Part shown: in pieces, positions 1 to 64,000 of the stretch
Layout of the letters: each line of letters starts with the position of its first letter
How positions within the stretch are numbered: position 1 is the first letter of the stretch
NCBI RefSeq assembly: GCF_002252705.1
Contig: NZ_NQLA01000002.1
Location: 1 to 64,000, forward strand
Length of the DNA: 64,000 nucleotides
Origin: Vulcanococcus limneticus LL
GTDB taxonomy: Bacteria; Cyanobacteriota; Cyanobacteriia; PCC-6307; Cyanobiaceae
Direction of reading: 5' to 3'
The notes under the pieces: model-generated
The model's database searches: none
What the model was told of the DNA's origin: nothing
What the model saw: only the letters and a program-made list of their open reading frames with translations
Position numbers and translations under genes: made by a program

Positions 1-119
1 CCATCCAACGCCTGATCCGCCAGCCGCCGCACCTGCCGCAGGGGATGGGCCCTGGGGATCCGCTCCTCGGTGGAGACGTAGGAGAACAGGGGACCGGTCC
101 GCTCCTGCTGGCCGCGCAT
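1..119 (-). mobile_element. 5' end of an IS5/IS1182-type transposase gene, cut by the window edge
   Basis: Reading the minus strand from the ATG at 119 gives 39 open codons to the window edge. The peptide starts MRGQQERTGPLFSYVSTEER and continues with a segment ending HPLRQVRRLADQALD. The pattern 'M-R-G-x...F-S-Y-x-S-x-E-x-R-I/V-P-x-x-H-P-L-R' is the usual N-terminus of IS5/IS1182-type transposases. The DDE catalytic part lies outside the window, so activity cannot be judged. Terminal inverted repeats were not identified between 120 and 271. Confidence 0.7.
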
Positions 120-271
120 CCGTTCAGTGCCGTTGGGCCATTCTCCCGCGGATCGGTTGGTTTTTCAGCAGCCTCCTAGCCGCACACTCAGTCCATTTCC
201 CGATCTCAGTACCGGTCTATAGTCCGCCGAGCGGCCCTGCGGCGAAGTGGCCGCCTCGATGGCCCTCGCCC

Positions 272-2167
272 ATGGGCCCGAACCCTGACCCGATGTTCCC
301 CTCCCTGCTCGCGGCGGCGGCTGCCGGTTTCCCCGCTGGAGCTGCCGGCAGCGCCTTTCTGGAGGTGGCGCGCCATCCCAGCGGTCTGATCACCCTGCTG
401 GTGTTCGCCGGCGCGATCGTCCTGTTCGTGGGGGGCTGGCTGGCGCCGGAGGTCACGGGCCTGCTGGCGGCGGCCCTGCTGGTGACCTTCAAGGTGCTCA
501 AGCCCGACGAGGCCGTGCGGGGCTTCGGCAGCCCGGCCCTGATCACCCTGATGGGCCTGTTCGCCGTCTCGGCCGGCCTGTTCCGCAGCGGCGGCCTCGA
601 CCGGCTGCGGGCCCTGATCGGCTCCGAGGCCGTGCGCAGCCCACAGCGGATGATCACCCTGCTCGTGACGGTGGTGGCGCCGATCTCGGGCTTCATTCCC
701 AACACCCCGATCGTGGCCACCCTGCTGCCGGTGATCGAGGGCTGGTGCCACCGCCGCGGCGTCTCGCCCTCCAAGGTGCTGCTTCCCCTCTCGTTCGCCA
801 CGGTGCTGGGGGGCACAATCTCCCTGCTGGGCACCTCCACCAACCTGCTGGCCAGCGATGTGAGCCGCCAGTTGGGCTACGGCTCCTTCGAGCTCTTCAG
901 CTTCACCGCCATCGGCATCCCTGTGTGGCTGCTGGGCAGCCTGTATCTGCTCTGGGCCTCCGACCGGCTGCTGCCCGACCGCGGACTCGACGATGGCGAC
1001 CTGCTGAACTCCCTGACCCGCGAGGGCTACCTCACCGAGGTGCAGGTACCGGAGGGCTCGGAGCTGGCCGGCCAGTCGCTGCACAACAGCCGCCTGCAGC
1101 GCCGCTACGACGTGGACGTGCTGGAACTGCAGCGGGGCAATGAGCTCTTCAGCGCCCCCCTGGCGGATCGGGTGCTGCAGGTGGGCGATCGGCTGGTGCT
1201 GCGCTGCAACCGCGAGACCTTGCTCCGGCTGCAGCAGGAGAGCACCGTGCTGCTCTCGCCGCCGGCCGAACAGGAGGAGTGCCTGGAGGAGATGGGCCAT
1301 CCCGAAATCACCACGATGCGCACGGTGGAGGTGCTGCTGCCCAACGGCTCCACGATCACCGGCTCCAGCGTGCGCGACCTCCGCTTTCGCCAGCGCTACA
1401 ACGCCACGCTGCTGGCGGTGCGCCGCGGCAACCAGGTGCTGCGCGAGCTGCTCGGCCAGGTGGTGCTCCAGAGCGGTGATGTGCTGCTGCTGCAGGCTCC
1501 CCTCGACGCCATCCGCGGCATGCAGGCCAACAACGATCTGGTGCTGCTCGATGAGCTGGAAAAGGACATGCCCACCACCAACCGCAAATGGGTGGCGGTG
1601 CTGGTGGCGGCCCTGGTGATCCTGCTGCCCCTGTTCAAGGTGGTGAATCTGATGGCAGCCGTCCTGCTGGGGGTGGTGATCATGGTTGCCACCGGCTGTC
1701 TGCGCCCCGGGGAGCTGCAGCGCTCGGTCCGCTGGGACGTGATCCTGCTGCTGGGCTCCCTCTCCTGCTTCAGCGAGGCGATGCAGAAGACCGGCCTGGC
1801 CGAGGCCCTGGCCACGGACCTGCTCCACTCGCTGCAGGGCTGGCCGGCCTACGCCGTGCTGCTGGTGGTGTTCGTGCTGGCCCAGCTGTTCACCGAGGCC
1901 CTGAGCAACGGCACCACGGTGGTGCTGCTGATGCCGATCGCCACCGCCCTGGCCACGGGGCTGGGGCTACCGCCGAGGGCGTTCATCTTCGCCATCACCT
2001 TCGCCGCCAGCCAGAGCTTCCTCACCCCCATCGGCTACCAGACCAACCTGATGGTGTTCGGACCGGGGCGCTACCGCTTCCTCGACATGACGCGCTACGG
2101 CGCCCCCCTCACCCTGGGGCTGGCCCTGGTGGTGCCCTTCCTGATCTGCCGCCACTTCGGACTCTGA
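272..2167 (+). CDS. SLC13-family anion permease with two TrkA-C domains
   Basis: Integral membrane permease of the SLC13/DASS (sodium:sulfate or dicarboxylate symporter) type. Hydrophobic segments fill residues about 35-230. A soluble middle section (about 250-430) holds two TrkA-C-like repeats, the second beginning near EVLLPNGSTITGSSV. A second membrane block follows from about 435 to the end. The segments PISGFIPNTPIVATLLPVI and GTISLLGTSTNLLASD, and TPIGYQTNLMVFGPG in the second half, match the paired substrate/Na+ signature regions of the family. The order membrane/RCK-C pair/membrane is normal for bacterial sulfate or thiosulfate permeases of this group. Substrate is not determinable; sulfate is the usual guess. 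An in-frame ATG at 293 is an alternative start. Confidence 0.88.
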   Translation: MGPNPDPMFPSLLAAAAAGFPAGAAGSAFLEVARHPSGLITLLVFAGAIVLFVGGWLAPEVTGLLAAALLVTFKVLKPDEAVRGFGSPALITLMGLFAVSAGLFRSGGLDRLRALIGSEAVRSPQRMITLLVTVVAPISGFIPNTPIVATLLPVIEGWCHRRGVSPSKVLLPLSFATVLGGTISLLGTSTNLLASDVSRQLGYGSFELFSFTAIGIPVWLLGSLYLLWASDRLLPDRGLDDGDLLNSLTREGYLTEVQVPEGSELAGQSLHNSRLQRRYDVDVLELQRGNELFSAPLADRVLQVGDRLVLRCNRETLLRLQQESTVLLSPPAEQEECLEEMGHPEITTMRTVEVLLPNGSTITGSSVRDLRFRQRYNATLLAVRRGNQVLRELLGQVVLQSGDVLLLQAPLDAIRGMQANNDLVLLDELEKDMPTTNRKWVAVLVAALVILLPLFKVVNLMAAVLLGVVIMVATGCLRPGELQRSVRWDVILLLGSLSCFSEAMQKTGLAEALATDLLHSLQGWPAYAVLLVVFVLAQLFTEALSNGTTVVLLMPIATALATGLGLPPRAFIFAITFAASQSFLTPIGYQTNLMVFGPGRYRFLDMTRYGAPLTLGLALVVPFLICRHFGL

Positions 2168-2207
2168 TCGGAACAGCCGGAAACCAGCCAGGACCCAGGG
2201 CCGCGTG

Positions 2208-3626
2208 TCACACCAGCCGCGAGCCGCTGGCCCGCTGGCGCTGCTCGGGGTCGAATACGGAGGCCACCGTGCGGATCAGCCAACGGCCCTGGCTGGTCAC
2301 CTCCACCCGGCCGCGCTCGCCCTCTCGCTCCAGCCGCACCAGGCCATCGGCCTCCAGGGCCTGCAGGTCCTGCCACTCGGTGGCGAAGCGCGCCAGGTCC
2401 AGATCCACCTGGAAGTGACACATCACCTCCTTGATCAGGGCGCGGCGCTCCAGCACCGCCGGATCACGCACCACCAGCCCCCGCTCCACCGGCAGCTGGC
2501 CCTGCTCCAGGGCGCCGTAGTAGGCCTTGAGGTCGCGCTGGTTCTGGCTGAACAGGTGGGGGAACTGGCTGATGGCCGTGGGCCCCACCCCCAGCAGATC
2601 CAGCTCGCCGCCAGTGGTGTAGCCCTGGAAGTTGCGGTGCAGGCGCTTCTCCCGGGCGGCTATCGCCAGGCTGTCGCCGGCCAATGCGTAGTGGTCCATG
2701 CCGATGGCGTCGTAGCCAGCGGCGCAGAGCAGCTGGTTGGCGTCATCGAGCATGGCCAGCCGTTGCCGCTGGGTGGGCAGGTCCGCGGCGGCGATCTTGC
2801 GCTGCAGCGGCAGCTGTTCGGGCAGGTAGGCGAAGGAGAACAGCGAGATGCGATCGGGCCGCAGCTCGCGCACCAGCTCCAGGGTGGAGCGGAACCGCTC
2901 GGGGGTCTGCAGCGGCAGGCCGCAGATCAGATCCACGTTCACGCTCTCGAAGGCAGCCTCCCGCAGCCACTCCATGGCCCGGCGCAGCTGCTCCACCGGA
3001 ACCACCCGGTTCACGGCCCGCTGCACCTCGGGGTTGGCGTCCTGGATGCCGAAGCTGATGCGGTTGAAGCCCAGCTGTCGCAGGTGCATGGCGGCATCGC
3101 GGCTGAGAAACTCCGGGTTGACTTCGATCGAGGCCTCCAGATCGGGCTCGAGGTCAAAGTGCTCGGCGATCAGCCCCCAGAGGATCGTCTGCTCCTCGGC
3201 GCTGAGGTAGTTGGGGGTGCCGCCGCCCCAGTGCAGCTGGGCCAGCCGGCGCCGCTGCGGCAGCACGGCGCTGATCAGCTCCAGCTCCTTGGCCAGGGCC
3301 GCCAGGTAGGGCGCCACCACCTTCGAGCCCAGCTGGGTGGTGACCCGGTTGCAGCCGCAATACCAGCAGGCATGGCGGCAGAACGGCACATGCACGTAGA
3401 GGGAAAGGGGCTCGCTGCCGGGCTGGGCCAGCTGGGCCGCCAGGTCGCCGGCCCCCACGGCCGGACTGAAGGCCGCCGCCGTGGGGTAGCTCGTGTAGCG
3501 CGGCACGGGCTTGTCGTATTTGAGCAGCAGCTCCAGCGGGCTGGACTGGGGTTGGGCCGGGGCCAGGGGCTCCGCGGGAGCGGTGGCGGGGCTGCTGGTG
3601 GCCGTGGGGCTGGCGACAGGGGGCAT
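2208..3626 (-). CDS. hemN: Oxygen-independent coproporphyrinogen III oxidase (radical SAM)
   Basis: Converts coproporphyrinogen III to protoporphyrinogen IX without O2, in the heme/chlorophyll pathway. With the chosen ATG the protein has 472 residues. A Pro/Ala-rich leader is followed by the HemN core; the radical-SAM cysteines are C83, C87 and C90 in HVPFCRHACWYCGCN, followed by the GGGTPNYLS stretch. The ORF is open up to 3737, but the added N-terminus is low-complexity Arg/Pro sequence, so the start at 3626 is preferred. It lies downstream of the heme oxygenase gene on the same strand. Adjacent ho2 and hemN are typical of the cyanobacterial low-oxygen tetrapyrrole cluster, so microaerobic induction is likely by inference. 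Confidence 0.93.
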   Translation of the reverse strand: MPPVASPTATSSPATAPAEPLAPAQPQSSPLELLLKYDKPVPRYTSYPTAAAFSPAVGAGDLAAQLAQPGSEPLSLYVHVPFCRHACWYCGCNRVTTQLGSKVVAPYLAALAKELELISAVLPQRRRLAQLHWGGGTPNYLSAEEQTILWGLIAEHFDLEPDLEASIEVNPEFLSRDAAMHLRQLGFNRISFGIQDANPEVQRAVNRVVPVEQLRRAMEWLREAAFESVNVDLICGLPLQTPERFRSTLELVRELRPDRISLFSFAYLPEQLPLQRKIAAADLPTQRQRLAMLDDANQLLCAAGYDAIGMDHYALAGDSLAIAAREKRLHRNFQGYTTGGELDLLGVGPTAISQFPHLFSQNQRDLKAYYGALEQGQLPVERGLVVRDPAVLERRALIKEVMCHFQVDLDLARFATEWQDLQALEADGLVRLEREGERGRVEVTSQGRWLIRTVASVFDPEQRQRASGSRLV

Positions 3627-3742
3627 GGGGCGGGGCGAGGTGGGAGGAAGGCGGACAGGGGGCGAAGCAGGGGGATGGGCGGGGGCTCGCCGGCAGCTCA
3701 GGGGGCGCCGGGACCCTGGATCGGGGCCCCGGCGCACCGCCC

Positions 3743-4525
3743 TCAGGCCGGAGCCAGCTCCGCCAGTTCGGCCAGCAGCCGCTGGGTGGCGCGGAAGGCG
3801 CTCTCGGCCTCCTCCAGCAGCTCCTCCTCCTCAGCCGCAGAGAGATCGAGCTGCTCGAAGCCGTCGTGCAGGGCCTGCTTCAGTTCGGGGGTGGGCCGAT
3901 CGAAGGCCCAGAAGTGCAGCGCCGGCAGGCCATAGGACTGCAGGATCGCGTTGGCCTGGCCGCCCAGCTGCTGGCCGCCGGAGAGGTCGCCGCCGTAGCG
4001 CACATAGACGTGGGCCATCAGCCGGTGCGGGGCCTGCTGGGCCAGCACCCGCAGCTGCTCCAGCCACAGGGCGGCCGCCGCCGAGGCGGGCGCGGCCGGC
4101 AGGGCGGCGAGGGCCTCGGCGTCCTGGGCCAGGGCCTGGCTGCGGGCTAAGGCCGCCCAGGGGATGGCCGTGGAACCGAGGGCCGCGGCCAGCTCGGGCC
4201 CCTGCTCCTCCAGAAGTTCGTAGGCCGGCCGCAGGGCGCGCAGCAGGGCCGCCAGCTGGAAGGGGCTCACCTGTCCCTCCAGCAGGGCCCGGGAAAACAC
4301 CATGCCCTCGGCCTGGCGATGGGCCGCGCCGATGCGGGCATGCAGCCGGCGCACCCGCGGACCGAAGCCCTTGCGCAGGGCGGCATCGTCGCCACCGGCA
4401 TGGGCGGAGATGGCGGCCTCGGCGGCGGCGGGATGGCCAGGGGCGGCCGCCTGCCCAGGGGCTCCGGGGTGACCGGGAGCGCCGGGGTGACCGGAGGCGT
4501 GGGGGGCGGGATGGGTCGTGGTCAT
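3743..4525 (-). CDS. ho2: Heme oxygenase, HO2-like
   Basis: Cleaves heme to biliverdin, the precursor of phycobilins. Of 260 residues, the first 50 are a low-complexity Gly/His/Pro/Ala leader, which is unusual. The heme oxygenase domain follows: the proximal heme ligand is probably H69 in AAHRQAE, and AHVYVRYGGDLSGGQQLGG is the distal-helix signature that packs on the heme. The hemN gene starts about 115 bases downstream on the same strand, and the acsF-type cyclase lies nearby. This context suggests the low-oxygen isoform rather than the constitutive HO1, though sequence alone does not separate them. A candidate operator lies 58-73 bases upstream of the start. Confidence 0.9.
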   Translation of the reverse strand: MTTTHPAPHASGHPGAPGHPGAPGQAAAPGHPAAAEAAISAHAGGDDAALRKGFGPRVRRLHARIGAAHRQAEGMVFSRALLEGQVSPFQLAALLRALRPAYELLEEQGPELAAALGSTAIPWAALARSQALAQDAEALAALPAAPASAAAALWLEQLRVLAQQAPHRLMAHVYVRYGGDLSGGQQLGGQANAILQSYGLPALHFWAFDRPTPELKQALHDGFEQLDLSAAEEEELLEEAESAFRATQRLLAELAELAPA

Positions 4526-4582
4526 GACAGAAGGCGAAGCGAACGCCGGGAGGGGCCCGCAGACCCCGCTCGAACCAACGTT

Positions 4583-4598
4583 ATAACGCTATCGTTGT
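4583..4598. promoter_or_regulatory. Candidate operator, copy 1 (upstream of heme oxygenase)
   Basis: ATAACGCTATCGTTGT is an imperfect palindrome (ATAACG-N4-CGTTGT). It matches 13 of 16 bases with the sequence at 8533-8548 upstream of the hemerythrin-acsF operon. It overlaps a perfect 10-base palindrome, CGTTATAACG, at 4579-4588. The position between two divergent genes, 58 bases from the heme oxygenase start, suits a repressor or activator site. Assignment to the nearby ArsR regulator is inference. Confidence 0.4.
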
Positions 4599-4641
4599 TC
4601 TGCTGTTTCAAGGTTGCGATTTCGTTGCAACCCTTCCCGCC

Positions 4642-5079
4642 ATGGCCGCCCAGCCCTTCCCTTCCGCCAACCCTGGCCACGCAGCCCCAGCGGCGGGTTC
4701 CACTGCCCCGGGCCCGACATCCCCAGCTGGCTCCCCAAGCAGCTCCACTCGCCTGGGCCTGTTGCTGGCACCCCAGGGCCTGCTCAGTGGCGACGGCCAG
4801 CTGCGGGAACTGATCCAGGAGCAACGCGAGCGCAAGGGAGCCCAGGCTTCGATCTGGTACCTGCCCCCCGCCCTGGTGCGGCACCTGGGCCTGGGCCCCG
4901 CCAATGAAGAGGCCGTGGCCACTGCCGATGCCGCGACGCTCACCTGGCTGCAGCTGCGCTTCGGTGGAGCGGTCCGCCCCTGCGACCTGCGGCCGGAGAC
5001 CCTGGCCCAGCAGGCCACCGCGCTGCCGCCCGCCGCGCCCCTGGCGGCTGTGGGCCTGCGGGAGTCGGGGCGGAACTGA
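4642..5079 (+). CDS. Hypothetical protein, divergent from heme oxygenase
   Basis: A 145-residue protein I do not recognise. The first 35 residues are Pro/Ser/Ala-rich and may be disordered or mis-called. The remainder (RLGLLLAPQGLLSGDGQL onward) looks like a small folded soluble domain with several conserved-looking Leu/Arg positions and no membrane segment. It is divergent from the ho2-hemN pair, with about 116 bases between them, so both may share a regulatory region. It is followed by a 12-bp perfect hairpin. The codon pattern is like its neighbours, which supports a real gene. Confidence 0.6.
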   Translation: MAAQPFPSANPGHAAPAAGSTAPGPTSPAGSPSSSTRLGLLLAPQGLLSGDGQLRELIQEQRERKGAQASIWYLPPALVRHLGLGPANEEAVATADAATLTWLQLRFGGAVRPCDLRPETLAQQATALPPAAPLAAVGLRESGRN

Positions 5080-5091
5080 GCCCATGGCAAA

Positions 5092-5119
5092 GCCCGGGAG
5101 ACAGGGCTGTCTCCCGGGC
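5092..5119. terminator. Perfect 12-bp hairpin between convergent genes
   Basis: GCCCGGGAGACA and TGTCTCCCGGGC are exact reverse complements around a GGGC loop. The hairpin sits between the 3' ends of the + strand hypothetical gene and the - strand aldehyde deformylating oxygenase gene. The poly-U tract is very weak (CTTT on the minus strand), so it may be a bidirectional hairpin or mRNA 3'-end stabiliser rather than a strong intrinsic terminator. Confidence 0.5.
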
Positions 5120-5195
5120 CGAACGGCCGCTCTCAGGGACGGCGTGCACGGGACAGCCGGGTGGCTGCGGAACAGCCCAGCTGCCGCGAGCCGGC

Positions 5196-5924
5196 TCAGC
5201 CCAGCGGCACCGTCGCCACCGAGCGGAACACCAGCCGCCGGGCCTCGGTGGCGCTGAAGCCGATCGTCGCCAGCGACTGCTCGAACAGCTCACAGAAGCT
5301 GCCCACCAGATCGGCCGGATCCATGCCGATGGCCCGCATATCCGCCGCCACGGCCTGCAGGATCCGCAGCGTCACGGGCAGGCCGCGCCGGCAGATCGCC
5401 GCCACCGCGTCGCCCACCTCGGCAAAGCGGGCCTGCAGCCACTGCTCGCCGTAGTTGAGATGTTCGGCCTCATCGGCAAGCACCGCCGCAGTGATCGGCT
5501 GGGCGTAGGCATCGGCCACGGGCAGATAGGCGCGGTAGGCCGCCACGGCGAAGCACTCCACGATCAGGCACTGGATCACCAGGCAGCCCGCCAGATCACC
5601 CGCGCTGTCGCACTCCTGAAACAGGGCGTGCAGGGGGGCGAACAGCTGCTTCGCCAGGGCCGCATCGGGCCGCACGCCCAGGTTGGCGCCACAGCCGATG
5701 AAGTCGCGGGCGTGACGACCCTCCATCGCCCCGAGGCGCAGGAGCTCGGCGCCGTCCTCAGGGATGGCGCGGGCCAGCAGCCGGAAATGGCGGTCGGCCA
5801 GGCCCTCACCCACCACCACCACACCGTTGATGCGGCTGTAGGCATCGCGGTAGACAGGGCTGGTGGGATCGGGGCTGGGGGCTGGGGCTGCGGTGCCGGA
5901 GGAGGGGGATTGGCGTGGCGTCAT
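5196..5924 (-). CDS. Aldehyde deformylating oxygenase (fatty alkane synthesis)
   Basis: Diiron enzyme that converts fatty aldehydes to alkanes/alkenes plus formate. It has 242 residues, against about 231 for typical cyanobacterial enzymes, with a Pro/Ser-rich N-terminal extension. The ferritin-like ligand set is visible: Glu in VVVGEGLADRH, Glu and His in AMEGRHARDF, Glu in IVECFAVAAY, and Glu/His in DEAEHLNYGEQW. YRDAYSRINGVVV is the usual N-terminal signature. The ATG overlaps the stop of the upstream desaturase as ATGA, so translation is probably coupled. The partner acyl-ACP reductase, normally adjacent, is not in this window. The ORF extends upstream to 6101 but that part is a shadow of the desaturase gene. 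Confidence 0.92.
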   Translation of the reverse strand: MTPRQSPSSGTAAPAPSPDPTSPVYRDAYSRINGVVVVGEGLADRHFRLLARAIPEDGAELLRLGAMEGRHARDFIGCGANLGVRPDAALAKQLFAPLHALFQECDSAGDLAGCLVIQCLIVECFAVAAYRAYLPVADAYAQPITAAVLADEAEHLNYGEQWLQARFAEVGDAVAAICRRGLPVTLRILQAVAADMRAIGMDPADLVGSFCELFEQSLATIGFSATEARRLVFRSVATVPLG

Positions 5925-6886
5925 CGGGGATGGCGTGGGGGGAACGGGCGTGTGGTCTGCAACGGGGCTGTGGCACGCGGAGATGGCGCGGTATGGGCCG
6001 GCGCCACCGCGTGCAGGGGGGCCGCCAGACGGATGCGACGGGCCAGACCCAGCCGCCGCAGCAGGCGGATGTGCTGCCAGGTGAGGTCGAGCTCCCACCA
6101 CTGGAAGCCCATGCGGGCGCTGCTGGGGTAGGCGTGGTGATTGTTATGCCAACCCTCCCCGAAGCTGAGCAGGGCCACCCACCAGTTGTTGCGGGAGCCA
6201 TCACCACTGGCATGGCACACATAGCCCCAGCGGTGGGTGGCGGAGTTCACCAGCCAGGTCACGTGGTAGACGAGCACCAGCCGCAGCGGAATGCCCCACA
6301 GCACCAGGGCCCAGCCACCGGCGCCCGTGGCCTCGCCCAGGGCGTAGAGAAGAACAGCCAGCGGCACCTGCAGGAGCAGGAAGTTGCGGTTCAGCCAGCG
6401 GTAGTAAGGGACCTGCTGCAGATCGGGCGTGAGCTGGTGCACATAGCGCTTGGCGGGCACGTCGTGCAGCATCCAGGCGAAGTGGCTCCACCAGAAGCCC
6501 AGATGGCTGTTGTGGTGGTCGGCCGGATCGTCGGAGTGGAGGTGGTGGTGGCGGTGCAGGCCGGCCCAGTCGATCGGGCCGTGCTGGCAACTGAGGGTGC
6601 CGCAGGTGGTGATCACCGCCTCCAGCCAGCGCGGCACCTGGAAGGAGCTGTGGGCCAGCAGACGGTGGTAGCCGAGGGTCACCCCCACGCAGGCGGTGAG
6701 CCAGTAGAGGACCAGCAGCACCACCACCGCCGTGGGGCTCCAGAAGCGCGGCAGCAGGGCCACCAGCGCCAGCCCATGGATCGCCACCATGAAGGCGACG
6801 GTGCCCCAGCTGAGGCGCAGCCGCCGGGGCTCCACCGCAATGCCCCGCCGCAGCGGCGGCAGCGGGGCCAGGGTCGCCGAACTCAC
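5921..6886 (-). CDS. Acyl-lipid/acyl-CoA delta-9-type fatty acid desaturase
   Basis: Membrane diiron desaturase of 321 residues with the three histidine boxes: HRLLAH (74-79), HRHHH (111-115) and WHNNHHAYP late in the protein. Four hydrophobic stretches lie around the boxes. It starts with GTG, overlapping the acsF stop (GTGA), and its own stop overlaps the next start (ATGA), so it sits inside a translationally coupled operon. In Synechococcus sp. PCC 7002 a desaturase gene (desF) belongs, as I recall, to the oxygen-regulated ChlR regulon with chlAII, ho2 and hemN. This gene could be that counterpart. The Pro/Arg-rich C-terminal tail looks degenerate. Confidence 0.9.
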   Translation of the reverse strand: MSSATLAPLPPLRRGIAVEPRRLRLSWGTVAFMVAIHGLALVALLPRFWSPTAVVVLLVLYWLTACVGVTLGYHRLLAHSSFQVPRWLEAVITTCGTLSCQHGPIDWAGLHRHHHLHSDDPADHHNSHLGFWWSHFAWMLHDVPAKRYVHQLTPDLQQVPYYRWLNRNFLLLQVPLAVLLYALGEATGAGGWALVLWGIPLRLVLVYHVTWLVNSATHRWGYVCHASGDGSRNNWWVALLSFGEGWHNNHHAYPSSARMGFQWWELDLTWQHIRLLRRLGLARRIRLAAPLHAVAPAHTAPSPRATAPLQTTRPFPPRHPR

Positions 6887-7950
6887 GCGCCCTCCGTGCT
6901 GGCCACCATCGGCTGGCCGAACTGGCGCACCAGCAGGCCGGCGAAGCGCACCTGCAGCCCCAGCTTGCGCAGGGCGCGGCCCAGGCCGGAGGGCTCCTCG
7001 GCGAGGGCCTTGATGGCGCGGTAGGTCTCCACCAGACGGTCGCGCAGCTCGAAGTAGGCGCGGCCCTCCAGGGCGAACACCACCGGGAAGGCCCGGCGCG
7101 CGGTGCGGTTGGTCTGACGCATCACCTCCTCATCGAACAGGGAGGGATCCATGCCGAGCAGCCGGTAGAAGTTGCCGCGCTCACACACCGTGAGGCTGTG
7201 GGTCAGGAACACCGACCACAGGAAGAAACGGCTCAGCAGCCGGCCGCGCAGGCCTCGGCGCAGGGCGGGGTTGCAGCGGATCAGTACGTTGAAGATGTCG
7301 CCGTGGCGGTTCTCGTCCTGGCACCAGGGCTCAAAGAAGTCGAACAGGGGAGCAAAGCTGTTGTCCGGGTTGGCCTTGAGATGCCGGTCGATCAGGATGT
7401 AGCGCCAGTAGCCGATCTTCTCGGAGAGATACACCGAATACAGCACCCAGCTGAGCGGGAACCAGGTGATCGGCCGCTTGCCACTCAGCGACGGCAGGTC
7501 GATCTCGATACCCTCCGCCACCAGGGCCCGGTTGAGGAAGCCGGCGTGGCGGGCCTCATCGCGGGCCATCAGCTGGAACAGGCGGCCGAGTTCGGGGCGG
7601 CTGGCCTTGAAGAGGCGGCGCGAGAGTTCCTTGAACAGCAGGAATCCGGAAAACTCCGACACGCAGGAGCGCACCAGGTAGCTCTCATAGGCCTCCTTCT
7701 CATTTGGAGCGAGATCCTTGAGGCGGTTGAGAGGAGCCTTGCGATCGAAGTGGTCGCGGTTGTAGTCGGTCTCCATCTCGCCGAGCATGGCGTCGAAGGC
7801 CTGGCGCTGGCCCTCCAGGTCCATGGTCGCGGCCTTGTCGATTTCGGTGGTGTAGAAGCGCGGGGTGAGCAGGTCTTCCCGCAGGTGGGGGGCCGGGCCG
7901 GCGGCGGGGGAGAGGGCAGGGCCCGAGACGGCAGAAACAGTGGCGGTCAT
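6883..7950 (-). CDS. acsF: Mg-protoporphyrin IX monomethyl ester oxidative cyclase
   Basis: Diiron enzyme that forms the isocyclic ring of chlorophyll using O2. Length is 355 residues, as expected for AcsF/ChlA. Iron-ligand motifs are visible: VSEFSGFLL (Glu near 99), ARDEARHAGF (E132, H135) and CQDENRHGD. The segment LLTPRFYTTEID near residues 27-38 is a family hallmark. It begins 8 bases after the hemerythrin-like gene stop and overlaps the desaturase start. Its position near ho2 and hemN suggests the low-oxygen isozyme (chlAII type), but a constitutive copy elsewhere cannot be checked. The N-terminal 20 residues are Ala/Pro-rich. Confidence 0.95.
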   Translation of the reverse strand: MTATVSAVSGPALSPAAGPAPHLREDLLTPRFYTTEIDKAATMDLEGQRQAFDAMLGEMETDYNRDHFDRKAPLNRLKDLAPNEKEAYESYLVRSCVSEFSGFLLFKELSRRLFKASRPELGRLFQLMARDEARHAGFLNRALVAEGIEIDLPSLSGKRPITWFPLSWVLYSVYLSEKIGYWRYILIDRHLKANPDNSFAPLFDFFEPWCQDENRHGDIFNVLIRCNPALRRGLRGRLLSRFFLWSVFLTHSLTVCERGNFYRLLGMDPSLFDEEVMRQTNRTARRAFPVVFALEGRAYFELRDRLVETYRAIKALAEEPSGLGRALRKLGLQVRFAGLLVRQFGQPMVASTEGA

Positions 7951-7958
7951 GGCGGCGA

Positions 7959-8489
7959 TCAGGCGGGGGTGACGGCGGTGGTGACGGCGGGAGCGGCGGC
8001 GCTGGCCAGGGCGTAGGCGTTGGCATCGGGACCGGCCCGGTGTCGGTCGAACCAGGTCTGGATGGCGAGCAGCCAGTCGAGACGGGCCGAGCGGTCCAGG
8101 CCGGCCTGGCGATAGCCCTCGAAGGCCGTGCGGGCGGCATCGCGGTGGCCGGCGCGGTGGCCAGGGCAGAGACAGCCCGAGGCCTCGAGCCAGCGCTCCT
8201 CGAGGCGCAGGTGCAGGCGCAGCTGCCAGAGCAGGCGGCGGCAGCTGAGGTCCTGGGCCAGCTGGACTGCCGGGCTCCCTTCGGGGCCTGTGGACTCCAG
8301 GGGCTGGCGGTAAAGATCCACCAGCTCGGCCAGCAGGGCCTCAAGCCGGTCGTGCTGGCGCTCCAGCAGCTGCACCCGCTCGGCCCACTGCCGCGGCCAG
8401 CGGAAGGCGGAGGACCGATCGGGCGGCTGGGCGGGAAGCGGGGCTGGCAATGGAGGCGACGGCGGCGCCAGGACGGAAACCACGGGCAT
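7959..8489 (-). CDS. Hemerythrin-like diiron O2-binding protein
   Basis: A 176-residue protein with a Pro-rich leader (1-30), then a predicted four-helix domain. The residues fit the bacteriohemerythrin ligand pattern: H46 (ERQHDRLEALL), H93 and E97 (LHLRLEERWL, HxxxE), H111 and H115 (HRAGH, HxxxH), and H150 and D155 (HRAGPD, HxxxxD). All seven expected ligands are present in the right order and approximate spacing. It is the first gene of the acsF-desaturase-ADO run, 8 bases before acsF, which suggests O2 storage, delivery or sensing for those diiron oxygenases. The open frame extends to 8648, but that part crosses the promoter region, so ATG 8489 is preferred. Family assignment is by motif only. 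Confidence 0.72.
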   Translation of the reverse strand: MPVVSVLAPPSPPLPAPLPAQPPDRSSAFRWPRQWAERVQLLERQHDRLEALLAELVDLYRQPLESTGPEGSPAVQLAQDLSCRRLLWQLRLHLRLEERWLEASGCLCPGHRAGHRDAARTAFEGYRQAGLDRSARLDWLLAIQTWFDRHRAGPDANAYALASAAAPAVTTAVTPA

Positions 8490-8532
8490 CGCGGAGGACG
8501 GGGACGGACTCACCCAAAAGCCTACCAGTGAA

Positions 8533-8548
8533 ATAACGCCATCGTGAT
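8533..8548. promoter_or_regulatory. Candidate operator, copy 2 (upstream of hemerythrin-acsF operon)
   Basis: ATAACGCCATCGTGAT matches copy 1 at 4583-4598 in 13 of 16 positions. The idealised form of both is the palindrome ATAACG-N4-CGTTAT. It lies 44 bases upstream of the hemerythrin-like start, in the intergenic region shared with the divergent ArsR-type gene. This is a plausible shared control site for both arms of the tetrapyrrole cluster. Confidence 0.4.
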
Positions 8549-8675
8549 ACTGGGGCAGCGGCAACCGTTGTATCGGCACCCCATGCTGCCGCGATAGAGG
8601 TGCTACCATGGTGAGGGTCCCCGGCTTGCGCGAGCCGCTTCCGCCCACTCAGTTACATCCGCCGCCCCACCTCCC

Positions 8676-8981
8676 ATGGAAGCCCTGGCCGAGTACTTCA
8701 AGGTGTTCTCCGAGCCCAACCGCCTGGCGGTGCTGGAGGCCCTGCGCGGCGGCCCGCTCAACGTGACGGCCGTGGTGGAGAAGACGGGACTCAGCCAGGC
8801 CCTGGTGTCCAAGCACCTCAAGCTGCTCACCATCGCCGGCGTGGTGCAGCGCCGGCCCGAGGGCTCGCTCGTCTTCTACGAAGTGATCGACAAATCGGTG
8901 TTCAAGCTGATTGCCCAGGCCGAGAAGCTGCTGCTGGCCGCCCGGCGCCAGCAACTCGACGCCCTGGCCGCCATCCTGTGA
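8676..8981 (+). CDS. ArsR-family transcriptional regulator
   Basis: A 101-residue winged-helix repressor. EYFKVFSEPNRLAVLEAL is the usual ArsR N-terminal helix pair and TGLSQALVSKHLKLLTIAGV the recognition helix region, followed by the wing (RRPEGSLVFYEV). The protein has no cysteine, so it cannot use the classical thiolate metal site or a thiol switch. The sensed signal is unknown. It is divergent from the hemerythrin-acsF-desaturase-ADO operon and is the obvious candidate regulator of it, taking the genomic position that the Fe-S protein ChlR holds in other cyanobacteria (inference). Confidence 0.88.
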   Translation: MEALAEYFKVFSEPNRLAVLEALRGGPLNVTAVVEKTGLSQALVSKHLKLLTIAGVVQRRPEGSLVFYEVIDKSVFKLIAQAEKLLLAARRQQLDALAAIL

Positions 8982-9026
8982 TGCCCCCCTCCGGCGCTCT
9001 CCCCAGCCGGACATGTCTGCTCCGGC

Positions 9027-9737
9027 ATGGCTCCATCTGAACCCGCTCCATCTGAACCCGCCCCATCGGACCCCGTCGGATCCGGGAGCGCCCCGCCGCC
9101 CCGGTCCCTGGATGAGCTGCGCGCCGCACTCCTGGCCGGCCGGCACTCCTTTGCGGGCCTGCGCCTGGGGGATCTTGACGGGGTGGACCTGGACCTTTCG
9201 GACTGCGACCTGAGGGGGAGCTGTTTCAAGGAGGCCCGCTTCGGCCGCGCCCGATTCCGCGCCGCCCGGCTGGAGGGGTGCCGCTTTCAGCAGGCCCTGC
9301 TCTGGGGTGCCGACCTCTCCTCGGCCCAGGCGAGCGACTCCTTCTGGCACGAGGCCGACCTCTCCGGCTCCCGCCTGCAGGAAGCCGATTTCTCTGGTGC
9401 CCTGCTGCACCGCGCCTGCCTGCGCGGCGTGGTGGCCGCCGGCAGCCGCTGGCGGAACACGCGGTTGGTGGAGGCCGATTTCCGCAGCGGCCTGGATCAG
9501 CTCACGGACCTGGGCCGCGCCGACTTCCAGGGCGCTGACCTCAGCTTTGCCCTGCTGCAGGGGGCCCAGCTGCACGGCGCCGACCTGCGGGGCGCCTGTC
9601 TCTACGGCACGGACCTGCGCAACGCCGACCTTCAGGAGGCCGATCTGCGCGGCTGTGACCTGCGGGACTGCAGCCTCGATGGCACCTGCCTGGAGGGGGC
9701 CCGACTGGACCGAGCAGAGCTCGGCGACGCCGGATAA
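9027..9737 (+). CDS. Pentapeptide-repeat protein
   Basis: A 236-residue protein. After a Pro/Ser/Ala-rich leader (1-26) and a short helical segment, residues about 45-232 consist of A(D/N)Lxx-type pentapeptide repeats (for example ADLSGSRLQEADFSG, and ADLRGACLYGTDLRNADLQE), expected to form a right-handed quadrilateral beta-helix. Such proteins are abundant in cyanobacteria and function is rarely predictable. No signal peptide or membrane segment is visible. It follows the ArsR gene by 45 bases on the same strand and may be co-transcribed with it. Confidence 0.85.
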   Translation: MAPSEPAPSEPAPSDPVGSGSAPPPRSLDELRAALLAGRHSFAGLRLGDLDGVDLDLSDCDLRGSCFKEARFGRARFRAARLEGCRFQQALLWGADLSSAQASDSFWHEADLSGSRLQEADFSGALLHRACLRGVVAAGSRWRNTRLVEADFRSGLDQLTDLGRADFQGADLSFALLQGAQLHGADLRGACLYGTDLRNADLQEADLRGCDLRDCSLDGTCLEGARLDRAELGDAG

Positions 9738-9769
9738 GCAGGAAGCAGAAGCTGGCCTGGGCTAGCCCC

Positions 9770-10108
9770 TCAGGCACTGGCCAGCTGCTGCAGCTGGCCC
9801 TCCAGTTGCTGGCGGAGCCGGTTCTGCACCAGGGCGCAGAGCTGATCCACCAGAGCGCTGTCGGCCGTCCAGATCGTGCGGACCCCATCGCGTTCGCAGC
9901 GCACCAGGCCGGCGCGTTGCAGCATGCCCAGCTGGCGGCTGATGTGCGACTGGGAGAAGCCCGTGGCCTCAATCAGGCCGGCCACATCCAGGGGACCCTG
10001 CTTGAGCTGACAGAGAAGCTGCAGGCGGGCCGTCTCGCTGAGCAGCCGGAAGAAGCGGCTGTATTCCTCCAGCAGCTGGGGGGTGGGCATCGGCCCAGGC
10101 AATCCCAT
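9770..10108 (-). CDS. ArsR-family regulator with conserved cysteine, SqrR/BigR-like
   Basis: A 112-residue winged-helix protein (an ATG at 10090 is an equally good start). The helix-turn-helix lies in ATGFSQSHISRQLGMLQRAG. C33 in ARLQLLCQLKQG occupies the position of the reactive cysteine in the persulfide-responsive repressors SqrR and BigR. Two further cysteines, C71 (wing) and C91 (C-terminal helix), could provide the partner thiol, although C91 does not align exactly with the second BigR cysteine. It is divergent from a persulfide dioxygenase-rhodanese fusion, exactly the type of target BigR controls. Role as a persulfide-sensing repressor is inference from cysteine position plus context. 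Confidence 0.85.
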   Translation of the reverse strand: MGLPGPMPTPQLLEEYSRFFRLLSETARLQLLCQLKQGPLDVAGLIEATGFSQSHISRQLGMLQRAGLVRCERDGVRTIWTADSALVDQLCALVQNRLRQQLEGQLQQLASA

Positions 10109-10233
10109 GGCAGTGAAGTATGACGATCAAGACATTATGCAGACATCGCGCAGCCCACCACCGAAGCCACGCCGGAACACGCCCCGCAAATCCAGCCAGC
10201 GGACGACCACCCAGGGCCTCGCACAGCCTCCTT

Positions 10234-10253
10234 TTATGCGGCTATCATCATAA
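10234..10253. promoter_or_regulatory. Inverted repeat in the regulator/persulfide dioxygenase intergenic region
   Basis: TTATG at 10234-10238 and CATAA at 10249-10253 form a perfect 5-bp inverted repeat with a 10-base spacer, in an AT-richer patch just upstream of the dioxygenase start at 10271. The length and position suit a dimeric ArsR operator. A second TTATG occurs at 10135-10139. The site is short and the match could be chance. Confidence 0.3.
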
Positions 10254-10270
10254 CAACGTGACATGGCTGC

Positions 10271-11392
10271 ATGGCCGCCGCTTCTGCCCCGGGTGTCTCC
10301 CTGGCCGCCGCCGCCGGGGGCGCCTCCCTCTTGCTGCGCCAGCTGTTCGATGCCGCCACCGGCACGTTCACCTATCTGCTGGCCGATGTGCCCAGCGGCG
10401 AGGGCGTGCTGATCGACCCGGTGTTCGAGCAGCACAGCCGCGATCTGGCCCTGATCCGCGAACTGGGGATCGACCTGGTGGCCTCGATCGACACCCACGC
10501 CCACGCCGACCACGTGACCGGCAGCTGGCTGATGCGCCAGGCCACCGGCTGCGCCATCGGCCTGGCCGCCACCGCCCACGCCGAGAACGTGACCCTGCCG
10601 CTGCACCACGGCGAACGGGTGCGCTTCGGCGGCCGCTCCCTGGAGGTGCACAGCACGCCAGGCCACACCGATGGCTGCCTGTCCTACGTACTCGACGACC
10701 GGGCGATGCCCTTCACCGGCGACACCCTGCTGGTGCGTGGCTGCGGCCGCTGTGACTTCCAGCAAGGCAACGCCCACACCCTGTGGCGCTCGATCACCGA
10801 GCAACTCTTCACCCTGCCGGATGCCTGCCTGATCTACCCGGGGCACGACTACACCGGCCGCAGCGTGACCTCGGTGGCGGAGGAGAAGGCCTTCAACGCC
10901 CGCCTGGGCGGGGCCGCCACAGAGCGCGACTTCGTCGGCCACATGGAGTCGATGAAGCTGCCCCACCCGGGCCGGATCGCCGAGGCCCTGCCGGGCAACC
11001 TGCGCTCCGGCAAGCCCCAGCAGGCCGCTGCGGCCCCCGAGTGGGCGCCGGTGTTGCCCAGCTATGCAGGTCTGCCGGAGCTCGCGCCGGCCTGGGTGGC
11101 CGACCATCGTGCCGCCCTCACCATCCTCGATGTGCGCTCCCGCGAGGAGACCGAGGGCCCCGACGGCCGCATCGGTGGCAGCCTGCTGATCCCCCTGCCC
11201 GAGCTGGAGGAGCGCCGCGGCGAGATCCCTGAGGACCGTCCGGTGGTGGTGGTGTGCCATTCCGGCAGCCGCTCTGCCCTGGCCACCCAGCAGCTGCTCA
11301 AGGCCGGCCGCCGCCAGGTGGCCAACCTGCGCGGCGGCCTGGCCCGCTGGAGCGATGAGGGCTACCCACTGGAGCGCCCCAGCGCGCCCTGA
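10271..11392 (+). CDS. Persulfide dioxygenase-rhodanese fusion (ETHE1/Blh-like)
   Basis: A two-domain sulfur enzyme of 373 residues. Residues about 20-250 are a metallo-beta-lactamase fold of the ETHE1 type: THAHADH (H76, H78, D80, H81), TPGHTDGC, the family-specific GDTLLVRGCGRCDFQQGN and YPGHDY. Residues about 270-370 are a rhodanese domain with the active-site loop CHSGSR (C329). ETHE1 enzymes oxidise glutathione persulfide to sulfite, and the rhodanese can then transfer sulfane sulfur. It is divergent from a cysteine-containing ArsR regulator and followed by glutathione reductase, which fits sulfide/persulfide detoxification. Confidence 0.92.
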   Translation: MAAASAPGVSLAAAAGGASLLLRQLFDAATGTFTYLLADVPSGEGVLIDPVFEQHSRDLALIRELGIDLVASIDTHAHADHVTGSWLMRQATGCAIGLAATAHAENVTLPLHHGERVRFGGRSLEVHSTPGHTDGCLSYVLDDRAMPFTGDTLLVRGCGRCDFQQGNAHTLWRSITEQLFTLPDACLIYPGHDYTGRSVTSVAEEKAFNARLGGAATERDFVGHMESMKLPHPGRIAEALPGNLRSGKPQQAAAAPEWAPVLPSYAGLPELAPAWVADHRAALTILDVRSREETEGPDGRIGGSLLIPLPELEERRGEIPEDRPVVVVCHSGSRSALATQQLLKAGRRQVANLRGGLARWSDEGYPLERPSAP

Positions 11393-11498
11393 GACTGGGG
11401 CCGACTGGCGGCGATGCCATGGACCGGGTGAAGCCCTGCGAGGAAGCGCCACCAAGCTTGTCCCGTCGGAGGATGGTTCCACCGCTCCCCACTGACCC

Positions 11499-12863
11499 AT
11501 GCAGGACCGCTTCGATCTGATCGTGCTCGGGGCCGGCTCCGGTGGCCTGGCCGCCGCCAAGCGCGCCGCCAGCTACGGCGCCAGGGTGGCGATCGTGGAG
11601 GGCGACCGGGTGGGCGGCACCTGCGTGATCCGCGGCTGCGTGCCCAAGAAACTCTTGGTGTATGGCTCGGCCTACCGCCACCTGCTCGCCGATGCCCCCA
11701 GCTACGGCTGGGATGTGGGCGACATACGCCTCGATGCCTCCCGCCTGCTCGCCAACGTGCGCGCCGAGGTGGATCGGCTCAACAGCCTGCATATCGGCTT
11801 CCTCGAGAAAGCCGGCGTGGAGCTGGTGCGAGGCTGGGGACGCTTCAGCGGGCCCAGCGGGGTGGTGGTCTCCGCCGCCGACGGCAGCGAGCGGCAGCTG
11901 GAGGCCGAGCGGATCCTGATCGCCGTGGGCGGCCGGCCCCAGCGGCCCGAGATCCCGGGCGCGGAGCTGGGCTGGGTGAGCGACGACCTGTTTGAGCTGG
12001 AGTCGCTGCCCGAGGCGGTGGTGGTGGTGGGGGCTGGCTTCATCGCCTGCGAATTCGCCTGCATCCTCAACGGCCTGGGCGTGCAGGTGACCCAACTCGT
12101 GCGCGGCGACCACCTGCTGCGCGGCTTCGACCGCGAGGCCAGCCGCGCGGTGCAGGAGAGCATGGAGGAGGCCGGCATCGCGATTCGCTTCGCCCACACC
12201 CCCGCCGCGATCACCGGCCAATGCGCCCCCGGGGAGTTCACCGTCACCACCCAGAGCGGCGAAACGATCGCCTGCGGCGGCGTGCTGCTGGCCACCGGGC
12301 GCCGCCCCATGCTGCAGGGACTGAACCTGGAGGCGGCCGGCGTGGCGGTGGAGGGAATCCGCATCCCGGTGGATGCCGATCAGCGCACCAACGTGCCGGG
12401 GATCTATGCGGTGGGCGATGTGACCGACCGGATCAACCTCACCCCGGTGGCCGTGGATGAAGGCCGCGCCTTTGCCGACACGGTGTACGGCAGCAGGCCC
12501 CGCCAGGTGGACCACAGCCTGGTGGCCAGCGCCGTGTTCTCCCAGCCCGAACTCGCCGGGGTGGGACTCACCGAGGAGCAGGCGATCGAGCGCTGCGGCG
12601 CCGAGGGTATCCGGGTGCATCGGGCCCGCTTCCGGCCCATGAGTCAGGCCCTGCCGGCCACGGGGCCCAGGGTGCTGCTCAAGCTGATCGTGGAGCGCTC
12701 CAGCGGCAAGGTGCTGGGGGCTCACATGGTGGGCGAGCACGCCGCCGAGATCATCCAGATGGCCGCCATCGCCATCGGCATGGGCGCCACCAAGGCCGAC
12801 TTCGACCGCACCATGGCCCTGCACCCTTCGGTGGCCGAGGAGTTCGTGACCATGCCGAACTGA
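11499..12863 (+). CDS. gor: Glutathione reductase
   Basis: NADPH-dependent flavoprotein disulfide reductase, 454 residues. FAD-binding GAGSGGLAAAKRAA lies near residues 11-24, the redox-active disulfide is C42/C47 in GGTCVIRGCVPKK, a second Rossmann segment is VVVGAGFIACEFACIL, and the C-terminal interface motif is ALHPSVAEEFVTM with the catalytic His-Glu. The GTCVIRGCVPKK form separates it from dihydrolipoamide dehydrogenase and mercuric reductase. About 105 bases separate it from the persulfide dioxygenase gene on the same strand; regeneration of GSH from GSSG fits that neighbour. Confidence 0.95.
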   Translation: MQDRFDLIVLGAGSGGLAAAKRAASYGARVAIVEGDRVGGTCVIRGCVPKKLLVYGSAYRHLLADAPSYGWDVGDIRLDASRLLANVRAEVDRLNSLHIGFLEKAGVELVRGWGRFSGPSGVVVSAADGSERQLEAERILIAVGGRPQRPEIPGAELGWVSDDLFELESLPEAVVVVGAGFIACEFACILNGLGVQVTQLVRGDHLLRGFDREASRAVQESMEEAGIAIRFAHTPAAITGQCAPGEFTVTTQSGETIACGGVLLATGRRPMLQGLNLEAAGVAVEGIRIPVDADQRTNVPGIYAVGDVTDRINLTPVAVDEGRAFADTVYGSRPRQVDHSLVASAVFSQPELAGVGLTEEQAIERCGAEGIRVHRARFRPMSQALPATGPRVLLKLIVERSSGKVLGAHMVGEHAAEIIQMAAIAIGMGATKADFDRTMALHPSVAEEFVTMPN

Positions 12864-12875
12864 GACCCCGACCCC

Positions 12876-13234
12876 ATGACATCAGAGCGAGCTCCCCGCA
12901 CCCTGCTGATCAGCGGCGACAGCCGGGGGATCGGGTGCTGGTGTCGAGGAGCGGCAAGCGGGTGAAGAGACACCAGAGCGCTTACCCCATCAGCAAGCAC
13001 GCCCTGAAGGGGCTATGCCAGACCATGCGCAACGAGGGCTGGGGGCAGGGCATCGGCGTCACTGCCATCGGCCCCAGCTGGGTGGCCACGGACATGGCCG
13101 CGGCAGTGACCGCCCTGCCCGGGGAGGCGAGGACCCAGGCCGACGACATCGCTGCCCTCACCAGCCAGCTGCTGCAGCTGCCGGACAGTGACGTGCCGCT
13201 TGAGCTGGCGGCGAGCTGCCAGCGGGAGAGCTGA
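12876..13234 (+). pseudogene. Short-chain dehydrogenase/reductase, internally deleted and frameshifted
   Basis: The ATG at 12876, 12 bases after gor, opens a frame reading RTLLISGDSRGIG, the start of an SDR Rossmann fold (GxxxGIG). It then runs into a stop at about 12965. In another frame (from about 12935) the C-terminal half of an SDR appears: SAYPISKHALKGL carries the YxxxK catalytic pair, followed by the typical VTAIGPSWVATDMA. Roughly 100-120 residues between cofactor and catalytic motifs are missing and the two parts are out of frame, so the gene is broken by a deletion. It lies at the left edge of the lower-GC island. Confidence 0.75.
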
Positions 13235-14180
13235 GGCAACAGGTTCGGCCTTGAGATATCGCGGGCGCGTCTTGTCCCTTTCGCGTGGGAGCACCTGGAC
13301 AAATCGATCTGATTGCGGGGCCTAGAGACGCAGGACTCCAGGCCTGATTCGCCTGGCATGAGCAGTGCAGTCAATACCCTTTGCAACCCCAGGGGGCTCC
13401 TGGCGAGTGTCCCGCGGGCAGGGGCTGGGAGTCAGTAGCAGAGTTACCGGTGGAGGCAACACGAAGGGGGCGTACCACAGAAAACGCTCTACCCACGGCT
13501 TGCAGCCGTAACAGAGAGCCAGACCGTGAGAACAAACCCGGTCAGGGTGTGGCAGCTCGTGCAGATCACTCGACACCTGGGCAGCCCAAGAGCAGGTTCT
13601 GAGCAGACCGCTCAGAATGCGGTGCAGCTCCATCCAGGTTGATGGGTCTGGGCAAGACGTTGTGCCATACAGGTCTTGTCCAGGTTGGGATTCTCCAAGG
13701 GAAGGCGATTCCAAGGCAATGACGACCAGTGCACCCGGGGAGCAGCACGATGATGCGGACATGGCTCCGTCAACACGCTTGAGACGCACTCCTCGGGGAG
13801 GCTCTCCAAGCAGCGGCCCACAATCTACCTAGGGGAAATCAGAATCCCTGGACAGCAGGGTCAACAGCAGGCATGCCCAGGACCCTGCAACCACAGAACA
13901 ATTTAGCGCATGGAACTCGCCCTGGATGATCGCAGCTGCTACCCACACTCACCGCCTCACCGGAGCGCCTGTTCAGCTTGAACAATGGCTTGCTACCAGC
14001 GGATGCTAAATTCTTTGAAGGATGCAGAACAAACTTGAGGTCATACGTTGGTCTGCAGACTGCTCGGCAACGTCATCCTTTGAAAGCTCAACAAGTACAC
14101 CAGAACCCGAGAAAGGTCCTGCCCTTTCTCCCACGAGTCCGCAGGCAGACCCGAGCGCTCCCTACCCAACGGAGCGGCGG
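13235..14180. other. Long gene-poor stretch upstream of the decarboxylase operon
   Basis: About 950 bases with no recognisable gene. Short open frames on both strands (for example 13381-13602 + and 13322-13789 -) show no family motif or consistent codon pattern. GC is lower than in the flanking housekeeping genes. No tRNA, terminal repeat or transposase fragment was recognised. It may be decayed mobile DNA plus the promoter region of the downstream operon. The decarboxylase frame stays open back to 14022, where an alternative ATG occurs. Confidence 0.6.
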
Positions 14181-15350
14181 ATGACCTACGACCCCTGGGG
14201 CCAGCATGAACGCCGCTTCCCCGGCAACGGGGCAGCGGCTCGACTGACGGCGCTAAAAGCTCACTTCGAAGATCGCTCAGCCCATTACATCGGATTTCCA
14301 AATAGTCGCTTGCTGTCTTTTGCGGCTTTGGCCGATTTCCTGAAATTTAACATCAACAATATCGGCGATCCATTCCATCCCAACAATGGGATCAACACCT
14401 GTGATTTTGAGCAGGAGGTGATTGCCTTCTGGTCGACAGCACTGCACCTCGATCCCGCTGCAGGCTGGGGCTACATCACCAACGGCAGCACCGAGGGAAT
14501 CATGTACGGGATTGCCCAGGGGCGCGATCGGTACGAGGACGCGATACTGATCTTTTCAGACCAATCCCATTACTGCCTGCACAAGATTGCCCATCTGCTG
14601 CGGCTGCCCCACCGGGTCATCCCCAGCCATCCAGACGGCACCCTCAACCTCGAGGCCCTGAACACGACGCTGGCGGAGCTGGGAGGCCGCCCCTGCATCC
14701 TCAACCTGACCGTGGGCACCACCTTCCATGGCGCAATCGAGGCGCCTCAGCAGGTGCTGGAGCTGCTGGAGCAGCGACACTGCCGAGACTTCCATCTGCA
14801 TGTGGATGCCGCCCTCTACGGTCCGATGCACTGCTGGATCGCCGGGGCGCCCCTGTTCGATTTCCGCCTGCCGATTCATACCCTCTCCTTTTCCGGTCAC
14901 AAGTTCCTGGGCGCGCCGATTCCCTGTGGGCTGGTGCTCAGTCACCGCGACCCCATCCAACCCTTCGCGGGCAGCGCCGAGTATGTGGGATCGCTGGACA
15001 CCACCCTGTCGGGCTCGCGTGATGGATTCTGCGCCCTCCTGCTCTGGCTGGTGATCCAGCAGCTGGGCCCCCAGGGGCTGGCCGAGATGGCGGCCGAATC
15101 CCTGCAGATGGCCGCGGAGCTGGTCAGCCGGCTCAAGGCGGCCGGCATCGCCGCGACCCGCCATCCCCAGGGCTGCATTGTGGTTTTCCCGAGACCGGAA
15201 CAGGCCATTGCCAGGCGCTGGCAACTGGCTACGTACGGTGACTTTGCCCATATTGTGACCGTGCCGGGCGTGACCCAGGAGATGATCGGAGCATTCATCG
15301 CAGAGCTGGTGGAGGCTGGAGCGCAAACCGCCACCGGCCTGGGGCCCTGA
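14181..15350 (+). CDS. hdc: Histidine-decarboxylase-like PLP enzyme (group II)
   Basis: A PLP-dependent amino acid decarboxylase of 389 residues closely resembling bacterial group II histidine decarboxylases. The cofactor lysine is K241 in SFSGHKFLGAPIPCG, the ring-stacking histidine H130 in FSDQSHYCLHKI, the pyridine-nitrogen aspartate D209 in HLHVDAAL, and TNGSTEG (100-106) binds phosphate. The C-terminal part contains TLSGSRDG and a VVFPRP segment typical of the family. The expected reaction is histidine to histamine and CO2; another amino acid substrate is possible. ATG 14181 has GGAG eight to eleven bases upstream; ATG 14022 would add 53 low-complexity residues. The stop is 2 bases from the next gene. 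First of four same-strand genes in a low-GC island. Confidence 0.85.
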   Translation: MTYDPWGQHERRFPGNGAAARLTALKAHFEDRSAHYIGFPNSRLLSFAALADFLKFNINNIGDPFHPNNGINTCDFEQEVIAFWSTALHLDPAAGWGYITNGSTEGIMYGIAQGRDRYEDAILIFSDQSHYCLHKIAHLLRLPHRVIPSHPDGTLNLEALNTTLAELGGRPCILNLTVGTTFHGAIEAPQQVLELLEQRHCRDFHLHVDAALYGPMHCWIAGAPLFDFRLPIHTLSFSGHKFLGAPIPCGLVLSHRDPIQPFAGSAEYVGSLDTTLSGSRDGFCALLLWLVIQQLGPQGLAEMAAESLQMAAELVSRLKAAGIAATRHPQGCIVVFPRPEQAIARRWQLATYGDFAHIVTVPGVTQEMIGAFIAELVEAGAQTATGLGP

Positions 15351-15352
15351 GC

Positions 15353-16729
15353 ATGGGCAGTCTTCCGATCCGACGTCGGTGGTACTGGAATCCGGCAGTG
15401 GAGGGGATCCTGTTTGCCCTCGCCTGGCTGGCGATCACCAACGTAACCATCTACTTCATCTACGTGCGGGCAGTGGAGGCGGTGAAGGAACAGATCCGTG
15501 AGGGTCTGTTGCGGAATGTGAGCGCCGCCGCCACGGTGATTGATGGCGATCAGCACCGGACGTTCACCTCCAAGGCCGCTAAAAACGATCCCAGCTATCA
15601 GAGTTTCATCCAGCGCCTCGAGCGTCTGCGCCGGGCCTCGAGCGACGTTCGCTATGCCTACACCAACATACTCAAGGATGGGAAGGTGTACTTCATCGCC
15701 AACGGCAGCCTCCAGAACGACAACGACAAGGATGGCCGCCCCGATGAGGCACCGCAGCTCATGGATCCCTATCCTGATGCCGGCCGAGCGCTACTCGAGG
15801 CTCTTCGCCTGCACAGACCCACCGTCGATCGGGAACCGTACACTGACGCCTGGGGCACCTTCTACAGCGCCTACGCCCCCTTCAAAGATTCCAAAGGGCG
15901 ATTCGTCGGCACCCTCGGGATGGATCTCGAGCTGGTCACGCTGAAGGCGCGGCTGGTGCCGATTGGCGTTGCTGCCCAGCGGGCAGCCTTCACCTCCGGC
16001 ATCCTGGCGTTCCTGTTCGGGACCGCCGTCTGGTACTTCCGCAGCCGCAACCACATCCTCGAAGAGCAGCACCGCAAGGGCCTCGACCGGATCGACACAC
16101 TGGAATTGGAACGCAGCCAGGAGCGCACCGCTGCCGCGATCCAGTTGGAGGCTGTGGCCTCCAGGATTCACCAGACGACGGCCACTGAAGTCGGGGTGAC
16201 ACCGGCGGACCAGACGCGGACGTACGCGATGGCCCTGAGGCGTTATGCGCTCGCCAGGCAGGGGCACCGCTCCAGCCATGGCGAAAACTTCGATCCAGCC
16301 CAGCAGGTCCGATCGGCTCTGCCGACGGAGATCCCAGTTGAGGTCTCCCGCGAGGTGCCCTCCAGGCTGTTCGGTGACCCCAGTGAAATGGCTGACATCC
16401 TGAAATCTGTGTGTTTCAATCCGCTCAGCAGCACAATTCTGGGATCGTTACAACAGGTCAGTCTTGAGGCCAGCCGCGAACAACTCAACAGTCTCGATCT
16501 TGTCGTGACCCTGAGGTTCTGCGGGGCCATGGAGGGTCGCGGCAGCGGCGGAACCCTGATCCAGGACCCGGACCACCCCGAGCACGTCTTCGACGAGGAC
16601 TCCCTGCAGTTCGCCACCTGCTGCGAACAGGTCCGCGCCCTGGGCGGCAGCCTGTCCCACGTTCAGGATGGAGAGGAGGTCGAGCTCGTTCGGCTCATCC
16701 TGCCCTTCGAGAAGTTCCGGGAAACCTGA
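15353..16729 (+). CDS. Membrane receptor: Cache-like sensor plus degenerate histidine-kinase-like domain
   Basis: A 458-residue protein with two membrane segments (about 18-38 and 210-228) enclosing a 170-residue extracytoplasmic domain. Its C-terminal part, FYSAYAPFKDSKGRFVGTLGMDLE, is typical of Cache-type small-molecule sensors; NDNDKDGRPDE resembles an acidic calcium-like loop. A charged helix (about 232-262) leads to residues 312-458, which resemble a HATPase fold: LFGDPSEMADILKSVCFN aligns with the N-box region of histidine kinases, and VRALGGSLSHVQDGEEVELVRLILPF with the C-terminal strand. No phosphoacceptor His, proper N box or GxG boxes are visible, so it is probably a pseudokinase receptor. 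It sits 2 bases after the decarboxylase stop and 3 before the transporter. Confidence 0.72.
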   Translation: MGSLPIRRRWYWNPAVEGILFALAWLAITNVTIYFIYVRAVEAVKEQIREGLLRNVSAAATVIDGDQHRTFTSKAAKNDPSYQSFIQRLERLRRASSDVRYAYTNILKDGKVYFIANGSLQNDNDKDGRPDEAPQLMDPYPDAGRALLEALRLHRPTVDREPYTDAWGTFYSAYAPFKDSKGRFVGTLGMDLELVTLKARLVPIGVAAQRAAFTSGILAFLFGTAVWYFRSRNHILEEQHRKGLDRIDTLELERSQERTAAAIQLEAVASRIHQTTATEVGVTPADQTRTYAMALRRYALARQGHRSSHGENFDPAQQVRSALPTEIPVEVSREVPSRLFGDPSEMADILKSVCFNPLSSTILGSLQQVSLEASREQLNSLDLVVTLRFCGAMEGRGSGGTLIQDPDHPEHVFDEDSLQFATCCEQVRALGGSLSHVQDGEEVELVRLILPFEKFRET

Positions 16730-16732
16730 ACC

Positions 16733-17911
16733 ATGGCGCAGGCAAACCAGACCACGGACGACAGAGGAACCCTGGTGGCGGTAGCGGCCCTGGTCCTCGC
16801 CACGGCGGTTGTGCAGGCGGCTGTGGGCTTCAACACCGTGCTCTTTCCAGTGCGCCTCGAGGGCTACGGATTCAGCAAGGGCCTGATCGGCCTCTGCCTG
16901 GCCTTCGAGATGGGTGCGGTGGTGTCGATCGTCTCCTCGATCGATTGGATCCTCGCCCGCCTGGGCCTGGTGGGCACCATGGCCCTGGCCACCGGGGTAC
17001 GCCTGGTGGTGCTGCTGCTGCTCCCCGGCAGTCGCAGCCTGCCGCTCTGGTGCCTGGGGGTGTTCTGCTTCGGCATCGGCACCTACCTCTGCCTGATCTC
17101 GCTGCAGACCTGGGTGAATGCCGTGCCGCTGGGGCGCCTGCGCGGTGTGGTGAGCGGCTGCTACAGCTCTGCCCTGTCGCTGGGTACCGCCAGTGGGCCG
17201 ATCCTCTTCAACCAGGTGGGATCGACGGCAGGCAGCCAGGCCTTTCAGGCCAACATGCTGATTGTGCTGCTCGCCCTTCTCCTCGTTGTTCCGTTCCTGA
17301 ATCGGCAGCCGCGAATCGCCAGCCAGGGCCGGCTACGCCTGGGGTATGCCATCCGCATGGCGAAGGTGCCGATGCTCTCCTCCTTTGTCGGAGGCGTCAC
17401 GTTCTTCGGTCTGCCGGCGTTCCTGACGCTCTACGGGATGATGAATGGTCTCTCGGTGCAGCGCGCATCGTTGCTGCTCACGGCCTTCATGCTCGGCTCT
17501 GTGAGCCTGGGGCTGCTGATTTCCAGCCTCTCGGATCGTGTCAACAGGACCCTGCTGACGATTCTCTGCGTACTGGTAGGTGTGGTCTGTGCCGTCTATC
17601 TGCCACTGGGCATCTACAACTACGGCATTGCACTGAGCCTCCTGTTTCTCTGGGGAGGAGCTGCCGGAGGCATCTACGCCACGGGCCTGGCCACGGTGGC
17701 CGATCTATTCAGACAGGAGGACCAGGTATCAGCCAATGTGGCCTACTCCATTCTGGACAACGTGGGCGGCATCATCGGCGTGCTGTTGATCGGTGCACTG
17801 ATGGGTGCAGGCATCTCCGATGGCATCGTGTATGTCATCGTGCTGACTGCCTTGAGCTATTTCATCTACTGCCTGGCACAACTTCTACACAGCCCAGACC
17901 ATGCCATCTGA
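16733..17911 (+). CDS. MFS transporter, probable exporter or uptake carrier of the island
   Basis: A 392-residue polytopic protein with about 12 hydrophobic segments and an MFS-like layout: N-terminal half to about residue 190, a basic central loop (RQPRIASQGRLRLG), then a second half. FGIGTYLCLISLQTWVNAV and the following RLRGVVSGCYSSALSLGTASGP resemble YcaD/sugar-drug MFS members. The substrate cannot be read from sequence. Position between a decarboxylase-receptor pair and a ligand-gated channel, with only 3 bases to the upstream gene, suggests transport of the same small molecule (amine or its amino acid precursor). No fold-disrupting feature is seen. Confidence 0.82.
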   Translation: MAQANQTTDDRGTLVAVAALVLATAVVQAAVGFNTVLFPVRLEGYGFSKGLIGLCLAFEMGAVVSIVSSIDWILARLGLVGTMALATGVRLVVLLLLPGSRSLPLWCLGVFCFGIGTYLCLISLQTWVNAVPLGRLRGVVSGCYSSALSLGTASGPILFNQVGSTAGSQAFQANMLIVLLALLLVVPFLNRQPRIASQGRLRLGYAIRMAKVPMLSSFVGGVTFFGLPAFLTLYGMMNGLSVQRASLLLTAFMLGSVSLGLLISSLSDRVNRTLLTILCVLVGVVCAVYLPLGIYNYGIALSLLFLWGGAAGGIYATGLATVADLFRQEDQVSANVAYSILDNVGGIIGVLLIGALMGAGISDGIVYVIVLTALSYFIYCLAQLLHSPDHAI

Positions 17912-17986
17912 CACTGCAGCTCTCGTCAACCACCAACGACACCCAGGACAACTCTGCTGCGTTTGCCACCACACGCCAAACTCTCG

Positions 17987-19237
17987 ATGAACCCACACGA
18001 GCCACGCCGCAGAGCACGACAGCGCACCAGCCTGCAGAAGCCATGGAATCTGTCAGCTCTGCTGATGGCGCTCATCGCGATCGGCCTGATGCTCCTGGCT
18101 GTTTTATCGGTTGATAGGCCCAGCAGTCGAACGGGCGACTATCTGGAGCTCTCAGGCAGCAACAGCCAAGCGATCATTCAGCGCAAGAAAGGGCTAAGCG
18201 AACTGCTGAAACGCGACCATAACGACTACCAGAAGTCCGGCAAGGATAATGCCGCCCCTGCTGAGCAGGGTGTGATGAAAGTCAAGATGGGAATTTACGC
18301 CATGAACAACTATGGCATCAATCTCCAGGTCCCCTCCTTTGAGAGTTCAGGCTATTGGTGGCTCAAGTGGGATGACGATCTCCAGGAGTACCTGACCAAG
18401 AACGACCTCAAAATCTGGAAGGTCCTGACACCCGTCAACCTGCTGGACATTCCCCAGTCCGCCGATTCAGTATTTGTCCCCACCGGCAAGGACGAACCGA
18501 TCCGAATGAAGGATGGCAGCTGGTACATGACAGGAGCCTACAGCGGCATCTTCTTCATTGATCGCAGCGACTTTCGCCGTCACCCCTTCACGACATTAAG
18601 CCTTCCGATCATGATCGAGGCCGACGATATCGTACTGAGCAACAACAGGCTGCAAATCGTGCCCGACGTGCAGGGAAGCGGGATTGGTCAATTTACTTAC
18701 TCCAACTCAGGATGGGTCAACCAGGGCTGGACATTAGCATCCTATAAACACCATTACGACACAGATTTCGGCTTTGGTCAAGGGGCCTCGGACTACAGCC
18801 AACTGGTGTTCGAAGTGAAGTATGCCTCCAGCAGCTGGTCAGCCTTCTGGAAAGTTCTGGTGCCTTTGTTGATCGTGATGGCCATGATCGCTGGAGCCAC
18901 AAAACTCGATACCACGCATTACGACGTTCGTCTCACGCTGCCCGTCACCGTACTGCTGACCTTGGTTTTCCTGCAACAGACGCACGACGCAGACCTTCCC
19001 CGCCTTCCCTATCTCACCTTCTTGGATGAAGTCTATGTCGTTGCCTACATCCTCACCCTTGGAGCGTTTATCATGATGCTCTGGGCCTGTCGCCGGTACT
19101 ACAAGGCCCTGCAGATCAAAGACCCGGTTGAGCAAGAGGTGGAACTGAAGAAGCTCGACAAGTCAGACGATTACTGGCCCACCTATGTCATCGCAGCAGG
19201 CATCATCTCGTTGACAATCAGCTGGTTTACGGGTTGA
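17987..19237 (+). CDS. Pentameric ligand-gated ion channel (prokaryotic Cys-loop-receptor homologue)
   Basis: A 416-residue protein (the longer reading would need TTG at 17963). Residues 21-41 are a hydrophobic signal or anchor. The extracellular domain follows: VKMGIYAMNNYGINLQ and YWWLKWDD match the first strands of GLIC, and DFRRHPFTTLSL (194-205) matches the conserved FRRYPFDSQTL loop, without cysteines as in other bacterial members. M1 is about 285-303 and M2 about 314-331. The M2-M3 loop DLPRLPYLTF aligns with NLPKTPYMTY of GLIC; M3 is about 349-368 and M4 397-415. An ungapped alignment to GLIC puts Asp313 at -2', Thr317 at 2', Thr321 at 6' and Leu324 at 9', suggesting a cation-selective gated pore. 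It lies 75 bases after the MFS gene; local GC is near 48%. Confidence 0.88.
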   Translation: MNPHEPRRRARQRTSLQKPWNLSALLMALIAIGLMLLAVLSVDRPSSRTGDYLELSGSNSQAIIQRKKGLSELLKRDHNDYQKSGKDNAAPAEQGVMKVKMGIYAMNNYGINLQVPSFESSGYWWLKWDDDLQEYLTKNDLKIWKVLTPVNLLDIPQSADSVFVPTGKDEPIRMKDGSWYMTGAYSGIFFIDRSDFRRHPFTTLSLPIMIEADDIVLSNNRLQIVPDVQGSGIGQFTYSNSGWVNQGWTLASYKHHYDTDFGFGQGASDYSQLVFEVKYASSSWSAFWKVLVPLLIVMAMIAGATKLDTTHYDVRLTLPVTVLLTLVFLQQTHDADLPRLPYLTFLDEVYVVAYILTLGAFIMMLWACRRYYKALQIKDPVEQEVELKKLDKSDDYWPTYVIAAGIISLTISWFTG

Positions 19238-19372
19238 TCCAGACACCCGATCACCATGGCCTGTCCGCCGCCCGCCACCACGCCATCCAGGCGCTGACTA
19301 GCGATGACCTGGTGGATGGGAGCGCCGATCAGGCTGCCATCCACCAGGCTGGATTGTCCAGGGGCAGGGAGC

Positions 19373-20095
19373 TCAGACCAGGGGCGCGAGCAGCTCGAAG
19401 CGGAACACCTGGCGTCCCGCGGGAGTTTCGCCGTGGGCCTCGATTTCCACCACCCGCTCGCTCAGCACCCAGGGACCGCCCTCGCCCAGGGGCACGAATG
19501 TGTCGGTGAAGCGGCTCCTGCCACCCTTGCCAGCACCCGTGGCGGGATCGGCGTACTGGCTGGTGTAGCTGCGGCTGAGGTAGCCGGCTCCGGTGTCCGT
19601 GGTGGATTCCGTGAAGATCGTCACCACGGTGCCATGGATGTGGCGGTGCACCATCGTCACCACGTTGCCATGGATGCGGTAGCGGTCGCCGGTGTTCTTA
19701 CCGCCCACGATCACCTCGGTACCCACCGCATCGGTGTCACCGGCGGTGAAGGTGTTCTCGCCGTGGGTCTGCTCGAAGCTGCGGCGCACCCGGTGGATCG
19801 CCACCTCCCACAGCTGCGAGGCCACGGCCTTGTGGATCTCGGCATCATCGATGCCCTCCACGGTGGCCTTGAGGTCAGCCCCCACCTGGAACTGGCCCTC
19901 CACCCGCCGGCCATCCTGCTCCCACACGGCCCGACCCTGGTAGCCGCCGAAGCCCGGATCCCAGGTGTAGCGGTTCTCGTAGGCGGCGCGGAAGGCCGCG
20001 GTGCAGTCGGTCCCGGGGGCGATGGCGCTGCTGGGGGCGGTCGGATGGCCGATCGAGATGGGCATGAGGAAGGGCTGGGGGATTGCCGCCTCCAA
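19373..20095 (-). CDS. DUF3386 protein
   Basis: A 240-residue soluble protein matching the cyanobacterial DUF3386 family: FRAAYENRYTWDPGFGGYQG near the start and RSYTSQYADPATG in the second half. Beta-rich, with no signal peptide or membrane helix visible. An ATG at 20065 (MPISIG) may be the true start. Function is unknown. It is immediately downstream of carB on the same strand with a 34-base gap. The island ends about 135 bases to its right-hand 3' side, so this gene marks the return to ordinary high-GC sequence. Confidence 0.85.
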   Translation of the reverse strand: MEAAIPQPFLMPISIGHPTAPSSAIAPGTDCTAAFRAAYENRYTWDPGFGGYQGRAVWEQDGRRVEGQFQVGADLKATVEGIDDAEIHKAVASQLWEVAIHRVRRSFEQTHGENTFTAGDTDAVGTEVIVGGKNTGDRYRIHGNVVTMVHRHIHGTVVTIFTESTTDTGAGYLSRSYTSQYADPATGAGKGGRSRFTDTFVPLGEGGPWVLSERVVEIEAHGETPAGRQVFRFELLAPLV

Positions 20096-20129
20096 CCCTA
20101 AGCAGCGCCAGGACTCGGGGGCCGCCGCC

Positions 20130-23435
<3,306 letters not shown>

Positions 23436-23564
23436 GGGCGGGGGGATGGCGGCCAAACCTGGCTAGCCTCTCACGCGCCGCTTCGCGACACCGTCCAATC
23501 CGGCGCTGGCGAGCCGCTGGCGGTGGCTAGTGTTGACACCACGACCAAGCCCTCCACCATCTCC

Positions 23565-24200
23565 ATGAGCGAACTCCAGCGCCTGAAGGGGCTGCTGCCC
23601 CCGGAAATGCAGAGCTGGGTGTTCGTGGAAGCCGCCGCCTCCGCCGATCCCCCGCTGATCACCATCGAGGAGATCGGCCGCGATGAGGTGGAGATCCAGG
23701 TGGACCTTGAGAAGTGGGACCAGCTGGCCCTCGACCACCGCAACCTGCTGTTCTGGCACGAGGTGGGCCGCATCCAGAACGACGCGGTGCCCCGGGACGG
23801 CTGGGAGATGGCGGCCCTGGCCATCGGCCTCGGCGGCGCCATCGGCGAACTCTGGGTGCAGGACGGCCTGCTGCTGCTGATGGCCCTCGGGCTCTCGGGC
23901 TTTGCCGGCTACCGCCTGTACCTCAAGAACAACTCCGAGAAGCGCCTGCAGGATGCGATCACGGCCGACGAACGGGCGATCGACCTGGCCTGCCGCTTCG
24001 GCTACACCCTGCCCAACGCCTATAAGAGCCTGGGCGGCGCCCTCAAGGAACTGGTGGAGCAGACCCGCAAGAAGAAGAAACGGGCCTTCTACGAAGACCG
24101 GCTCGAGGCGCTGCGCAAGAGTGCCGGCAAGGCCCGGGCTGAGATGGCCCAGCAACAGGGGTCCCGTCAATCCGTGAGCAGCGAGAACGTCTATGGCTGA
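23565..24200 (+). CDS. DUF3318 protein
   Basis: A 211-residue protein of the cyanobacterial DUF3318 family, starting MSELQRLKGLLPPEMQSW. The central segment GLLLLMALGLSGFAGYRLYL (about residues 103-122) is the only clear membrane-type helix. The C-terminal part is basic and helical (EQTRKKKKRAFYEDRLEALR). The much longer open frame upstream of 23565 is antisense to carB and not part of the gene. It overlaps the next gene, rsfS, by 8 bases, so the two are probably co-translated. Function is unknown. Confidence 0.85.
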   Translation: MSELQRLKGLLPPEMQSWVFVEAAASADPPLITIEEIGRDEVEIQVDLEKWDQLALDHRNLLFWHEVGRIQNDAVPRDGWEMAALAIGLGGAIGELWVQDGLLLLMALGLSGFAGYRLYLKNNSEKRLQDAITADERAIDLACRFGYTLPNAYKSLGGALKELVEQTRKKKKRAFYEDRLEALRKSAGKARAEMAQQQGSRQSVSSENVYG

Positions 24201-24669
24201 GGCCAGCACATCCGGGACCACCCCCTCCCAGGCCAGCAGCTCAGGGGTCCCAGGCGCCGCCAAGCCCAGCCCAGACCCCAGCCGCCCCCGCCTTGATCCC
24301 ACCGACAGCAAGGCCCTGGCCCTGCTGGCGGCCGAGGCCTGCGACGACCGCAAGGCCGCCGACATCGTGCTGATCCGGGTGGAGGAGATCTCCTCGATCG
24401 CCGACTGGTTCGTGATCGCCAGCGGCTTCTCCGACGTGCAGGTCCGCGCCATCGCCCGCTCGGTGGAGGACAAGGTGGAGGAGGCCAGCGGCCGGCTGCC
24501 CCTGCGCAAGGAGGGTCAGACCGAGGGCCGTTGGGTGCTGCTCGATTACGGCGAGGTGATCGTGCATGCCCTCACCCCCGATGAGCGCAGCTACTACGAC
24601 CTGGAGTCCTTCTGGGGCCACGGGGAGAAGGAGACCTACCTAGGCTCGGCGGGCGACTCGCCGGCCTGA
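24193..24669 (+). CDS. rsfS: Ribosomal silencing factor RsfS (Iojap family)
   Basis: Binds ribosomal protein uL14 and blocks subunit joining when translation must be lowered. A 158-residue protein with a Ser/Pro-rich N-terminal extension of about 35 residues before the Iojap domain. Domain landmarks are KAADIVLIRVEEISSIADWF, VIASGFSDVQVRAIARSVED, and WVLLDYGEVIVHALTPDERSYYDLE, the typical end. It overlaps the DUF3318 stop and is followed 13 bases later by the CGLD27 gene, so the three form a likely operon. Confidence 0.94.
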   Translation: MAEASTSGTTPSQASSSGVPGAAKPSPDPSRPRLDPTDSKALALLAAEACDDRKAADIVLIRVEEISSIADWFVIASGFSDVQVRAIARSVEDKVEEASGRLPLRKEGQTEGRWVLLDYGEVIVHALTPDERSYYDLESFWGHGEKETYLGSAGDSPA

Positions 24670-24682
24670 GGGCCGAGACCCG

Positions 24683-25207
24683 ATGGCCGCTCCTGGTCCC
24701 CCCGATCCCGGTGCGGTGGCGACGGCGGCCTGCCCGGTGCCGCCGGCCCAGCGCCCCCTGGAGCAGTACCGCGAGCTGGCGGCGTCCTGGTTCTTCGCCT
24801 GGCCCCACGCCAGTTTCGCGAGCCTGCTGCGGCCCCTGGCCGTGAGCTGGCTGTTGCTGCTGCCCGGGGCCTGGCTGGTGGCCAGTGGGAGCGTGGCCCT
24901 GCGCCACGACCCGCCGCGACTGGTGGCGGCTGGCGCCGTGGCGGCCCTGGTGCTGCCGCTGCTGTTGCTGACACGCCAGTGGCTGGGCTGGACCAGCATC
25001 CAGCGCCGACTGGTGGCGACCGCCGTGGAGTACGAGGAATCGGGCTGGTACGACGGCCAGGTGTGGGAGAAGCCCCTGGCCTGGCGGGAGCAGGACCTGC
25101 TGGTGGCCACCCACCAGGTGCGGCCGGTGCTGGAGCGCCTGCAGCGGGCCCTGGCGATCGCCTCCGTACTCCTCCTGGCCGGGGCGAGCCTCTGTCAGGC
25201 TCTCTGA
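24683..25207 (+). CDS. CGLD27-like (DUF1230) membrane protein
   Basis: A 174-residue protein matching the green-lineage CGLD27 family, conserved in cyanobacteria and plastids. CPVPPAQRPLEQYRELAASW is the family start, followed by two hydrophobic segments (about 55-73 and 81-96) and YEESGWYDGQVWEKPLAWRE, the other hallmark; a last hydrophobic stretch is at 155-172. Plant and algal members are linked to photoprotection or iron stress, but no biochemical activity is established. Same strand and 13 bases from rsfS. Confidence 0.88.
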   Translation: MAAPGPPDPGAVATAACPVPPAQRPLEQYRELAASWFFAWPHASFASLLRPLAVSWLLLLPGAWLVASGSVALRHDPPRLVAAGAVAALVLPLLLLTRQWLGWTSIQRRLVATAVEYEESGWYDGQVWEKPLAWREQDLLVATHQVRPVLERLQRALAIASVLLLAGASLCQAL

Positions 25208-25223
25208 GCTAGCCACCGCGGCG

Positions 25224-26204
25224 ATGACCTTCTCCAGCAGCTTCGGTTCCCCCCAGCGCCCCGGAGTGCCGCCGCTGGAGGTGCGCCTGCGCCGCAACGG
25301 CATCACCGAGTCGGTGCATCGGGTGCATGCGGTGGTCTGCGACCAGCGGGGCCGGGTGCTGATGCGCGCCGGCGATCCCCAGAAGCTGAGCTTCATCCGC
25401 TCGGCCCTCAAGCCCTTCCAGGCTCAGGTGTTCGTGGCCAGCGGCACGGCCGATGCCGCCGGCGCCGACGACCGCGCCCTGGCCATCGCCTGTGCCTCCC
25501 ACGCCGGTGAGGCCCACCAGGCCCGCGAGGCCTTCAAGATCCTGTGGCAGTCGGACCTGGAGACCGAGCAGCTGCAGTGCCCGGTGCCGGCGGGCGCCAA
25601 CAGCCGACTGGAGCACAACTGCTCCGGCAAGCACGCCGCCTTCCTGGCCACCTGCAAGCGCATGCACTGGCCGCTGGAGTCGTACCTGCAGGGGGACCAT
25701 CCGCTGCAGCAGCAGGTGCTCAAGCAGGTGGGTGAGCTGCTGGGCATGCCCGGCGCCGAGCTGGTGGTGGCCCGCGACGACTGCGGCGCCCCCACCCTGC
25801 AGCTGCAGCTGGCCCAGATGGCCCTGCTGTTCGCCCACCTGGGGGCGGGCCAGCAGCCGGAGCTGGAGCGGCTCAGCCGCGCCATGCTCGCCCACCCCGA
25901 CCTGGTGGCCGGCGAAGGCCGCTTCGACACGGCCCTGATGCGAGGCGGCCACGGCCAGGTGATCAGCAAGGGCGGCGCCGAGGGCATCCAGTGCCTGAGC
26001 CGCGTCGGCGAGGGGCTGGGACTGGCGATCAAGGTGGAGGACGGCGCCAGCCGCGCCAAGCACGCCGTGGCCCTGCACCTGCTGCGCCAGCTGGAGTGGC
26101 TCACCCCCTTCACCCTCGCGGAGCTGGGCCAGCAGTTCCTGCACCCCAACGACGCCGTGGATCTGCAGGTGAGCGGCGAGCTGCGCTTCGACGGCAGCCG
26201 CTGA
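25224..26204 (+). CDS. Asparaginase II-family protein (Rhizobium type)
   Basis: A 326-residue protein of the asparaginase II family (pfam06089), which hydrolyses asparagine to aspartate and ammonia and is unrelated to the E. coli enzymes. Landmarks are EVRLRRNGITESVHRVHAVV, LSFIRSALKPFQ, LEHNCSGKHAAFLATCKR (the Ser-Gly-Lys-His motif that carries the catalytic machinery) and RDDCGAPTLQ. The start has 16 bases between it and the CGLD27 stop. Activity is inferred from family; some cyanobacterial members are uncharacterised. Confidence 0.9.
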   Translation: MTFSSSFGSPQRPGVPPLEVRLRRNGITESVHRVHAVVCDQRGRVLMRAGDPQKLSFIRSALKPFQAQVFVASGTADAAGADDRALAIACASHAGEAHQAREAFKILWQSDLETEQLQCPVPAGANSRLEHNCSGKHAAFLATCKRMHWPLESYLQGDHPLQQQVLKQVGELLGMPGAELVVARDDCGAPTLQLQLAQMALLFAHLGAGQQPELERLSRAMLAHPDLVAGEGRFDTALMRGGHGQVISKGGAEGIQCLSRVGEGLGLAIKVEDGASRAKHAVALHLLRQLEWLTPFTLAELGQQFLHPNDAVDLQVSGELRFDGSR

Positions 26205-26219
26205 GAGGCCCAAGCCGCC

Positions 26220-26957
26220 CTAGTCCCCCAGGGCGTCCCGCTCGAACTGCTCGGCGGCAGCACGGGTGACGGGGCTGGCGAACAGCTCAGCGGCGATCTG
26301 GGGGCTGATGGTGAAGGTGTCGAGCCCCTCGGCGGCAAGGCGGGCCAGATCCTCCTGCCGCCGGAGGCTGGCCACCAGCAGCCGCAGCGGCGAGCCGACC
26401 CCCGCCACGCAGCGCTGCATCGCCGCCAGTTCGGCGTGACCATCGCGCCCCAGATCGCCGATCCGGCCCAGGTAGGGGGCGATGTAGTCGGCGCCGAGGG
26501 CCGCGGCCAGCAGCACCTGGGCGGGCTCGAAACAGGCGGTGAAGGTGATCGGGATGGCCTCCTCCAGCAACTGCCGGGCCGCCAGTGCTCCGGCGCGGGT
26601 GATCGGCAGCTTCACCCAGACGCGGCGGGGGGCCAGGGCTGCCAGGGCGCGGCCGCAGACCAGGTAGCGCTCGGCCTGGGCGCCCTCTGCCTGGGCCTCG
26701 GTCACCTGGGCCGTGGACGCCTGGCCGGCGGCGGGCCCGGGGCCAGCGCCGATGCCCGACCAGGCCTGCAGATGCACCTCCCGCGCCCCCAGCGCCAGGG
26801 CCCGGTCGGTGAGCACCGCCAGGTTGTCCAGGCGGCAGGGCTGGCCGGCCCGGCGCAGCAGCGTGGGGTTGGTGGTGACACCGTGGAACAGGCCGCTAGG
26901 CAGCCACTCCGCCCAGGCGGCGGGGTCGGCGGAATCCAGCAGCAGACGCAGGGCCAT
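26220..26957 (-). CDS. Transaldolase/fructose-6-phosphate aldolase-like protein
   Basis: A 245-residue TIM-barrel protein of the TalC/FSA group. LLLDSADPAAWAEWL and GVTTNPTLLRRAG form the start; VWVKLPITRAG carries the expected Schiff-base lysine; ADYIAPYLGRIGDLGRDG and the late TISPQIAAELF follow. It is slightly longer than the usual 215-225 residues because of an Ala/Gly-rich insertion around residues 70-95. It converges with the asparaginase gene (15-base gap) and lies 9 bases after the DUF475 gene on the same strand. Exact substrate is not predictable. Confidence 0.88.
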   Translation of the reverse strand: MALRLLLDSADPAAWAEWLPSGLFHGVTTNPTLLRRAGQPCRLDNLAVLTDRALALGAREVHLQAWSGIGAGPGPAAGQASTAQVTEAQAEGAQAERYLVCGRALAALAPRRVWVKLPITRAGALAARQLLEEAIPITFTACFEPAQVLLAAALGADYIAPYLGRIGDLGRDGHAELAAMQRCVAGVGSPLRLLVASLRRQEDLARLAAEGLDTFTISPQIAAELFASPVTRAAAEQFERDALGD

Positions 26958-26966
26958 GGCGGACTC

Positions 26967-28013
26967 TCAGGCGGGCGGCAGGCCGGTGGCGCTCTGGCGG
27001 CGGCTGTGGCGCAGGGAATCCCCCAGGGCCAGCAGCAGCAGCACCACGCCGATCAGCCCGCTCAGCCACTCCGGCACATGCTGACCCCAGCGGGCCAGCA
27101 CCACGCCGGCGAGCATCAGCAGGCCCAGGGCGCCGATGGCGTAGTGGGCGCCATGCTCCAGGTAGATCAGCTGCTCCAGGGCCCGCTCGCGGCTGAGCAT
27201 CACCGTGAGCGAGCGGATGAACAGGGCCCCCAGGCCCAGGCCGATCAGGATCAGCACCAGCTGGTTGGTGATGGCGAAGGCGCCGATCGTGCCATCGAGG
27301 CTGAAGGAGGCATCCAGGAGCTCCAGATACACCAGGCTGGCCAGGCCACCGCCGGCCGCCATCCGCCCCGCGGCCTCCTCCTCACCGCCGAAGAACTCCG
27401 CCAGGGAGGTGCTGAGGATCTGCAGCACCAGGCCCACCAGGCCGCTGAACAGGATCGCCGCCTGCTGGCCGCCGGGTACGGCGGCACTGACCGCCAGCAG
27501 CAGCACCAGGGCCAGAGCCACCTCCAGCGACTCCACCCGCCCGGCCCGGCTCAGGCGCGCCTCCACCACCTGGAACCAGTGCAGGGTCTTGGCCTCATTG
27601 AAGAAGTAGCGCAGGAAGACCATCAGCAGGAACATGCCGCCGAAGGCCAGGATCCGCGGCTCGGCCACCTCCAGCAGCTGGTGGTACCGCTCGGGATGGT
27701 GCATCGCCGCCCCGAACGCCTCGCCCAGGCCGATCCCCCCCGCCAGGGACACGAGCACCAGGGGCCCCAGAAAGCGCACGCCGAACACGGGGATCACCAG
27801 GCCCCAGGTGAGGAAGAAGCGCTGCTGGACCGGTGTGAGCCGCTCCAGCACGCGTGCATTGACCACGGCGTTGTCGAAGGAGAGGCTGATCTCCAGGGCC
27901 AGCAGCACCAGGGTCACCCAGGCGGCCTCCAGGCCGCGGGCGATCAGCACGGCGACGAGCCCGACACCACAGCAGAGCAGGGGCAGGCGCACGTAGTGCA
28001 GGTAGCGGGTCAT
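26967..28013 (-). CDS. TerC-related integral membrane protein (DUF475)
   Basis: A 348-residue polytopic protein with about nine hydrophobic segments. The duplicated acidic membrane motifs are visible: LEISLSFDNAVVNARVLERL in the first half and LELLDASFSLDGTIGAFAIT in the second, as in TerC/DUF475 proteins linked to metal-ion (tellurite, manganese) handling. FLRYFFNEAKTLHWF is also typical of DUF475. It probably acts in the plasma or thylakoid membrane; the transported ion is not determinable. Likely co-transcribed with the transaldolase-like gene 9 bases downstream. Confidence 0.9.
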   Translation of the reverse strand: MTRYLHYVRLPLLCCGVGLVAVLIARGLEAAWVTLVLLALEISLSFDNAVVNARVLERLTPVQQRFFLTWGLVIPVFGVRFLGPLVLVSLAGGIGLGEAFGAAMHHPERYHQLLEVAEPRILAFGGMFLLMVFLRYFFNEAKTLHWFQVVEARLSRAGRVESLEVALALVLLLAVSAAVPGGQQAAILFSGLVGLVLQILSTSLAEFFGGEEEAAGRMAAGGGLASLVYLELLDASFSLDGTIGAFAITNQLVLILIGLGLGALFIRSLTVMLSRERALEQLIYLEHGAHYAIGALGLLMLAGVVLARWGQHVPEWLSGLIGVVLLLLALGDSLRHSRRQSATGLPPA

Positions 28014-28142
28014 GGGCGCTGGCGGCAGCGCCCCATCCTGCTGGCTGGCTCCGCCGCCGCCCGGATCAAGGGCCCGATGCAGGCCCCGCTGGCGGACCGG
28101 ATTGCGGCCTGGAAGCCCCGTGTTGTATGGTTCATGGGTCGC

Positions 28143-28219
<77 letters not shown>

Positions 28220-28228
28220 ACTCCCGAG

Positions 28229-28260
28229 ACCCCGGCCTTCCCTGAAGTGCCGGGGTTTTT
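28229..28260 (+). terminator. Intrinsic terminator after tRNA-fMet
   Basis: ACCCCGGC at 28229-28236 pairs perfectly with GCCGGGGT at 28249-28256, with a 12-base loop, followed by a T-rich run (TTTTT, then CGTT). Well placed to end the tRNA transcript. Confidence 0.85.
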
Positions 28261-28429
28261 CGTTGGGAGCTCTGTTGTCGATTACGGGCTGTTTCCCATG
28301 CGGTGCAGTGTCCCGTTGGGAGGTGTATTGCGTTGGTTAGTTTTATGGAACGCCCCTGCATTGCGGTCCTGATCGCAGTCCTGCATCGCCCGACCGGATC
28401 GTCCATTCCGCCTCGCTGACCTGCTTGCC

Positions 28430-28750
28430 ATGGATCCCTTCTCGACTCCCAGCCCGAGTGGTGAGGCCGGCGACGGCTCCAGCTCCGTGGTGGCCGCCGC
28501 CTCGGCACCCACCGGGCCTGAAGGTTCGCCTGTAGCCGCGGGCCGGAGCTCCGAACACCCGCTGATCTGGCTGGCGCTGCTGGTGTGGCTCAGCGTTGAG
28601 GCGATCGGCGAGGGCCTCGTGGCCCTGACCAGCCTGCTGGCGGAGTCCACCCCCACGGCAACGGCCCGTCCAACCGCGTCCAACGCAGCTGAGACCACCA
28701 GCACAACCACGGCCGAAGCCCTGCCCACCCCCCAGGTGACCCCCTCCTGA
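28430..28750 (+). CDS. Small single-pass membrane protein preceding a GMC oxidoreductase
   Basis: A 106-residue protein I do not recognise. Residues 1-40 are Ser/Gly/Pro-rich. Residues about 43-65 (EHPLIWLALLVWLSVEAIGE onward) form the only hydrophobic helix, with acidic residues at its end. The C-terminus is Thr/Ala-rich. Its stop overlaps the ATG of the GMC oxidoreductase gene (TGATG), so the two are probably co-translated. It may anchor or assist that enzyme at the membrane; this is inference from coupling only. Confidence 0.6.
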   Translation: MDPFSTPSPSGEAGDGSSSVVAAASAPTGPEGSPVAAGRSSEHPLIWLALLVWLSVEAIGEGLVALTSLLAESTPTATARPTASNAAETTSTTTAEALPTPQVTPS

Positions 28751-30408
28751 TGGCCCAGGGTCCCGACGCGATCGTCGTGGGCTCCGGTGCCACCGGTGGT
28801 GTCGCGGCCATGGTGCTGGCCCAGGCAGGCCTGCAGGTGCTGGTGCTCGAGGCCGGCCCGAAGCTCAGCGCCCGGCGGGCCTTCGGCAGCGAACCCCTCA
28901 ACACAGCCCGCCGCATCGCCGCCCTCAGCAGCGGTCGCCAGCGCCGCGCCAGCCACCACCCCGGCTACTGGAAGGCCAACCCGGAGCTGTTCGTCGACGA
29001 GCGCCAGAACCCGTACAGCACCCCGGCCGAGCGGCCCTTCCTCTGGACCCGCGGCCGCCAGGTGGGTGGCAAGAGCCTCACCTGGGGCGGCATCACCCTG
29101 CGCCTGTCCGACTTCGAGTTCAAGGCGGCGCAGCGGGACGGCCATGGCCGCAGCTGGCCGATCGGCCACGGCGACCTGGCCCCTTACTACGCCCGGCTGG
29201 AAACCCTGCTGCAGGTGCACGGCCAGGCCGATGGCCTTCCCCAGCTGCCCGATGGCGTCTACCAAGATCCGCTGCCCTTCACCCCGGCGGAGGCGACCCT
29301 GCAGGGGGCGGTGGCCCGGGAGCTGGGCCTGCCCCTGATCCACTCCCGCGGCTTCGCGCTGCACCGTCCCGGTGGCGCCGGGCCCTGGCCTCGCTCCAGC
29401 TCCCAGGGGGGCTGCCTGGCCGTCGCCCTGGCCACGGGCCGGGTGGAGCTGCGCAGCGGCGCGGTGGTGAGCCATGTGGAGGTCGACCCGGGCACGGGAC
29501 GCGCCCAGGGGGTGATCTATGTGGAGGCCGCCAGCGGCCGGCGCCAGCGGGCCCAGGCCGCCCTGGTGGTGCTGTGCGCCTCCACGATCGAGAGCCTGCG
29601 GCTGCTGCTGCACAGCGCCCAGCTGGGCGGTCTGGAGGATCCCTCCGGCGGCCTCGGGCGCGGCCTGATGGACCACATCTCCACCAGCCGCTTCTTCGCC
29701 CTGCCCCACCAGCCGCCCGCGGGGCCGAGCGAGCTCTCCGGGGCCGGCAGCGTGTTCCTGCCCAACACCGTGAACCTGGAGGCTGGTGGCCCAGGCGGAA
29801 CCAGCGGAGACGGCGCCACCGACTTCCTGCGCGGCTACGGCCTCTGGGCCGGCATCCAGCGCTTCGACCCCCCGGCCCCCTTCAAGCGGGATCCGGGCGC
29901 GGCAGTGGGCTTCCTGATCGGCCACGGCGAAGTGCTGGCCCAGGACCACAACCGGGTGAGCCTGGACCCCCAGCGCACCGATGCCTGGGGCATTCCCATC
30001 GCCCACATCGACTGCCGCTGGGGCGAGAACGAGCGGCGCATGGTGGCCCATATGCAGGCCCGCATGCAGGCGGTGGTGGCCAGTGCCGGCGGGCAGATCG
30101 CCCCCCTCACCGATCTCTTCCTCTTTCCGCTGCTGGAGCCCCTGGTGAAGGGCAGCCTGGCGGTGGCCCCTGACGCGCCGCCTCCGGGCTACTACATCCA
30201 CGAACTGGGCGGAGCGCCGATGGCGGAGCGCGACGACGCCGGGGTGCTCAACCCCTGGAACCAGCTGTGGCGCACCCCCAACCTGCTGGTGACGGACGGC
30301 GCCTGCTGGCCCAGTGCCGGCTGGCAGAGCCCCACCCTCACGGAGATGGCGATCACCTGGCGAGCCTGCGAGCACGCCGCCAGCGCCTTGCGGCGCGGCG
30401 ATCTCTGA
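28750..30408 (+). CDS. GMC-family FAD oxidoreductase
   Basis: A flavoprotein of 552 residues. DAIVVGSGATGGVAAMVLAQ is the FAD-binding Rossmann motif, GGKSLTWGGITLRL the second GMC signature region, and GLMDHISTSR a conserved central part. In the C-terminal domain GYYIHELGGAPM provides the active-site His region and WQSPTLTEMAITWRACEH the end. GMC members oxidise alcohols, sugars or sterols; the substrate here is unknown. No signal peptide. The tight overlap with the upstream small membrane protein and a terminator 130 bases downstream define a two-gene unit. Confidence 0.92.
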   Translation: MAQGPDAIVVGSGATGGVAAMVLAQAGLQVLVLEAGPKLSARRAFGSEPLNTARRIAALSSGRQRRASHHPGYWKANPELFVDERQNPYSTPAERPFLWTRGRQVGGKSLTWGGITLRLSDFEFKAAQRDGHGRSWPIGHGDLAPYYARLETLLQVHGQADGLPQLPDGVYQDPLPFTPAEATLQGAVARELGLPLIHSRGFALHRPGGAGPWPRSSSQGGCLAVALATGRVELRSGAVVSHVEVDPGTGRAQGVIYVEAASGRRQRAQAALVVLCASTIESLRLLLHSAQLGGLEDPSGGLGRGLMDHISTSRFFALPHQPPAGPSELSGAGSVFLPNTVNLEAGGPGGTSGDGATDFLRGYGLWAGIQRFDPPAPFKRDPGAAVGFLIGHGEVLAQDHNRVSLDPQRTDAWGIPIAHIDCRWGENERRMVAHMQARMQAVVASAGGQIAPLTDLFLFPLLEPLVKGSLAVAPDAPPPGYYIHELGGAPMAERDDAGVLNPWNQLWRTPNLLVTDGACWPSAGWQSPTLTEMAITWRACEHAASALRRGDL

Positions 30409-30536
30409 ACGGGCTTCTTGGTGTGGAGGCGCTCACCCTCAGGGCGGAGCGGTGTGCATCACCACAGTTTTCAGCGGCGGTCGCCCCCACACTCTCCAGG
30501 CGACCTCACAAGGGTCGGGCAAGGGAGAAACAGGTG

Positions 30537-30565
30537 GGCGGGGGTTCGGCACTCCCGCCTTTTTT
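30537..30565 (+). terminator. Intrinsic terminator downstream of the GMC oxidoreductase
   Basis: GGCGGG at 30537-30542 pairs with CCCGCC at 30554-30559, extended by two weaker inner pairs, and is followed by six T. It lies 129 bases after the GMC stop, in the 244-base gap between convergent genes. Nothing else was seen in that gap. Confidence 0.75.
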
Positions 30566-30652
30566 CTTGGCTCCTCTCCTCGACGGTCGCGCTCAAGCCA
30601 GGCCCTCAACTGCCGACGGCGGGGGCCATCACCGGGGCGGGCTGGTCCGGGA

Positions 30653-31081
30653 TCAATCGCCGGGGCGCATGAACAGGCCGTTCAGATAGTGCTGGGCGAC
30701 GCAGCGGTCGCTGCAGCCGTTCTGGAACAGGAAGCCGGCCAGGGCGGAGGTGATCACCCGGTACTGGTCCCACTCGGGGCGCGCGCTCAGGAAGTTGCGC
30801 ATGCCCTCGAACAGGGCTTCGGGCACCTCCGCCTCCAGGCTGACCCGGGGGGCCTGCGGAGCGTCGCTGAGATCCTCAGCGGCCGCTGCAGTGGGGAGGG
30901 AGGCCGAGCGGGAGGCGTCATCGCGCTCCAGACAGCGGCGCTGCAGATCGCGCTGGGGCAGGCGGCGGGGCGCTTCAGGGCGCTGGGGACGGGCCTGGGC
31001 GTGGCCATGGACGGGGTGATCGTGGCCGCCGCGCCCCGGGGCGCCCGGCTCCTGCATTCCCCGATCCCAACCCATACCCAT
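30653..31081 (-). CDS. DUF2811 protein with long N-terminal extension
   Basis: The last 62 residues match DUF2811, a small cyanobacterial family: VSLEAEVPEALFEGMRNFL, then RPEWDQYRVITSALAGFLFQ and the C-terminal YLNGLF. The start is uncertain. Candidate ATGs at 31081, 31075 and 31057 give an Arg/Gly/His-rich extension not seen in short homologues; the frame stays open to 31240. Two cysteines in FQNGCSDRC replace the usual residues. Function is unknown. Convergent with the GMC gene. Confidence 0.72.
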   Translation of the reverse strand: MGMGWDRGMQEPGAPGRGGHDHPVHGHAQARPQRPEAPRRLPQRDLQRRCLERDDASRSASLPTAAAAEDLSDAPQAPRVSLEAEVPEALFEGMRNFLSARPEWDQYRVITSALAGFLFQNGCSDRCVAQHYLNGLFMRPGD

Positions 31082-31585
31082 GTCTGCGTCCAAGCGTCTC
31101 ACGTCCGTCCTGCCGACCCAGGAAGCCACAGCCCACCCCCCCACGTCAAAGGGCGGGCCACGGGCCCGAACCCATGCCGATCCAGCGTGAGACAGGCCGC
31201 CGGCACTGACCCTCCCCGGGGGCTGCGGCCAACCCGGCACGCTCGCCTAGCAGCAAGGGGCCGACTGTCAAGCGCCCGGGTGGCCGATCAGCGCAATCCC
31301 CAACACCCTCGCTCCGACCGCCGCTTTTCCTCCGAATCCTGTGGAAAACCCCCCGGAAACCTGGGGAAAAAGCACTGCAACTGGGGAAATCCACTTCGGA
31401 TAAGCAGGGCTTATGTCTCTGGATCTCATGGGACCCGGTCCCCTCCGAGACGGATGAGGCAGGGGCCGATCCCGAAGCTGGTCCCACAGGCGACCTGCTC
31501 GATCGGGCGCCGCGGCTCCGATCCGGCGGGGCAGTTCCAGCAGTCCTGATCAAGGCTCAGCTGCTGGCTGGTCCATCAGCCCGGC
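31082..31585. other. Intergenic stretch between DUF2811 and cbiX
   Basis: About 500 bases with no supported gene. A minus-strand frame near 31430-31560 encodes a cysteine-containing peptide (DCWNCPAGSEP) but has no ordinary start codon. AT-richer sequence around 31360-31420 could hold the DUF2811 promoter. No riboswitch (in particular no cobalamin element) was recognised next to cbiX. Confidence 0.4.
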
Positions 31586-32794
31586 TCAAACAGCCCCATC
31601 CGGGCGCTGGGCCGACCGCTTCAGGGTTCGGGGGCCCAGGGGGTGGTCGGCGTGGGGGTAGGGAGCATGGCCGTGGTCATGGCCGGGACCGTGCTCATGG
31701 GCATGACCGTGCTCGTGGTCATGCTCGTGGTCATGGCTGTGGTCGTGGTCATGCCCGTGGGCCCCGTGGTGGTGCTGGTGGCCCAGCGGGATGGGGATGC
31801 CATCGGGCTGGCAGGCCCCGGTGCACTCGTGCTCGCAGAGGGTGCAGCCCTCCACCAGGCCCTCCACATGGTGGTGGTGGCTGCGCTGGGGCGCGCCCAC
31901 CTCGGCCTCGAAGCCCAGCACCTGGGCCCGGTACTTGCAGAGGGAACAGTTCATCTGGGTCTCGCCGCGCACCACCTCCAGCACCCGCTGGCGGAAGGTC
32001 TCGATCACCAGCGGGTGGTCGCCGAGGTAGGAGGCCTCCACAAACTCCAACTCGGGATGGTCCGCCGCCACCAGGGCCGTGTGCTGGCGGATGCGGCTCA
32101 CCAGGACCCCCGAAAACAGGAAATAGGGGAACACCAGGATCCGCCGGAAGCCGAGCCGCACCGCATGGCGCAGGCCGGGCTCCACCAGCGGGAAGGTGAC
32201 GCCGGAATAGAGCGTCTCGCCCCAGCCGAAGCCGAAGCCCTCCACCAGCATCCGCGTCACCTTGGACACATTGGAATTGGCATCGGGATCGGACGAGCCG
32301 CGCCCCACCACCACCAGCAGGGTCTCGGCCAGGGGCACGGGCTGGGCACCGCTGGCGCTGGCGGCGGCATCGGCGCGATCGAGGGCCTGGCGCAGGCGGA
32401 CGCCGGCGGCCTGGATCATCTGCAGATCCACCCCCAGCTCGCGGCCGTAGTCCACCCGCAGACCGGTCTCGGCGGCATAGGTGTTGAGCACCGAGGGGAT
32501 GTCGTTCTTGGCATGGCCGGCGGCGAACAGCATTCCCGGCACCGCCAGCACCCGCCGTACCCCCTGGCCGCGCAGCTCATCGAGGGCATCGCGCAGCACG
32601 GGCCGGGCGAACTCGAGGTAGCCGTAGGCCACCGGAAGCGACGGCATCAGGGCCCGCAGGCCCTCCGCAAGCTGGGCGAACTCGGCTACGGCCTGGCGAT
32701 TGCGACTGCCGTGGCCGCAGATCAGGACCCCGATCGGACCGCCGTCCAGGGCCTGGAGCTCGAGCGAATCCTGTTGCGCTGCGGTGGATGTCAT
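31586..32794 (-). CDS. cbiX: Sirohydrochlorin cobaltochelatase CbiX, long form with Fe-S motif and His-rich tail
   Basis: Inserts Co2+ (or possibly Fe2+/Ni2+) into sirohydrochlorin, in B12 or siroheme synthesis. It has 402 residues in two tandem chelatase half-domains. Active-site histidines are H28 (CGHGS) and H94 (AAGHAKND); FPYFLFSGVL is typical of the second half. The C-terminal extension holds MNCSLC (281-286), the MxCxxC motif that binds an Fe-S cluster in the long Bacillus CbiX, then HHHH, a second cysteine cluster (CTLCEHECTGAC) and a His/Asp-rich tail at about 341-388, probably a metal store. The second cysteine cluster is not something I associate with CbiX. Confidence 0.92.
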   Translation of the reverse strand: MTSTAAQQDSLELQALDGGPIGVLICGHGSRNRQAVAEFAQLAEGLRALMPSLPVAYGYLEFARPVLRDALDELRGQGVRRVLAVPGMLFAAGHAKNDIPSVLNTYAAETGLRVDYGRELGVDLQMIQAAGVRLRQALDRADAAASASGAQPVPLAETLLVVVGRGSSDPDANSNVSKVTRMLVEGFGFGWGETLYSGVTFPLVEPGLRHAVRLGFRRILVFPYFLFSGVLVSRIRQHTALVAADHPELEFVEASYLGDHPLVIETFRQRVLEVVRGETQMNCSLCKYRAQVLGFEAEVGAPQRSHHHHVEGLVEGCTLCEHECTGACQPDGIPIPLGHQHHHGAHGHDHDHSHDHEHDHEHGHAHEHGPGHDHGHAPYPHADHPLGPRTLKRSAQRPDGAV

Positions 32795-32934
32795 GGGGAG
32801 CTTTGCCTAAAACGACCCTATCGCCGCCCCAGCCGGCACCAGGGTTTCAACACCATTGAAGAGGAAGCCGCACCCCTCAGTCGTCAAGCAGGCGCAAGAA
32901 CTCGTTACATTTGTGGCATCACCGCATCTCCACC

Positions 32935-33162
32935 ATGACCAGCGCCCCCACTGCCTCCCGCAACGCCAGCGACGGCTGGTTCCAAGCCTCGGCCACCGCC
33001 CAGATCCACGCAGAACAGCTCAAGCGCGTGGAGCTGTTCAACGGTCGCGCCGCCATGCTCGGCTTCGTGATCGGCGTGCTCACCGAGGCCATCACCGGCC
33101 AGGGAATCCTGCACCAGATCGGCCTGGCCACCCTGCTCGGCCCCGGCGGCGGCCTCGGCTGA
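32935..33162 (+). CDS. High-light-inducible protein (single-helix CAB-like)
   Basis: A 75-residue thylakoid protein of the HLIP/SCP family with one chlorophyll-binding helix: LKRVELFNGRAAMLGFVIGV carries the ExxNGRxAMxGF chlorophyll-ligand motif, followed by EAITGQGILHQIGL. HLIPs bind chlorophyll and carotenoid and protect photosystem assembly under stress. The ATG at 32935 is preferred over 32911. It is divergent from cbiX with a 140-base gap that probably holds both promoters. Confidence 0.95.
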   Translation: MTSAPTASRNASDGWFQASATAQIHAEQLKRVELFNGRAAMLGFVIGVLTEAITGQGILHQIGLATLLGPGGGLG

Positions 33163-33229
33163 CCCCAAGCCCTGAGGCGCTGGCAGCGGCCTCTCCAAGC
33201 CCTACATTGCGGGTCTTGAGAAGCCGGTT

Positions 33230-35362
33230 GTGGCAGGTCCGGAGGCCCAGCTCGAGGTTGCCACGGCGGCGCAGGGCGTAGCCGGCGGCGCCCCCTGCGC
33301 CTTCCCCAGCCAGGCCGCCCTCTACCGCCATCTGCTGGACCTCGTCGACGGAGCGTGCACGATCCTCGACGCCGTCGGGGGCGCCATCGTCGACTGCAAC
33401 GTCACCGCCCACCAGCAGCTCGGCTACACCCGCGAGCAGTACCTGGCGCTCCCCCCCTCTGATCTCCTGGCAGACCCGGCCCATGACCAGGCCTGGGTCG
33501 AAGCCGTGAAAGCGGACCTGCGCAAGCGCGGACGGCTGAGCTTCAGCACCAGCCTCCGGCATCGCAACGGCACCACCCTCGCCGTGGAGGTCCATCTGGA
33601 GCTGGTGCGCTGCGGCGGCCAGAAACTGCTGCTCGCCGCCGCCCGCGAACGCTTCCAGCTGCTGCGCATTAAGGAGCAACTCGAACTCTCGAATCGCCAG
33701 CTGCTCGAAGCCGAGCGGCTGGCCCAGCTGGGGAGCTGGCAACTGCGCAGCCTGCACGGGCCGATCACCTGGTCTCCCCAGATCGAGCAGATCCTCGAGT
33801 TCCCCGACAGCCGCCGCCCCCAGCTGCGCCTCTATCTCGCCCGGGTGCACCCCGACGATCGACCGGCGTTGCGGCAAGCCATCCGCCAGCTCGTCCAGGG
33901 GGGCCGTCCCCTGGAGCTGGAACACCGGTTGAAGCTTGCCGGTGGCAGACGCAAGGTGGTGGTGCTGCGCGCCCGCATCGAATCGGGCCGCCGCGGTCAG
34001 GCCGTCGGCGTGGTCGGCACCCTCCAGGACGTGACGGCCGCCAGCGCGGTGAAGGAGAAGCTGAAGCACACCGCCTACCGCGACGGAGTAACGGGCCTGC
34101 CGAACCGGGCCGCCAGCCATCGCCATCTGGAGCAGCTGCTGCGGGAGCTGCCCCACACCAGCAACCTGGCAACGATCTGTCTGGACATCGACGACTTCCA
34201 GGCGATCAACGACAGTTTCGGTATCGCGATCGGCAACCGGGTCCTTGAGGAGACCGGCCGCCGGCTGCGGAAACTTCTCGGACCGGCCGACTGGGTGGCC
34301 CGCACGGGCAGCGACGAATTCCTGGTCCTGAGCTCCCGGGTCCACAGCATCGGTGAGGCCCGCAGCCTGGCGGTGGAGCTGCAGCGCCAGCTGGCCAGGC
34401 CCCTGCCGATCCAGGAGCACCTCGCCGTCACCCTGGCCGTCACGGTTGGGGTGAGCGTGTGGCCGGAGCACGCCGGCGATCCGCTCGAGCTGCTGCAGCG
34501 GGCCAACACGGCCCTCACCGAGGCCAAGCAGCGGGGGCCTCGCCAGCTGGAGGTGTACTCCAACCTGATCAGCGCCCGCCTGCTCGTGCGCACCCAGCTG
34601 GAGCAGGAGCTGGCCCGGGCGGTCGATCGGGACCAGCTGCGGCTGGTGTTCCAGCCCCAGACCGACGGCCGCGGCGAGGTGGTGGGGGCCGAGGCGCTGC
34701 TGCGGTGGATCGATCAGCGGGGCCAGCCCCAGTCTCCCGCCAACTTCATCCCGTTGGCGGAGCGCACCGGCCTGATCCACGCCATCGGTCAGTGGGTGCT
34801 GGAGGAGAGCTTCCGTCAGCTGGCGGCCTGGGAGCGCCAGGGACTGACGCTGCCGCTGCTCTCGATCAACCTCTCCTCCATCCAGCTGCAGGACCCTGAG
34901 CGCAGCCTCGGCCGCTTCATCCACAGCTGCAGCCAGCAGCACGGCATCCAGCCGCAGCGGCTGGAATTCGAGCTCACCGAGACGGCGATCCAGCGCGATG
35001 CGGCCCTGGTGACCGAGCAGATGCAGGAGCTGGCCGGGATGGGCTTCAAGCTCGCCCTCGACGACTTCGGCACCGGCTACTCCTCCCTGGAAGTGCTGCA
35101 CCGCCTGCCGCTGCACAAGCTGAAGATCGATCGCTGCTTCATCGATCCGCTGGTGGACCGCCACACCGACCGCAGCATCGTGGCGGCCACCATCGCCATG
35201 GCCCGCCAACTGGGGATGACGCCCCTGGCCGAAGGGGTGGAGAACGCCGGCCAGGTGGAGCTGCTGCTGGAGCTGGGCTGCGAACTGTTCCAGGGCTTCC
35301 ACTTCGGCGGGCCCATGGAGGCGGCGGAGCTGGGGCGGAGGCTCGCCAGCCAGGGCACCTAG
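33230..35362 (+). CDS. PAS-GGDEF-EAL protein, GGDEF degenerate
   Basis: A 710-residue cytoplasmic c-di-GMP protein starting with GTG. Two PAS-like domains (about 22-145 and 165-275), a linker, then a GGDEF domain whose signature is TGSDEF instead of GGDEF, suggesting loss of cyclase activity. The EAL domain is intact: GAEALLRW, SINLSSIQLQ, EFELTETA, LDDFGTGYSSLE, KLKIDRCF and AEGVE are all present. It is therefore predicted to be a c-di-GMP phosphodiesterase, possibly allosterically controlled by GTP and a PAS signal. No membrane segment. Confidence 0.9.
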   Translation: MAGPEAQLEVATAAQGVAGGAPCAFPSQAALYRHLLDLVDGACTILDAVGGAIVDCNVTAHQQLGYTREQYLALPPSDLLADPAHDQAWVEAVKADLRKRGRLSFSTSLRHRNGTTLAVEVHLELVRCGGQKLLLAAARERFQLLRIKEQLELSNRQLLEAERLAQLGSWQLRSLHGPITWSPQIEQILEFPDSRRPQLRLYLARVHPDDRPALRQAIRQLVQGGRPLELEHRLKLAGGRRKVVVLRARIESGRRGQAVGVVGTLQDVTAASAVKEKLKHTAYRDGVTGLPNRAASHRHLEQLLRELPHTSNLATICLDIDDFQAINDSFGIAIGNRVLEETGRRLRKLLGPADWVARTGSDEFLVLSSRVHSIGEARSLAVELQRQLARPLPIQEHLAVTLAVTVGVSVWPEHAGDPLELLQRANTALTEAKQRGPRQLEVYSNLISARLLVRTQLEQELARAVDRDQLRLVFQPQTDGRGEVVGAEALLRWIDQRGQPQSPANFIPLAERTGLIHAIGQWVLEESFRQLAAWERQGLTLPLLSINLSSIQLQDPERSLGRFIHSCSQQHGIQPQRLEFELTETAIQRDAALVTEQMQELAGMGFKLALDDFGTGYSSLEVLHRLPLHKLKIDRCFIDPLVDRHTDRSIVAATIAMARQLGMTPLAEGVENAGQVELLLELGCELFQGFHFGGPMEAAELGRRLASQGT

Positions 35363-35382
35363 ACCGGGCACCTCCCAGGCCG

Positions 35383-35556
35383 TCAACCGAGCGGCGCTCC
35401 GGCCAGCGGCAAGGGATTGGCGGAGCCCAGGCGAGTCAGCAGACCCTGATGCAGCCAGGTTCCCACGAAGCCGAGCGGCCGCAATGGGTAGCCCACGAAG
35501 TCCGACAGCAACTCAAGCGGATGCGGGAACACAGGCGGGTAGGCGGATTGGATCAC
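35383..35556 (-). CDS. Possible small protein (57 residues)
   Basis: A GTG-started frame on the minus strand encodes VIQSAYPPVFPHPLELL followed by SDFVGYPLRPLGFVGTWL and a hydrophobic Leu/Gly-rich end. Amino-acid composition and third-position GC look coding-like, and the frame fills the gap between the GGDEF-EAL gene and the renalase-like gene. No clear ribosome binding site and no family recognised. It may equally be part of an untranslated region. Confidence 0.35.
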   Translation of the reverse strand: MIQSAYPPVFPHPLELLSDFVGYPLRPLGFVGTWLHQGLLTRLGSANPLPLAGAPLG

Positions 35557-35600
35557 CGTAACGAATCATTGCCATTCTGAGGGCCTGGGAGAATCGCTGC

Positions 35601-36917
35601 ATGGTCAGCCCACCCGATCCGGCCACCGGCCCCGGCGGCATCCGCGACCCCGGCTCCCTCGCCGTGATCGGCGCCGGTGCGGCGGGCTGCGCCTGCGTCG
35701 CGGCACTGCGGCGCCAGGGCTGGGCTGGGCCGATCTCCCTGTGGGAAAGCGGCCGGGGCCCGGGTGGGCGCACCGCCACCCGACGCTCCCGCACGGACGC
35801 CGGCCTACGCATCGACCACGGCGCGCCCCTGTTCAACCTCACGACCAGCCCGCCGCCCGCGCTGCTGGAGCCGCTGCTGGCCGGCGGCTGGATCGAGCCG
35901 TGGACGGGCCCCATCGCCCAGCTCGACGGCCAGGGCCAGCTCCATCCCGGCGGCAGCGCCCCCCACGGCCTGGGCAGCCTCTACCGGGGCAACGGGGGAA
36001 TGGAACACCTCTGTCGCGGTCTGCTGGAGCAAGCCGGAGCTGACGTGGAGATTCACTACGGCCAGCTGGTACGCCATCTGGAGATCACCCCGGAGCGGCG
36101 CTGGCGCCTGCTGGGCCCGGATCGCCAGCTGCTCAAGGAGGTGGACTGGCTGGTGCTGAGCGGCACCCTGCTGGCCCACCCCCGCAGCCGGCTGCTGCTC
36201 GACTGGACGGAGGTGCCCCTGGCCGCCGCCGCCCGCCGCCTGCAGGACGCCCAGCTGCAGCACGTGCTGGCGGTGCTCGCCTCGATCCAGTCGGAGGCGC
36301 GCAGCAACCTGCTGCTGCTGGTGCCCGCCGCCGCTGCGGCCCCCTGGCGCAAGCTGCCGTTCCGGCTGCTGGAGTTCTCGGAGGCGGCCCAACTGCGCTG
36401 GAACCTGTCGCGGCTGTCGGTGCAGCCCCTGGCCGATGGGCGCTGCGCCGTAGTGGCCCACTCCAGCGCCACCTTCGCCTCCGAGCACCTCAGCGTGTAT
36501 GGCTCGCGCTCCTCGATCGCCAGCCAGCTGGGGGTGGCGCCGCGGCCCGAGCAGGAACAGGCCGTGATCGAGGCCCTCAGCGCCGCCCTGCAGGACACCC
36601 TGGGCCAGGCCCTGGGCCGCTGGTTGTCCAAGGCGGCCCTGCGCCGCTCCCTGGCGGGCGAGCGCCAGCTGATGCGCTGGGGCGCCGCCTTTCCCCGGCC
36701 CCCGGGCCTGCCGCTGGAGCTGGCCCTCTGCCCCGCCAGCCGGCTGGGTTTCTGTGGCGACTACGTGGCGGGTCCGGGCTTCGGCCGAGTGGAGGGGGCC
36801 CTGCGCAGCGCCGAGGCCCTGGCGGGCCGGCTGCTGGCCGCCGCCGCTGGGGGTTCGCCCGCCGCCGTCAACAACCATTGCGAGTCCAGCCGGGGCCCGG
36901 CGCCCTTGCTTGGCTGA
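35601..36917 (+). CDS. Renalase-like FAD/NAD(P)-binding oxidoreductase
   Basis: A 438-residue flavoprotein. [20 protein letters not shown] is the dinucleotide-binding fold, [17 protein letters not shown] the usual amine-oxidase/renalase second motif, [10 protein letters not shown] the third, and [20 protein letters not shown] the C-terminal FAD-binding motif. It matches the NAD(P)-binding amine-oxidase-like (renalase) group common in cyanobacteria. The natural substrate is unknown. The last 25 residues are low-complexity. It lies 19 bases upstream of the acetyltransferase gene on the same strand. Confidence 0.88.
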
Positions 36918-36936
36918 GGCCGGCGCGCGGGGGTCG

Positions 36937-39786
36937 ATGGCTGCGAACCGAGCACCAGCGCCCCAGCAGAGCGATCCCACCTACGACATCCTGCGCTCCC
37001 AGCGCCAGCCGCTGGCGGCCCTGTTCCAGCCGCGCACCGTGGCGGTGATCGGCGCCACGGAGCGGCCCGGCAGCGTGGGCCGCACCCTGCTCTGGAACCT
37101 GATCAGCCATCCCTTCGGTGGCACCGTGTTTCCGGTGAACCCGAAGCGCCACAGCGTGCTGGGCATCCGGGCCTACGCCGCCGTGGGGGAGATTCCCGAG
37201 CCGGTGGACCTGGCGCTGATCGCCACCCCTGCCGCCGGTGTGCCAGACCTGGTGAGCGCCTGCGCCGCAGCCGGCGTCAAGGCGGTGGTGGTGCTCTCGG
37301 CCGGCTTCCGCGAGGTGGGGCCCGCGGGACTGGCCCTGGAGATGGAGCTGCGCGAACGGCTGCGCCAGAGCCCGATGCGCCTGCTGGGACCCAACTGCCT
37401 GGGGCTGATGAACCCGCGCCTGGGGCTGAACGCCACCTTCGCCGGGGCCATGGCCAGGCAGGGCCACGTGGGCTTTCTGAGCCAGTCGGGGGCAATCTGC
37501 ACGGCGGTGCTCGACTGGAGCCAGCGCCAGAACGTGGGCTTCAGTGCCTTCGTGTCGATGGGCTCGATGCTGGATGTGGGCTGGGGGGACCTGATCACGG
37601 CCCTGGGCGATGACCCCGACACCCACAGCATCGTGATCTACATGGAGTCGATCGGCGATGCGCGGGCCTTCATGTCGGCGGCGCGGGAGGTGGCGCTCAC
37701 CAAGCCGATCGTGGTGATCAAGGGGGGCCGCACCGCCGAGGCGGCCCAGGCCGCCGCCTCCCACACCGGCGCCCTCACCGGCAGCGACGCGGTGCTGGAG
37801 GCCGCCTTCCGCCGCTGCGGCGTGCTGCGGGTGGATCGCCTCTCCGACCTGTTCGACCTGGCCGAGGTGCTGGCCAAGCAGCCGCGCCGCCCCGCCGGTC
37901 CCCGGCTCACGATCGTGACCAACGCCGGCGGGCCCGGAGTGCTCGCCACCGACGCCCTGGTGATGACCGGCGGTGAGCTGGCGCACCTGGCCCCCGAGAC
38001 CCTGGCCCGCCTGAACGAGCGGCTGCCGCCCCAATGGAGCCATGGCAACCCGATCGACATCCTCGGCGACGCCGATCCCCAGCGCTACGCCGACACCATC
38101 GCCGCCGTCCTCGACGATCCCAACAGCGACGGCCTGCTGGTGGTGCTCACCCCCCAGGCGATGACGGACCCCACCGCCACGGCCCAGCGGCTGCGCCAGC
38201 TGGCGGCCACCAGCCAGAAGCCGCTGGTGGCCAGCTGGATGGGCGGCGACGAGGTGGCCGCCGGGGAGGCGATCCTCAACGGCACCGGCATCGCCACCAA
38301 CCGCTACCCCGATGCCGCCGCACGTCTGTTCAACACCCTGTGGCGCTACAGCTACAACCTGCGGGGCATCTATGAGACGCCGGAGCTGCTGCCGGAGGCG
38401 GAATCCGATGGCCCCGGATCCGGCGGGCCCGGCGAGCGGCCGCGGGTGCGCCAGATCCTGGCCGAGGCCCAGGCCCAGGGCCGCCAACAACTCAGCGAGA
38501 GCGAGGCCAAAGCGATCCTCTCGGCCTACGCCATCCCCGTGGTGGAGACGCGCCTGGCCAGCACGGCCGAGCAGGCGGTGGCGGCAGCCGGGGCCATCGG
38601 CTACCCGGTGGTGGTGAAACTGCACAGCACCACCATCAGCCACAAGAGCGATGTGGAGGGCGTGCAGCTCAACCTGCAGGGCCCCGCTGAGGTGGAGCAG
38701 GCCTTCCTCGCCATGGAGCGCCGCATCGGCGAGGGCCAGGGCAGGGCGGCCTTCGGGGGCGTGACGGTGCAGCCCATGCTGCGGCTGCAGGGGGCGATCG
38801 AGCTGATCGTGGGCAGCAGCGTGGATCCCGAGTTCGGGCCGGTGATCCTGTTCGGCACCGGCGGCACCCTGGTGGAGGTCTACCGCGACAGCGCCGTGGC
38901 CCTGCCGCCGCTCAACACCACCCTGGCGCGACGGCTGATGGAGCAGACCAAGGTGTATGGCGCCCTGCAGGGGTCGCGGGGCCGGCCGGCGGCGGACCTG
39001 GCGGAGCTGGAGAAGCTGCTGGTGCGGGTGAGCCAGCTGGTGCTGGAGCAGCCGCTGATCCGTGAACTCGACATCAACCCCCTGCTCGTCTCCTGGACCC
39101 CAGGCGTCCAGGCCCGGACGGATGCTGCTTCAGCTGCAGAAGCCCCGACCGAAGCTCCGACCACGCAGCTGGTCGCCCTCGATGCCCGCATCGTGCTGGC
39201 CGACGCCGCCGGCGACAGCTGCGGGCTGCCCAGGCCGGCGGTGCGGCCCTACCCCAGCCAGTACGTGAAAACCTGGCGGCTGCGCGACGGCACGGCGGTG
39301 ACGATCCGGCCGATCCGCCCCGAGGATGAGCCGCTGCTGGTGGCCTTCCACCGCACCCTCTCGGAGGAGAGCGTCTACTACCGCTACTTCCACATGATGT
39401 CGCTGAGCAGCCGCATCACCCACGAGCGGCTGGTGCGCATCTGCTTCACCGACTACGACCGCGAGATGGCCCTGGTGGTGGACCGGCGCGATCCCGAGTC
39501 CGGCCGCCACACGGTGCTGGCCGTGGGGCGCCTCAGCCGCAGCCATGCCAGCGCCAGCGCCGAGTTCTCACTGCTGGTGAGCGATCCCTACCAGAGCCAG
39601 GGCCTGGGCACCGAGCTGCTGGGCCAGCTGCTGCGCATCGGCCGCGACGAGGGCCTGGCGGAGGTGACTGCCGAGATCCTGCACGAGAACGGCGCCATGC
39701 AGCACGTCTGCCAGAAGCTGGGCTTCAGCCTGCACGGCACCCCGGACGTGGTGGAGGCCCGCATCAGCCTGCTGGAGCCGGCCTAG
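36937..39786 (+). CDS. NDP-forming acyl-CoA synthetase fused to GNAT acetyltransferase (Pat/AcuA-like)
   Basis: A 949-residue fusion. CoA-binding domain ([20 protein letters not shown] near residue 32), succinyl-CoA-ligase-like domain ([17 protein letters not shown]), a catalytic-His-type segment [15 protein letters not shown]-grasp domain (about 500-720; [19 protein letters not shown]), then a C-terminal GNAT domain (about 780-945; [35 protein letters not shown]). The layout is that of Pat/YfiQ protein lysine acetyltransferases. In Salmonella Pat the synthetase part is reported to be inactive; here the His of SHTG is kept, so acyl-CoA synthetase activity may be retained. Its stop overlaps that of a deacetylase gene. 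Confidence 0.9.
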
Positions 39787-40763
39787 GTGCTGGGCTCCAG
39801 GAGCTCCGGCCGCTCCGGAGGCTCCAGCAGCGCCGCCACGTGGGCCGCCGCCGACCGGGCCAGACCGGCCAGGTCGTAGCCACCCTCCAGCACGGACACC
39901 AGCCGACCGCCGGCGTGCCGCTCAGCGATGCCCCGCACCAGCCGGGTCAGCTCCCCGAAGTCGACATCCAGCAGCAGGAAATCGCCCAGGGGATCGCCCA
40001 GGGCCCCATCGAAGCCGGCGGAGACGAGCACCAGTTCGGGCTGGAAGGCCTCGGCCGCCGGCAGCAGCTGGTCCCGCAGGGCCCCGAGCACCGCTGCCCG
40101 GCCGGAGCCCGGTGGCAGGGGGCAGTTGATCGTGAAGCCCTCACCTGGGCCACCGCCCCGCTGGCTCGCCGCCCCCGTGCCGGGGTAGAGGGGCCACTGG
40201 TGCACGCTGAAATAGAGCACGCTCGGATCATTCCAGAAGATCGCCTGGGTGCCGTTGCCGTGGTGCACGTCCCAGTCGACGATCAGTACCCGGCCGATGC
40301 CCAGGGCCTCCTGGGCGTGGCGGGCGGCGATGGCCACGTTGTTGAACAGGCAGAAGCCCATGCCCCGCTCCGGCTCTGCGTGGTGGCCGGGCGGCCGCAC
40401 CGCCGCGAAGGCATTGGCCACCTGGCCCGCCAGCACCGCCTCCACGGCCGCCAGCAGACCGCCGGCAGCCAGCCTGGCCACCTCCTCGGAGTGGTCGCCC
40501 AGGGGCGTGTCGCCGGTGGAGAGCTGCTCGCGGCCGTAGGCGATGTCGCGCTGGACGGTCTGCAGGTAGCGGCGGCTGTGGCAGCGCAACAGCTCGGCGT
40601 CTGTGGCGGGCCGAGCCGGGATGGGCCTGCAGCGCTGGCGCAGGCCCGCACCCTCGAGGCCCTGGATCAGGGCCTCGAGCCGCTGGGGTGATTCTGGGTG
40701 GCCCGCCCCGGTGTCGTGCAGACCAAAGGCCGGGTCGAACACCAGGCCGGTGCGCTGGCCCAT
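39783..40763 (-). CDS. Histone deacetylase-family protein (class II/AcuC-like)
   Basis: A 326-residue Zn-dependent deacetylase fold. The active-site set is present: RPPGHHAEP (His-His dyad), [11 protein letters not shown] (zinc Asp and His), [12 protein letters not shown] (zinc Asp) and LEGGYDL (catalytic Tyr). Bacterial members deacetylate proteins (AcuC on acetyl-CoA synthetase) or small acetylated amines. The stop codon shares CTAG (39783-39786) with the convergent acetyltransferase fusion, so an opposing acetylase/deacetylase pair is encoded tail to tail. A small gene lies 10 bases upstream on the same strand. Confidence 0.93.
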
Positions 40764-40773
40764 GGCCCGCTGC

Positions 40774-41025
40774 TCAGGCCGCCAGCTCGCTGGTCTGGAG
40801 GGAGTTCAGGTAGCGCTTGCGCTGGCCCGAGGCCCAGGGCTCATCGAGAACCACCAGGGTGTGACCGGAGTGGATCACACGAGCTGGGCTGGCACTGGAA
40901 CTCCGTTCGCTGGTAGTGGCGCTCGACGTGGACTTTGAAGTGGATGAGTTTGTAGTGGATGTAGGCGTAGACGTGAACGCGGAAGACAGGGGGCCGCTCT
41001 GCGGCGCTGCTGGTAACTGAGCCAT
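40774..41025 (-). CDS. Small protein upstream of the deacetylase
   Basis: An 83-residue frame. Residues 10-48 are almost only Ser/Thr, whereas the C-terminal 36 residues ([20 protein letters not shown], then [10 protein letters not shown]) look like a conserved short motif. No family recognised. It ends 10 bases before the deacetylase start and would be its operon partner. The local codon use in the Ser/Thr tract is unusual (AGT, TCT, ACA) compared with neighbours. Confidence 0.5.
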
Positions 41026-41149
41026 AGGTGGACCCTAGGCCGATTTCCAGGAAATTCAGTATCCGCCCACACGCTGTCGCAGTCGGGGGGAACACGGGCC
41101 GGCGCGGGGCTGCAGTGCCGATGGCTGGGGCCGCCAGGTCCTGTCTACG

Positions 41150-45805
<4,656 letters not shown>

Positions 45806-46182
45806 CCTAAGCTAGGGGTTCGGCAACAGGTTCCTTCTCCGGAAGCCTTGGCCCACCTGCTCCCGCGGTCCCACCGCGTTGCCACTTCAAGCTGCGCACC
45901 CCTGAGGTCCGGGTTCGCATCGTGCCGTCCCAGAGCCATGGGCCGCAGCCGATCCCGTCTACTCCCAATCCGCACGTCCTGCCAAACAGCAGGTCCAGCC
46001 AAACGGCGCCTGCTGCCCAACGGCGGTGTCCAGCCTGCAAGCCCTGGCCTGCAGCCCCAGCCCCTCCAAGCCTTCAGCACCAGCTCCATCGGCCTCGGCC
46101 CGGCCCCCTTGCGGCTGTGGCCCTGGCCAGGCCCCTGCCAGGCCCCACCGCCTGCCGACTGCGAACCCCTCGATCGAAACCC
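45806..46182. other. Intergenic stretch, no gene recognised
   Basis: About 375 bases between the large signalling gene and the small gene at 46183. The open frames here are Pro/Ala/Arg-rich noise. It probably holds the promoter and leader of the downstream small gene. No terminator hairpin with a T tract was identified. Confidence 0.4.
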
Positions 46183-46434
46183 ATGAGCGAACAGCCTTCC
46201 CTGACGATCGGTGAACTCGAGTCGAAGTACTACCTCTACCGGCGGGCCATGAAGATGCTGGTGCAGGAGGGCCGTGGGGCCACCACGATCCAGCGCACCC
46301 TCTGCTGGAGCCGTCTGGCGACCCTGCACCACTGCCTGCCCCGGCGCTACAAGTCCCCGGACCACATCCTCAACCAGGTGCGGCGCGAGGTGGAGGAAGA
46401 GCAGGCCACGGCCCTGCTGGTGGCCGAGGGCTAA
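46183..46434 (+). CDS. Conserved-looking small protein (83 residues)
   Basis: Starts MSEQPSLTIGELESKYYLYR, continues with an amphipathic helical segment RRAMKMLVQEGRGATTIQRT and CWSRLATLHHCLPRRYKSPD. It is small, soluble, basic in the middle and acidic at the end. I believe similar proteins occur in marine picocyanobacteria but have no function to offer. The open frame upstream of 46183 is low-complexity and unlikely to be translated. Confidence 0.7.
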   Translation: MSEQPSLTIGELESKYYLYRRAMKMLVQEGRGATTIQRTLCWSRLATLHHCLPRRYKSPDHILNQVRREVEEEQATALLVAEG

Positions 46435-46562
46435 AGCCAGGCCACGGGGGCCGTTCCGACCTCGCGGGCTGGCCTCCTCGGTTGGGTGCATAGACGCGCT
46501 GTCCCCAGCTCCCCGGCCGCAGCGCCCCAGTCCCCGGTCGGTATCGCCTGGGGCTCACGCGC

Positions 46563-46591
46563 AAAAAAACCGCCCCCGGATCGGGGACGGT
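46563..46591 (-). terminator. Intrinsic terminator for the RNA-binding protein gene
   Basis: On the minus strand ACCGTCCCC pairs with GGGGGCGGT (one T-G pair), followed by seven T (plus-strand A run 46563-46569). It is about 200 bases beyond the stop of the RRM protein gene, giving that mRNA a long 3' untranslated region that includes the tandem repeat at 46695-46759. Confidence 0.8.
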
Positions 46592-46694
46592 TGAGGAGGG
46601 TGCCGACCTGAATCGGGCACCCGGAATCCAAGCAGAACTTGGTTTGGGCTGTTGGATCCGCAGTGAGCGGACCCGTTCAACTGAGTGGGGCAGG

Positions 46695-46759
46695 AACTCG
46701 GTGGTTCCCGAAACTCAGTGGTTCCCGAAACTCAGTGGCTTCCGAAACTCGGTAGCTCA
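46695..46759. repeat. 17-base tandem repeat, about 3.8 copies
   Basis: Three full units at 46695-46711, 46712-46728 and 46729-46745 follow the pattern AACTC(G/A)GTGG(T/C)T(C/T)CCGA, and a partial fourth (AACTCGGTAGCTC) starts at 46746. It lies in the 3' untranslated region of the minus-strand RRM gene. The 17-base period excludes a coding repeat. The surrounding sequence 46435-46787 holds no gene. Confidence 0.85.
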
Positions 46760-46787
46760 GCAGCCCAGGGGCTAAGTAGCCCGGAGC

Positions 46788-47141
46788 TCAGTAGCGGTTG
46801 CCGCCGCCACCGCCGCCGTAGCCACCACCGCCACCGCCATAACCACCGCCGCCGCCGCCGTAGCCGCCGCGACCACCGCCACCGCCGCCGCCGCCACCGG
46901 TGCGGGGCTCAGCCTTGTTGACACGGATGTTGCGGCCCATCCACTCCACATCCTGGAGGTCGCTGATCGCCTTGTCTTCATCGGCCGCATTGGCCATGTC
47001 CACAAAGGCAAAACCGCGCTTGCGACCGGTGTCACGGTCGAGGGGAAGGGTGCACTTGCTCACCTGGCCGTACTCGGTGAACAGGTGTTCGAGATCGGCC
47101 ACTTCGGCATCGAAGGACAGATTCCCAACGTAAATTGTCAT
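46788..47141 (-). CDS. RRM RNA-binding protein with glycine-rich tail (Rbp type)
   Basis: A 117-residue cyanobacterial Rbp-type protein. Residues 1-78 are one RNA recognition motif: RNP-2 is IYVGNLSF at the start and RNP-1 is RKRGFAFVDM, with aromatic residues for base stacking. Residues 82-117 are Gly-rich (GGYGGGGGG units). Such proteins bind single-stranded RNA and are often cold-induced. The 104-base upstream region is AT-richer than its surroundings, compatible with a regulated leader. Confidence 0.95.
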   Translation of the reverse strand: MTIYVGNLSFDAEVADLEHLFTEYGQVSKCTLPLDRDTGRKRGFAFVDMANAADEDKAISDLQDVEWMGRNIRVNKAEPRTGGGGGGGGGRGGYGGGGGGYGGGGGGYGGGGGGNRY

Positions 47142-47245
47142 GAACTGGAAAACTATGAACCGACTCGTCGACAGCCCTGAAGAAAGTTGCGAGCTAACTG
47201 GAGAGAAATCTATGAATCGCCTTACAAACTAGCATGGGGCGAGCC

Positions 47246-47491
47246 TCAGTCCAGCTTGACCACGTCCACGGGCCCCTGGCCGAGCCGGTTGAGCTCCTCG
47301 GCAGCCCGCAGGGCCGCCTCGTGGGTGTGGAAGCGGTGGGCGGCCAGGGCATCAGCCACATCCTCCAGGTGCTGGTCCTCACCGGCGATGGCCAGGAATG
47401 TGCCGGACTCCAGGCGCGTGAGCACGTAGTGCTCGGCCTGGGTGCAGTCCATGGGGTGGGCGGGATCGATCTCGGGAGCCCAGAAGTGCAT
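47246..47491 (-). CDS. Conserved hypothetical protein (81 residues)
   Basis: A small soluble protein beginning MHFWAPEIDPAHPMDCTQAE with a second half rich in Ala/Glu/His (HRFHTHEAALRAAEELNRLG). It resembles a single alpha/beta domain, possibly a short conserved cyanobacterial family, but I do not recognise it. No membrane segment. It lies upstream of, and on the same strand as, the RRM protein gene with a 104-base gap. Confidence 0.65.
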   Translation of the reverse strand: MHFWAPEIDPAHPMDCTQAEHYVLTRLESGTFLAIAGEDQHLEDVADALAAHRFHTHEAALRAAEELNRLGQGPVDVVKLD

Positions 47492-47641
47492 CGCTCCAGT
47501 GCGGCTGCAGATCCAGGCTAGGGACGATCGGCTGGTGTGCCGCGGTTTGGCTGCAGTGCCGGATCAGCTGTCATGCCGTGGCGTGGCGGCTAGGAGTCCC
47601 GGCCCCGGCGGCGCTCCTAGCCTTCGGAACACAGCGTCGGG

Positions 47642-48766
47642 ATGGAGTCCTCCATGGGACTGGTGGAGATCTCCCTGCTGGTGCGCTGGCTGCTCGGCTG
47701 GTTCCTCTGCCTGCGCATGCCGGCCCTGCCTGAGGCCCCCAACCCGACAGGGGGACTGTCCTTGGAGGCGCGGCGCGGCGCGCTGCGGCTGTCGGTGCTG
47801 ATCCCAGCCCGCAACGAGGAGGGAACCCTCCCCCACCTGCTGGCGGCCCTGGCCCGGCAGAGCCTGCAGCCCCTGGAGGTGATCGTGATCGACGATCACT
47901 CCAGCGACGGCACCGCCGCCGTCGCCAGCGGCGCCGGTGCCCTGGTCCTGCAGGCCCCGCCGCTGCCGGCCGGCTGGTGCGGCAAGACCTGGGCGCTGCA
48001 CCACGGCGTGCTCGCCAGTGGCGGCGAGTGCCTGGTGTTCCTCGATGCCGACACCGTGCCCGGCCCCCGCTTCCTGGAACACCTGCTGGCGGCCCAGCAG
48101 CGGCTGGGAGGGCTGGTGTCGGTGCAGCCGTTCCACCGCACCGAGAAGCCCTACGAGCAGCTCTCCCTGCTGTTCAACCTGGTGGGGCTGATGGCGGTGC
48201 CGCTGGGGCCCAACGTGGGCGTGGCCTTCGGGCCGGCGATGGCCACCAGCCGGGCCGACTACCAGCAGAGCGGCGGCCACGCGGCCGTGGCGGGCCAGGT
48301 GGTGGAGGACTGGTTCCTGGCCCACCTCTACGAGCGGGCCGCCCTGCCAGTGAGCGCCTTCATCGGCAGGGGCCAGATCGAGTACCGCATGTATCCCGGC
48401 GGTCTGCGGGACATGGTGATCGGCTTCAGCAAGAACTTCGCCACCGCCGCCGCCGAGGTGCGCTGGCCCTGGCTCCTGGGGGTGCTGCTCTGGATCTCGG
48501 GCCTGTTCTGGGCCGCCTGGTGCCTGCCGGCCGCCCTGCTGGGCTGGCCCCTGGTGGGCAACCCCGATCCCTGGCTGAACGCGGCGATCTACGGCGCCTT
48601 CGCCCTGCAGCTGGGGGTGCTGTCGCGGCGGGTGGGGAGCTTCGGCTGGATCAACCTGGTCTTCCCGATCCCGGTGCTGTTCTTCCTGGGGGTGTTCCTG
48701 ACGGCAATCCTCAACCTGGAGCGCGGCACAATCGAGTGGAAGGGGCGTCAGATCCCCACGCGCTGA
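47642..48766 (+). CDS. Family 2 glycosyltransferase, CruC/CrtQ-like
   Basis: A 374-residue membrane-associated glycosyltransferase. An N-terminal hydrophobic segment (6-24) precedes the GT-A domain: LSVLIPARNEEGTLPHLLAA, VIVIDDHSSDGT (nucleotide-binding Asp), VFLDADTVPGP (DxD) and VVEDWFLAHLY (catalytic-base region). Three or four hydrophobic helices fill the C-terminal 100 residues. PLPAGWCGKTWALHHG is characteristic of carotenoid or lipid glycosyltransferases such as CrtQ and CruC. A role in glycosylating a carotenoid or hopanoid is plausible but unproven. Confidence 0.85.
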   Translation: MESSMGLVEISLLVRWLLGWFLCLRMPALPEAPNPTGGLSLEARRGALRLSVLIPARNEEGTLPHLLAALARQSLQPLEVIVIDDHSSDGTAAVASGAGALVLQAPPLPAGWCGKTWALHHGVLASGGECLVFLDADTVPGPRFLEHLLAAQQRLGGLVSVQPFHRTEKPYEQLSLLFNLVGLMAVPLGPNVGVAFGPAMATSRADYQQSGGHAAVAGQVVEDWFLAHLYERAALPVSAFIGRGQIEYRMYPGGLRDMVIGFSKNFATAAAEVRWPWLLGVLLWISGLFWAAWCLPAALLGWPLVGNPDPWLNAAIYGAFALQLGVLSRRVGSFGWINLVFPIPVLFFLGVFLTAILNLERGTIEWKGRQIPTR

Positions 48767-48774
48767 CCACCGGC

Positions 48775-50862
48775 CTACCCAGGGCCAGAGGTCCAGTCAG
48801 CAAGGGGAGCGGGCCGGCCGAACAGGTAGCCCTGGCCCACCTGGCAGCCCATGGCCAGCAGCAGTTGGCGCTGCCCTTCGGTCTCGATGCCCTCGGCCAC
48901 CACCAGCAGGCCCAGCTCCTTGAACACCCGCACGAAGCCGCGGATCAAGGTGGCGCAACGAGGGTCGTCGTCGATCTGGCGGATGTACGACTGGTCCAGC
49001 TTGACGATGTCCACCGGCAGCTGGCTCAGCCAGGAGAGGCTGGAGTAGCCGGTGCCGAAGTCGTCGAGGGCGATGGTGACGCCCGCCTGCTTGAGGACCG
49101 AGAGATCGTGGAACGCCTGGGCGTGCTCCCGCAGCAGCACCGTCTCGGTGACCTCGATGCGCAGGCCGGCCAGATCCACGCCGGTGCGCTCCCGCTGCTC
49201 GAGCAGCTCCTGCACCAGCGTGGCCGTCTCCAGGTGGTAGGGACTCACGTTGATCGACATCTGCCAGGACTTGCCCTGGCGCTGCCAGTCCCGCAGGGTG
49301 TCGATGGCGCGGGAGAGCACCCAGCGCTCCATCGGCACGATCAGGCCGGTGCGCTCGGCCATGGGAATGAAGCGATCCGGCGGGATCAGATCGCCGTCAG
49401 AACCCTGGAGGCGCACCAGGGCCTCGGCCCCGAGGATCGTCCCGTCCTCCAGGTTCACGATCGGCTGGTAGTGGAGCAGCAGCCGATCGTGGCGCAGGCC
49501 CTGCTCCAGCTGCTGGCGCAGGCTCACGCTCGCCTGCACCGCCTGATCCACATCGGCGTCATAGACCGCCACCCCGTCACGGCCGGCCACTTTCACCTGA
49601 TACATGGTGAGATCAGCGCGGCGCATCAGCTCCTCGGCCGAGGTGCGGCCGTGGGTGCTCATCGCCACCCCCATGCTCATCGACAGCGACAGCTCCTCCC
49701 CGCCATGGCGCCAGGGCTCCGCCAGGCAGGCCTGCAGGCGCTGGGCCAGCTGCACCGCATCGTCCTCACTGGCCATGGTCTCCACCAGCACCACGAACTC
49801 ATCGCCACCCAGGCGGGCCAGGGTGTCATTGCTGCGCAGCACGGTCTGGAGGCGGCGCGTCAGTTCGAGCAGCAGGGCATCGCCGGTGGCGTGGCCGTAG
49901 CGATCGTTCACCTCCTTGAAGCGATCCAGATCGCAGAAGATCAGCGCCAGCAGGCCCGGACGGCGCTGCAGCCGGGCCAGGGCCAGATCCAGCCGCTCGG
50001 CCAGGCCACGCCGATTGGGCAGACCGGTGAGCGGATCACTGAGGGCCTGCTGGGCGAGCGCCTGCTCGCCGGCGCGGCGATCCGACACATCCCGCTGCAC
50101 CGAAACCCAATGGGTGAACCAGCCGTCGCTGTCGGCAAACGGCGCCACCTTGAGCTCAATCCAGTACGGATTGCCGGCGCGGTCATAGTTGAGTACCTCC
50201 ATGGTGGGGGACTCCCAGCGCCGCAGGGCCGCGCCGAACTCCGCCGTGACGGTGTGGTCGGTGTCAGGCCCCTGGAACAGCCGCGGGCTTCGGCCCAGCA
50301 CCTCCTCGCTGCTGAAACCCGTCTCGCGCAGCAGGGTCTCGTTGGCGTAAACAATGATCGGGCCCGGCCGGTCCATCGGCTCGGCCAGGGTGATCAACAG
50401 GGCGTCCTGGATCGTGTTGAGCAGGCCCTCGAAGAGCCGCAACCGCGGTTCGGTACTGGCCTCAGCCGCCGCCTGGGCCAGCAGGCCCACCCCCACGCCA
50501 TCATCGGTGCGGAACAGGCGCAGATTCAGCTGGCCCTGGGGCGACGGCAGATCCAGATCGAGGGGACCCTGCTCCAGATCGTCACGGTGGGTGGCGATCA
50601 GGTCGGCCAGCTCGGGCCACACCGCCGGCAGATGGGCCTGCTCCAGCTGCCCGGCGTGGCTGCCGAACAGGGCCCTTGCGGTGCGATCCAGGTGCAGCAC
50701 CGCAAGGGCGTCCGACACCAGCACCAGACCATCGCCCGGCAGCAGCAGGAAGCCGTGGCGTGAGGGATCCCAGCCGCGGCGGATGGGGGTTGGCGGGCGG
50801 GGTGTGATGGCGTGGGGATCAGGCGGTTGGGAAGCCACGTTGGCTGGCCCATCTGATGGCAC
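48775..50862 (-). CDS. PAS-GGDEF-EAL protein with both catalytic domains intact
   Basis: A 695-residue cytoplasmic c-di-GMP protein. A PAS-like N-terminal region (about 25-150), a PAS/PAC domain (about 155-270; FSSEEVLGRSPRLFQGPDTD, typical of flavin- or heme-free PAS_9 types), GGDEF (ARLGGDEFVVLVE, intact, with IFCDLDRFKEVNDRYGHATG upstream) and EAL (GAEALVRL, INVSPYHLE, IEVTETVLL, LDDFGTGYSSLS, AEGIE). Both synthesis and hydrolysis of c-di-GMP are possible. RLFQGPDTD resembles but does not match the NCRFLQ motif of LOV domains, so it is not a flavin photoreceptor. Convergent with the glycosyltransferase gene (8-base gap). Confidence 0.92.
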   Translation of the reverse strand: MPSDGPANVASQPPDPHAITPRPPTPIRRGWDPSRHGFLLLPGDGLVLVSDALAVLHLDRTARALFGSHAGQLEQAHLPAVWPELADLIATHRDDLEQGPLDLDLPSPQGQLNLRLFRTDDGVGVGLLAQAAAEASTEPRLRLFEGLLNTIQDALLITLAEPMDRPGPIIVYANETLLRETGFSSEEVLGRSPRLFQGPDTDHTVTAEFGAALRRWESPTMEVLNYDRAGNPYWIELKVAPFADSDGWFTHWVSVQRDVSDRRAGEQALAQQALSDPLTGLPNRRGLAERLDLALARLQRRPGLLALIFCDLDRFKEVNDRYGHATGDALLLELTRRLQTVLRSNDTLARLGGDEFVVLVETMASEDDAVQLAQRLQACLAEPWRHGGEELSLSMSMGVAMSTHGRTSAEELMRRADLTMYQVKVAGRDGVAVYDADVDQAVQASVSLRQQLEQGLRHDRLLLHYQPIVNLEDGTILGAEALVRLQGSDGDLIPPDRFIPMAERTGLIVPMERWVLSRAIDTLRDWQRQGKSWQMSINVSPYHLETATLVQELLEQRERTGVDLAGLRIEVTETVLLREHAQAFHDLSVLKQAGVTIALDDFGTGYSSLSWLSQLPVDIVKLDQSYIRQIDDDPRCATLIRGFVRVFKELGLLVVAEGIETEGQRQLLLAMGCQVGQGYLFGRPAPLADWTSGPG

Positions 50863-50911
50863 GGGCCCCAGATGCGTGCGCCCATTCTGAGGTCTGGTCC
50901 GCTAGGACCGC

Positions 50912-51769
50912 TCAGGCCGGCGTGCCACCCGTCCCCAGAGCTGCGGCGGCACCGGCGCCCACGGCCGGTGAGCCATTCACGGCCACCGGGATGCTGGGCA
51001 CCGGGAAGCCGTGGCGCCCCAGCACATCCACGATCAGGCGGTTGGTGTCGAAGTAGACCTGCCAGTAGTGCTTGGTGTGGGTGTAGGGGCGAACGGCCAG
51101 GCGCGGACCGCGCTCGCTGAACTCCAGGATCTCCACATCGGCGGGATGGCCCTCGGACTGGTTGGGGATCGACTTGAGGGCGTCCTTCAGCAGGGCAATG
51201 GCCTGGGGCACATCGGCCTTGTTGTCGAGCTGGGCCACCAGGTCCACCCGGCGGAAGGGATGGACAGAATAGTTCTGGATGTTGTCGCCGAACAGCTTGC
51301 CGTTCGGAATGATGTTGCGCACATTGTCAGGCGACTGGATCGAACTGACAAACATGCCGATTTCCTCAACTGTGCCGGTGACGCCGGCGGCGCTGATGAA
51401 GTCGCCCACGCTGAAGGGGCGGAACACTTGCAGGAAGACACCCGCGGCGAAGTTGCCGAGCATGCCGCTCCAGGCGGCGCCGATGGCCACGCCGGCACCG
51501 GCGAGCAGGGCGGCGAAGCTGGTGGTCTGGATGCCGAAGAAGCCCAGGATCGCCACCACGAGAATCACCCGCAGCACGGCCCCCAGCACATTCAGCAGAT
51601 AGCTGATGACGGTGGCATCGAGGCTGCTGTGCACCAGGCTGCGGCGCAGAATCCGCAGGGCAAGCTGAATCAGCCAGCCGCCCACGATCCAGAGGGCGAT
51701 CGCCCCCACGAGTTTGAATACGAAGGGAACAATCGTTTCGGCCACGATCGTGGGCGCACTGTCCAGCAC
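50912..51769 (-). CDS. mscS: Small-conductance mechanosensitive channel MscS
   Basis: A 285-residue inner-membrane channel that opens on hypo-osmotic tension. Three membrane helices (about 12-36, 55-80, 86-115). The pore helix TM3 is GAGVAIGAAWSGMLGNFAAG, with the alternating Ala/Gly packing typical of MscS, followed by VFRPFSVGDFISAAGVTGTV (beta domain) and NGKLFGDNIQNYSVHPFRRV. The C-terminal cytoplasmic part ends in a Gly/Ala-rich tail. Standalone gene. Confidence 0.95.
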   Translation of the reverse strand: MLDSAPTIVAETIVPFVFKLVGAIALWIVGGWLIQLALRILRRSLVHSSLDATVISYLLNVLGAVLRVILVVAILGFFGIQTTSFAALLAGAGVAIGAAWSGMLGNFAAGVFLQVFRPFSVGDFISAAGVTGTVEEIGMFVSSIQSPDNVRNIIPNGKLFGDNIQNYSVHPFRRVDLVAQLDNKADVPQAIALLKDALKSIPNQSEGHPADVEILEFSERGPRLAVRPYTHTKHYWQVYFDTNRLIVDVLGRHGFPVPSIPVAVNGSPAVGAGAAAALGTGGTPA

Positions 51770-51945
51770 AGAGAACTCCTCTTGAGGTAGAGCTATCTGA
51801 ACCGCTGCGACGGGACCTTGTCAACTCGACCACAAGGGACCCTGACTTGGTGTAATGCCGCAGCTGGGCTCCCTAGGATCGGCGACGGCGTTGCGGCGCC
51901 GGATCGATACCCAACTCCCTCCTCGCCCCTGCTGCGCCCTCGCCC

Positions 51946-52248
51946 ATGGCTGATCTGAAGCGCCTGGCTGTTCTGCCGCTGCCACTGTCACTGCCACTGT
52001 TGTCAGTGGTGGGGCTGGCCGCGCTGCTGGGGCCCCAGCCGGCCCGCGCCGGCCTGGGCGACAAGCTGCAGCAGTGGATCGATCGGCCCGGCTACCAGCG
52101 CAGCCAGTGCCTGGCCCTGCAGGAGGGCCGCCTCAGCTATCAGCAGGGCCTGGTCAAGCTGGGGATCGAACCCAGCACCCGCGCCAACGCCCACCTCTAT
52201 GCGCTCTGCCGCGAGGTGGGGGCGCCCTTCTTTGCCAGCGGCGGCTGA
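51946..52248 (+). CDS. Small secreted or lumenal hypothetical protein
   Basis: A 100-residue protein. Residues 1-34 look like a signal peptide ending in a consensus signal-peptidase I site (QPARA, then GLGDKL). The mature part, about 66 residues, contains two cysteines (SQCLALQEG and YALCREVG) that could form a disulfide outside the cytoplasm. No family recognised. Convergent with yccF. Confidence 0.7.
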   Translation: MADLKRLAVLPLPLSLPLLSVVGLAALLGPQPARAGLGDKLQQWIDRPGYQRSQCLALQEGRLSYQQGLVKLGIEPSTRANAHLYALCREVGAPFFASGG

Positions 52249-52296
52249 GATCTGCGCCAGCTGACGGCAGCGGAACCCCGTCGTCGCTGGCGCCGC

Positions 52297-52707
52297 CTAC
52301 CGGCTGCTCTCCAGTGGCACCACCGCCATGCCCACCGGCGCCAGGGCAATCAGGGCCAGCTTGAGGTGCTGGATGCCGAAGGGGATGCCGATGATCGTCA
52401 CGAAGCAGGCCAGGGCCGAGCTGAGGTGGCCTATCGCCAGCCACCAGCCGGCCAGCACGAACCAGATCACGTTGCCCACCAGGCCCAGGGGGCCGGTGCC
52501 GAGATCGCCACGGCCCCTGAGCTCGCGGCGGCTCACCGCCTCCTGTCCAAAGGGCCAGAAGGAGAAGTTGCCGATCACGAAACAGGCCCGGGCCCAGGGC
52601 AGTCCCACGATCGTGATGGCGGCCACCAGCCCGGCCAGCCACCAGCCCAGGCCCATCAGCAGACCGCCGCAGACGAACCAGATGACGTTGGCGAGAAAGC
52701 GAAGCAT
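52297..52707 (-). CDS. yccF: YccF-family inner membrane protein
   Basis: A 136-residue protein of the YccF (DUF307) family with tandem membrane repeats. LANVIWFVCGGLLMGLGWWL and ITIVGLPWARACFVIGNFSF in the first repeat are echoed by GNVIWFVLAGWWLAIGHLSS and VTIIGIPFGIQHLKLALIAL in the second. The ATG at 52707 fits the family start; the longer frame to 52806 is not conserved-looking. Function is unknown. Confidence 0.92.
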   Translation of the reverse strand: MLRFLANVIWFVCGGLLMGLGWWLAGLVAAITIVGLPWARACFVIGNFSFWPFGQEAVSRRELRGRGDLGTGPLGLVGNVIWFVLAGWWLAIGHLSSALACFVTIIGIPFGIQHLKLALIALAPVGMAVVPLESSR

Positions 52708-52803
52708 GGGGGCGGCGGGCCTGCGCTGAGGATCAGCGTAGGAAGGCCAAAGAAGGCCGCCCAGTGGGAACCGTACCGGCCGGGTGCGCAGAACCCGCCA
52801 AGA

Positions 52804-52843
52804 CAAAAGCCGCCTGCGGAGCGGAGGCTCCTGCAGGCGGCTT
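52804..52843 (-). terminator. Terminator of the short HLIP gene
   Basis: AAGCCGCCTGC (52807-52817) and GCAGGCGGCTT (52833-52843) are perfect 11-bp complements. On the minus strand the hairpin is followed by TTTTGT. It ends the transcript of the HLIP gene at 52876-53022. Confidence 0.8.
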
Positions 52844-52875
52844 GGGGGGTGGGCCGCTCAGGCCCAGGGCCGGAT

Positions 52876-53022
52876 TCAGCCGAGGCCGATCTGGGTGAGG
52901 ATGCCCTGGCCGGTCAGCAGCTCGGTGCCCAGGCCGATCACGAAGCCGAGCATGGCCAGGCGACCGTTCCAGGTTTCGGCGAAGGCCACGAAACCGAAGC
53001 GGGAGGAGGTGGAGTCAGCCAT
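52876..53022 (-). CDS. Short high-light-inducible protein (48 residues)
   Basis: The minus-strand ATG at 53022 gives MADSTSSRFGFVAFAETWNG followed by RLAMLGFVIGLGTELLTGQG and a short ILTQIGLG end. The ExxNGRxAMxGF chlorophyll-binding motif appears as ETWNGRLAMLGF. The TGQGIL...QIGL tail is shared with the HLIP at 32935, so the two are clear paralogues. It has its own terminator downstream and a moderately AT-rich upstream region (about 53035-53075). Confidence 0.93.
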   Translation of the reverse strand: MADSTSSRFGFVAFAETWNGRLAMLGFVIGLGTELLTGQGILTQIGLG

Positions 53023-53476
53023 GGAGGAGGTGGGTTACGAAACTTGAAGTGAGCGTAACACCTTGTTAAGACGGCGGGATGTGTCCGTCGATGCCGTTGG
53101 GCCTTGGGCTTGGGTTCCGGGGCCGTACCGGCTAGCGCGGCCTGGCGAGCTGGGGGGGGCGGAGGGTGCCTGGTGCCCCGCGGCAGTTCCCCCCAGTGCG
53201 GGAGACAGCGTGGATTTGGAATGGGCCCTGCGATCGCCTGGGGCACCGTGCGCATGGTGCTGATCGTGGTGGCAACGGTGGTGCTGCTGCCGCCAGGTGG
53301 CACCCAGCGCAAGCCCTGAGGCCCAGGTAACGGCGCAGGTCAGCAGCGGGCCCCGCTTCATGGGGGAATGCAACGACTGGTTTGGCTCCATGACATTGGG
53401 ATTCACGGGCCACCGGGCTTGGCTATTCAGGCTGTGGATGGCCCTGCCAACCCCGGCGGGCCACGGGAGAAGCGCC
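53023..53476. other. Intergenic stretch with HLIP promoter region
   Basis: About 450 bases between the divergent HLIP and AraC-type genes. The first 60 bases are AT-richer and probably carry the HLIP promoter (GTTAAGA near 53064). One very short open frame at 53221-53319 is listed separately. Nothing else was recognised. Confidence 0.4.
53221..53319 (+). CDS. Possible 32-residue membrane peptide
   Basis: ATG at 53221 opens MGPAIAWGTVRMVLIVVATV followed by VLLPPGGTQRKP: one hydrophobic helix with a basic end. GGA lies immediately upstream of the ATG, too close for a good ribosome binding site. Size and composition suit a small membrane protein, but there is no independent support. Confidence 0.28.
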   Translation: MGPAIAWGTVRMVLIVVATVVLLPPGGTQRKP

Positions 53477-54223
53477 ATGGCACCAGGCCCCACCAGCAAC
53501 CGCTCCAGCGGTTCCCGGCCGAGCGGCTCGCGCGCCGGTGGCACGCCGGCCAACAGCTCCCGCTCCAGCGGGACGCGCTCCAGCGGCGAGCGCAGCAGCG
53601 GCGGCCATGGCCGCTCCCTCGGCTCGGGGGCCGGCCAGCGCGGTCCAAACGAGGCGCCCCGGGGCCCGGCCGGGGACAGCCCCACCGGGGACGGCGCCGG
53701 CTGCGGGGCAGAACCCAGCCGGCGCCGCAGCCAGGAGATCGTGGCGGGGGCTACCCGCTACTTCGAAGCCCACTACGGCGAGCCGATCGCCCCCACCGAC
53801 GTGGCCCGGCACCTCGGCATCTCCGAGAGCTGCCTGGCAAGCAGCTTCGATGAGTGCCGACGCCGCACGCCCTTTCAGGCCCTGGAGAGCTTCCGGCTGG
53901 CCCAGCTGTTCCAGCGCGTGCGGGAGCACCCCACCGACTCCCTGGCGACCCAGGTGCGCCAGTGCGGCCTGCCAGCGCTGGCCCGCACCGATCGCCTGTT
54001 CGAGGCCAACTTCGGCATCGGCCTGGCCCCGTTCCGCCACACCAGCCGCCGCGCCGCCGAAGACCGGGCCTTCCGTATCGAGCATCCCGGCCCGGAGGAC
54101 CTGGTGGTCCCCCCGGACGGTGGCCGCCTTGGCGGGGATCAGGCCACCCCGTTAGCGCGGAACCAGGCCAGCAGCCGCTGCCAACCCTCGGCGGCCTCCC
54201 GGGCTCGGAAGGTGGGCCGGTAG
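53477..54223 (+). CDS. AraC-family DNA-binding protein with low-complexity N-terminus
   Basis: The conserved part is an AraC-type double helix-turn-helix: [20 protein letters not shown], then [18 protein letters not shown] (first HTH) and the second unit around [20 protein letters not shown]. The preceding 80 residues are a Ser/Gly/Arg low-complexity stretch ([13 protein letters not shown]-like) instead of a sensor domain. The start is uncertain: ATG 53477 is used, and the frame is open to 53297. The last 28 codons run into the 3' end of the convergent broken hydrolase gene, so the original stop may have been lost. Confidence 0.7.
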
Positions 54224-54652
54224 TCGGCGTGGAAGCCATGGGGCGCCTCGGGGAACACCACGATCTCGCTGCGGCTGCCGGCGTCCTTGAGGGCCTGCTG
54301 CATCCGCCTCACCGACTCCAGCGGAATGCCGACGTCCTGGCCGCCATAGAGACCCAGCGTTGTGGGCCGCGTAGAGCCAGGTGATCCGACCGCCCCAGCA
54401 GAAGCCCGTGATGCCGAGCCGTTGGGTGTCACCGCCCCCCTGGCGGCCGGCCCAGACCAGCGTGGCATCGAGATCCTTGAGCACCTGGGCGTCGGGCACC
54501 TGGGCCACCACCGGCAGGATCGCCTCAATGCTGGCTAGGGCGCTCACATCCCCCTGGCGCTCGAACAGGCTGGGGGCGATGGCCAGGTAGCCGGCGCGGG
54601 CCAGGCGGCGGCACACGTCCTGGATGTGGGCGTGCACACCGAAGATCTCCAG
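54139..54652 (-). pseudogene. Dienelactone hydrolase, truncated and frameshifted
   Basis: Two minus-strand frames each carry half of a dienelactone hydrolase. The first has [20 protein letters not shown] and [19 protein letters not shown] with the nucleophile Cys of GxCxGG. The second has [20 protein letters not shown] and [16 protein letters not shown] with the catalytic Asp and His. The switch of frame occurs near 54370 and about 60 residues normally between these motifs are missing; the N-terminal segment before EIFGV is also absent. The gene is therefore inactive. Confidence 0.8.
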
Positions 54653-54783
54653 CTCACGGCGGCCCAGGGCGAGGGGCGACGCGGCGGCTCGGGGGGAACG
54701 GAATGGAGCGGGGATGGTACGGAGAGAAGGGGGGACGGGAGCAGCTGCGCGTCTTCAGGCAGGGCGGAAGCGGCTGCAGCCGC

Positions 54784-55209
54784 TCAGGCGGCGAGGGCCC
54801 GCCAGGCCGGCAGCAGGGCGCCGGGCACCCGGCGCGGCAGGTAGTCGCGCGGGTCGCTGGGGCCGTGGCGCAGCACCGCATTGACCACCACCGCCGGCGT
54901 GCGGCCGCGGTTGATGGCGCCATGGGGCACGCCCGGGGGAATGCACACCCACGAGGCCTCGTCCTCCCGCAGGCGGATGCGGCGCAGGTGGCGGTCCTCC
55001 AGCACCACCAGGTCGATGGCGCCGCGCAGCACCATCAACTGGTCGGTCTGGCGGCGGTGGCAGAACAGCTCACAGGACTGGTCCGGCGAGATTTCGGCGA
55101 TCAGGGTCTCGTCGCTGGGGCGGGGCGCCGAAAACAGGGCATGGCCCGACCTGGAGCGCTCCAAGGGCAGGATCTCGACCCGCCGGGGGCGGGAGACGGA
55201 ACGGGACAT
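54784..55209 (-). CDS. Cupin-fold protein (sugar-epimerase-like)
   Basis: A 141-residue single-domain cupin. SCELFCHRRQTDQLMVLRGA and VCIPPGVPHGAINRGRTPAV hold the two cupin motif regions; IPPGVPHG is the classical second-motif signature also seen in dTDP-4-dehydrorhamnose 3,5-epimerase-like proteins. The start is the ATG at 55209. Metal-binding histidines are only partly preserved (CHRR, PHG). Exact role unknown. Confidence 0.78.
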   Translation of the reverse strand: MSRSVSRPRRVEILPLERSRSGHALFSAPRPSDETLIAEISPDQSCELFCHRRQTDQLMVLRGAIDLVVLEDRHLRRIRLREDEASWVCIPPGVPHGAINRGRTPAVVVNAVLRHGPSDPRDYLPRRVPGALLPAWRALAA

Positions 55210-55474
55210 CACAGCAATGGCAAGTGCGTGAACATTCGCGACGAAATCCAGCGACGGTCGTGCGATCCGTCACTGATCGGAGCCGCCTGTCAGGAAGTCC
55301 ACGTACCGGAGCCGGCGACGGCTGCAACCAGCCGGGTGTGACCCGCCCAACGCGACCTGCCCATCACGACCTGGCCCAAGCGACCTGACAAAGCAACCAG
55401 GCAAGCAATGGGGCTGGCTGGCTGCCTAGCGTCGTGGCCTTGCCAGCCAGGGCGTCCACCGCCTTCCAACGCCG

Positions 55475-57481
55475 ATGCGGTTGCCCTGGGCGGTGCTGCT
55501 GCTCACCCTGCTGGGGGGCCGCTACCTGGCCTGGCGCCTGGGCAGCACCCTGAACCTCGACAGCTCACTGGCGGCGGGCCTGAGCCTGGTGATGCTGCTG
55601 GCGGAGCTGGCGCTACTGATCACGGCCTTTCTGCAGCTCTGGTTCACCCTGGCGCCCGATCCCGGCATCGCCGCCCTGGCCGAGCGAGCCGCCGCCGAGC
55701 TGGAGCAACGCCGACGCCTGGATCCTGGCGCGCTGCCGGCGGTGGATGTGCTGGTGCCCAGCTACGGCGAGCCGCTCGAGCTGATCGGCCGCTGCCTGCG
55801 TGGTTGCCGGGCGATCGACTACCCCAAGGTCACCGTGTGGCTACTGGATGACAGCAGCCGGCCGGAACTGGAGCGGCTGTGCACCGCACTGGGCTGCCGC
55901 TACCTGGCCCGCGAGCAACGCGAGCACGCCAAGGCCGGCAACCTCAACCACGCCCTGCCCCATCTCGATGGGGACCTGCTGGCGGTGTTTGACGCCGACG
56001 TGGTGCCCCAGACCTCCTTTCTGGCCCGCACCGCCGGCCTGTTCGTCGATCCGGCCGTGGGCTTCGTGCAGACGCCCCAGAGCTACATGAACGCCGATCC
56101 GGTGATCCGCAACCTGCGGCTCGAGCGCTGGCTCATGCCTGACGAGGAGACCTTCTACCGCTGGGTGGAGCCGGTACGCCAGGGGCTGAATGCCGTGGTG
56201 TGCGCCGGCACCTCGTTCGTGATGCGTCGCTCGGCCCTGCTGCAGGTGGGGGGATTTGAGACCGGCACCCCCTCGGAAGACCTGGCCACCGGCATCCGCC
56301 TGGCTGCCGCCGGCTACCGCAACCTGTTCGTGGGCGAGAAGCTCAGCGCCGGCCTGGCCCCCTTCACCCTGGCGGCGATGGCGCGGCAACGCTGCCGCTG
56401 GGCGAGCGGCACCCTGCAGACCCTGCGCACCGGCGCCAGTCCGTTCACGATTCCCGGCCTGAAACCACTGCAGCGGCTGGCCTTCCTGGAGGGGATCCTG
56501 CACTGGTGCAACGTGCTGCCCCAGCTGCTGTTGCTGCTGATGCCCCTGAGCATCGGCGTGCTGGGGGTGGCCCCGCTGCGGGTGAGTGGCGACGGGCTGC
56601 TGCTCTATGCCCTGCCCTTCTATGGAGTGCAACTTCTGCTGGCCCGCTGGTTCAGCGGCCAGGCCCGCACGGCCCTGCTGCCGGAGCTCTACCGCTGGGT
56701 GTTCCTGGTGCCCCTGGCCGCCGCGGTGGTGGGCACGCTGCTGGGCAAGCCCCAGCGCTTCCGCGTCACCCCCAAGGCCCCGACCGCCGGCCGCCGGCTC
56801 GGAGCCGAACGGCGCCTGCTCCTGCCCCTGCTGGCCCTGCTCAGCCTGCAGCTGGTGAGTGTCCTGAACCTGCTGCCCCGGGGCGGCCTGGCGCTGGCAC
56901 CGATCTCTACGGCCACCCTGGCCCTGGGGCTGGTGTGGGCCGGCTTCAACGCCGTGCTGCTGCTGCTGGCAATCCGCACCTGCTGGGACCGGGGCGGCGG
57001 CGACGGCACGCCCTGGTTTGCCGTGGATCGGCCCGGCGCGCTGCAGGGAGATGGGGGAGATCGTGAGCTGGCGGTGCGGGTGGGGGCGATCAGCGCGGAG
57101 GGGGTGGAGCTGGAGCTGGCAGCGGCGGCAGCAGCCCAAGGGCAGCCTCGATCGGCCGAGGGGATCTCCATTGCGCTGCCGGGCCATGCCACACCCCTGC
57201 CCCTGCGCCTGGAGGCCCGCCGGGGCCGACGCCTCGGAGCCCACTGGGGCGAGCTCAGTGCCGAGCAGCGGGATCGGCTGGAGCACCAGCTCTACCGGCA
57301 GAGCGGACTGTGGCCCCAGCGCCAGGCCCCGTTCGAGCCGCTGGCCCTGCTGGCGGTGCTGCGGCGGCTGCTGCAGCCGATCGCAGCGGAGGGCTGGTTT
57401 GCACGCAGCCTGCTGCCCCAGGCCAGTCCCGCTGACCTCGCCCGATCGCCGCACCCGACCCCGGCCAGCGGCGGCCGATAA
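55475..57481 (+). CDS. Cellulose-synthase-like glycosyltransferase with degenerate PilZ-like tail
   Basis: A 668-residue processive family 2 glycosyltransferase of the BcsA type. Two N-terminal membrane helices, then the GT domain: VDVLVPSYGEPLELIGRCLR, LLDDSSRPELERL (first Asp), VFDADVVPQTSF (DxD), GTPSEDLATGIRL (catalytic Asp) and RQRCRWASGTLQTLR (QxxRW). Four or more C-terminal helices form the polysaccharide channel. The last 140 residues resemble PilZ (GAISAEGVELEL keeps the S-x-x-G) but the RxxxR c-di-GMP-binding motif is not seen. Product could be cellulose or a related beta-glucan. No BcsB/C partners nearby. Confidence 0.88.
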   Translation: MRLPWAVLLLTLLGGRYLAWRLGSTLNLDSSLAAGLSLVMLLAELALLITAFLQLWFTLAPDPGIAALAERAAAELEQRRRLDPGALPAVDVLVPSYGEPLELIGRCLRGCRAIDYPKVTVWLLDDSSRPELERLCTALGCRYLAREQREHAKAGNLNHALPHLDGDLLAVFDADVVPQTSFLARTAGLFVDPAVGFVQTPQSYMNADPVIRNLRLERWLMPDEETFYRWVEPVRQGLNAVVCAGTSFVMRRSALLQVGGFETGTPSEDLATGIRLAAAGYRNLFVGEKLSAGLAPFTLAAMARQRCRWASGTLQTLRTGASPFTIPGLKPLQRLAFLEGILHWCNVLPQLLLLLMPLSIGVLGVAPLRVSGDGLLLYALPFYGVQLLLARWFSGQARTALLPELYRWVFLVPLAAAVVGTLLGKPQRFRVTPKAPTAGRRLGAERRLLLPLLALLSLQLVSVLNLLPRGGLALAPISTATLALGLVWAGFNAVLLLLAIRTCWDRGGGDGTPWFAVDRPGALQGDGGDRELAVRVGAISAEGVELELAAAAAAQGQPRSAEGISIALPGHATPLPLRLEARRGRRLGAHWGELSAEQRDRLEHQLYRQSGLWPQRQAPFEPLALLAVLRRLLQPIAAEGWFARSLLPQASPADLARSPHPTPASGGR

Positions 57482-57562
57482 CAAAGCACTCCAGCTGGGA
57501 TGACAAGCCCAGCTGTGCTGGCAACAGTGCTGTGTCGCCTTTGCCCCCACGGGGATTGCACC

Positions 57563-57877
57563 ATGAACGCCTACATCGAGGCCTGGAAGCGCTCCTTCGA
57601 CTACACCGGCCGCAGCAGCCGCCCCGACTACTGGCTGTTCGTGCTGGTGAACATCATCGTGATCGTGGTGCTGGCCTTGATCGGGGGCAAGGTGGAGGCG
57701 ATCCAGCCCCTGGTCACGCTCTACACGGTGGCCCAGATCGTGCCGCACCTGCCCGTGACCGTGCGGCGCCTGCGCGATGCCGGCAAGGAATGGCCCTGGA
57801 TCTTCATCGGCCTGGTGCCGGTGATCGGTGGCATCTGGCTGATCGTGCTGCTGGCCCTGCCCACCGTTACAGGTTGA
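57563..57877 (+). CDS. DUF805 membrane protein
   Basis: A 104-residue DUF805 protein: YIEAWKRSFDYTGRSSRPDY at the N-terminus, then three hydrophobic helices (LFVLVNIIVIVVLALIGG, an interrupted central one, and IFIGLVPVIGGIWLIVLL), with RRLRDAGKEWPW before the last. Family function is unknown. The ATG at 57563 is preferred over the open frame to 57500. Confidence 0.9.
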   Translation: MNAYIEAWKRSFDYTGRSSRPDYWLFVLVNIIVIVVLALIGGKVEAIQPLVTLYTVAQIVPHLPVTVRRLRDAGKEWPWIFIGLVPVIGGIWLIVLLALPTVTG

Positions 57878-57907
57878 GCGGTGCGAGGCTGAGCGGCCCG
57901 TGGCCGC

Positions 57908-58723
57908 TCAGCTGGACGCCGAGGTGTAGAAGCGCAGGGCAAAGCGCCAGAAGGCCCGGCTGAGCAGCAGAAATCCTGCGGCCACACCCAGGCTGGCCAG
58001 GGCCCAGGGGCCGCTGACGCGGCCCAGCACCGCCTCGGCCGGCACCGTGGTGAGGAACGCCACCGGCAGCACCAGGGTGAACAGGGTTCGCAGCCCCGCC
58101 GGATAGGCCGTGATCGGGTAGCGCCCCGCCGCCAGGGCTGCCCGCAGCACCTCGGTGGCGTTCCAGGTCTTGACGAACCAGATGCTGGTGGTGGCCAGCA
58201 GAAACCACAGGGCGTACAGGATCACCGTGCTTGAGAGCAGCAGCACGGCCACCAGCGCCAGGGTCGCCGCATCGAGGCGCGCCCCGACCTTCAGCCCGGC
58301 TCCCAGCATCAGCGCCAGTCCCACGGCGATCTCCGGCAACCCCGCCGGGGACACGGTGCGAGCCGAGAGCCAGAACTGGCTGTCGATGGGCTTGAGCAGC
58401 ACGAAATCCAGGGTGCCCTCCTGCACGTGGGTCACGATGCGGCTGAGGTTGGGGCGCAACAGGGTGCTGGAGACCCCATCCAGCAGGGTGTAGACCCCAA
58501 GCACCACCTGGGCCTCCGGCCAGCTCCAGCCCCCCAGGCCAGGGCCGGAGCCACCACTGCCGTTCCCGTAGAACAGCGACAGCACGAACAGGCTGCCGGC
58601 CAGGTTGCCGGCCATGGCCAGCAGCTCGATCAGCAGGTTGAGCTGATACTCCAGCTGGCCGGCCAGGGCCGTGCCCCAGAACCGGCGCAGCGTGCGGGTA
58701 TAACGGCGCCAGTCGCTCGCCAT
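57908..58723 (-). CDS. ABC-2-type transporter permease, DUF990-like (second permease)
   Basis: A 271-residue membrane protein with six predicted helices, similar to the paired ABC-2 permeases of cyanobacterial exporters. LIELLAMAGNLAGSLFVLSL is helix 1-2 and VTHVQEGTLDFVLLKPIDSQ the conserved cytoplasmic loop with the ExG..D..L.KP motif. The start overlaps the stop of the upstream permease by one base (TGATG). Last gene of a three-gene ABC exporter operon. Confidence 0.9.
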   Translation of the reverse strand: MASDWRRYTRTLRRFWGTALAGQLEYQLNLLIELLAMAGNLAGSLFVLSLFYGNGSGGSGPGLGGWSWPEAQVVLGVYTLLDGVSSTLLRPNLSRIVTHVQEGTLDFVLLKPIDSQFWLSARTVSPAGLPEIAVGLALMLGAGLKVGARLDAATLALVAVLLLSSTVILYALWFLLATTSIWFVKTWNATEVLRAALAAGRYPITAYPAGLRTLFTLVLPVAFLTTVPAEAVLGRVSGPWALASLGVAAGFLLLSRAFWRFALRFYTSASS

Positions 58724-59547
58724 CAGGCCCCCATCGCCGTGTAGCGACGCACGCCGGCGCGCCAGGCCAGAGCCGTGAGCGGCAGCAGCAGCGCGATCCA
58801 GCCCGCCATGGCCGCGAAGCTGGAGGCGATCGACACCTCGAGGCCCGCCAGCAGCTGGGCCGGGAAGCCGATCATGTGGGGGAACGGCGTGAAGAAGGCC
58901 ACCTGCCGCACGCCCGGCGGGAACGCGGCCAGGGGGGCCACCAGGCCCGAGAGAAACAGGTAGGGGATGAACAGCAGCCGTTCAAGGGCCTGGGCCCGCT
59001 CGCTCCAGAAGCAGAGGATCGCGATCAGGCTCTGCAGCAGGAAGTGGATCGCAAATGCCAGCCAGATCGCCAGCACCGCCAGCAGAAACCGTCCCGGCGA
59101 CGGCAGGGCAAAGGCGGCCGGCTGCAACAGGAAGAACAGGGCCGCAATCACCGCCACGAACGGCAGCCGCGTGGCCTGCTCAGCCAGGTGGGCGGCCACA
59201 TAGCGCCACAGGGGCTGGAGCGGCTGCAGCAGGTAGGGGGAGAGACGGCCCGCCAGGCTGTCTTCCTCAAAGGCCCACACCACCCACACCACGGTGAACT
59301 GACGGGCGATGAAGGCCCCCAGGAAGTAGCGGGCCAGCTCGGCCTGACTCAGGCCCAGCCCCAGGCCGGCGTCGTCACCGCCCGCCGCCAGGGCCGCGCT
59401 CCACACGCCCAGCATGATGAAGGGCAGCACCCCCGACAGGGCCCAGAGGGCGATCTCGGCCCGGTACTCGAGCATGTAGGCGTATTGCGTCGAGAGCAGC
59501 ACCCGGGCAATGCGCAGGCCGCGGGCCAGCGAGAGCCGGGTGCTCAC
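58723..59547 (-). CDS. ABC-2-type transporter permease (first permease)
   Basis: A 274-residue membrane protein with about six helices. LLSTQYAYMLEYRAEIALWA at the N-terminus and FEEDSLAGRLSPYLLQPLQP, the conserved cytoplasmic loop, match ABC-2 permeases. It starts with GTG overlapping the stop of the ATPase gene (GTGA) and ends one base into the next start, so all three genes are translationally coupled. Function: export of a lipid, polysaccharide or drug, not determinable. Confidence 0.9.
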   Translation of the reverse strand: MSTRLSLARGLRIARVLLSTQYAYMLEYRAEIALWALSGVLPFIMLGVWSAALAAGGDDAGLGLGLSQAELARYFLGAFIARQFTVVWVVWAFEEDSLAGRLSPYLLQPLQPLWRYVAAHLAEQATRLPFVAVIAALFFLLQPAAFALPSPGRFLLAVLAIWLAFAIHFLLQSLIAILCFWSERAQALERLLFIPYLFLSGLVAPLAAFPPGVRQVAFFTPFPHMIGFPAQLLAGLEVSIASSFAAMAGWIALLLPLTALAWRAGVRRYTAMGA

Positions 59548-60581
59548 GCCACCACCCCCTGGCGGAACAGCCGGCCGATCAGCTCCTCGATCGGCGGATC
59601 GCTCACCTCGAGATCCAGCACGGGCAGCTCGTTGAGCAGGCGGGCCACGACCTCAGTGAGCCGTTGCCGCGGAATCAGCAACCGCACCTCGGCGCCGTCC
59701 AGGCTCTCCAGCTCGCCGTAGGAGTGGAACGTCTCAGCCGGCAGGGGCTGGGCCAGCTCCAGCCGCACCTGGCGCCAGGGGGCCAGCCGCTCGCTCAGGC
59801 CGGCCAGCCGCCCGTCGTAGAAGAGCCGGCCCCCGTGGATCAGCAGCACCCGCGGGCAGAGGGCCGTGATGTCGGCCATGTAGTGGCTGGTGAGCAGCAC
59901 GGTGGCGCCGGTGCGACGGTTGTAGTCGACCAGGAACTGGCGCACCCGGGCCTGGGCGTTCACATCCAGACCAAGGCTGGGTTCATCGAGAAACAGCACC
60001 GCCGGCCGGTGCAGCAGGGCCGCCATCAGCTCGGCCTTCATCCGCTGGCCCAGCGACAGCTTGCGCACCGGCCGGGTCAGCTCCTCCCCCAGTTCCAGCA
60101 TCTCGGCCAGCTCGTCGATCCGGCGCCGGGCCTCGGTGTCGTCCAGGCCGTAGACGGCGGCATTGACCCGCAGCGAGTCGAGGGGCGGCAAATCCCAGAT
60201 CAGCTGCTGCTTCTGTCCCATCACCAGGGTGATCGCCTCGAGGAAACCGCGCTGGCGCCGGTGGGGCGTGTGGCCCGCCACCGTGGCCGATCCGGCCGTG
60301 GGGTGGATCAGGCCGGTGAGCATCTTCAGGGTGGTGGTCTTGCCGGCGCCATTGGGCCCGAGGAAGCCCACGATCTCGCCGGGCTGGATCGTGAAGCTCA
60401 CATCGGTCACCGCGGGCACATCGCGGTGGCGGCGGCGCAGGAAATGGCGCAGGGTGCCGCCCAGGCCCGGCTGCTTTTCAGCCACCCGGAAGGTCTTGCA
60501 GAGGCCGCGGGCGACCACGATCGGCTCCGAGGGGGTCTGGGGCACGGGCGGGAGCGGTGCTGACGGCACGGGCACCAGCAT
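59544..60581 (-). CDS. ABC transporter ATP-binding protein of the exporter
   Basis: A 345-residue nucleotide-binding subunit. Walker A is GPNGAGKTT, the Q-loop region VMGQKQQLIWDL, signature LSLGQRMKAEL, Walker B AVLFLDEP and H-loop LLTSHYM. The order and the GQKQQL insertion are typical of the ABC-2 exporter class that partners the two downstream permeases. The ATG at 60581 is preferred; the frame to 60914 is antisense to the next gene. First gene of the operon. Confidence 0.94.
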   Translation of the reverse strand: MLVPVPSAPLPPVPQTPSEPIVVARGLCKTFRVAEKQPGLGGTLRHFLRRRHRDVPAVTDVSFTIQPGEIVGFLGPNGAGKTTTLKMLTGLIHPTAGSATVAGHTPHRRQRGFLEAITLVMGQKQQLIWDLPPLDSLRVNAAVYGLDDTEARRRIDELAEMLELGEELTRPVRKLSLGQRMKAELMAALLHRPAVLFLDEPSLGLDVNAQARVRQFLVDYNRRTGATVLLTSHYMADITALCPRVLLIHGGRLFYDGRLAGLSERLAPWRQVRLELAQPLPAETFHSYGELESLDGAEVRLLIPRQRLTEVVARLLNELPVLDLEVSDPPIEELIGRLFRQGVVA

Positions 60582-60686
60582 CCCGCGCCAGCGGGACGAG
60601 CCCACGGGCGCACGCGCTGGCGCAGCGGAGGTTCGGCATGGCCGGGAACCCTGCCTAACGTCCAGAGAAGGAGCCAGAACGAACCG

Positions 60687-60923
60687 ATGGAGATCAACCG
60701 CCCCAGTGCCAGGCCCCTGACTCCGGAGGAGCAGGTGGTCTTCGAGAAGTTCCGCCAGAAGCTGCATCAGAAGGCCTTGGCGGGTGGCCTCCACGGCGAC
60801 GACATCCGCCAGTTGGTGGCCGGCATCCGCGCCCACCCCGACGCCAGCGAAGCGATCGTGGACGCCCTGGCCGAGGAGGTGCGCACCCTTGGTCAGCCGC
60901 TGGTGGATCTCCACTGGGACTGA
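60687..60923 (+). CDS. Conserved-looking hypothetical protein (78 residues)
   Basis: Starts MEINRPSARPLTPEEQVVFE, followed by an alpha-helical domain (KFRQKLHQKALAGGLHGDDI, then HPDASEAIVDALAEEVRTL). Soluble, no cysteine, no known motif. Divergent from the ABC operon with a 105-base gap. Confidence 0.7.
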   Translation: MEINRPSARPLTPEEQVVFEKFRQKLHQKALAGGLHGDDIRQLVAGIRAHPDASEAIVDALAEEVRTLGQPLVDLHWD

Positions 60924-60944
60924 GCGGCAGGAGCCGCCCTGGCC

Positions 60945-61145
60945 TCAGGGGCCCTGGAAGAAGCCCCGGCTGTTGAGCCACGCCAGCACCAGGGCCCCGG
61001 GCAGGAACACCGCCGCCAGGATCTGAAGCCGCACCCGCAGACCCGAGCCCGGATCGGCAGTGCTGCCGGGAGTTGCCCGAGGGGCGGGACCGGGCCCGGC
61101 GGCTGGCCGTAACCGGACCTTCTTGCGGCGGGCCTTGGCGGCCAT
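60945..61145 (-). CDS. Small membrane protein (66 residues)
   Basis: Begins MAAKARRKKVRLRPAAGPGP; after a basic, Pro-rich half there is one hydrophobic helix, LRVRLQILAAVFLPGALVLA, and a short C-terminal WLNSRGFFQGP. Resembles short single-pass proteins common in picocyanobacteria; no family recognised. The ATG at 61145 is used; upstream frame is not convincing. Convergent with the gene at 60687. Confidence 0.6.
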   Translation of the reverse strand: MAAKARRKKVRLRPAAGPGPAPRATPGSTADPGSGLRVRLQILAAVFLPGALVLAWLNSRGFFQGP

Positions 61146-61248
61146 GGGCAGGGGGCGATGGAGGACGGGCGTCCAGTGTCCTCCGCCGCGCGCCATCCTG
61201 GAGCCACCGCCGAGGCCCTTGGGCCGAGCTGACGCCACCATCACTGCC

Positions 61249-61473
61249 ATGACCGGAAACTTCGCCGCCATCGGCTTCATGGCCAGCTGGGTGCTGGGCT
61301 GGGGCATCGGTGGCTCCCTGATCGATGCAGCTCTGATCCAGGCGGGCGTCTACAGCCTGGAAACGGGCCAGCTGGGCACGGCCGCCACCTTCGGCGCCTG
61401 GACCCTGGCCTGGGGCAGCTTCGGCTGGTGGCTGTACAACCGCTTCACCCGGCCCAATCCGCCGAGCGCCTGA
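61249..61473 (+). CDS. Small membrane protein (74 residues)
   Basis: MTGNFAAIGFMASWVLGWGI opens a protein with two likely membrane helices, the second around FGAWTLAWGSFGWWLYNRFT. Gly/Trp-rich and hydrophobic. No family recognised. It precedes the kinase-like gene by 35 bases on the same strand. Confidence 0.65.
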   Translation: MTGNFAAIGFMASWVLGWGIGGSLIDAALIQAGVYSLETGQLGTAATFGAWTLAWGSFGWWLYNRFTRPNPPSA

Positions 61474-61508
61474 ACCGCTGCCAACATGCAGGCCCCCGCC
61501 GCAGCCCC

Positions 61509-62717
61509 GTGAGCGAGTCCGCTGCCCCCACCGCTCAGGAGGCCCCCATGGGCGCGGTCAGCGATCTGGTGACCATCGCCGAGGGATTCGCGCTGCCGGC
61601 CCCGGTGGCCGCGGTGGAACCGCTGGGGCGGGGGAACGTCAACGACACCTATCTGGTGAGCCTGCGGGGCGAAGACCAGCCGCGCTTCGTGCTGCAACGG
61701 CTGAACACGCGGGTGTTCCGCCGGCCCAAGCTGGTGATGGGCAACATCAGCGCGGTGGTCCGACACGTGGAGCGGCGCCTGGCCGAGGAGCCCCCCCAGC
61801 CCGGACGGCTCCCCTGGCGGGTGCCCCAGGTGGTGCCGGCCCGAGGCGGCAGCACGCCTTGGCTTGTGCGGGGCGAGGCGTTCTGGCGCACCCTCAGCTT
61901 CATCGAGGACAGCCGCAGCCATGAAACGATCACGGATCTGGAGCATGCCCGCGAGATCGGCTACGGCCTGGGCCGCTTCCACAGTCTGATCAGCGACCTG
62001 CCCGCCTCCGAGCTGGCCGACACCCTGGAGGGCTTTCACATCACCCCGGGCTATCTGGCCGAGTACCGGCGTGTGCTGGCGGAGAGCACGGTGTCGCCCA
62101 GCGCCGAGACGGAGCACTGCCTTGCCTTCGTGCAGCAGCGCCAGGACCTGGCCTCGGTGCTGGAGCAGGCCCGCACCGCCGGGCGGCTGCAGCTGCGGCC
62201 GATCCACGGCGACCCCAAGATCAACAACCTGCTGATGGCCAGCGGGTCCGTGATTGGCGACGGGGAAGGCCGTGGCAGCCAGACGGGTTGCGGTCAGGCC
62301 ATCGCCCTGGTGGATCTCGACACGGTCAAGCCCGGCCTGGTGCATTACGACATCGGCGACTGCCTGCGCTCGGCCTGCAACCGCCTCGGCGAGGAGACCC
62401 GCGACTGGCCTGAAGTGCAGTTCGACCTGGAACTGGCCGAAGCCCTGCTGGAGGGCTACCTCGGTCAGGCCCGGGCCTTTCTCACGCCCGACGACTTCGC
62501 CCACATCCCCGAGGCGATCCGTCTGATTCCCTTTGAGCTGGGCCTGCGCTTCCTCACCGACCACCTGGCGGGCAACGTCTACTTCAAGGTGAGCCATCCG
62601 GGCCACAATCTGGAGCGGGCCCTGGTGCAGTTCCAGCTGACCCGCAGCATCGAAGCGCAACTGCCGGCCATCCGGGCGATCGTGGAGCGGCTGCGGGCCA
62701 CGGAGGTGGCGCCATGA
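61509..62717 (+). CDS. APH/choline-kinase-fold phosphotransferase, NahK-like
   Basis: A 402-residue kinase starting with GTG. The nucleotide loop is PLGRGNVNDTYLVSL, followed by RFVLQRLNTRVFRRPKLVMG, closely resembling N-acetylhexosamine 1-kinase NahK. IHGDPKINNLL is the catalytic loop and ALVDLDTVKPG the metal-binding DxD. The predicted activity is phosphorylation of a sugar or amino-alcohol, substrate unproven. Its stop overlaps the next start (ATGA), linking it to the DOMON-like protein. Confidence 0.85.
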   Translation: MSESAAPTAQEAPMGAVSDLVTIAEGFALPAPVAAVEPLGRGNVNDTYLVSLRGEDQPRFVLQRLNTRVFRRPKLVMGNISAVVRHVERRLAEEPPQPGRLPWRVPQVVPARGGSTPWLVRGEAFWRTLSFIEDSRSHETITDLEHAREIGYGLGRFHSLISDLPASELADTLEGFHITPGYLAEYRRVLAESTVSPSAETEHCLAFVQQRQDLASVLEQARTAGRLQLRPIHGDPKINNLLMASGSVIGDGEGRGSQTGCGQAIALVDLDTVKPGLVHYDIGDCLRSACNRLGEETRDWPEVQFDLELAEALLEGYLGQARAFLTPDDFAHIPEAIRLIPFELGLRFLTDHLAGNVYFKVSHPGHNLERALVQFQLTRSIEAQLPAIRAIVERLRATEVAP

Positions 62718-63271
62718 CGGAGAGCTTCCGCCTGGTGCCCTTCGATTCCGCCACCGCCCCGGCCAGGGTGCGGCTGGAGGGCGACCTGAGCAGAACCGAC
62801 GAGCGGTTGCGGCTCCGCTACCGCCTGGCGGATCCTGGCGGCACCCTCCGGATCCCGCCGGCGGCCCCGGCCCCCCGCCGCCGCGACGAGCTCTGGAGCC
62901 GCACCTGCCTGGAGCTGTTTCTGGCCGTGCCCGGCAGCGCGGCCTACTGGGAGGTCAACCTTTCACCCAGCGGCGACTGGAACGTCTATCGGCTCAGCGG
63001 CTACCGCCAGGGGCTGGCGCCGGAGCCAGCCGTCACGGCCCTGCCCTTTGCCGTGGAGCGCTGCGGCGATGGCCTGGAGCTGAAGCTGGAGTTCCACCTG
63101 GCGCCGCTGGTGGCGACCGGTCAACCGCTGCAGCTGGCCGTCACGGCGGTGCTGGAGCACCACGCCCCGCCTGGTGTCAGCGGTGAGGGGCCACTCTCCT
63201 ACTGGGCCCTGGGCCATCCGGGCCCCGTGGCCGACTTCCACGACCGGGACGGCTTCCTGCTGCGGATCTGA
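62714..63271 (+). CDS. DOMON-like carbohydrate-binding-type protein
   Basis: A 185-residue beta-sandwich protein of the cd09627/DOMON-like type 9 group. SRTCLELFLAVPGSAAYWEV and NLSPSGDWNVYRLSGYRQGL are the family core, with WALGHPGPVADFHDRDGFLL at the end. It has no signal peptide, so it should be cytoplasmic. Overlap with the kinase gene suggests that both act on the same sugar-like ligand; this is inference from coupling. Confidence 0.82.
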   Translation: MTESFRLVPFDSATAPARVRLEGDLSRTDERLRLRYRLADPGGTLRIPPAAPAPRRRDELWSRTCLELFLAVPGSAAYWEVNLSPSGDWNVYRLSGYRQGLAPEPAVTALPFAVERCGDGLELKLEFHLAPLVATGQPLQLAVTAVLEHHAPPGVSGEGPLSYWALGHPGPVADFHDRDGFLLRI

Positions 63272-63313
63272 GCCCCACCCCGTACGCTGCCCCCCGACGC
63301 AAGCGGCAGCCCT

Positions 63314-63997
63314 GTGGCGAACGACGAATCCAGCAGAGCAGAGGAACTGAAGGGCCTGGGCTGGTCCGCCGAGGACGTGCGCCGCTACGAGGAGCTCTGG
63401 GAGTACCGCCAACGCTGGGGCGCCATCAACCTGGAGCGGGAGGACCGCCTCTTCCTGCGCAAGGCTGAATCGTCCCTGCCCAAGCGCCTCAGCGGCAAAG
63501 CAGCCGCCCGCAAGAGCACCCAGGACAAGTCGTACTACCGCTGGCTGCAGCTGTTCCTGGACGCCATGGTGGCCGGGCCTGAAACAGAGCTGGCCGCCGG
63601 TGAGATCGGCGCCTGGCGCCTCGTGCTGGAGGAGGAGCTGCGCGCCCTCGACTACTACGAGCCGGTGCTGGGACTGCCCGACACCCTCAAGGCCAAGGCC
63701 TTCGGCCCCAGCCGCGAGGCCTGGATCCAAGAGGCCGCCGCCCAGGGCCGCACGCTCCACTTCGACTTCGCCGCCGTGCTGGAGCAGCACAAGGCCAAGC
63801 AGACGAGCAACTGGAAGCCCCTGCGCGAGTCGGCCCCGGATGACACCAGCTATCCGGTGCTGGAGGGTGCCGCAGCCGAAGCCTTCCGCACCAAGGTGCG
63901 CCAGGCAGTGCTCGCGCTCACCCGCGGCACCTTCCCCTCCCTGGCGGAGACGGACAAGCCCGCCCCCGCCGATGACTGGCAGCGGGAGCGGGGCTGA
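63314..63997 (+). CDS. Cyanobacterial hypothetical protein (227 residues)
   Basis: Starts with GTG. Charged helical N-terminus (GWSAEDVRRYEELWEYRQRW), a basic middle (LPKRLSGKAAARKS), then YYRWLQLFLDAMVAGPETEL and a helical C-terminal domain. It looks like a real, soluble gene by codon pattern, but I do not recognise the family. It ends 3 bases before the window edge. Confidence 0.75.
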   Translation: MANDESSRAEELKGLGWSAEDVRRYEELWEYRQRWGAINLEREDRLFLRKAESSLPKRLSGKAAARKSTQDKSYYRWLQLFLDAMVAGPETELAAGEIGAWRLVLEEELRALDYYEPVLGLPDTLKAKAFGPSREAWIQEAAAQGRTLHFDFAAVLEQHKAKQTSNWKPLRESAPDDTSYPVLEGAAAEAFRTKVRQAVLALTRGTFPSLAETDKPAPADDWQRERG

Positions 63998-64000
63998 GGC

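Follow-up and report, generated by a model that had tools for sequence, protein, structure and literature searches.

What does a relative of the nerve-receptor channels do in a bacterium, and could its own locus supply the molecule that opens it? Structural work on human neurotransmitter receptors uses ELIC and GLIC as models, but, to our knowledge, little has been established about what bacterial pentameric ligand-gated channels bind in nature or what they do. The window, a 64,000-nt contig stretch from Vulcanococcus limneticus LL, holds four consecutive genes on the + strand. They encode a group II PLP decarboxylase of the histidine/serine decarboxylase subfamily (14181..15350), a membrane sensor with a Cache domain and a kinase-like C-terminal part (15353..16729), an MFS transporter that would export the decarboxylation product (16733..17911), and a pentameric ligand-gated ion channel subunit (17987..19237). 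The ORF calls agree with a sequence-only reading of this DNA in the strand and succession of the genes and in the intergenic gaps of 2, 3 and 75 bases, and profile and homology searches support its four gene classes: decarboxylase, Cache-type protein, MFS transporter and pentameric channel. That reading holds for the gene identities, the single unit and the make/export/sense logic, but not for histamine as the molecule or for the channel as indispensable. A further in-frame ATG lies upstream of the decarboxylase ORF, at 14022; in a close relative (L031), the ORF begins at the equivalent of 14181. A promoter and terminator scan of the locus gave none above chance (0 promoters vs 1.2 expected; 5 terminator-like sequences vs 3.5). 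The channel may have a promoter of its own in the 75-base gap, where the sigma-70 scan is uninformative.

Our analysis revealed that this arrangement recurs. The enzyme and the Cache protein have orthologues in 7 of 300 sampled genomes of the family, the same 7 for both and all with a clade-A channel, and a scan of the genomes of approximately 85,000 species added two more cyanobacterial cassettes, for a total of nine. Gene order and strand are identical in the eight copies on unbroken contigs, and in the ninth by contig-end coordinates; the clade-A channel gene directly follows the MFS gene in all nine. Since it recurs in nine cyanobacterial genomes, the arrangement is beyond chance. Loss of linkage in other genomes had been set beforehand as grounds for abandoning the idea; the linkage was kept in these nine, which therefore supports one functional unit. 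Furthermore, across eight genomes, the pairwise identities of the four proteins vary together, with matrix correlations of 0.90–0.96. The GC content of the cassette is about 9 points below that of its surroundings and is lowered in both the window and the Lentisphaerae copy described below, and distant copies have no flanking proteins in common. We propose that the genes may form a cassette that moves horizontally and lets the cell signal with a small molecule of its own making, a reading to which we give an even chance. A plasmid or a virus was considered as the carrier and rejected: the channel protein had no match in 72,556 plasmid records, and a clade-A channel pattern scan of viral contigs gave 32 pattern matches, none of which was a relative.

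The sole cross-phylum copy, the tenth, comes from one Lentisphaerae MAG (L086). It keeps the enzyme, the Cache protein and the MFS transporter, and its fourth gene encodes a Cache-SpoIIE phosphatase, in which the same Cache domain recurs, fused to a phosphatase. No channel was found in this genome. The core is therefore the enzyme, the sensor and the putative exporter, and the output is exchangeable. By placing these three genes beside a Cache-phosphatase fusion, the L086 copy independently backs the make/export/sense logic. It also removes the channel as an indispensable part, as do two of the nine sampled genomes with a clade-A channel, which carry no enzyme and Cache orthologues (one of the two is 76% complete). 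Across the phylum boundary, identity is 67% for the Cache domain, 58% for the MFS protein and 55% for the enzyme, against 20% for the Cache protein outside its Cache domain. As the best-conserved part, the Cache domain points to a shared ligand.

The sensor has a single extracytoplasmic Cache domain (approximately residues 38–205) flanked by two hydrophobic segments, followed by a C-terminal part that resembles a histidine-kinase core without its motifs. Pfam dCache_1 gave a sub-threshold match only (E 0.13), and that to an orthologue (L032; E 2.6e-5) was still below the cut-off. A three-sequence search related the domain by homology to the extracytoplasmic region of Cache-type kinases (approximately 1e-33); these include the Cache sensor histidine kinases L113, L115 and L117 of the same cyanobacterial family, and the kinase ATPase part of such proteins is detectable in the C-terminus of the cassette protein. 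All three comparison kinases have the H, N, G1 and G2 motifs. In contrast, H, N and G2 are absent from all nine cassette Cache proteins examined, and D.G.G (G1) occurs only within an insert, in four of the nine. A working sensor histidine kinase was rejected on the H box and the ATP-site motifs, and the kinase-like part is apparently dead. The “receptor with a Cache-like sensor” proposed earlier is better described as a Cache-type protein whose C-terminus is a degenerate histidine kinase. With regard to the dCache_1AM amine receptors, a class marked by an amine-binding residue motif (PMC10104139), the window sensor has one Cache module. A structure model of the Cache protein (pLDDT 73.4) served only to name the fold family, with low TM-scores of 0.22–0.32 (by query length) among the 50 matches listed, many of them large-rmsd alignments. 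The insert, of about 150 residues, is found in four cassette Cache proteins and looks Calx-beta-like by eye; Pfam gave no Calx-beta match in the two proteins scanned. The Cache domain also has a conserved acidic loop that could bind calcium, judging from what we take to be a calcium-binding motif.

Homology over the ligand-binding and pore domains supports membership of the fourth protein in the pentameric ligand-gated channels. In pairwise phmmer, GLIC and ELIC chains were tied at approximately 1e-8, whereas a profile of eight channel relatives matched ELIC at 3.1e-12 over positions 90–371 and made it the best solved match (49.3 bits vs 31.3 for GLIC). NCBIfam LGIC_1 gave 1.3e-7, far below its cut-off, and Pfam channel models had no match to the window channel protein; Pfam Neur_chan_LBD matched nothing in the genome that the window comes from or in any control, and therefore permits no statement on absence. 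ELIC, from Dickeya/Erwinia, is opened by primary amines, according to the part of the source consulted (PMC3119659). We compared its amine-site positions F19, Y38, E131, F133, Y174/175 and F187/188 with the cassette channels, which in 8/8 have Y104, Y123, E211, Y257 and Y/F270, matching five of the six residue types, and the non-aromatic D213 at the F133 position; the loop-B acid in this alignment is ambiguous, as HMMER places it two columns off. The cassette channel further differs from ELIC in an N-terminal extension (residues 1–95, with one hydrophobic segment) ahead of the ligand-binding domain, and in adjoining an enzyme that possibly makes its ligand. A channel model from eight sequences was too poor (monomer pLDDT 46.5), and was therefore left out of the fold search.

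The same proteins could serve acid or ion homeostasis: decarboxylation would consume protons, the MFS protein would take in substrate or protons in return for product, the Cache protein would sense stress, and what gates the channel would be not the product but another ion or, as in GLIC, protons. Pairs of a decarboxylase and a transporter that counter acid stress are known, and the pairwise tie of GLIC with ELIC and a calcium-binding acidic loop would agree with such a role. However, those pairs usually work with APC-type exchangers while the cassette has an MFS protein, the profile search prefers ELIC, and the best-conserved part across phyla is a dedicated Cache domain, which pH buffering would not need. 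We consider this explanation unlikely.

The MFS protein matches Pfam PF07690 (E 3.4e-19) and has no PDB sequence match. Its weak NCBIfam matches include the bacillibactin exporter and multidrug models, as would be expected if the product were exported as a metabolite or building block (a natural product, metal ligand or osmolyte), with the Cache protein regulating production and the channel an accessory passenger. The existence of the L086 core without a channel also suits this explanation. Against it, the conserved unit includes no further biosynthetic gene, none of the nine cyanobacterial cassettes lacks the channel, and the slot of the channel in L086 is occupied by another sensor-output protein. 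Its chance is small, on a par with that of acid homeostasis.

Channels outside the cassette (clade B) have the same amine-site residues in 15/15, with D or N at 213, which counts against the preferred reading. They adjoin a Peripla_BP_6 protein in 10 of the 13 loci inspected, and L084 and L085 have such a pair next to the cassette. The clade-B channels may respond to ligands such as an amino acid captured by a periplasmic binding protein, and the cassette channel might do the same, with a ligand unrelated to the amine module and only co-expression to tie the two; in G032, a clade-A channel occurs alone. However, neither the window cassette nor most others have a neighbouring binding-protein gene, and the position directly behind the MFS gene is constant in the cyanobacterial cassettes. 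The chance of this explanation is slightly slimmer.

The enzyme scores 366.9 bits against NCBIfam NF002748 “histidine decarboxylase”, over the 305 cut-off, and matches Pfam PF00282 at E 1.1e-19. The decarboxylase of Synechococcus sp. GreenBA-s is 89% identical to the window enzyme. Group II histidine and serine/alanine decarboxylases (7erv; 8jg7; PMC11407765, in the part consulted) belong to the same fold family by sequence, and the PLP lysine (K241) and catalytic tyrosine (Y268) align with those of the solved enzymes (7erv; 8jg7) in all ten cassette sequences. Among solved relatives, a plant serine decarboxylase scores highest, at 245.8 bits vs 204.5 for the bacterial histidine decarboxylase 7erv. 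The cassette enzymes differ from known group II decarboxylases in two motifs of their own, the specificity motif FPNSR (N41) and SRDG (279–282) in place of SRNG, both present in 10/10 and in 0/11 comparison sequences. The substrate-setting residue is thus Asn, compared with Glu (in YPE) in 7erv, the only solved histidine decarboxylase yardstick, and with Tyr111 in serine and Phe106 in alanine decarboxylase, as given in the part of PMC11407765 consulted; the residue fits none of these three specificities. GTTF and GP(M/L) were dropped as further cassette-specific motifs, as GTTF is also found in L107 and GP(M/L) somewhere in L106. In view of the differences from the solved histidine decarboxylase at the specificity position and in SRDG, histamine is rejected as the default product, and the substrate is probably an amino acid other than histidine. 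The earlier proposal, in which histamine is made by the enzyme, exported by the MFS protein and sensed by the receptor and the channel, is therefore very unlikely despite the NF002748 score, given these differences and the higher score of the plant serine decarboxylase. None of nine more distant enzyme relatives (L104–L112) has a Cache, MFS or channel match nearby, and the enzyme subfamily as such is therefore not tied to signalling.

Under the preferred reading, that of a mobile signalling cassette, the decarboxylase would produce a primary amine from an amino acid (probably one other than histidine), and the MFS protein would export this amine. The Cache protein would sense it outside the membrane and relay its own state via the kinase-like C-terminal part, with protein contact as the probable means. 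Cyanobacteria would have a second, ionotropic receiver in the ELIC-like channel, which would bind the product and admit cations when gated; in Lentisphaerae, the phosphatase with the same Cache domain fills the channel's slot. The cassette may also have a population-level role. More tentatively, and as a possibility that we consider less probable than the cassette reading itself, this could be a bacterial ionotropic transmitter system. A dedicated amine would be made by decarboxylation and released, and both of its receivers would be encoded at the same locus, one a cation channel from the nicotinic/GABA receptor superfamily and the other a Cache pseudokinase; the core of three signal genes would move between phyla and plug into a channel in cyanobacteria or a SpoIIE-type phosphatase in Lentisphaerae.

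The cassette resembles autoinducer synthase/sensor systems in combining a signal maker, a putative exporter and a membrane sensor in one unit, a likeness in manner of working only. The gene classes of synthase, exporter and receptor are present and linked, and would act on one molecule. The receivers of autoinducer systems are an active kinase and a response regulator; in contrast, those of the cassette are a degenerate kinase and an ion channel (or a Cache-phosphatase). Bacterial channel genes have been placed in predicted operons with a stand-alone Cache protein, in Rhodopseudomonas, and with a binding protein, as stated in the part of the source consulted (Tasneem et al. 2004, PMC549065). 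The conserved unit described here differs in including synthesis and export genes; the word decarboxylase has 0 occurrences in the text of PMC549065 searched, and the terms operon and genomic context are absent from the part of PMC4795631 searched. We found no description of a locus of this composition among the open PMC papers listed by our searches.

Some freshwater cyanobacteria thus appear to carry a conserved four-gene unit that makes an amine-like molecule, exports it and detects it. If the transmitter reading is right, the cassette channel would be the first bacterial channel of the superfamily with a genetically linked ligand source, as far as our searches show. As the presumed ligand would come from an enzyme of the conserved cassette itself, the question of what bacterial channels bind becomes directly testable. 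The unit may reveal what nerve-receptor-related channels do in bacteria, and it would also be a case of a small-molecule signal core whose sensor domain is retained as the output switches between ion channel and phosphatase.

The four genes lie on the plus strand of contig C8 of a 3.55-Mb genome in 160 contigs: a decarboxylase (14181-15350; NF002748), a Cache protein (15353-16729; weak Cache match), an MFS transporter (16733-17911; MFS_1) and a pentameric ligand-gated channel (17987-19237; homology to GLIC and ELIC), with gaps of 2, 3 and 75 bases. The gene calls of the sequence-only reading were borne out by NF002748 for the enzyme, MFS_1 for the transporter and similarity of the channel to the GLIC and ELIC chains (~1e-8 by sequence; 3.1e-12 against ELIC with a profile). 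The Cache match was weak in the window protein (Pfam, E 0.13) and reached 2.6e-5, below the Pfam cut-off, in an orthologue; the protein matched the extracytoplasmic part of same-family sensor kinases at ~1e-33 in a search of three sequences only.

Among 300 genomes from the same family, the enzyme orthologue was present in 7 (62-100% identity; next match 28%), and the Cache orthologue in these same genomes (58-100%; next match partial, 34%). The cassette channel and its orthologues (clade A; 56-100%) occurred in 9, namely the seven plus G032 and G074. G032 (96% complete) carries the channel without any cassette gene within 16 kb, and in G074 (76% complete) it is split over two contig ends. The probability of all seven falling within 9 of 300 genomes at random is 9e-13, the true figure being larger through relatedness. 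All four genes lie on one contig in identical order and strand in the window and in G150, G062, G250, G163 and G262; in G105, contig C2 stops within the MFS gene (residues 4-68) and contig C202 starts within it (residues 57-391), with the channel directly after. A pattern-based contig scan with the enzyme alignment, which can miss distant copies, gave 201 hits that resolved into 8 loci: five (L081, L082, L083, L084 and L088) in genomes already counted, two additional complete cyanobacterial cassettes (L085 and L087) and L086, from a Lentisphaerae MAG. The cassette is therefore carried by nine cyanobacterial genomes in total, and the names of the carriers, Synechococcus strains and cyanobacterial MAGs, suggest a lake origin. 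Across 386 genomes sampled from the whole phylum, the next relatives of the enzyme came from seven genomes of a single other family, at 34-37% identity. Within ~9 kb of nine distant relatives, five from these seven genomes and four from the phylum of Lentisphaerae, no Cache, MFS or channel match was found.

The four-gene unit is real and conserved, and apparently mobile. When proteins in the 6-kb flanks of nine copies were compared, flanking proteins were common to the window and L081, and likewise to L084, L087 and L088; L032, L082 and L086 had none in common with any other copy. GC content is 60.5% in the window cassette versus 69-70% in the 10 kb on each side, and 58.8% versus 64-66% in L086. 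Over 8 cyanobacterial copies, the four proteins have identity matrices that correlate at 0.90-0.96 (permutation p <=0.001), as would be expected for genes inherited together, although close relatives alone would yield some correlation.

In L086, the enzyme (55%) is followed in cassette order by the Cache protein and MFS transporter (58-59%); the fourth gene encodes a SpoIIE phosphatase (Pfam 1.8e-37) that carries a second Cache domain as a fusion, and no channel match was found in the 10.6-Mb genome. The next-best enzyme and Cache domain among 194 genomes of that phylum were 40% and 38% identical. Misbinning of this MAG may account for the copy, but no counterpart of the fourth gene was found in cyanobacterial cassettes. 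Within the unit, the sensing part is the best conserved and the outputs show the lowest conservation, since between the window and L086 the Cache region (residues 14-230) has 67% identity and that of the L086 phosphatase 55%, versus 20% for the remainder of the Cache protein. This conservation is the strongest argument that one small-molecule ligand may be shared, and is independent of the channel. The L086 genome contains five Cache-domain matches, one of which is an open frame on another contig with a length like that of the Cache-SpoIIE protein.

With hhalign, the C-terminus of the Cache protein could be aligned to the ATPase portion of histidine kinases of the Cache type (92%, E 5e-7, single comparison), and Foldseek grouped its model (pLDDT 73.4) with kinases including GacS and RetS, at low TM-scores. 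The His box, N and G2 motifs were missing in all nine cassette Cache proteins and D.G.G occurred only inside an insert of four, whereas 3/3 comparison kinases had all four motifs. The protein is a degenerate kinase and probably acts by contact. In 5/6 loci inspected (L113, L114, L115, L116 and L118), related Cache proteins from other members of the family have a SpoIIE-like phosphatase ~2.6 kb away; three of the six were interpreted as full kinases. This proximity is in line with the Cache-SpoIIE arrangement of L086. In L084, L085, L087 and L088, the insert comprises ~150 residues within the degenerate kinase part, between window residues ~394 and 400; Pfam gave no convincing match in the two of four scanned. 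An acidic loop, DNDKDGRPDE (residues 123-132; 15719-15748), is nearly invariant across the Cache domains of the cassettes and in the phosphatase from Lentisphaerae, and resembles a calcium-binding loop.

The enzyme retains its PLP lysine, K241, and a catalytic tyrosine, Y268, that corresponds to Tyr341 in the serine decarboxylase of Arabidopsis. The substrate-setting residue of the plant subfamily is Tyr111, or Phe106 in tea alanine decarboxylase, according to an excerpt of PMC11407765; the position is Asn41 within FPNSR in 10/10 cassette enzymes, where 7erv, the bacterial histidine decarboxylase of solved structure, has YPE and the plant enzyme 8jg7 has YPY. FPNSR and SRDG were found in 10/10 cassette enzymes and 0/11 other aligned sequences. 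The best solved match was plant serine decarboxylase (245.8 bits; 7erv, 204.5 bits). We conclude that the enzyme is likely an active decarboxylase with a cassette-specific substrate; "histidine" in its name denotes the family. A substrate of polar or acidic character is hinted at by H183, R43 and D281, which lie near the presumed pocket. Four decarboxylases from another family of cyanobacteria (L108, L109, L110 and L112), relatives at 34-36% identity, have the YPY motif of serine decarboxylases and lack the His that stands before the PLP lysine of solved enzymes.

As for the channel, Y38, E131, F133, Y174/175 and F187/188 of ELIC contribute to its amine site. F19 acts at this site according to an excerpt of PMC3119659. 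In a joint alignment, relative to which HMMER shifts the loop-B acid by two columns, F19, Y38, E131, Y174/175 and F187/188 correspond to Y104, Y123, E211, Y257 and Y/F270 in 8/8 clade-A channels, and F133 to D213. These five positions are equally retained in 15/15 sister channels outside the cassette (clade B) and in a second channel of the same genome (F at 270); they would therefore support an amine-type site across the group and are not evidence for a cassette-specific ligand. That second, distant channel (G000:C13:181099-181935, outside the window; 36% identity over 282 residues) has no cassette genes nearby. At position -2' of the pore, 7/8 clade-A channels have an acidic residue and L033 has Asn, which suggests selectivity for cations.

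Clade-B channels adjoin a gene of the binding-protein cluster in 10/13 loci (L035, L038-L044, L047 and L049; one member checked with Pfam as Peripla_BP_6, two more read, the rest by BLAST cluster). Clade-B channel and divergent type I periplasmic binding protein form a second conserved partnership. The pair lies directly upstream of the cassette in L084 (6865-9256) and directly downstream in L085 (6907-8917), as the flanking element these copies have in common, and a remnant is present in L087 (~8510-9245). The excerpts of Tasneem et al. 2004 (PMC549065) already describe bacterial channels with binding-protein and Cache genes as neighbours; compared with the loci in these excerpts, the linked enzyme and transporter are new.

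The sequence-only reading had proposed a loop in which an amine is made, exported, sensed and used to gate the channel. The most economical reading of the cassette composition and of the swap of outputs is that the unit produces one amine-like signal, exports it and also senses it, to which we give about even chances; that this signal also opens the channel is a more doubtful proposal. Self-made small-molecule signalling is already known, and the components belong to known families. Gating of the channel by the product, if shown, would represent a new category.
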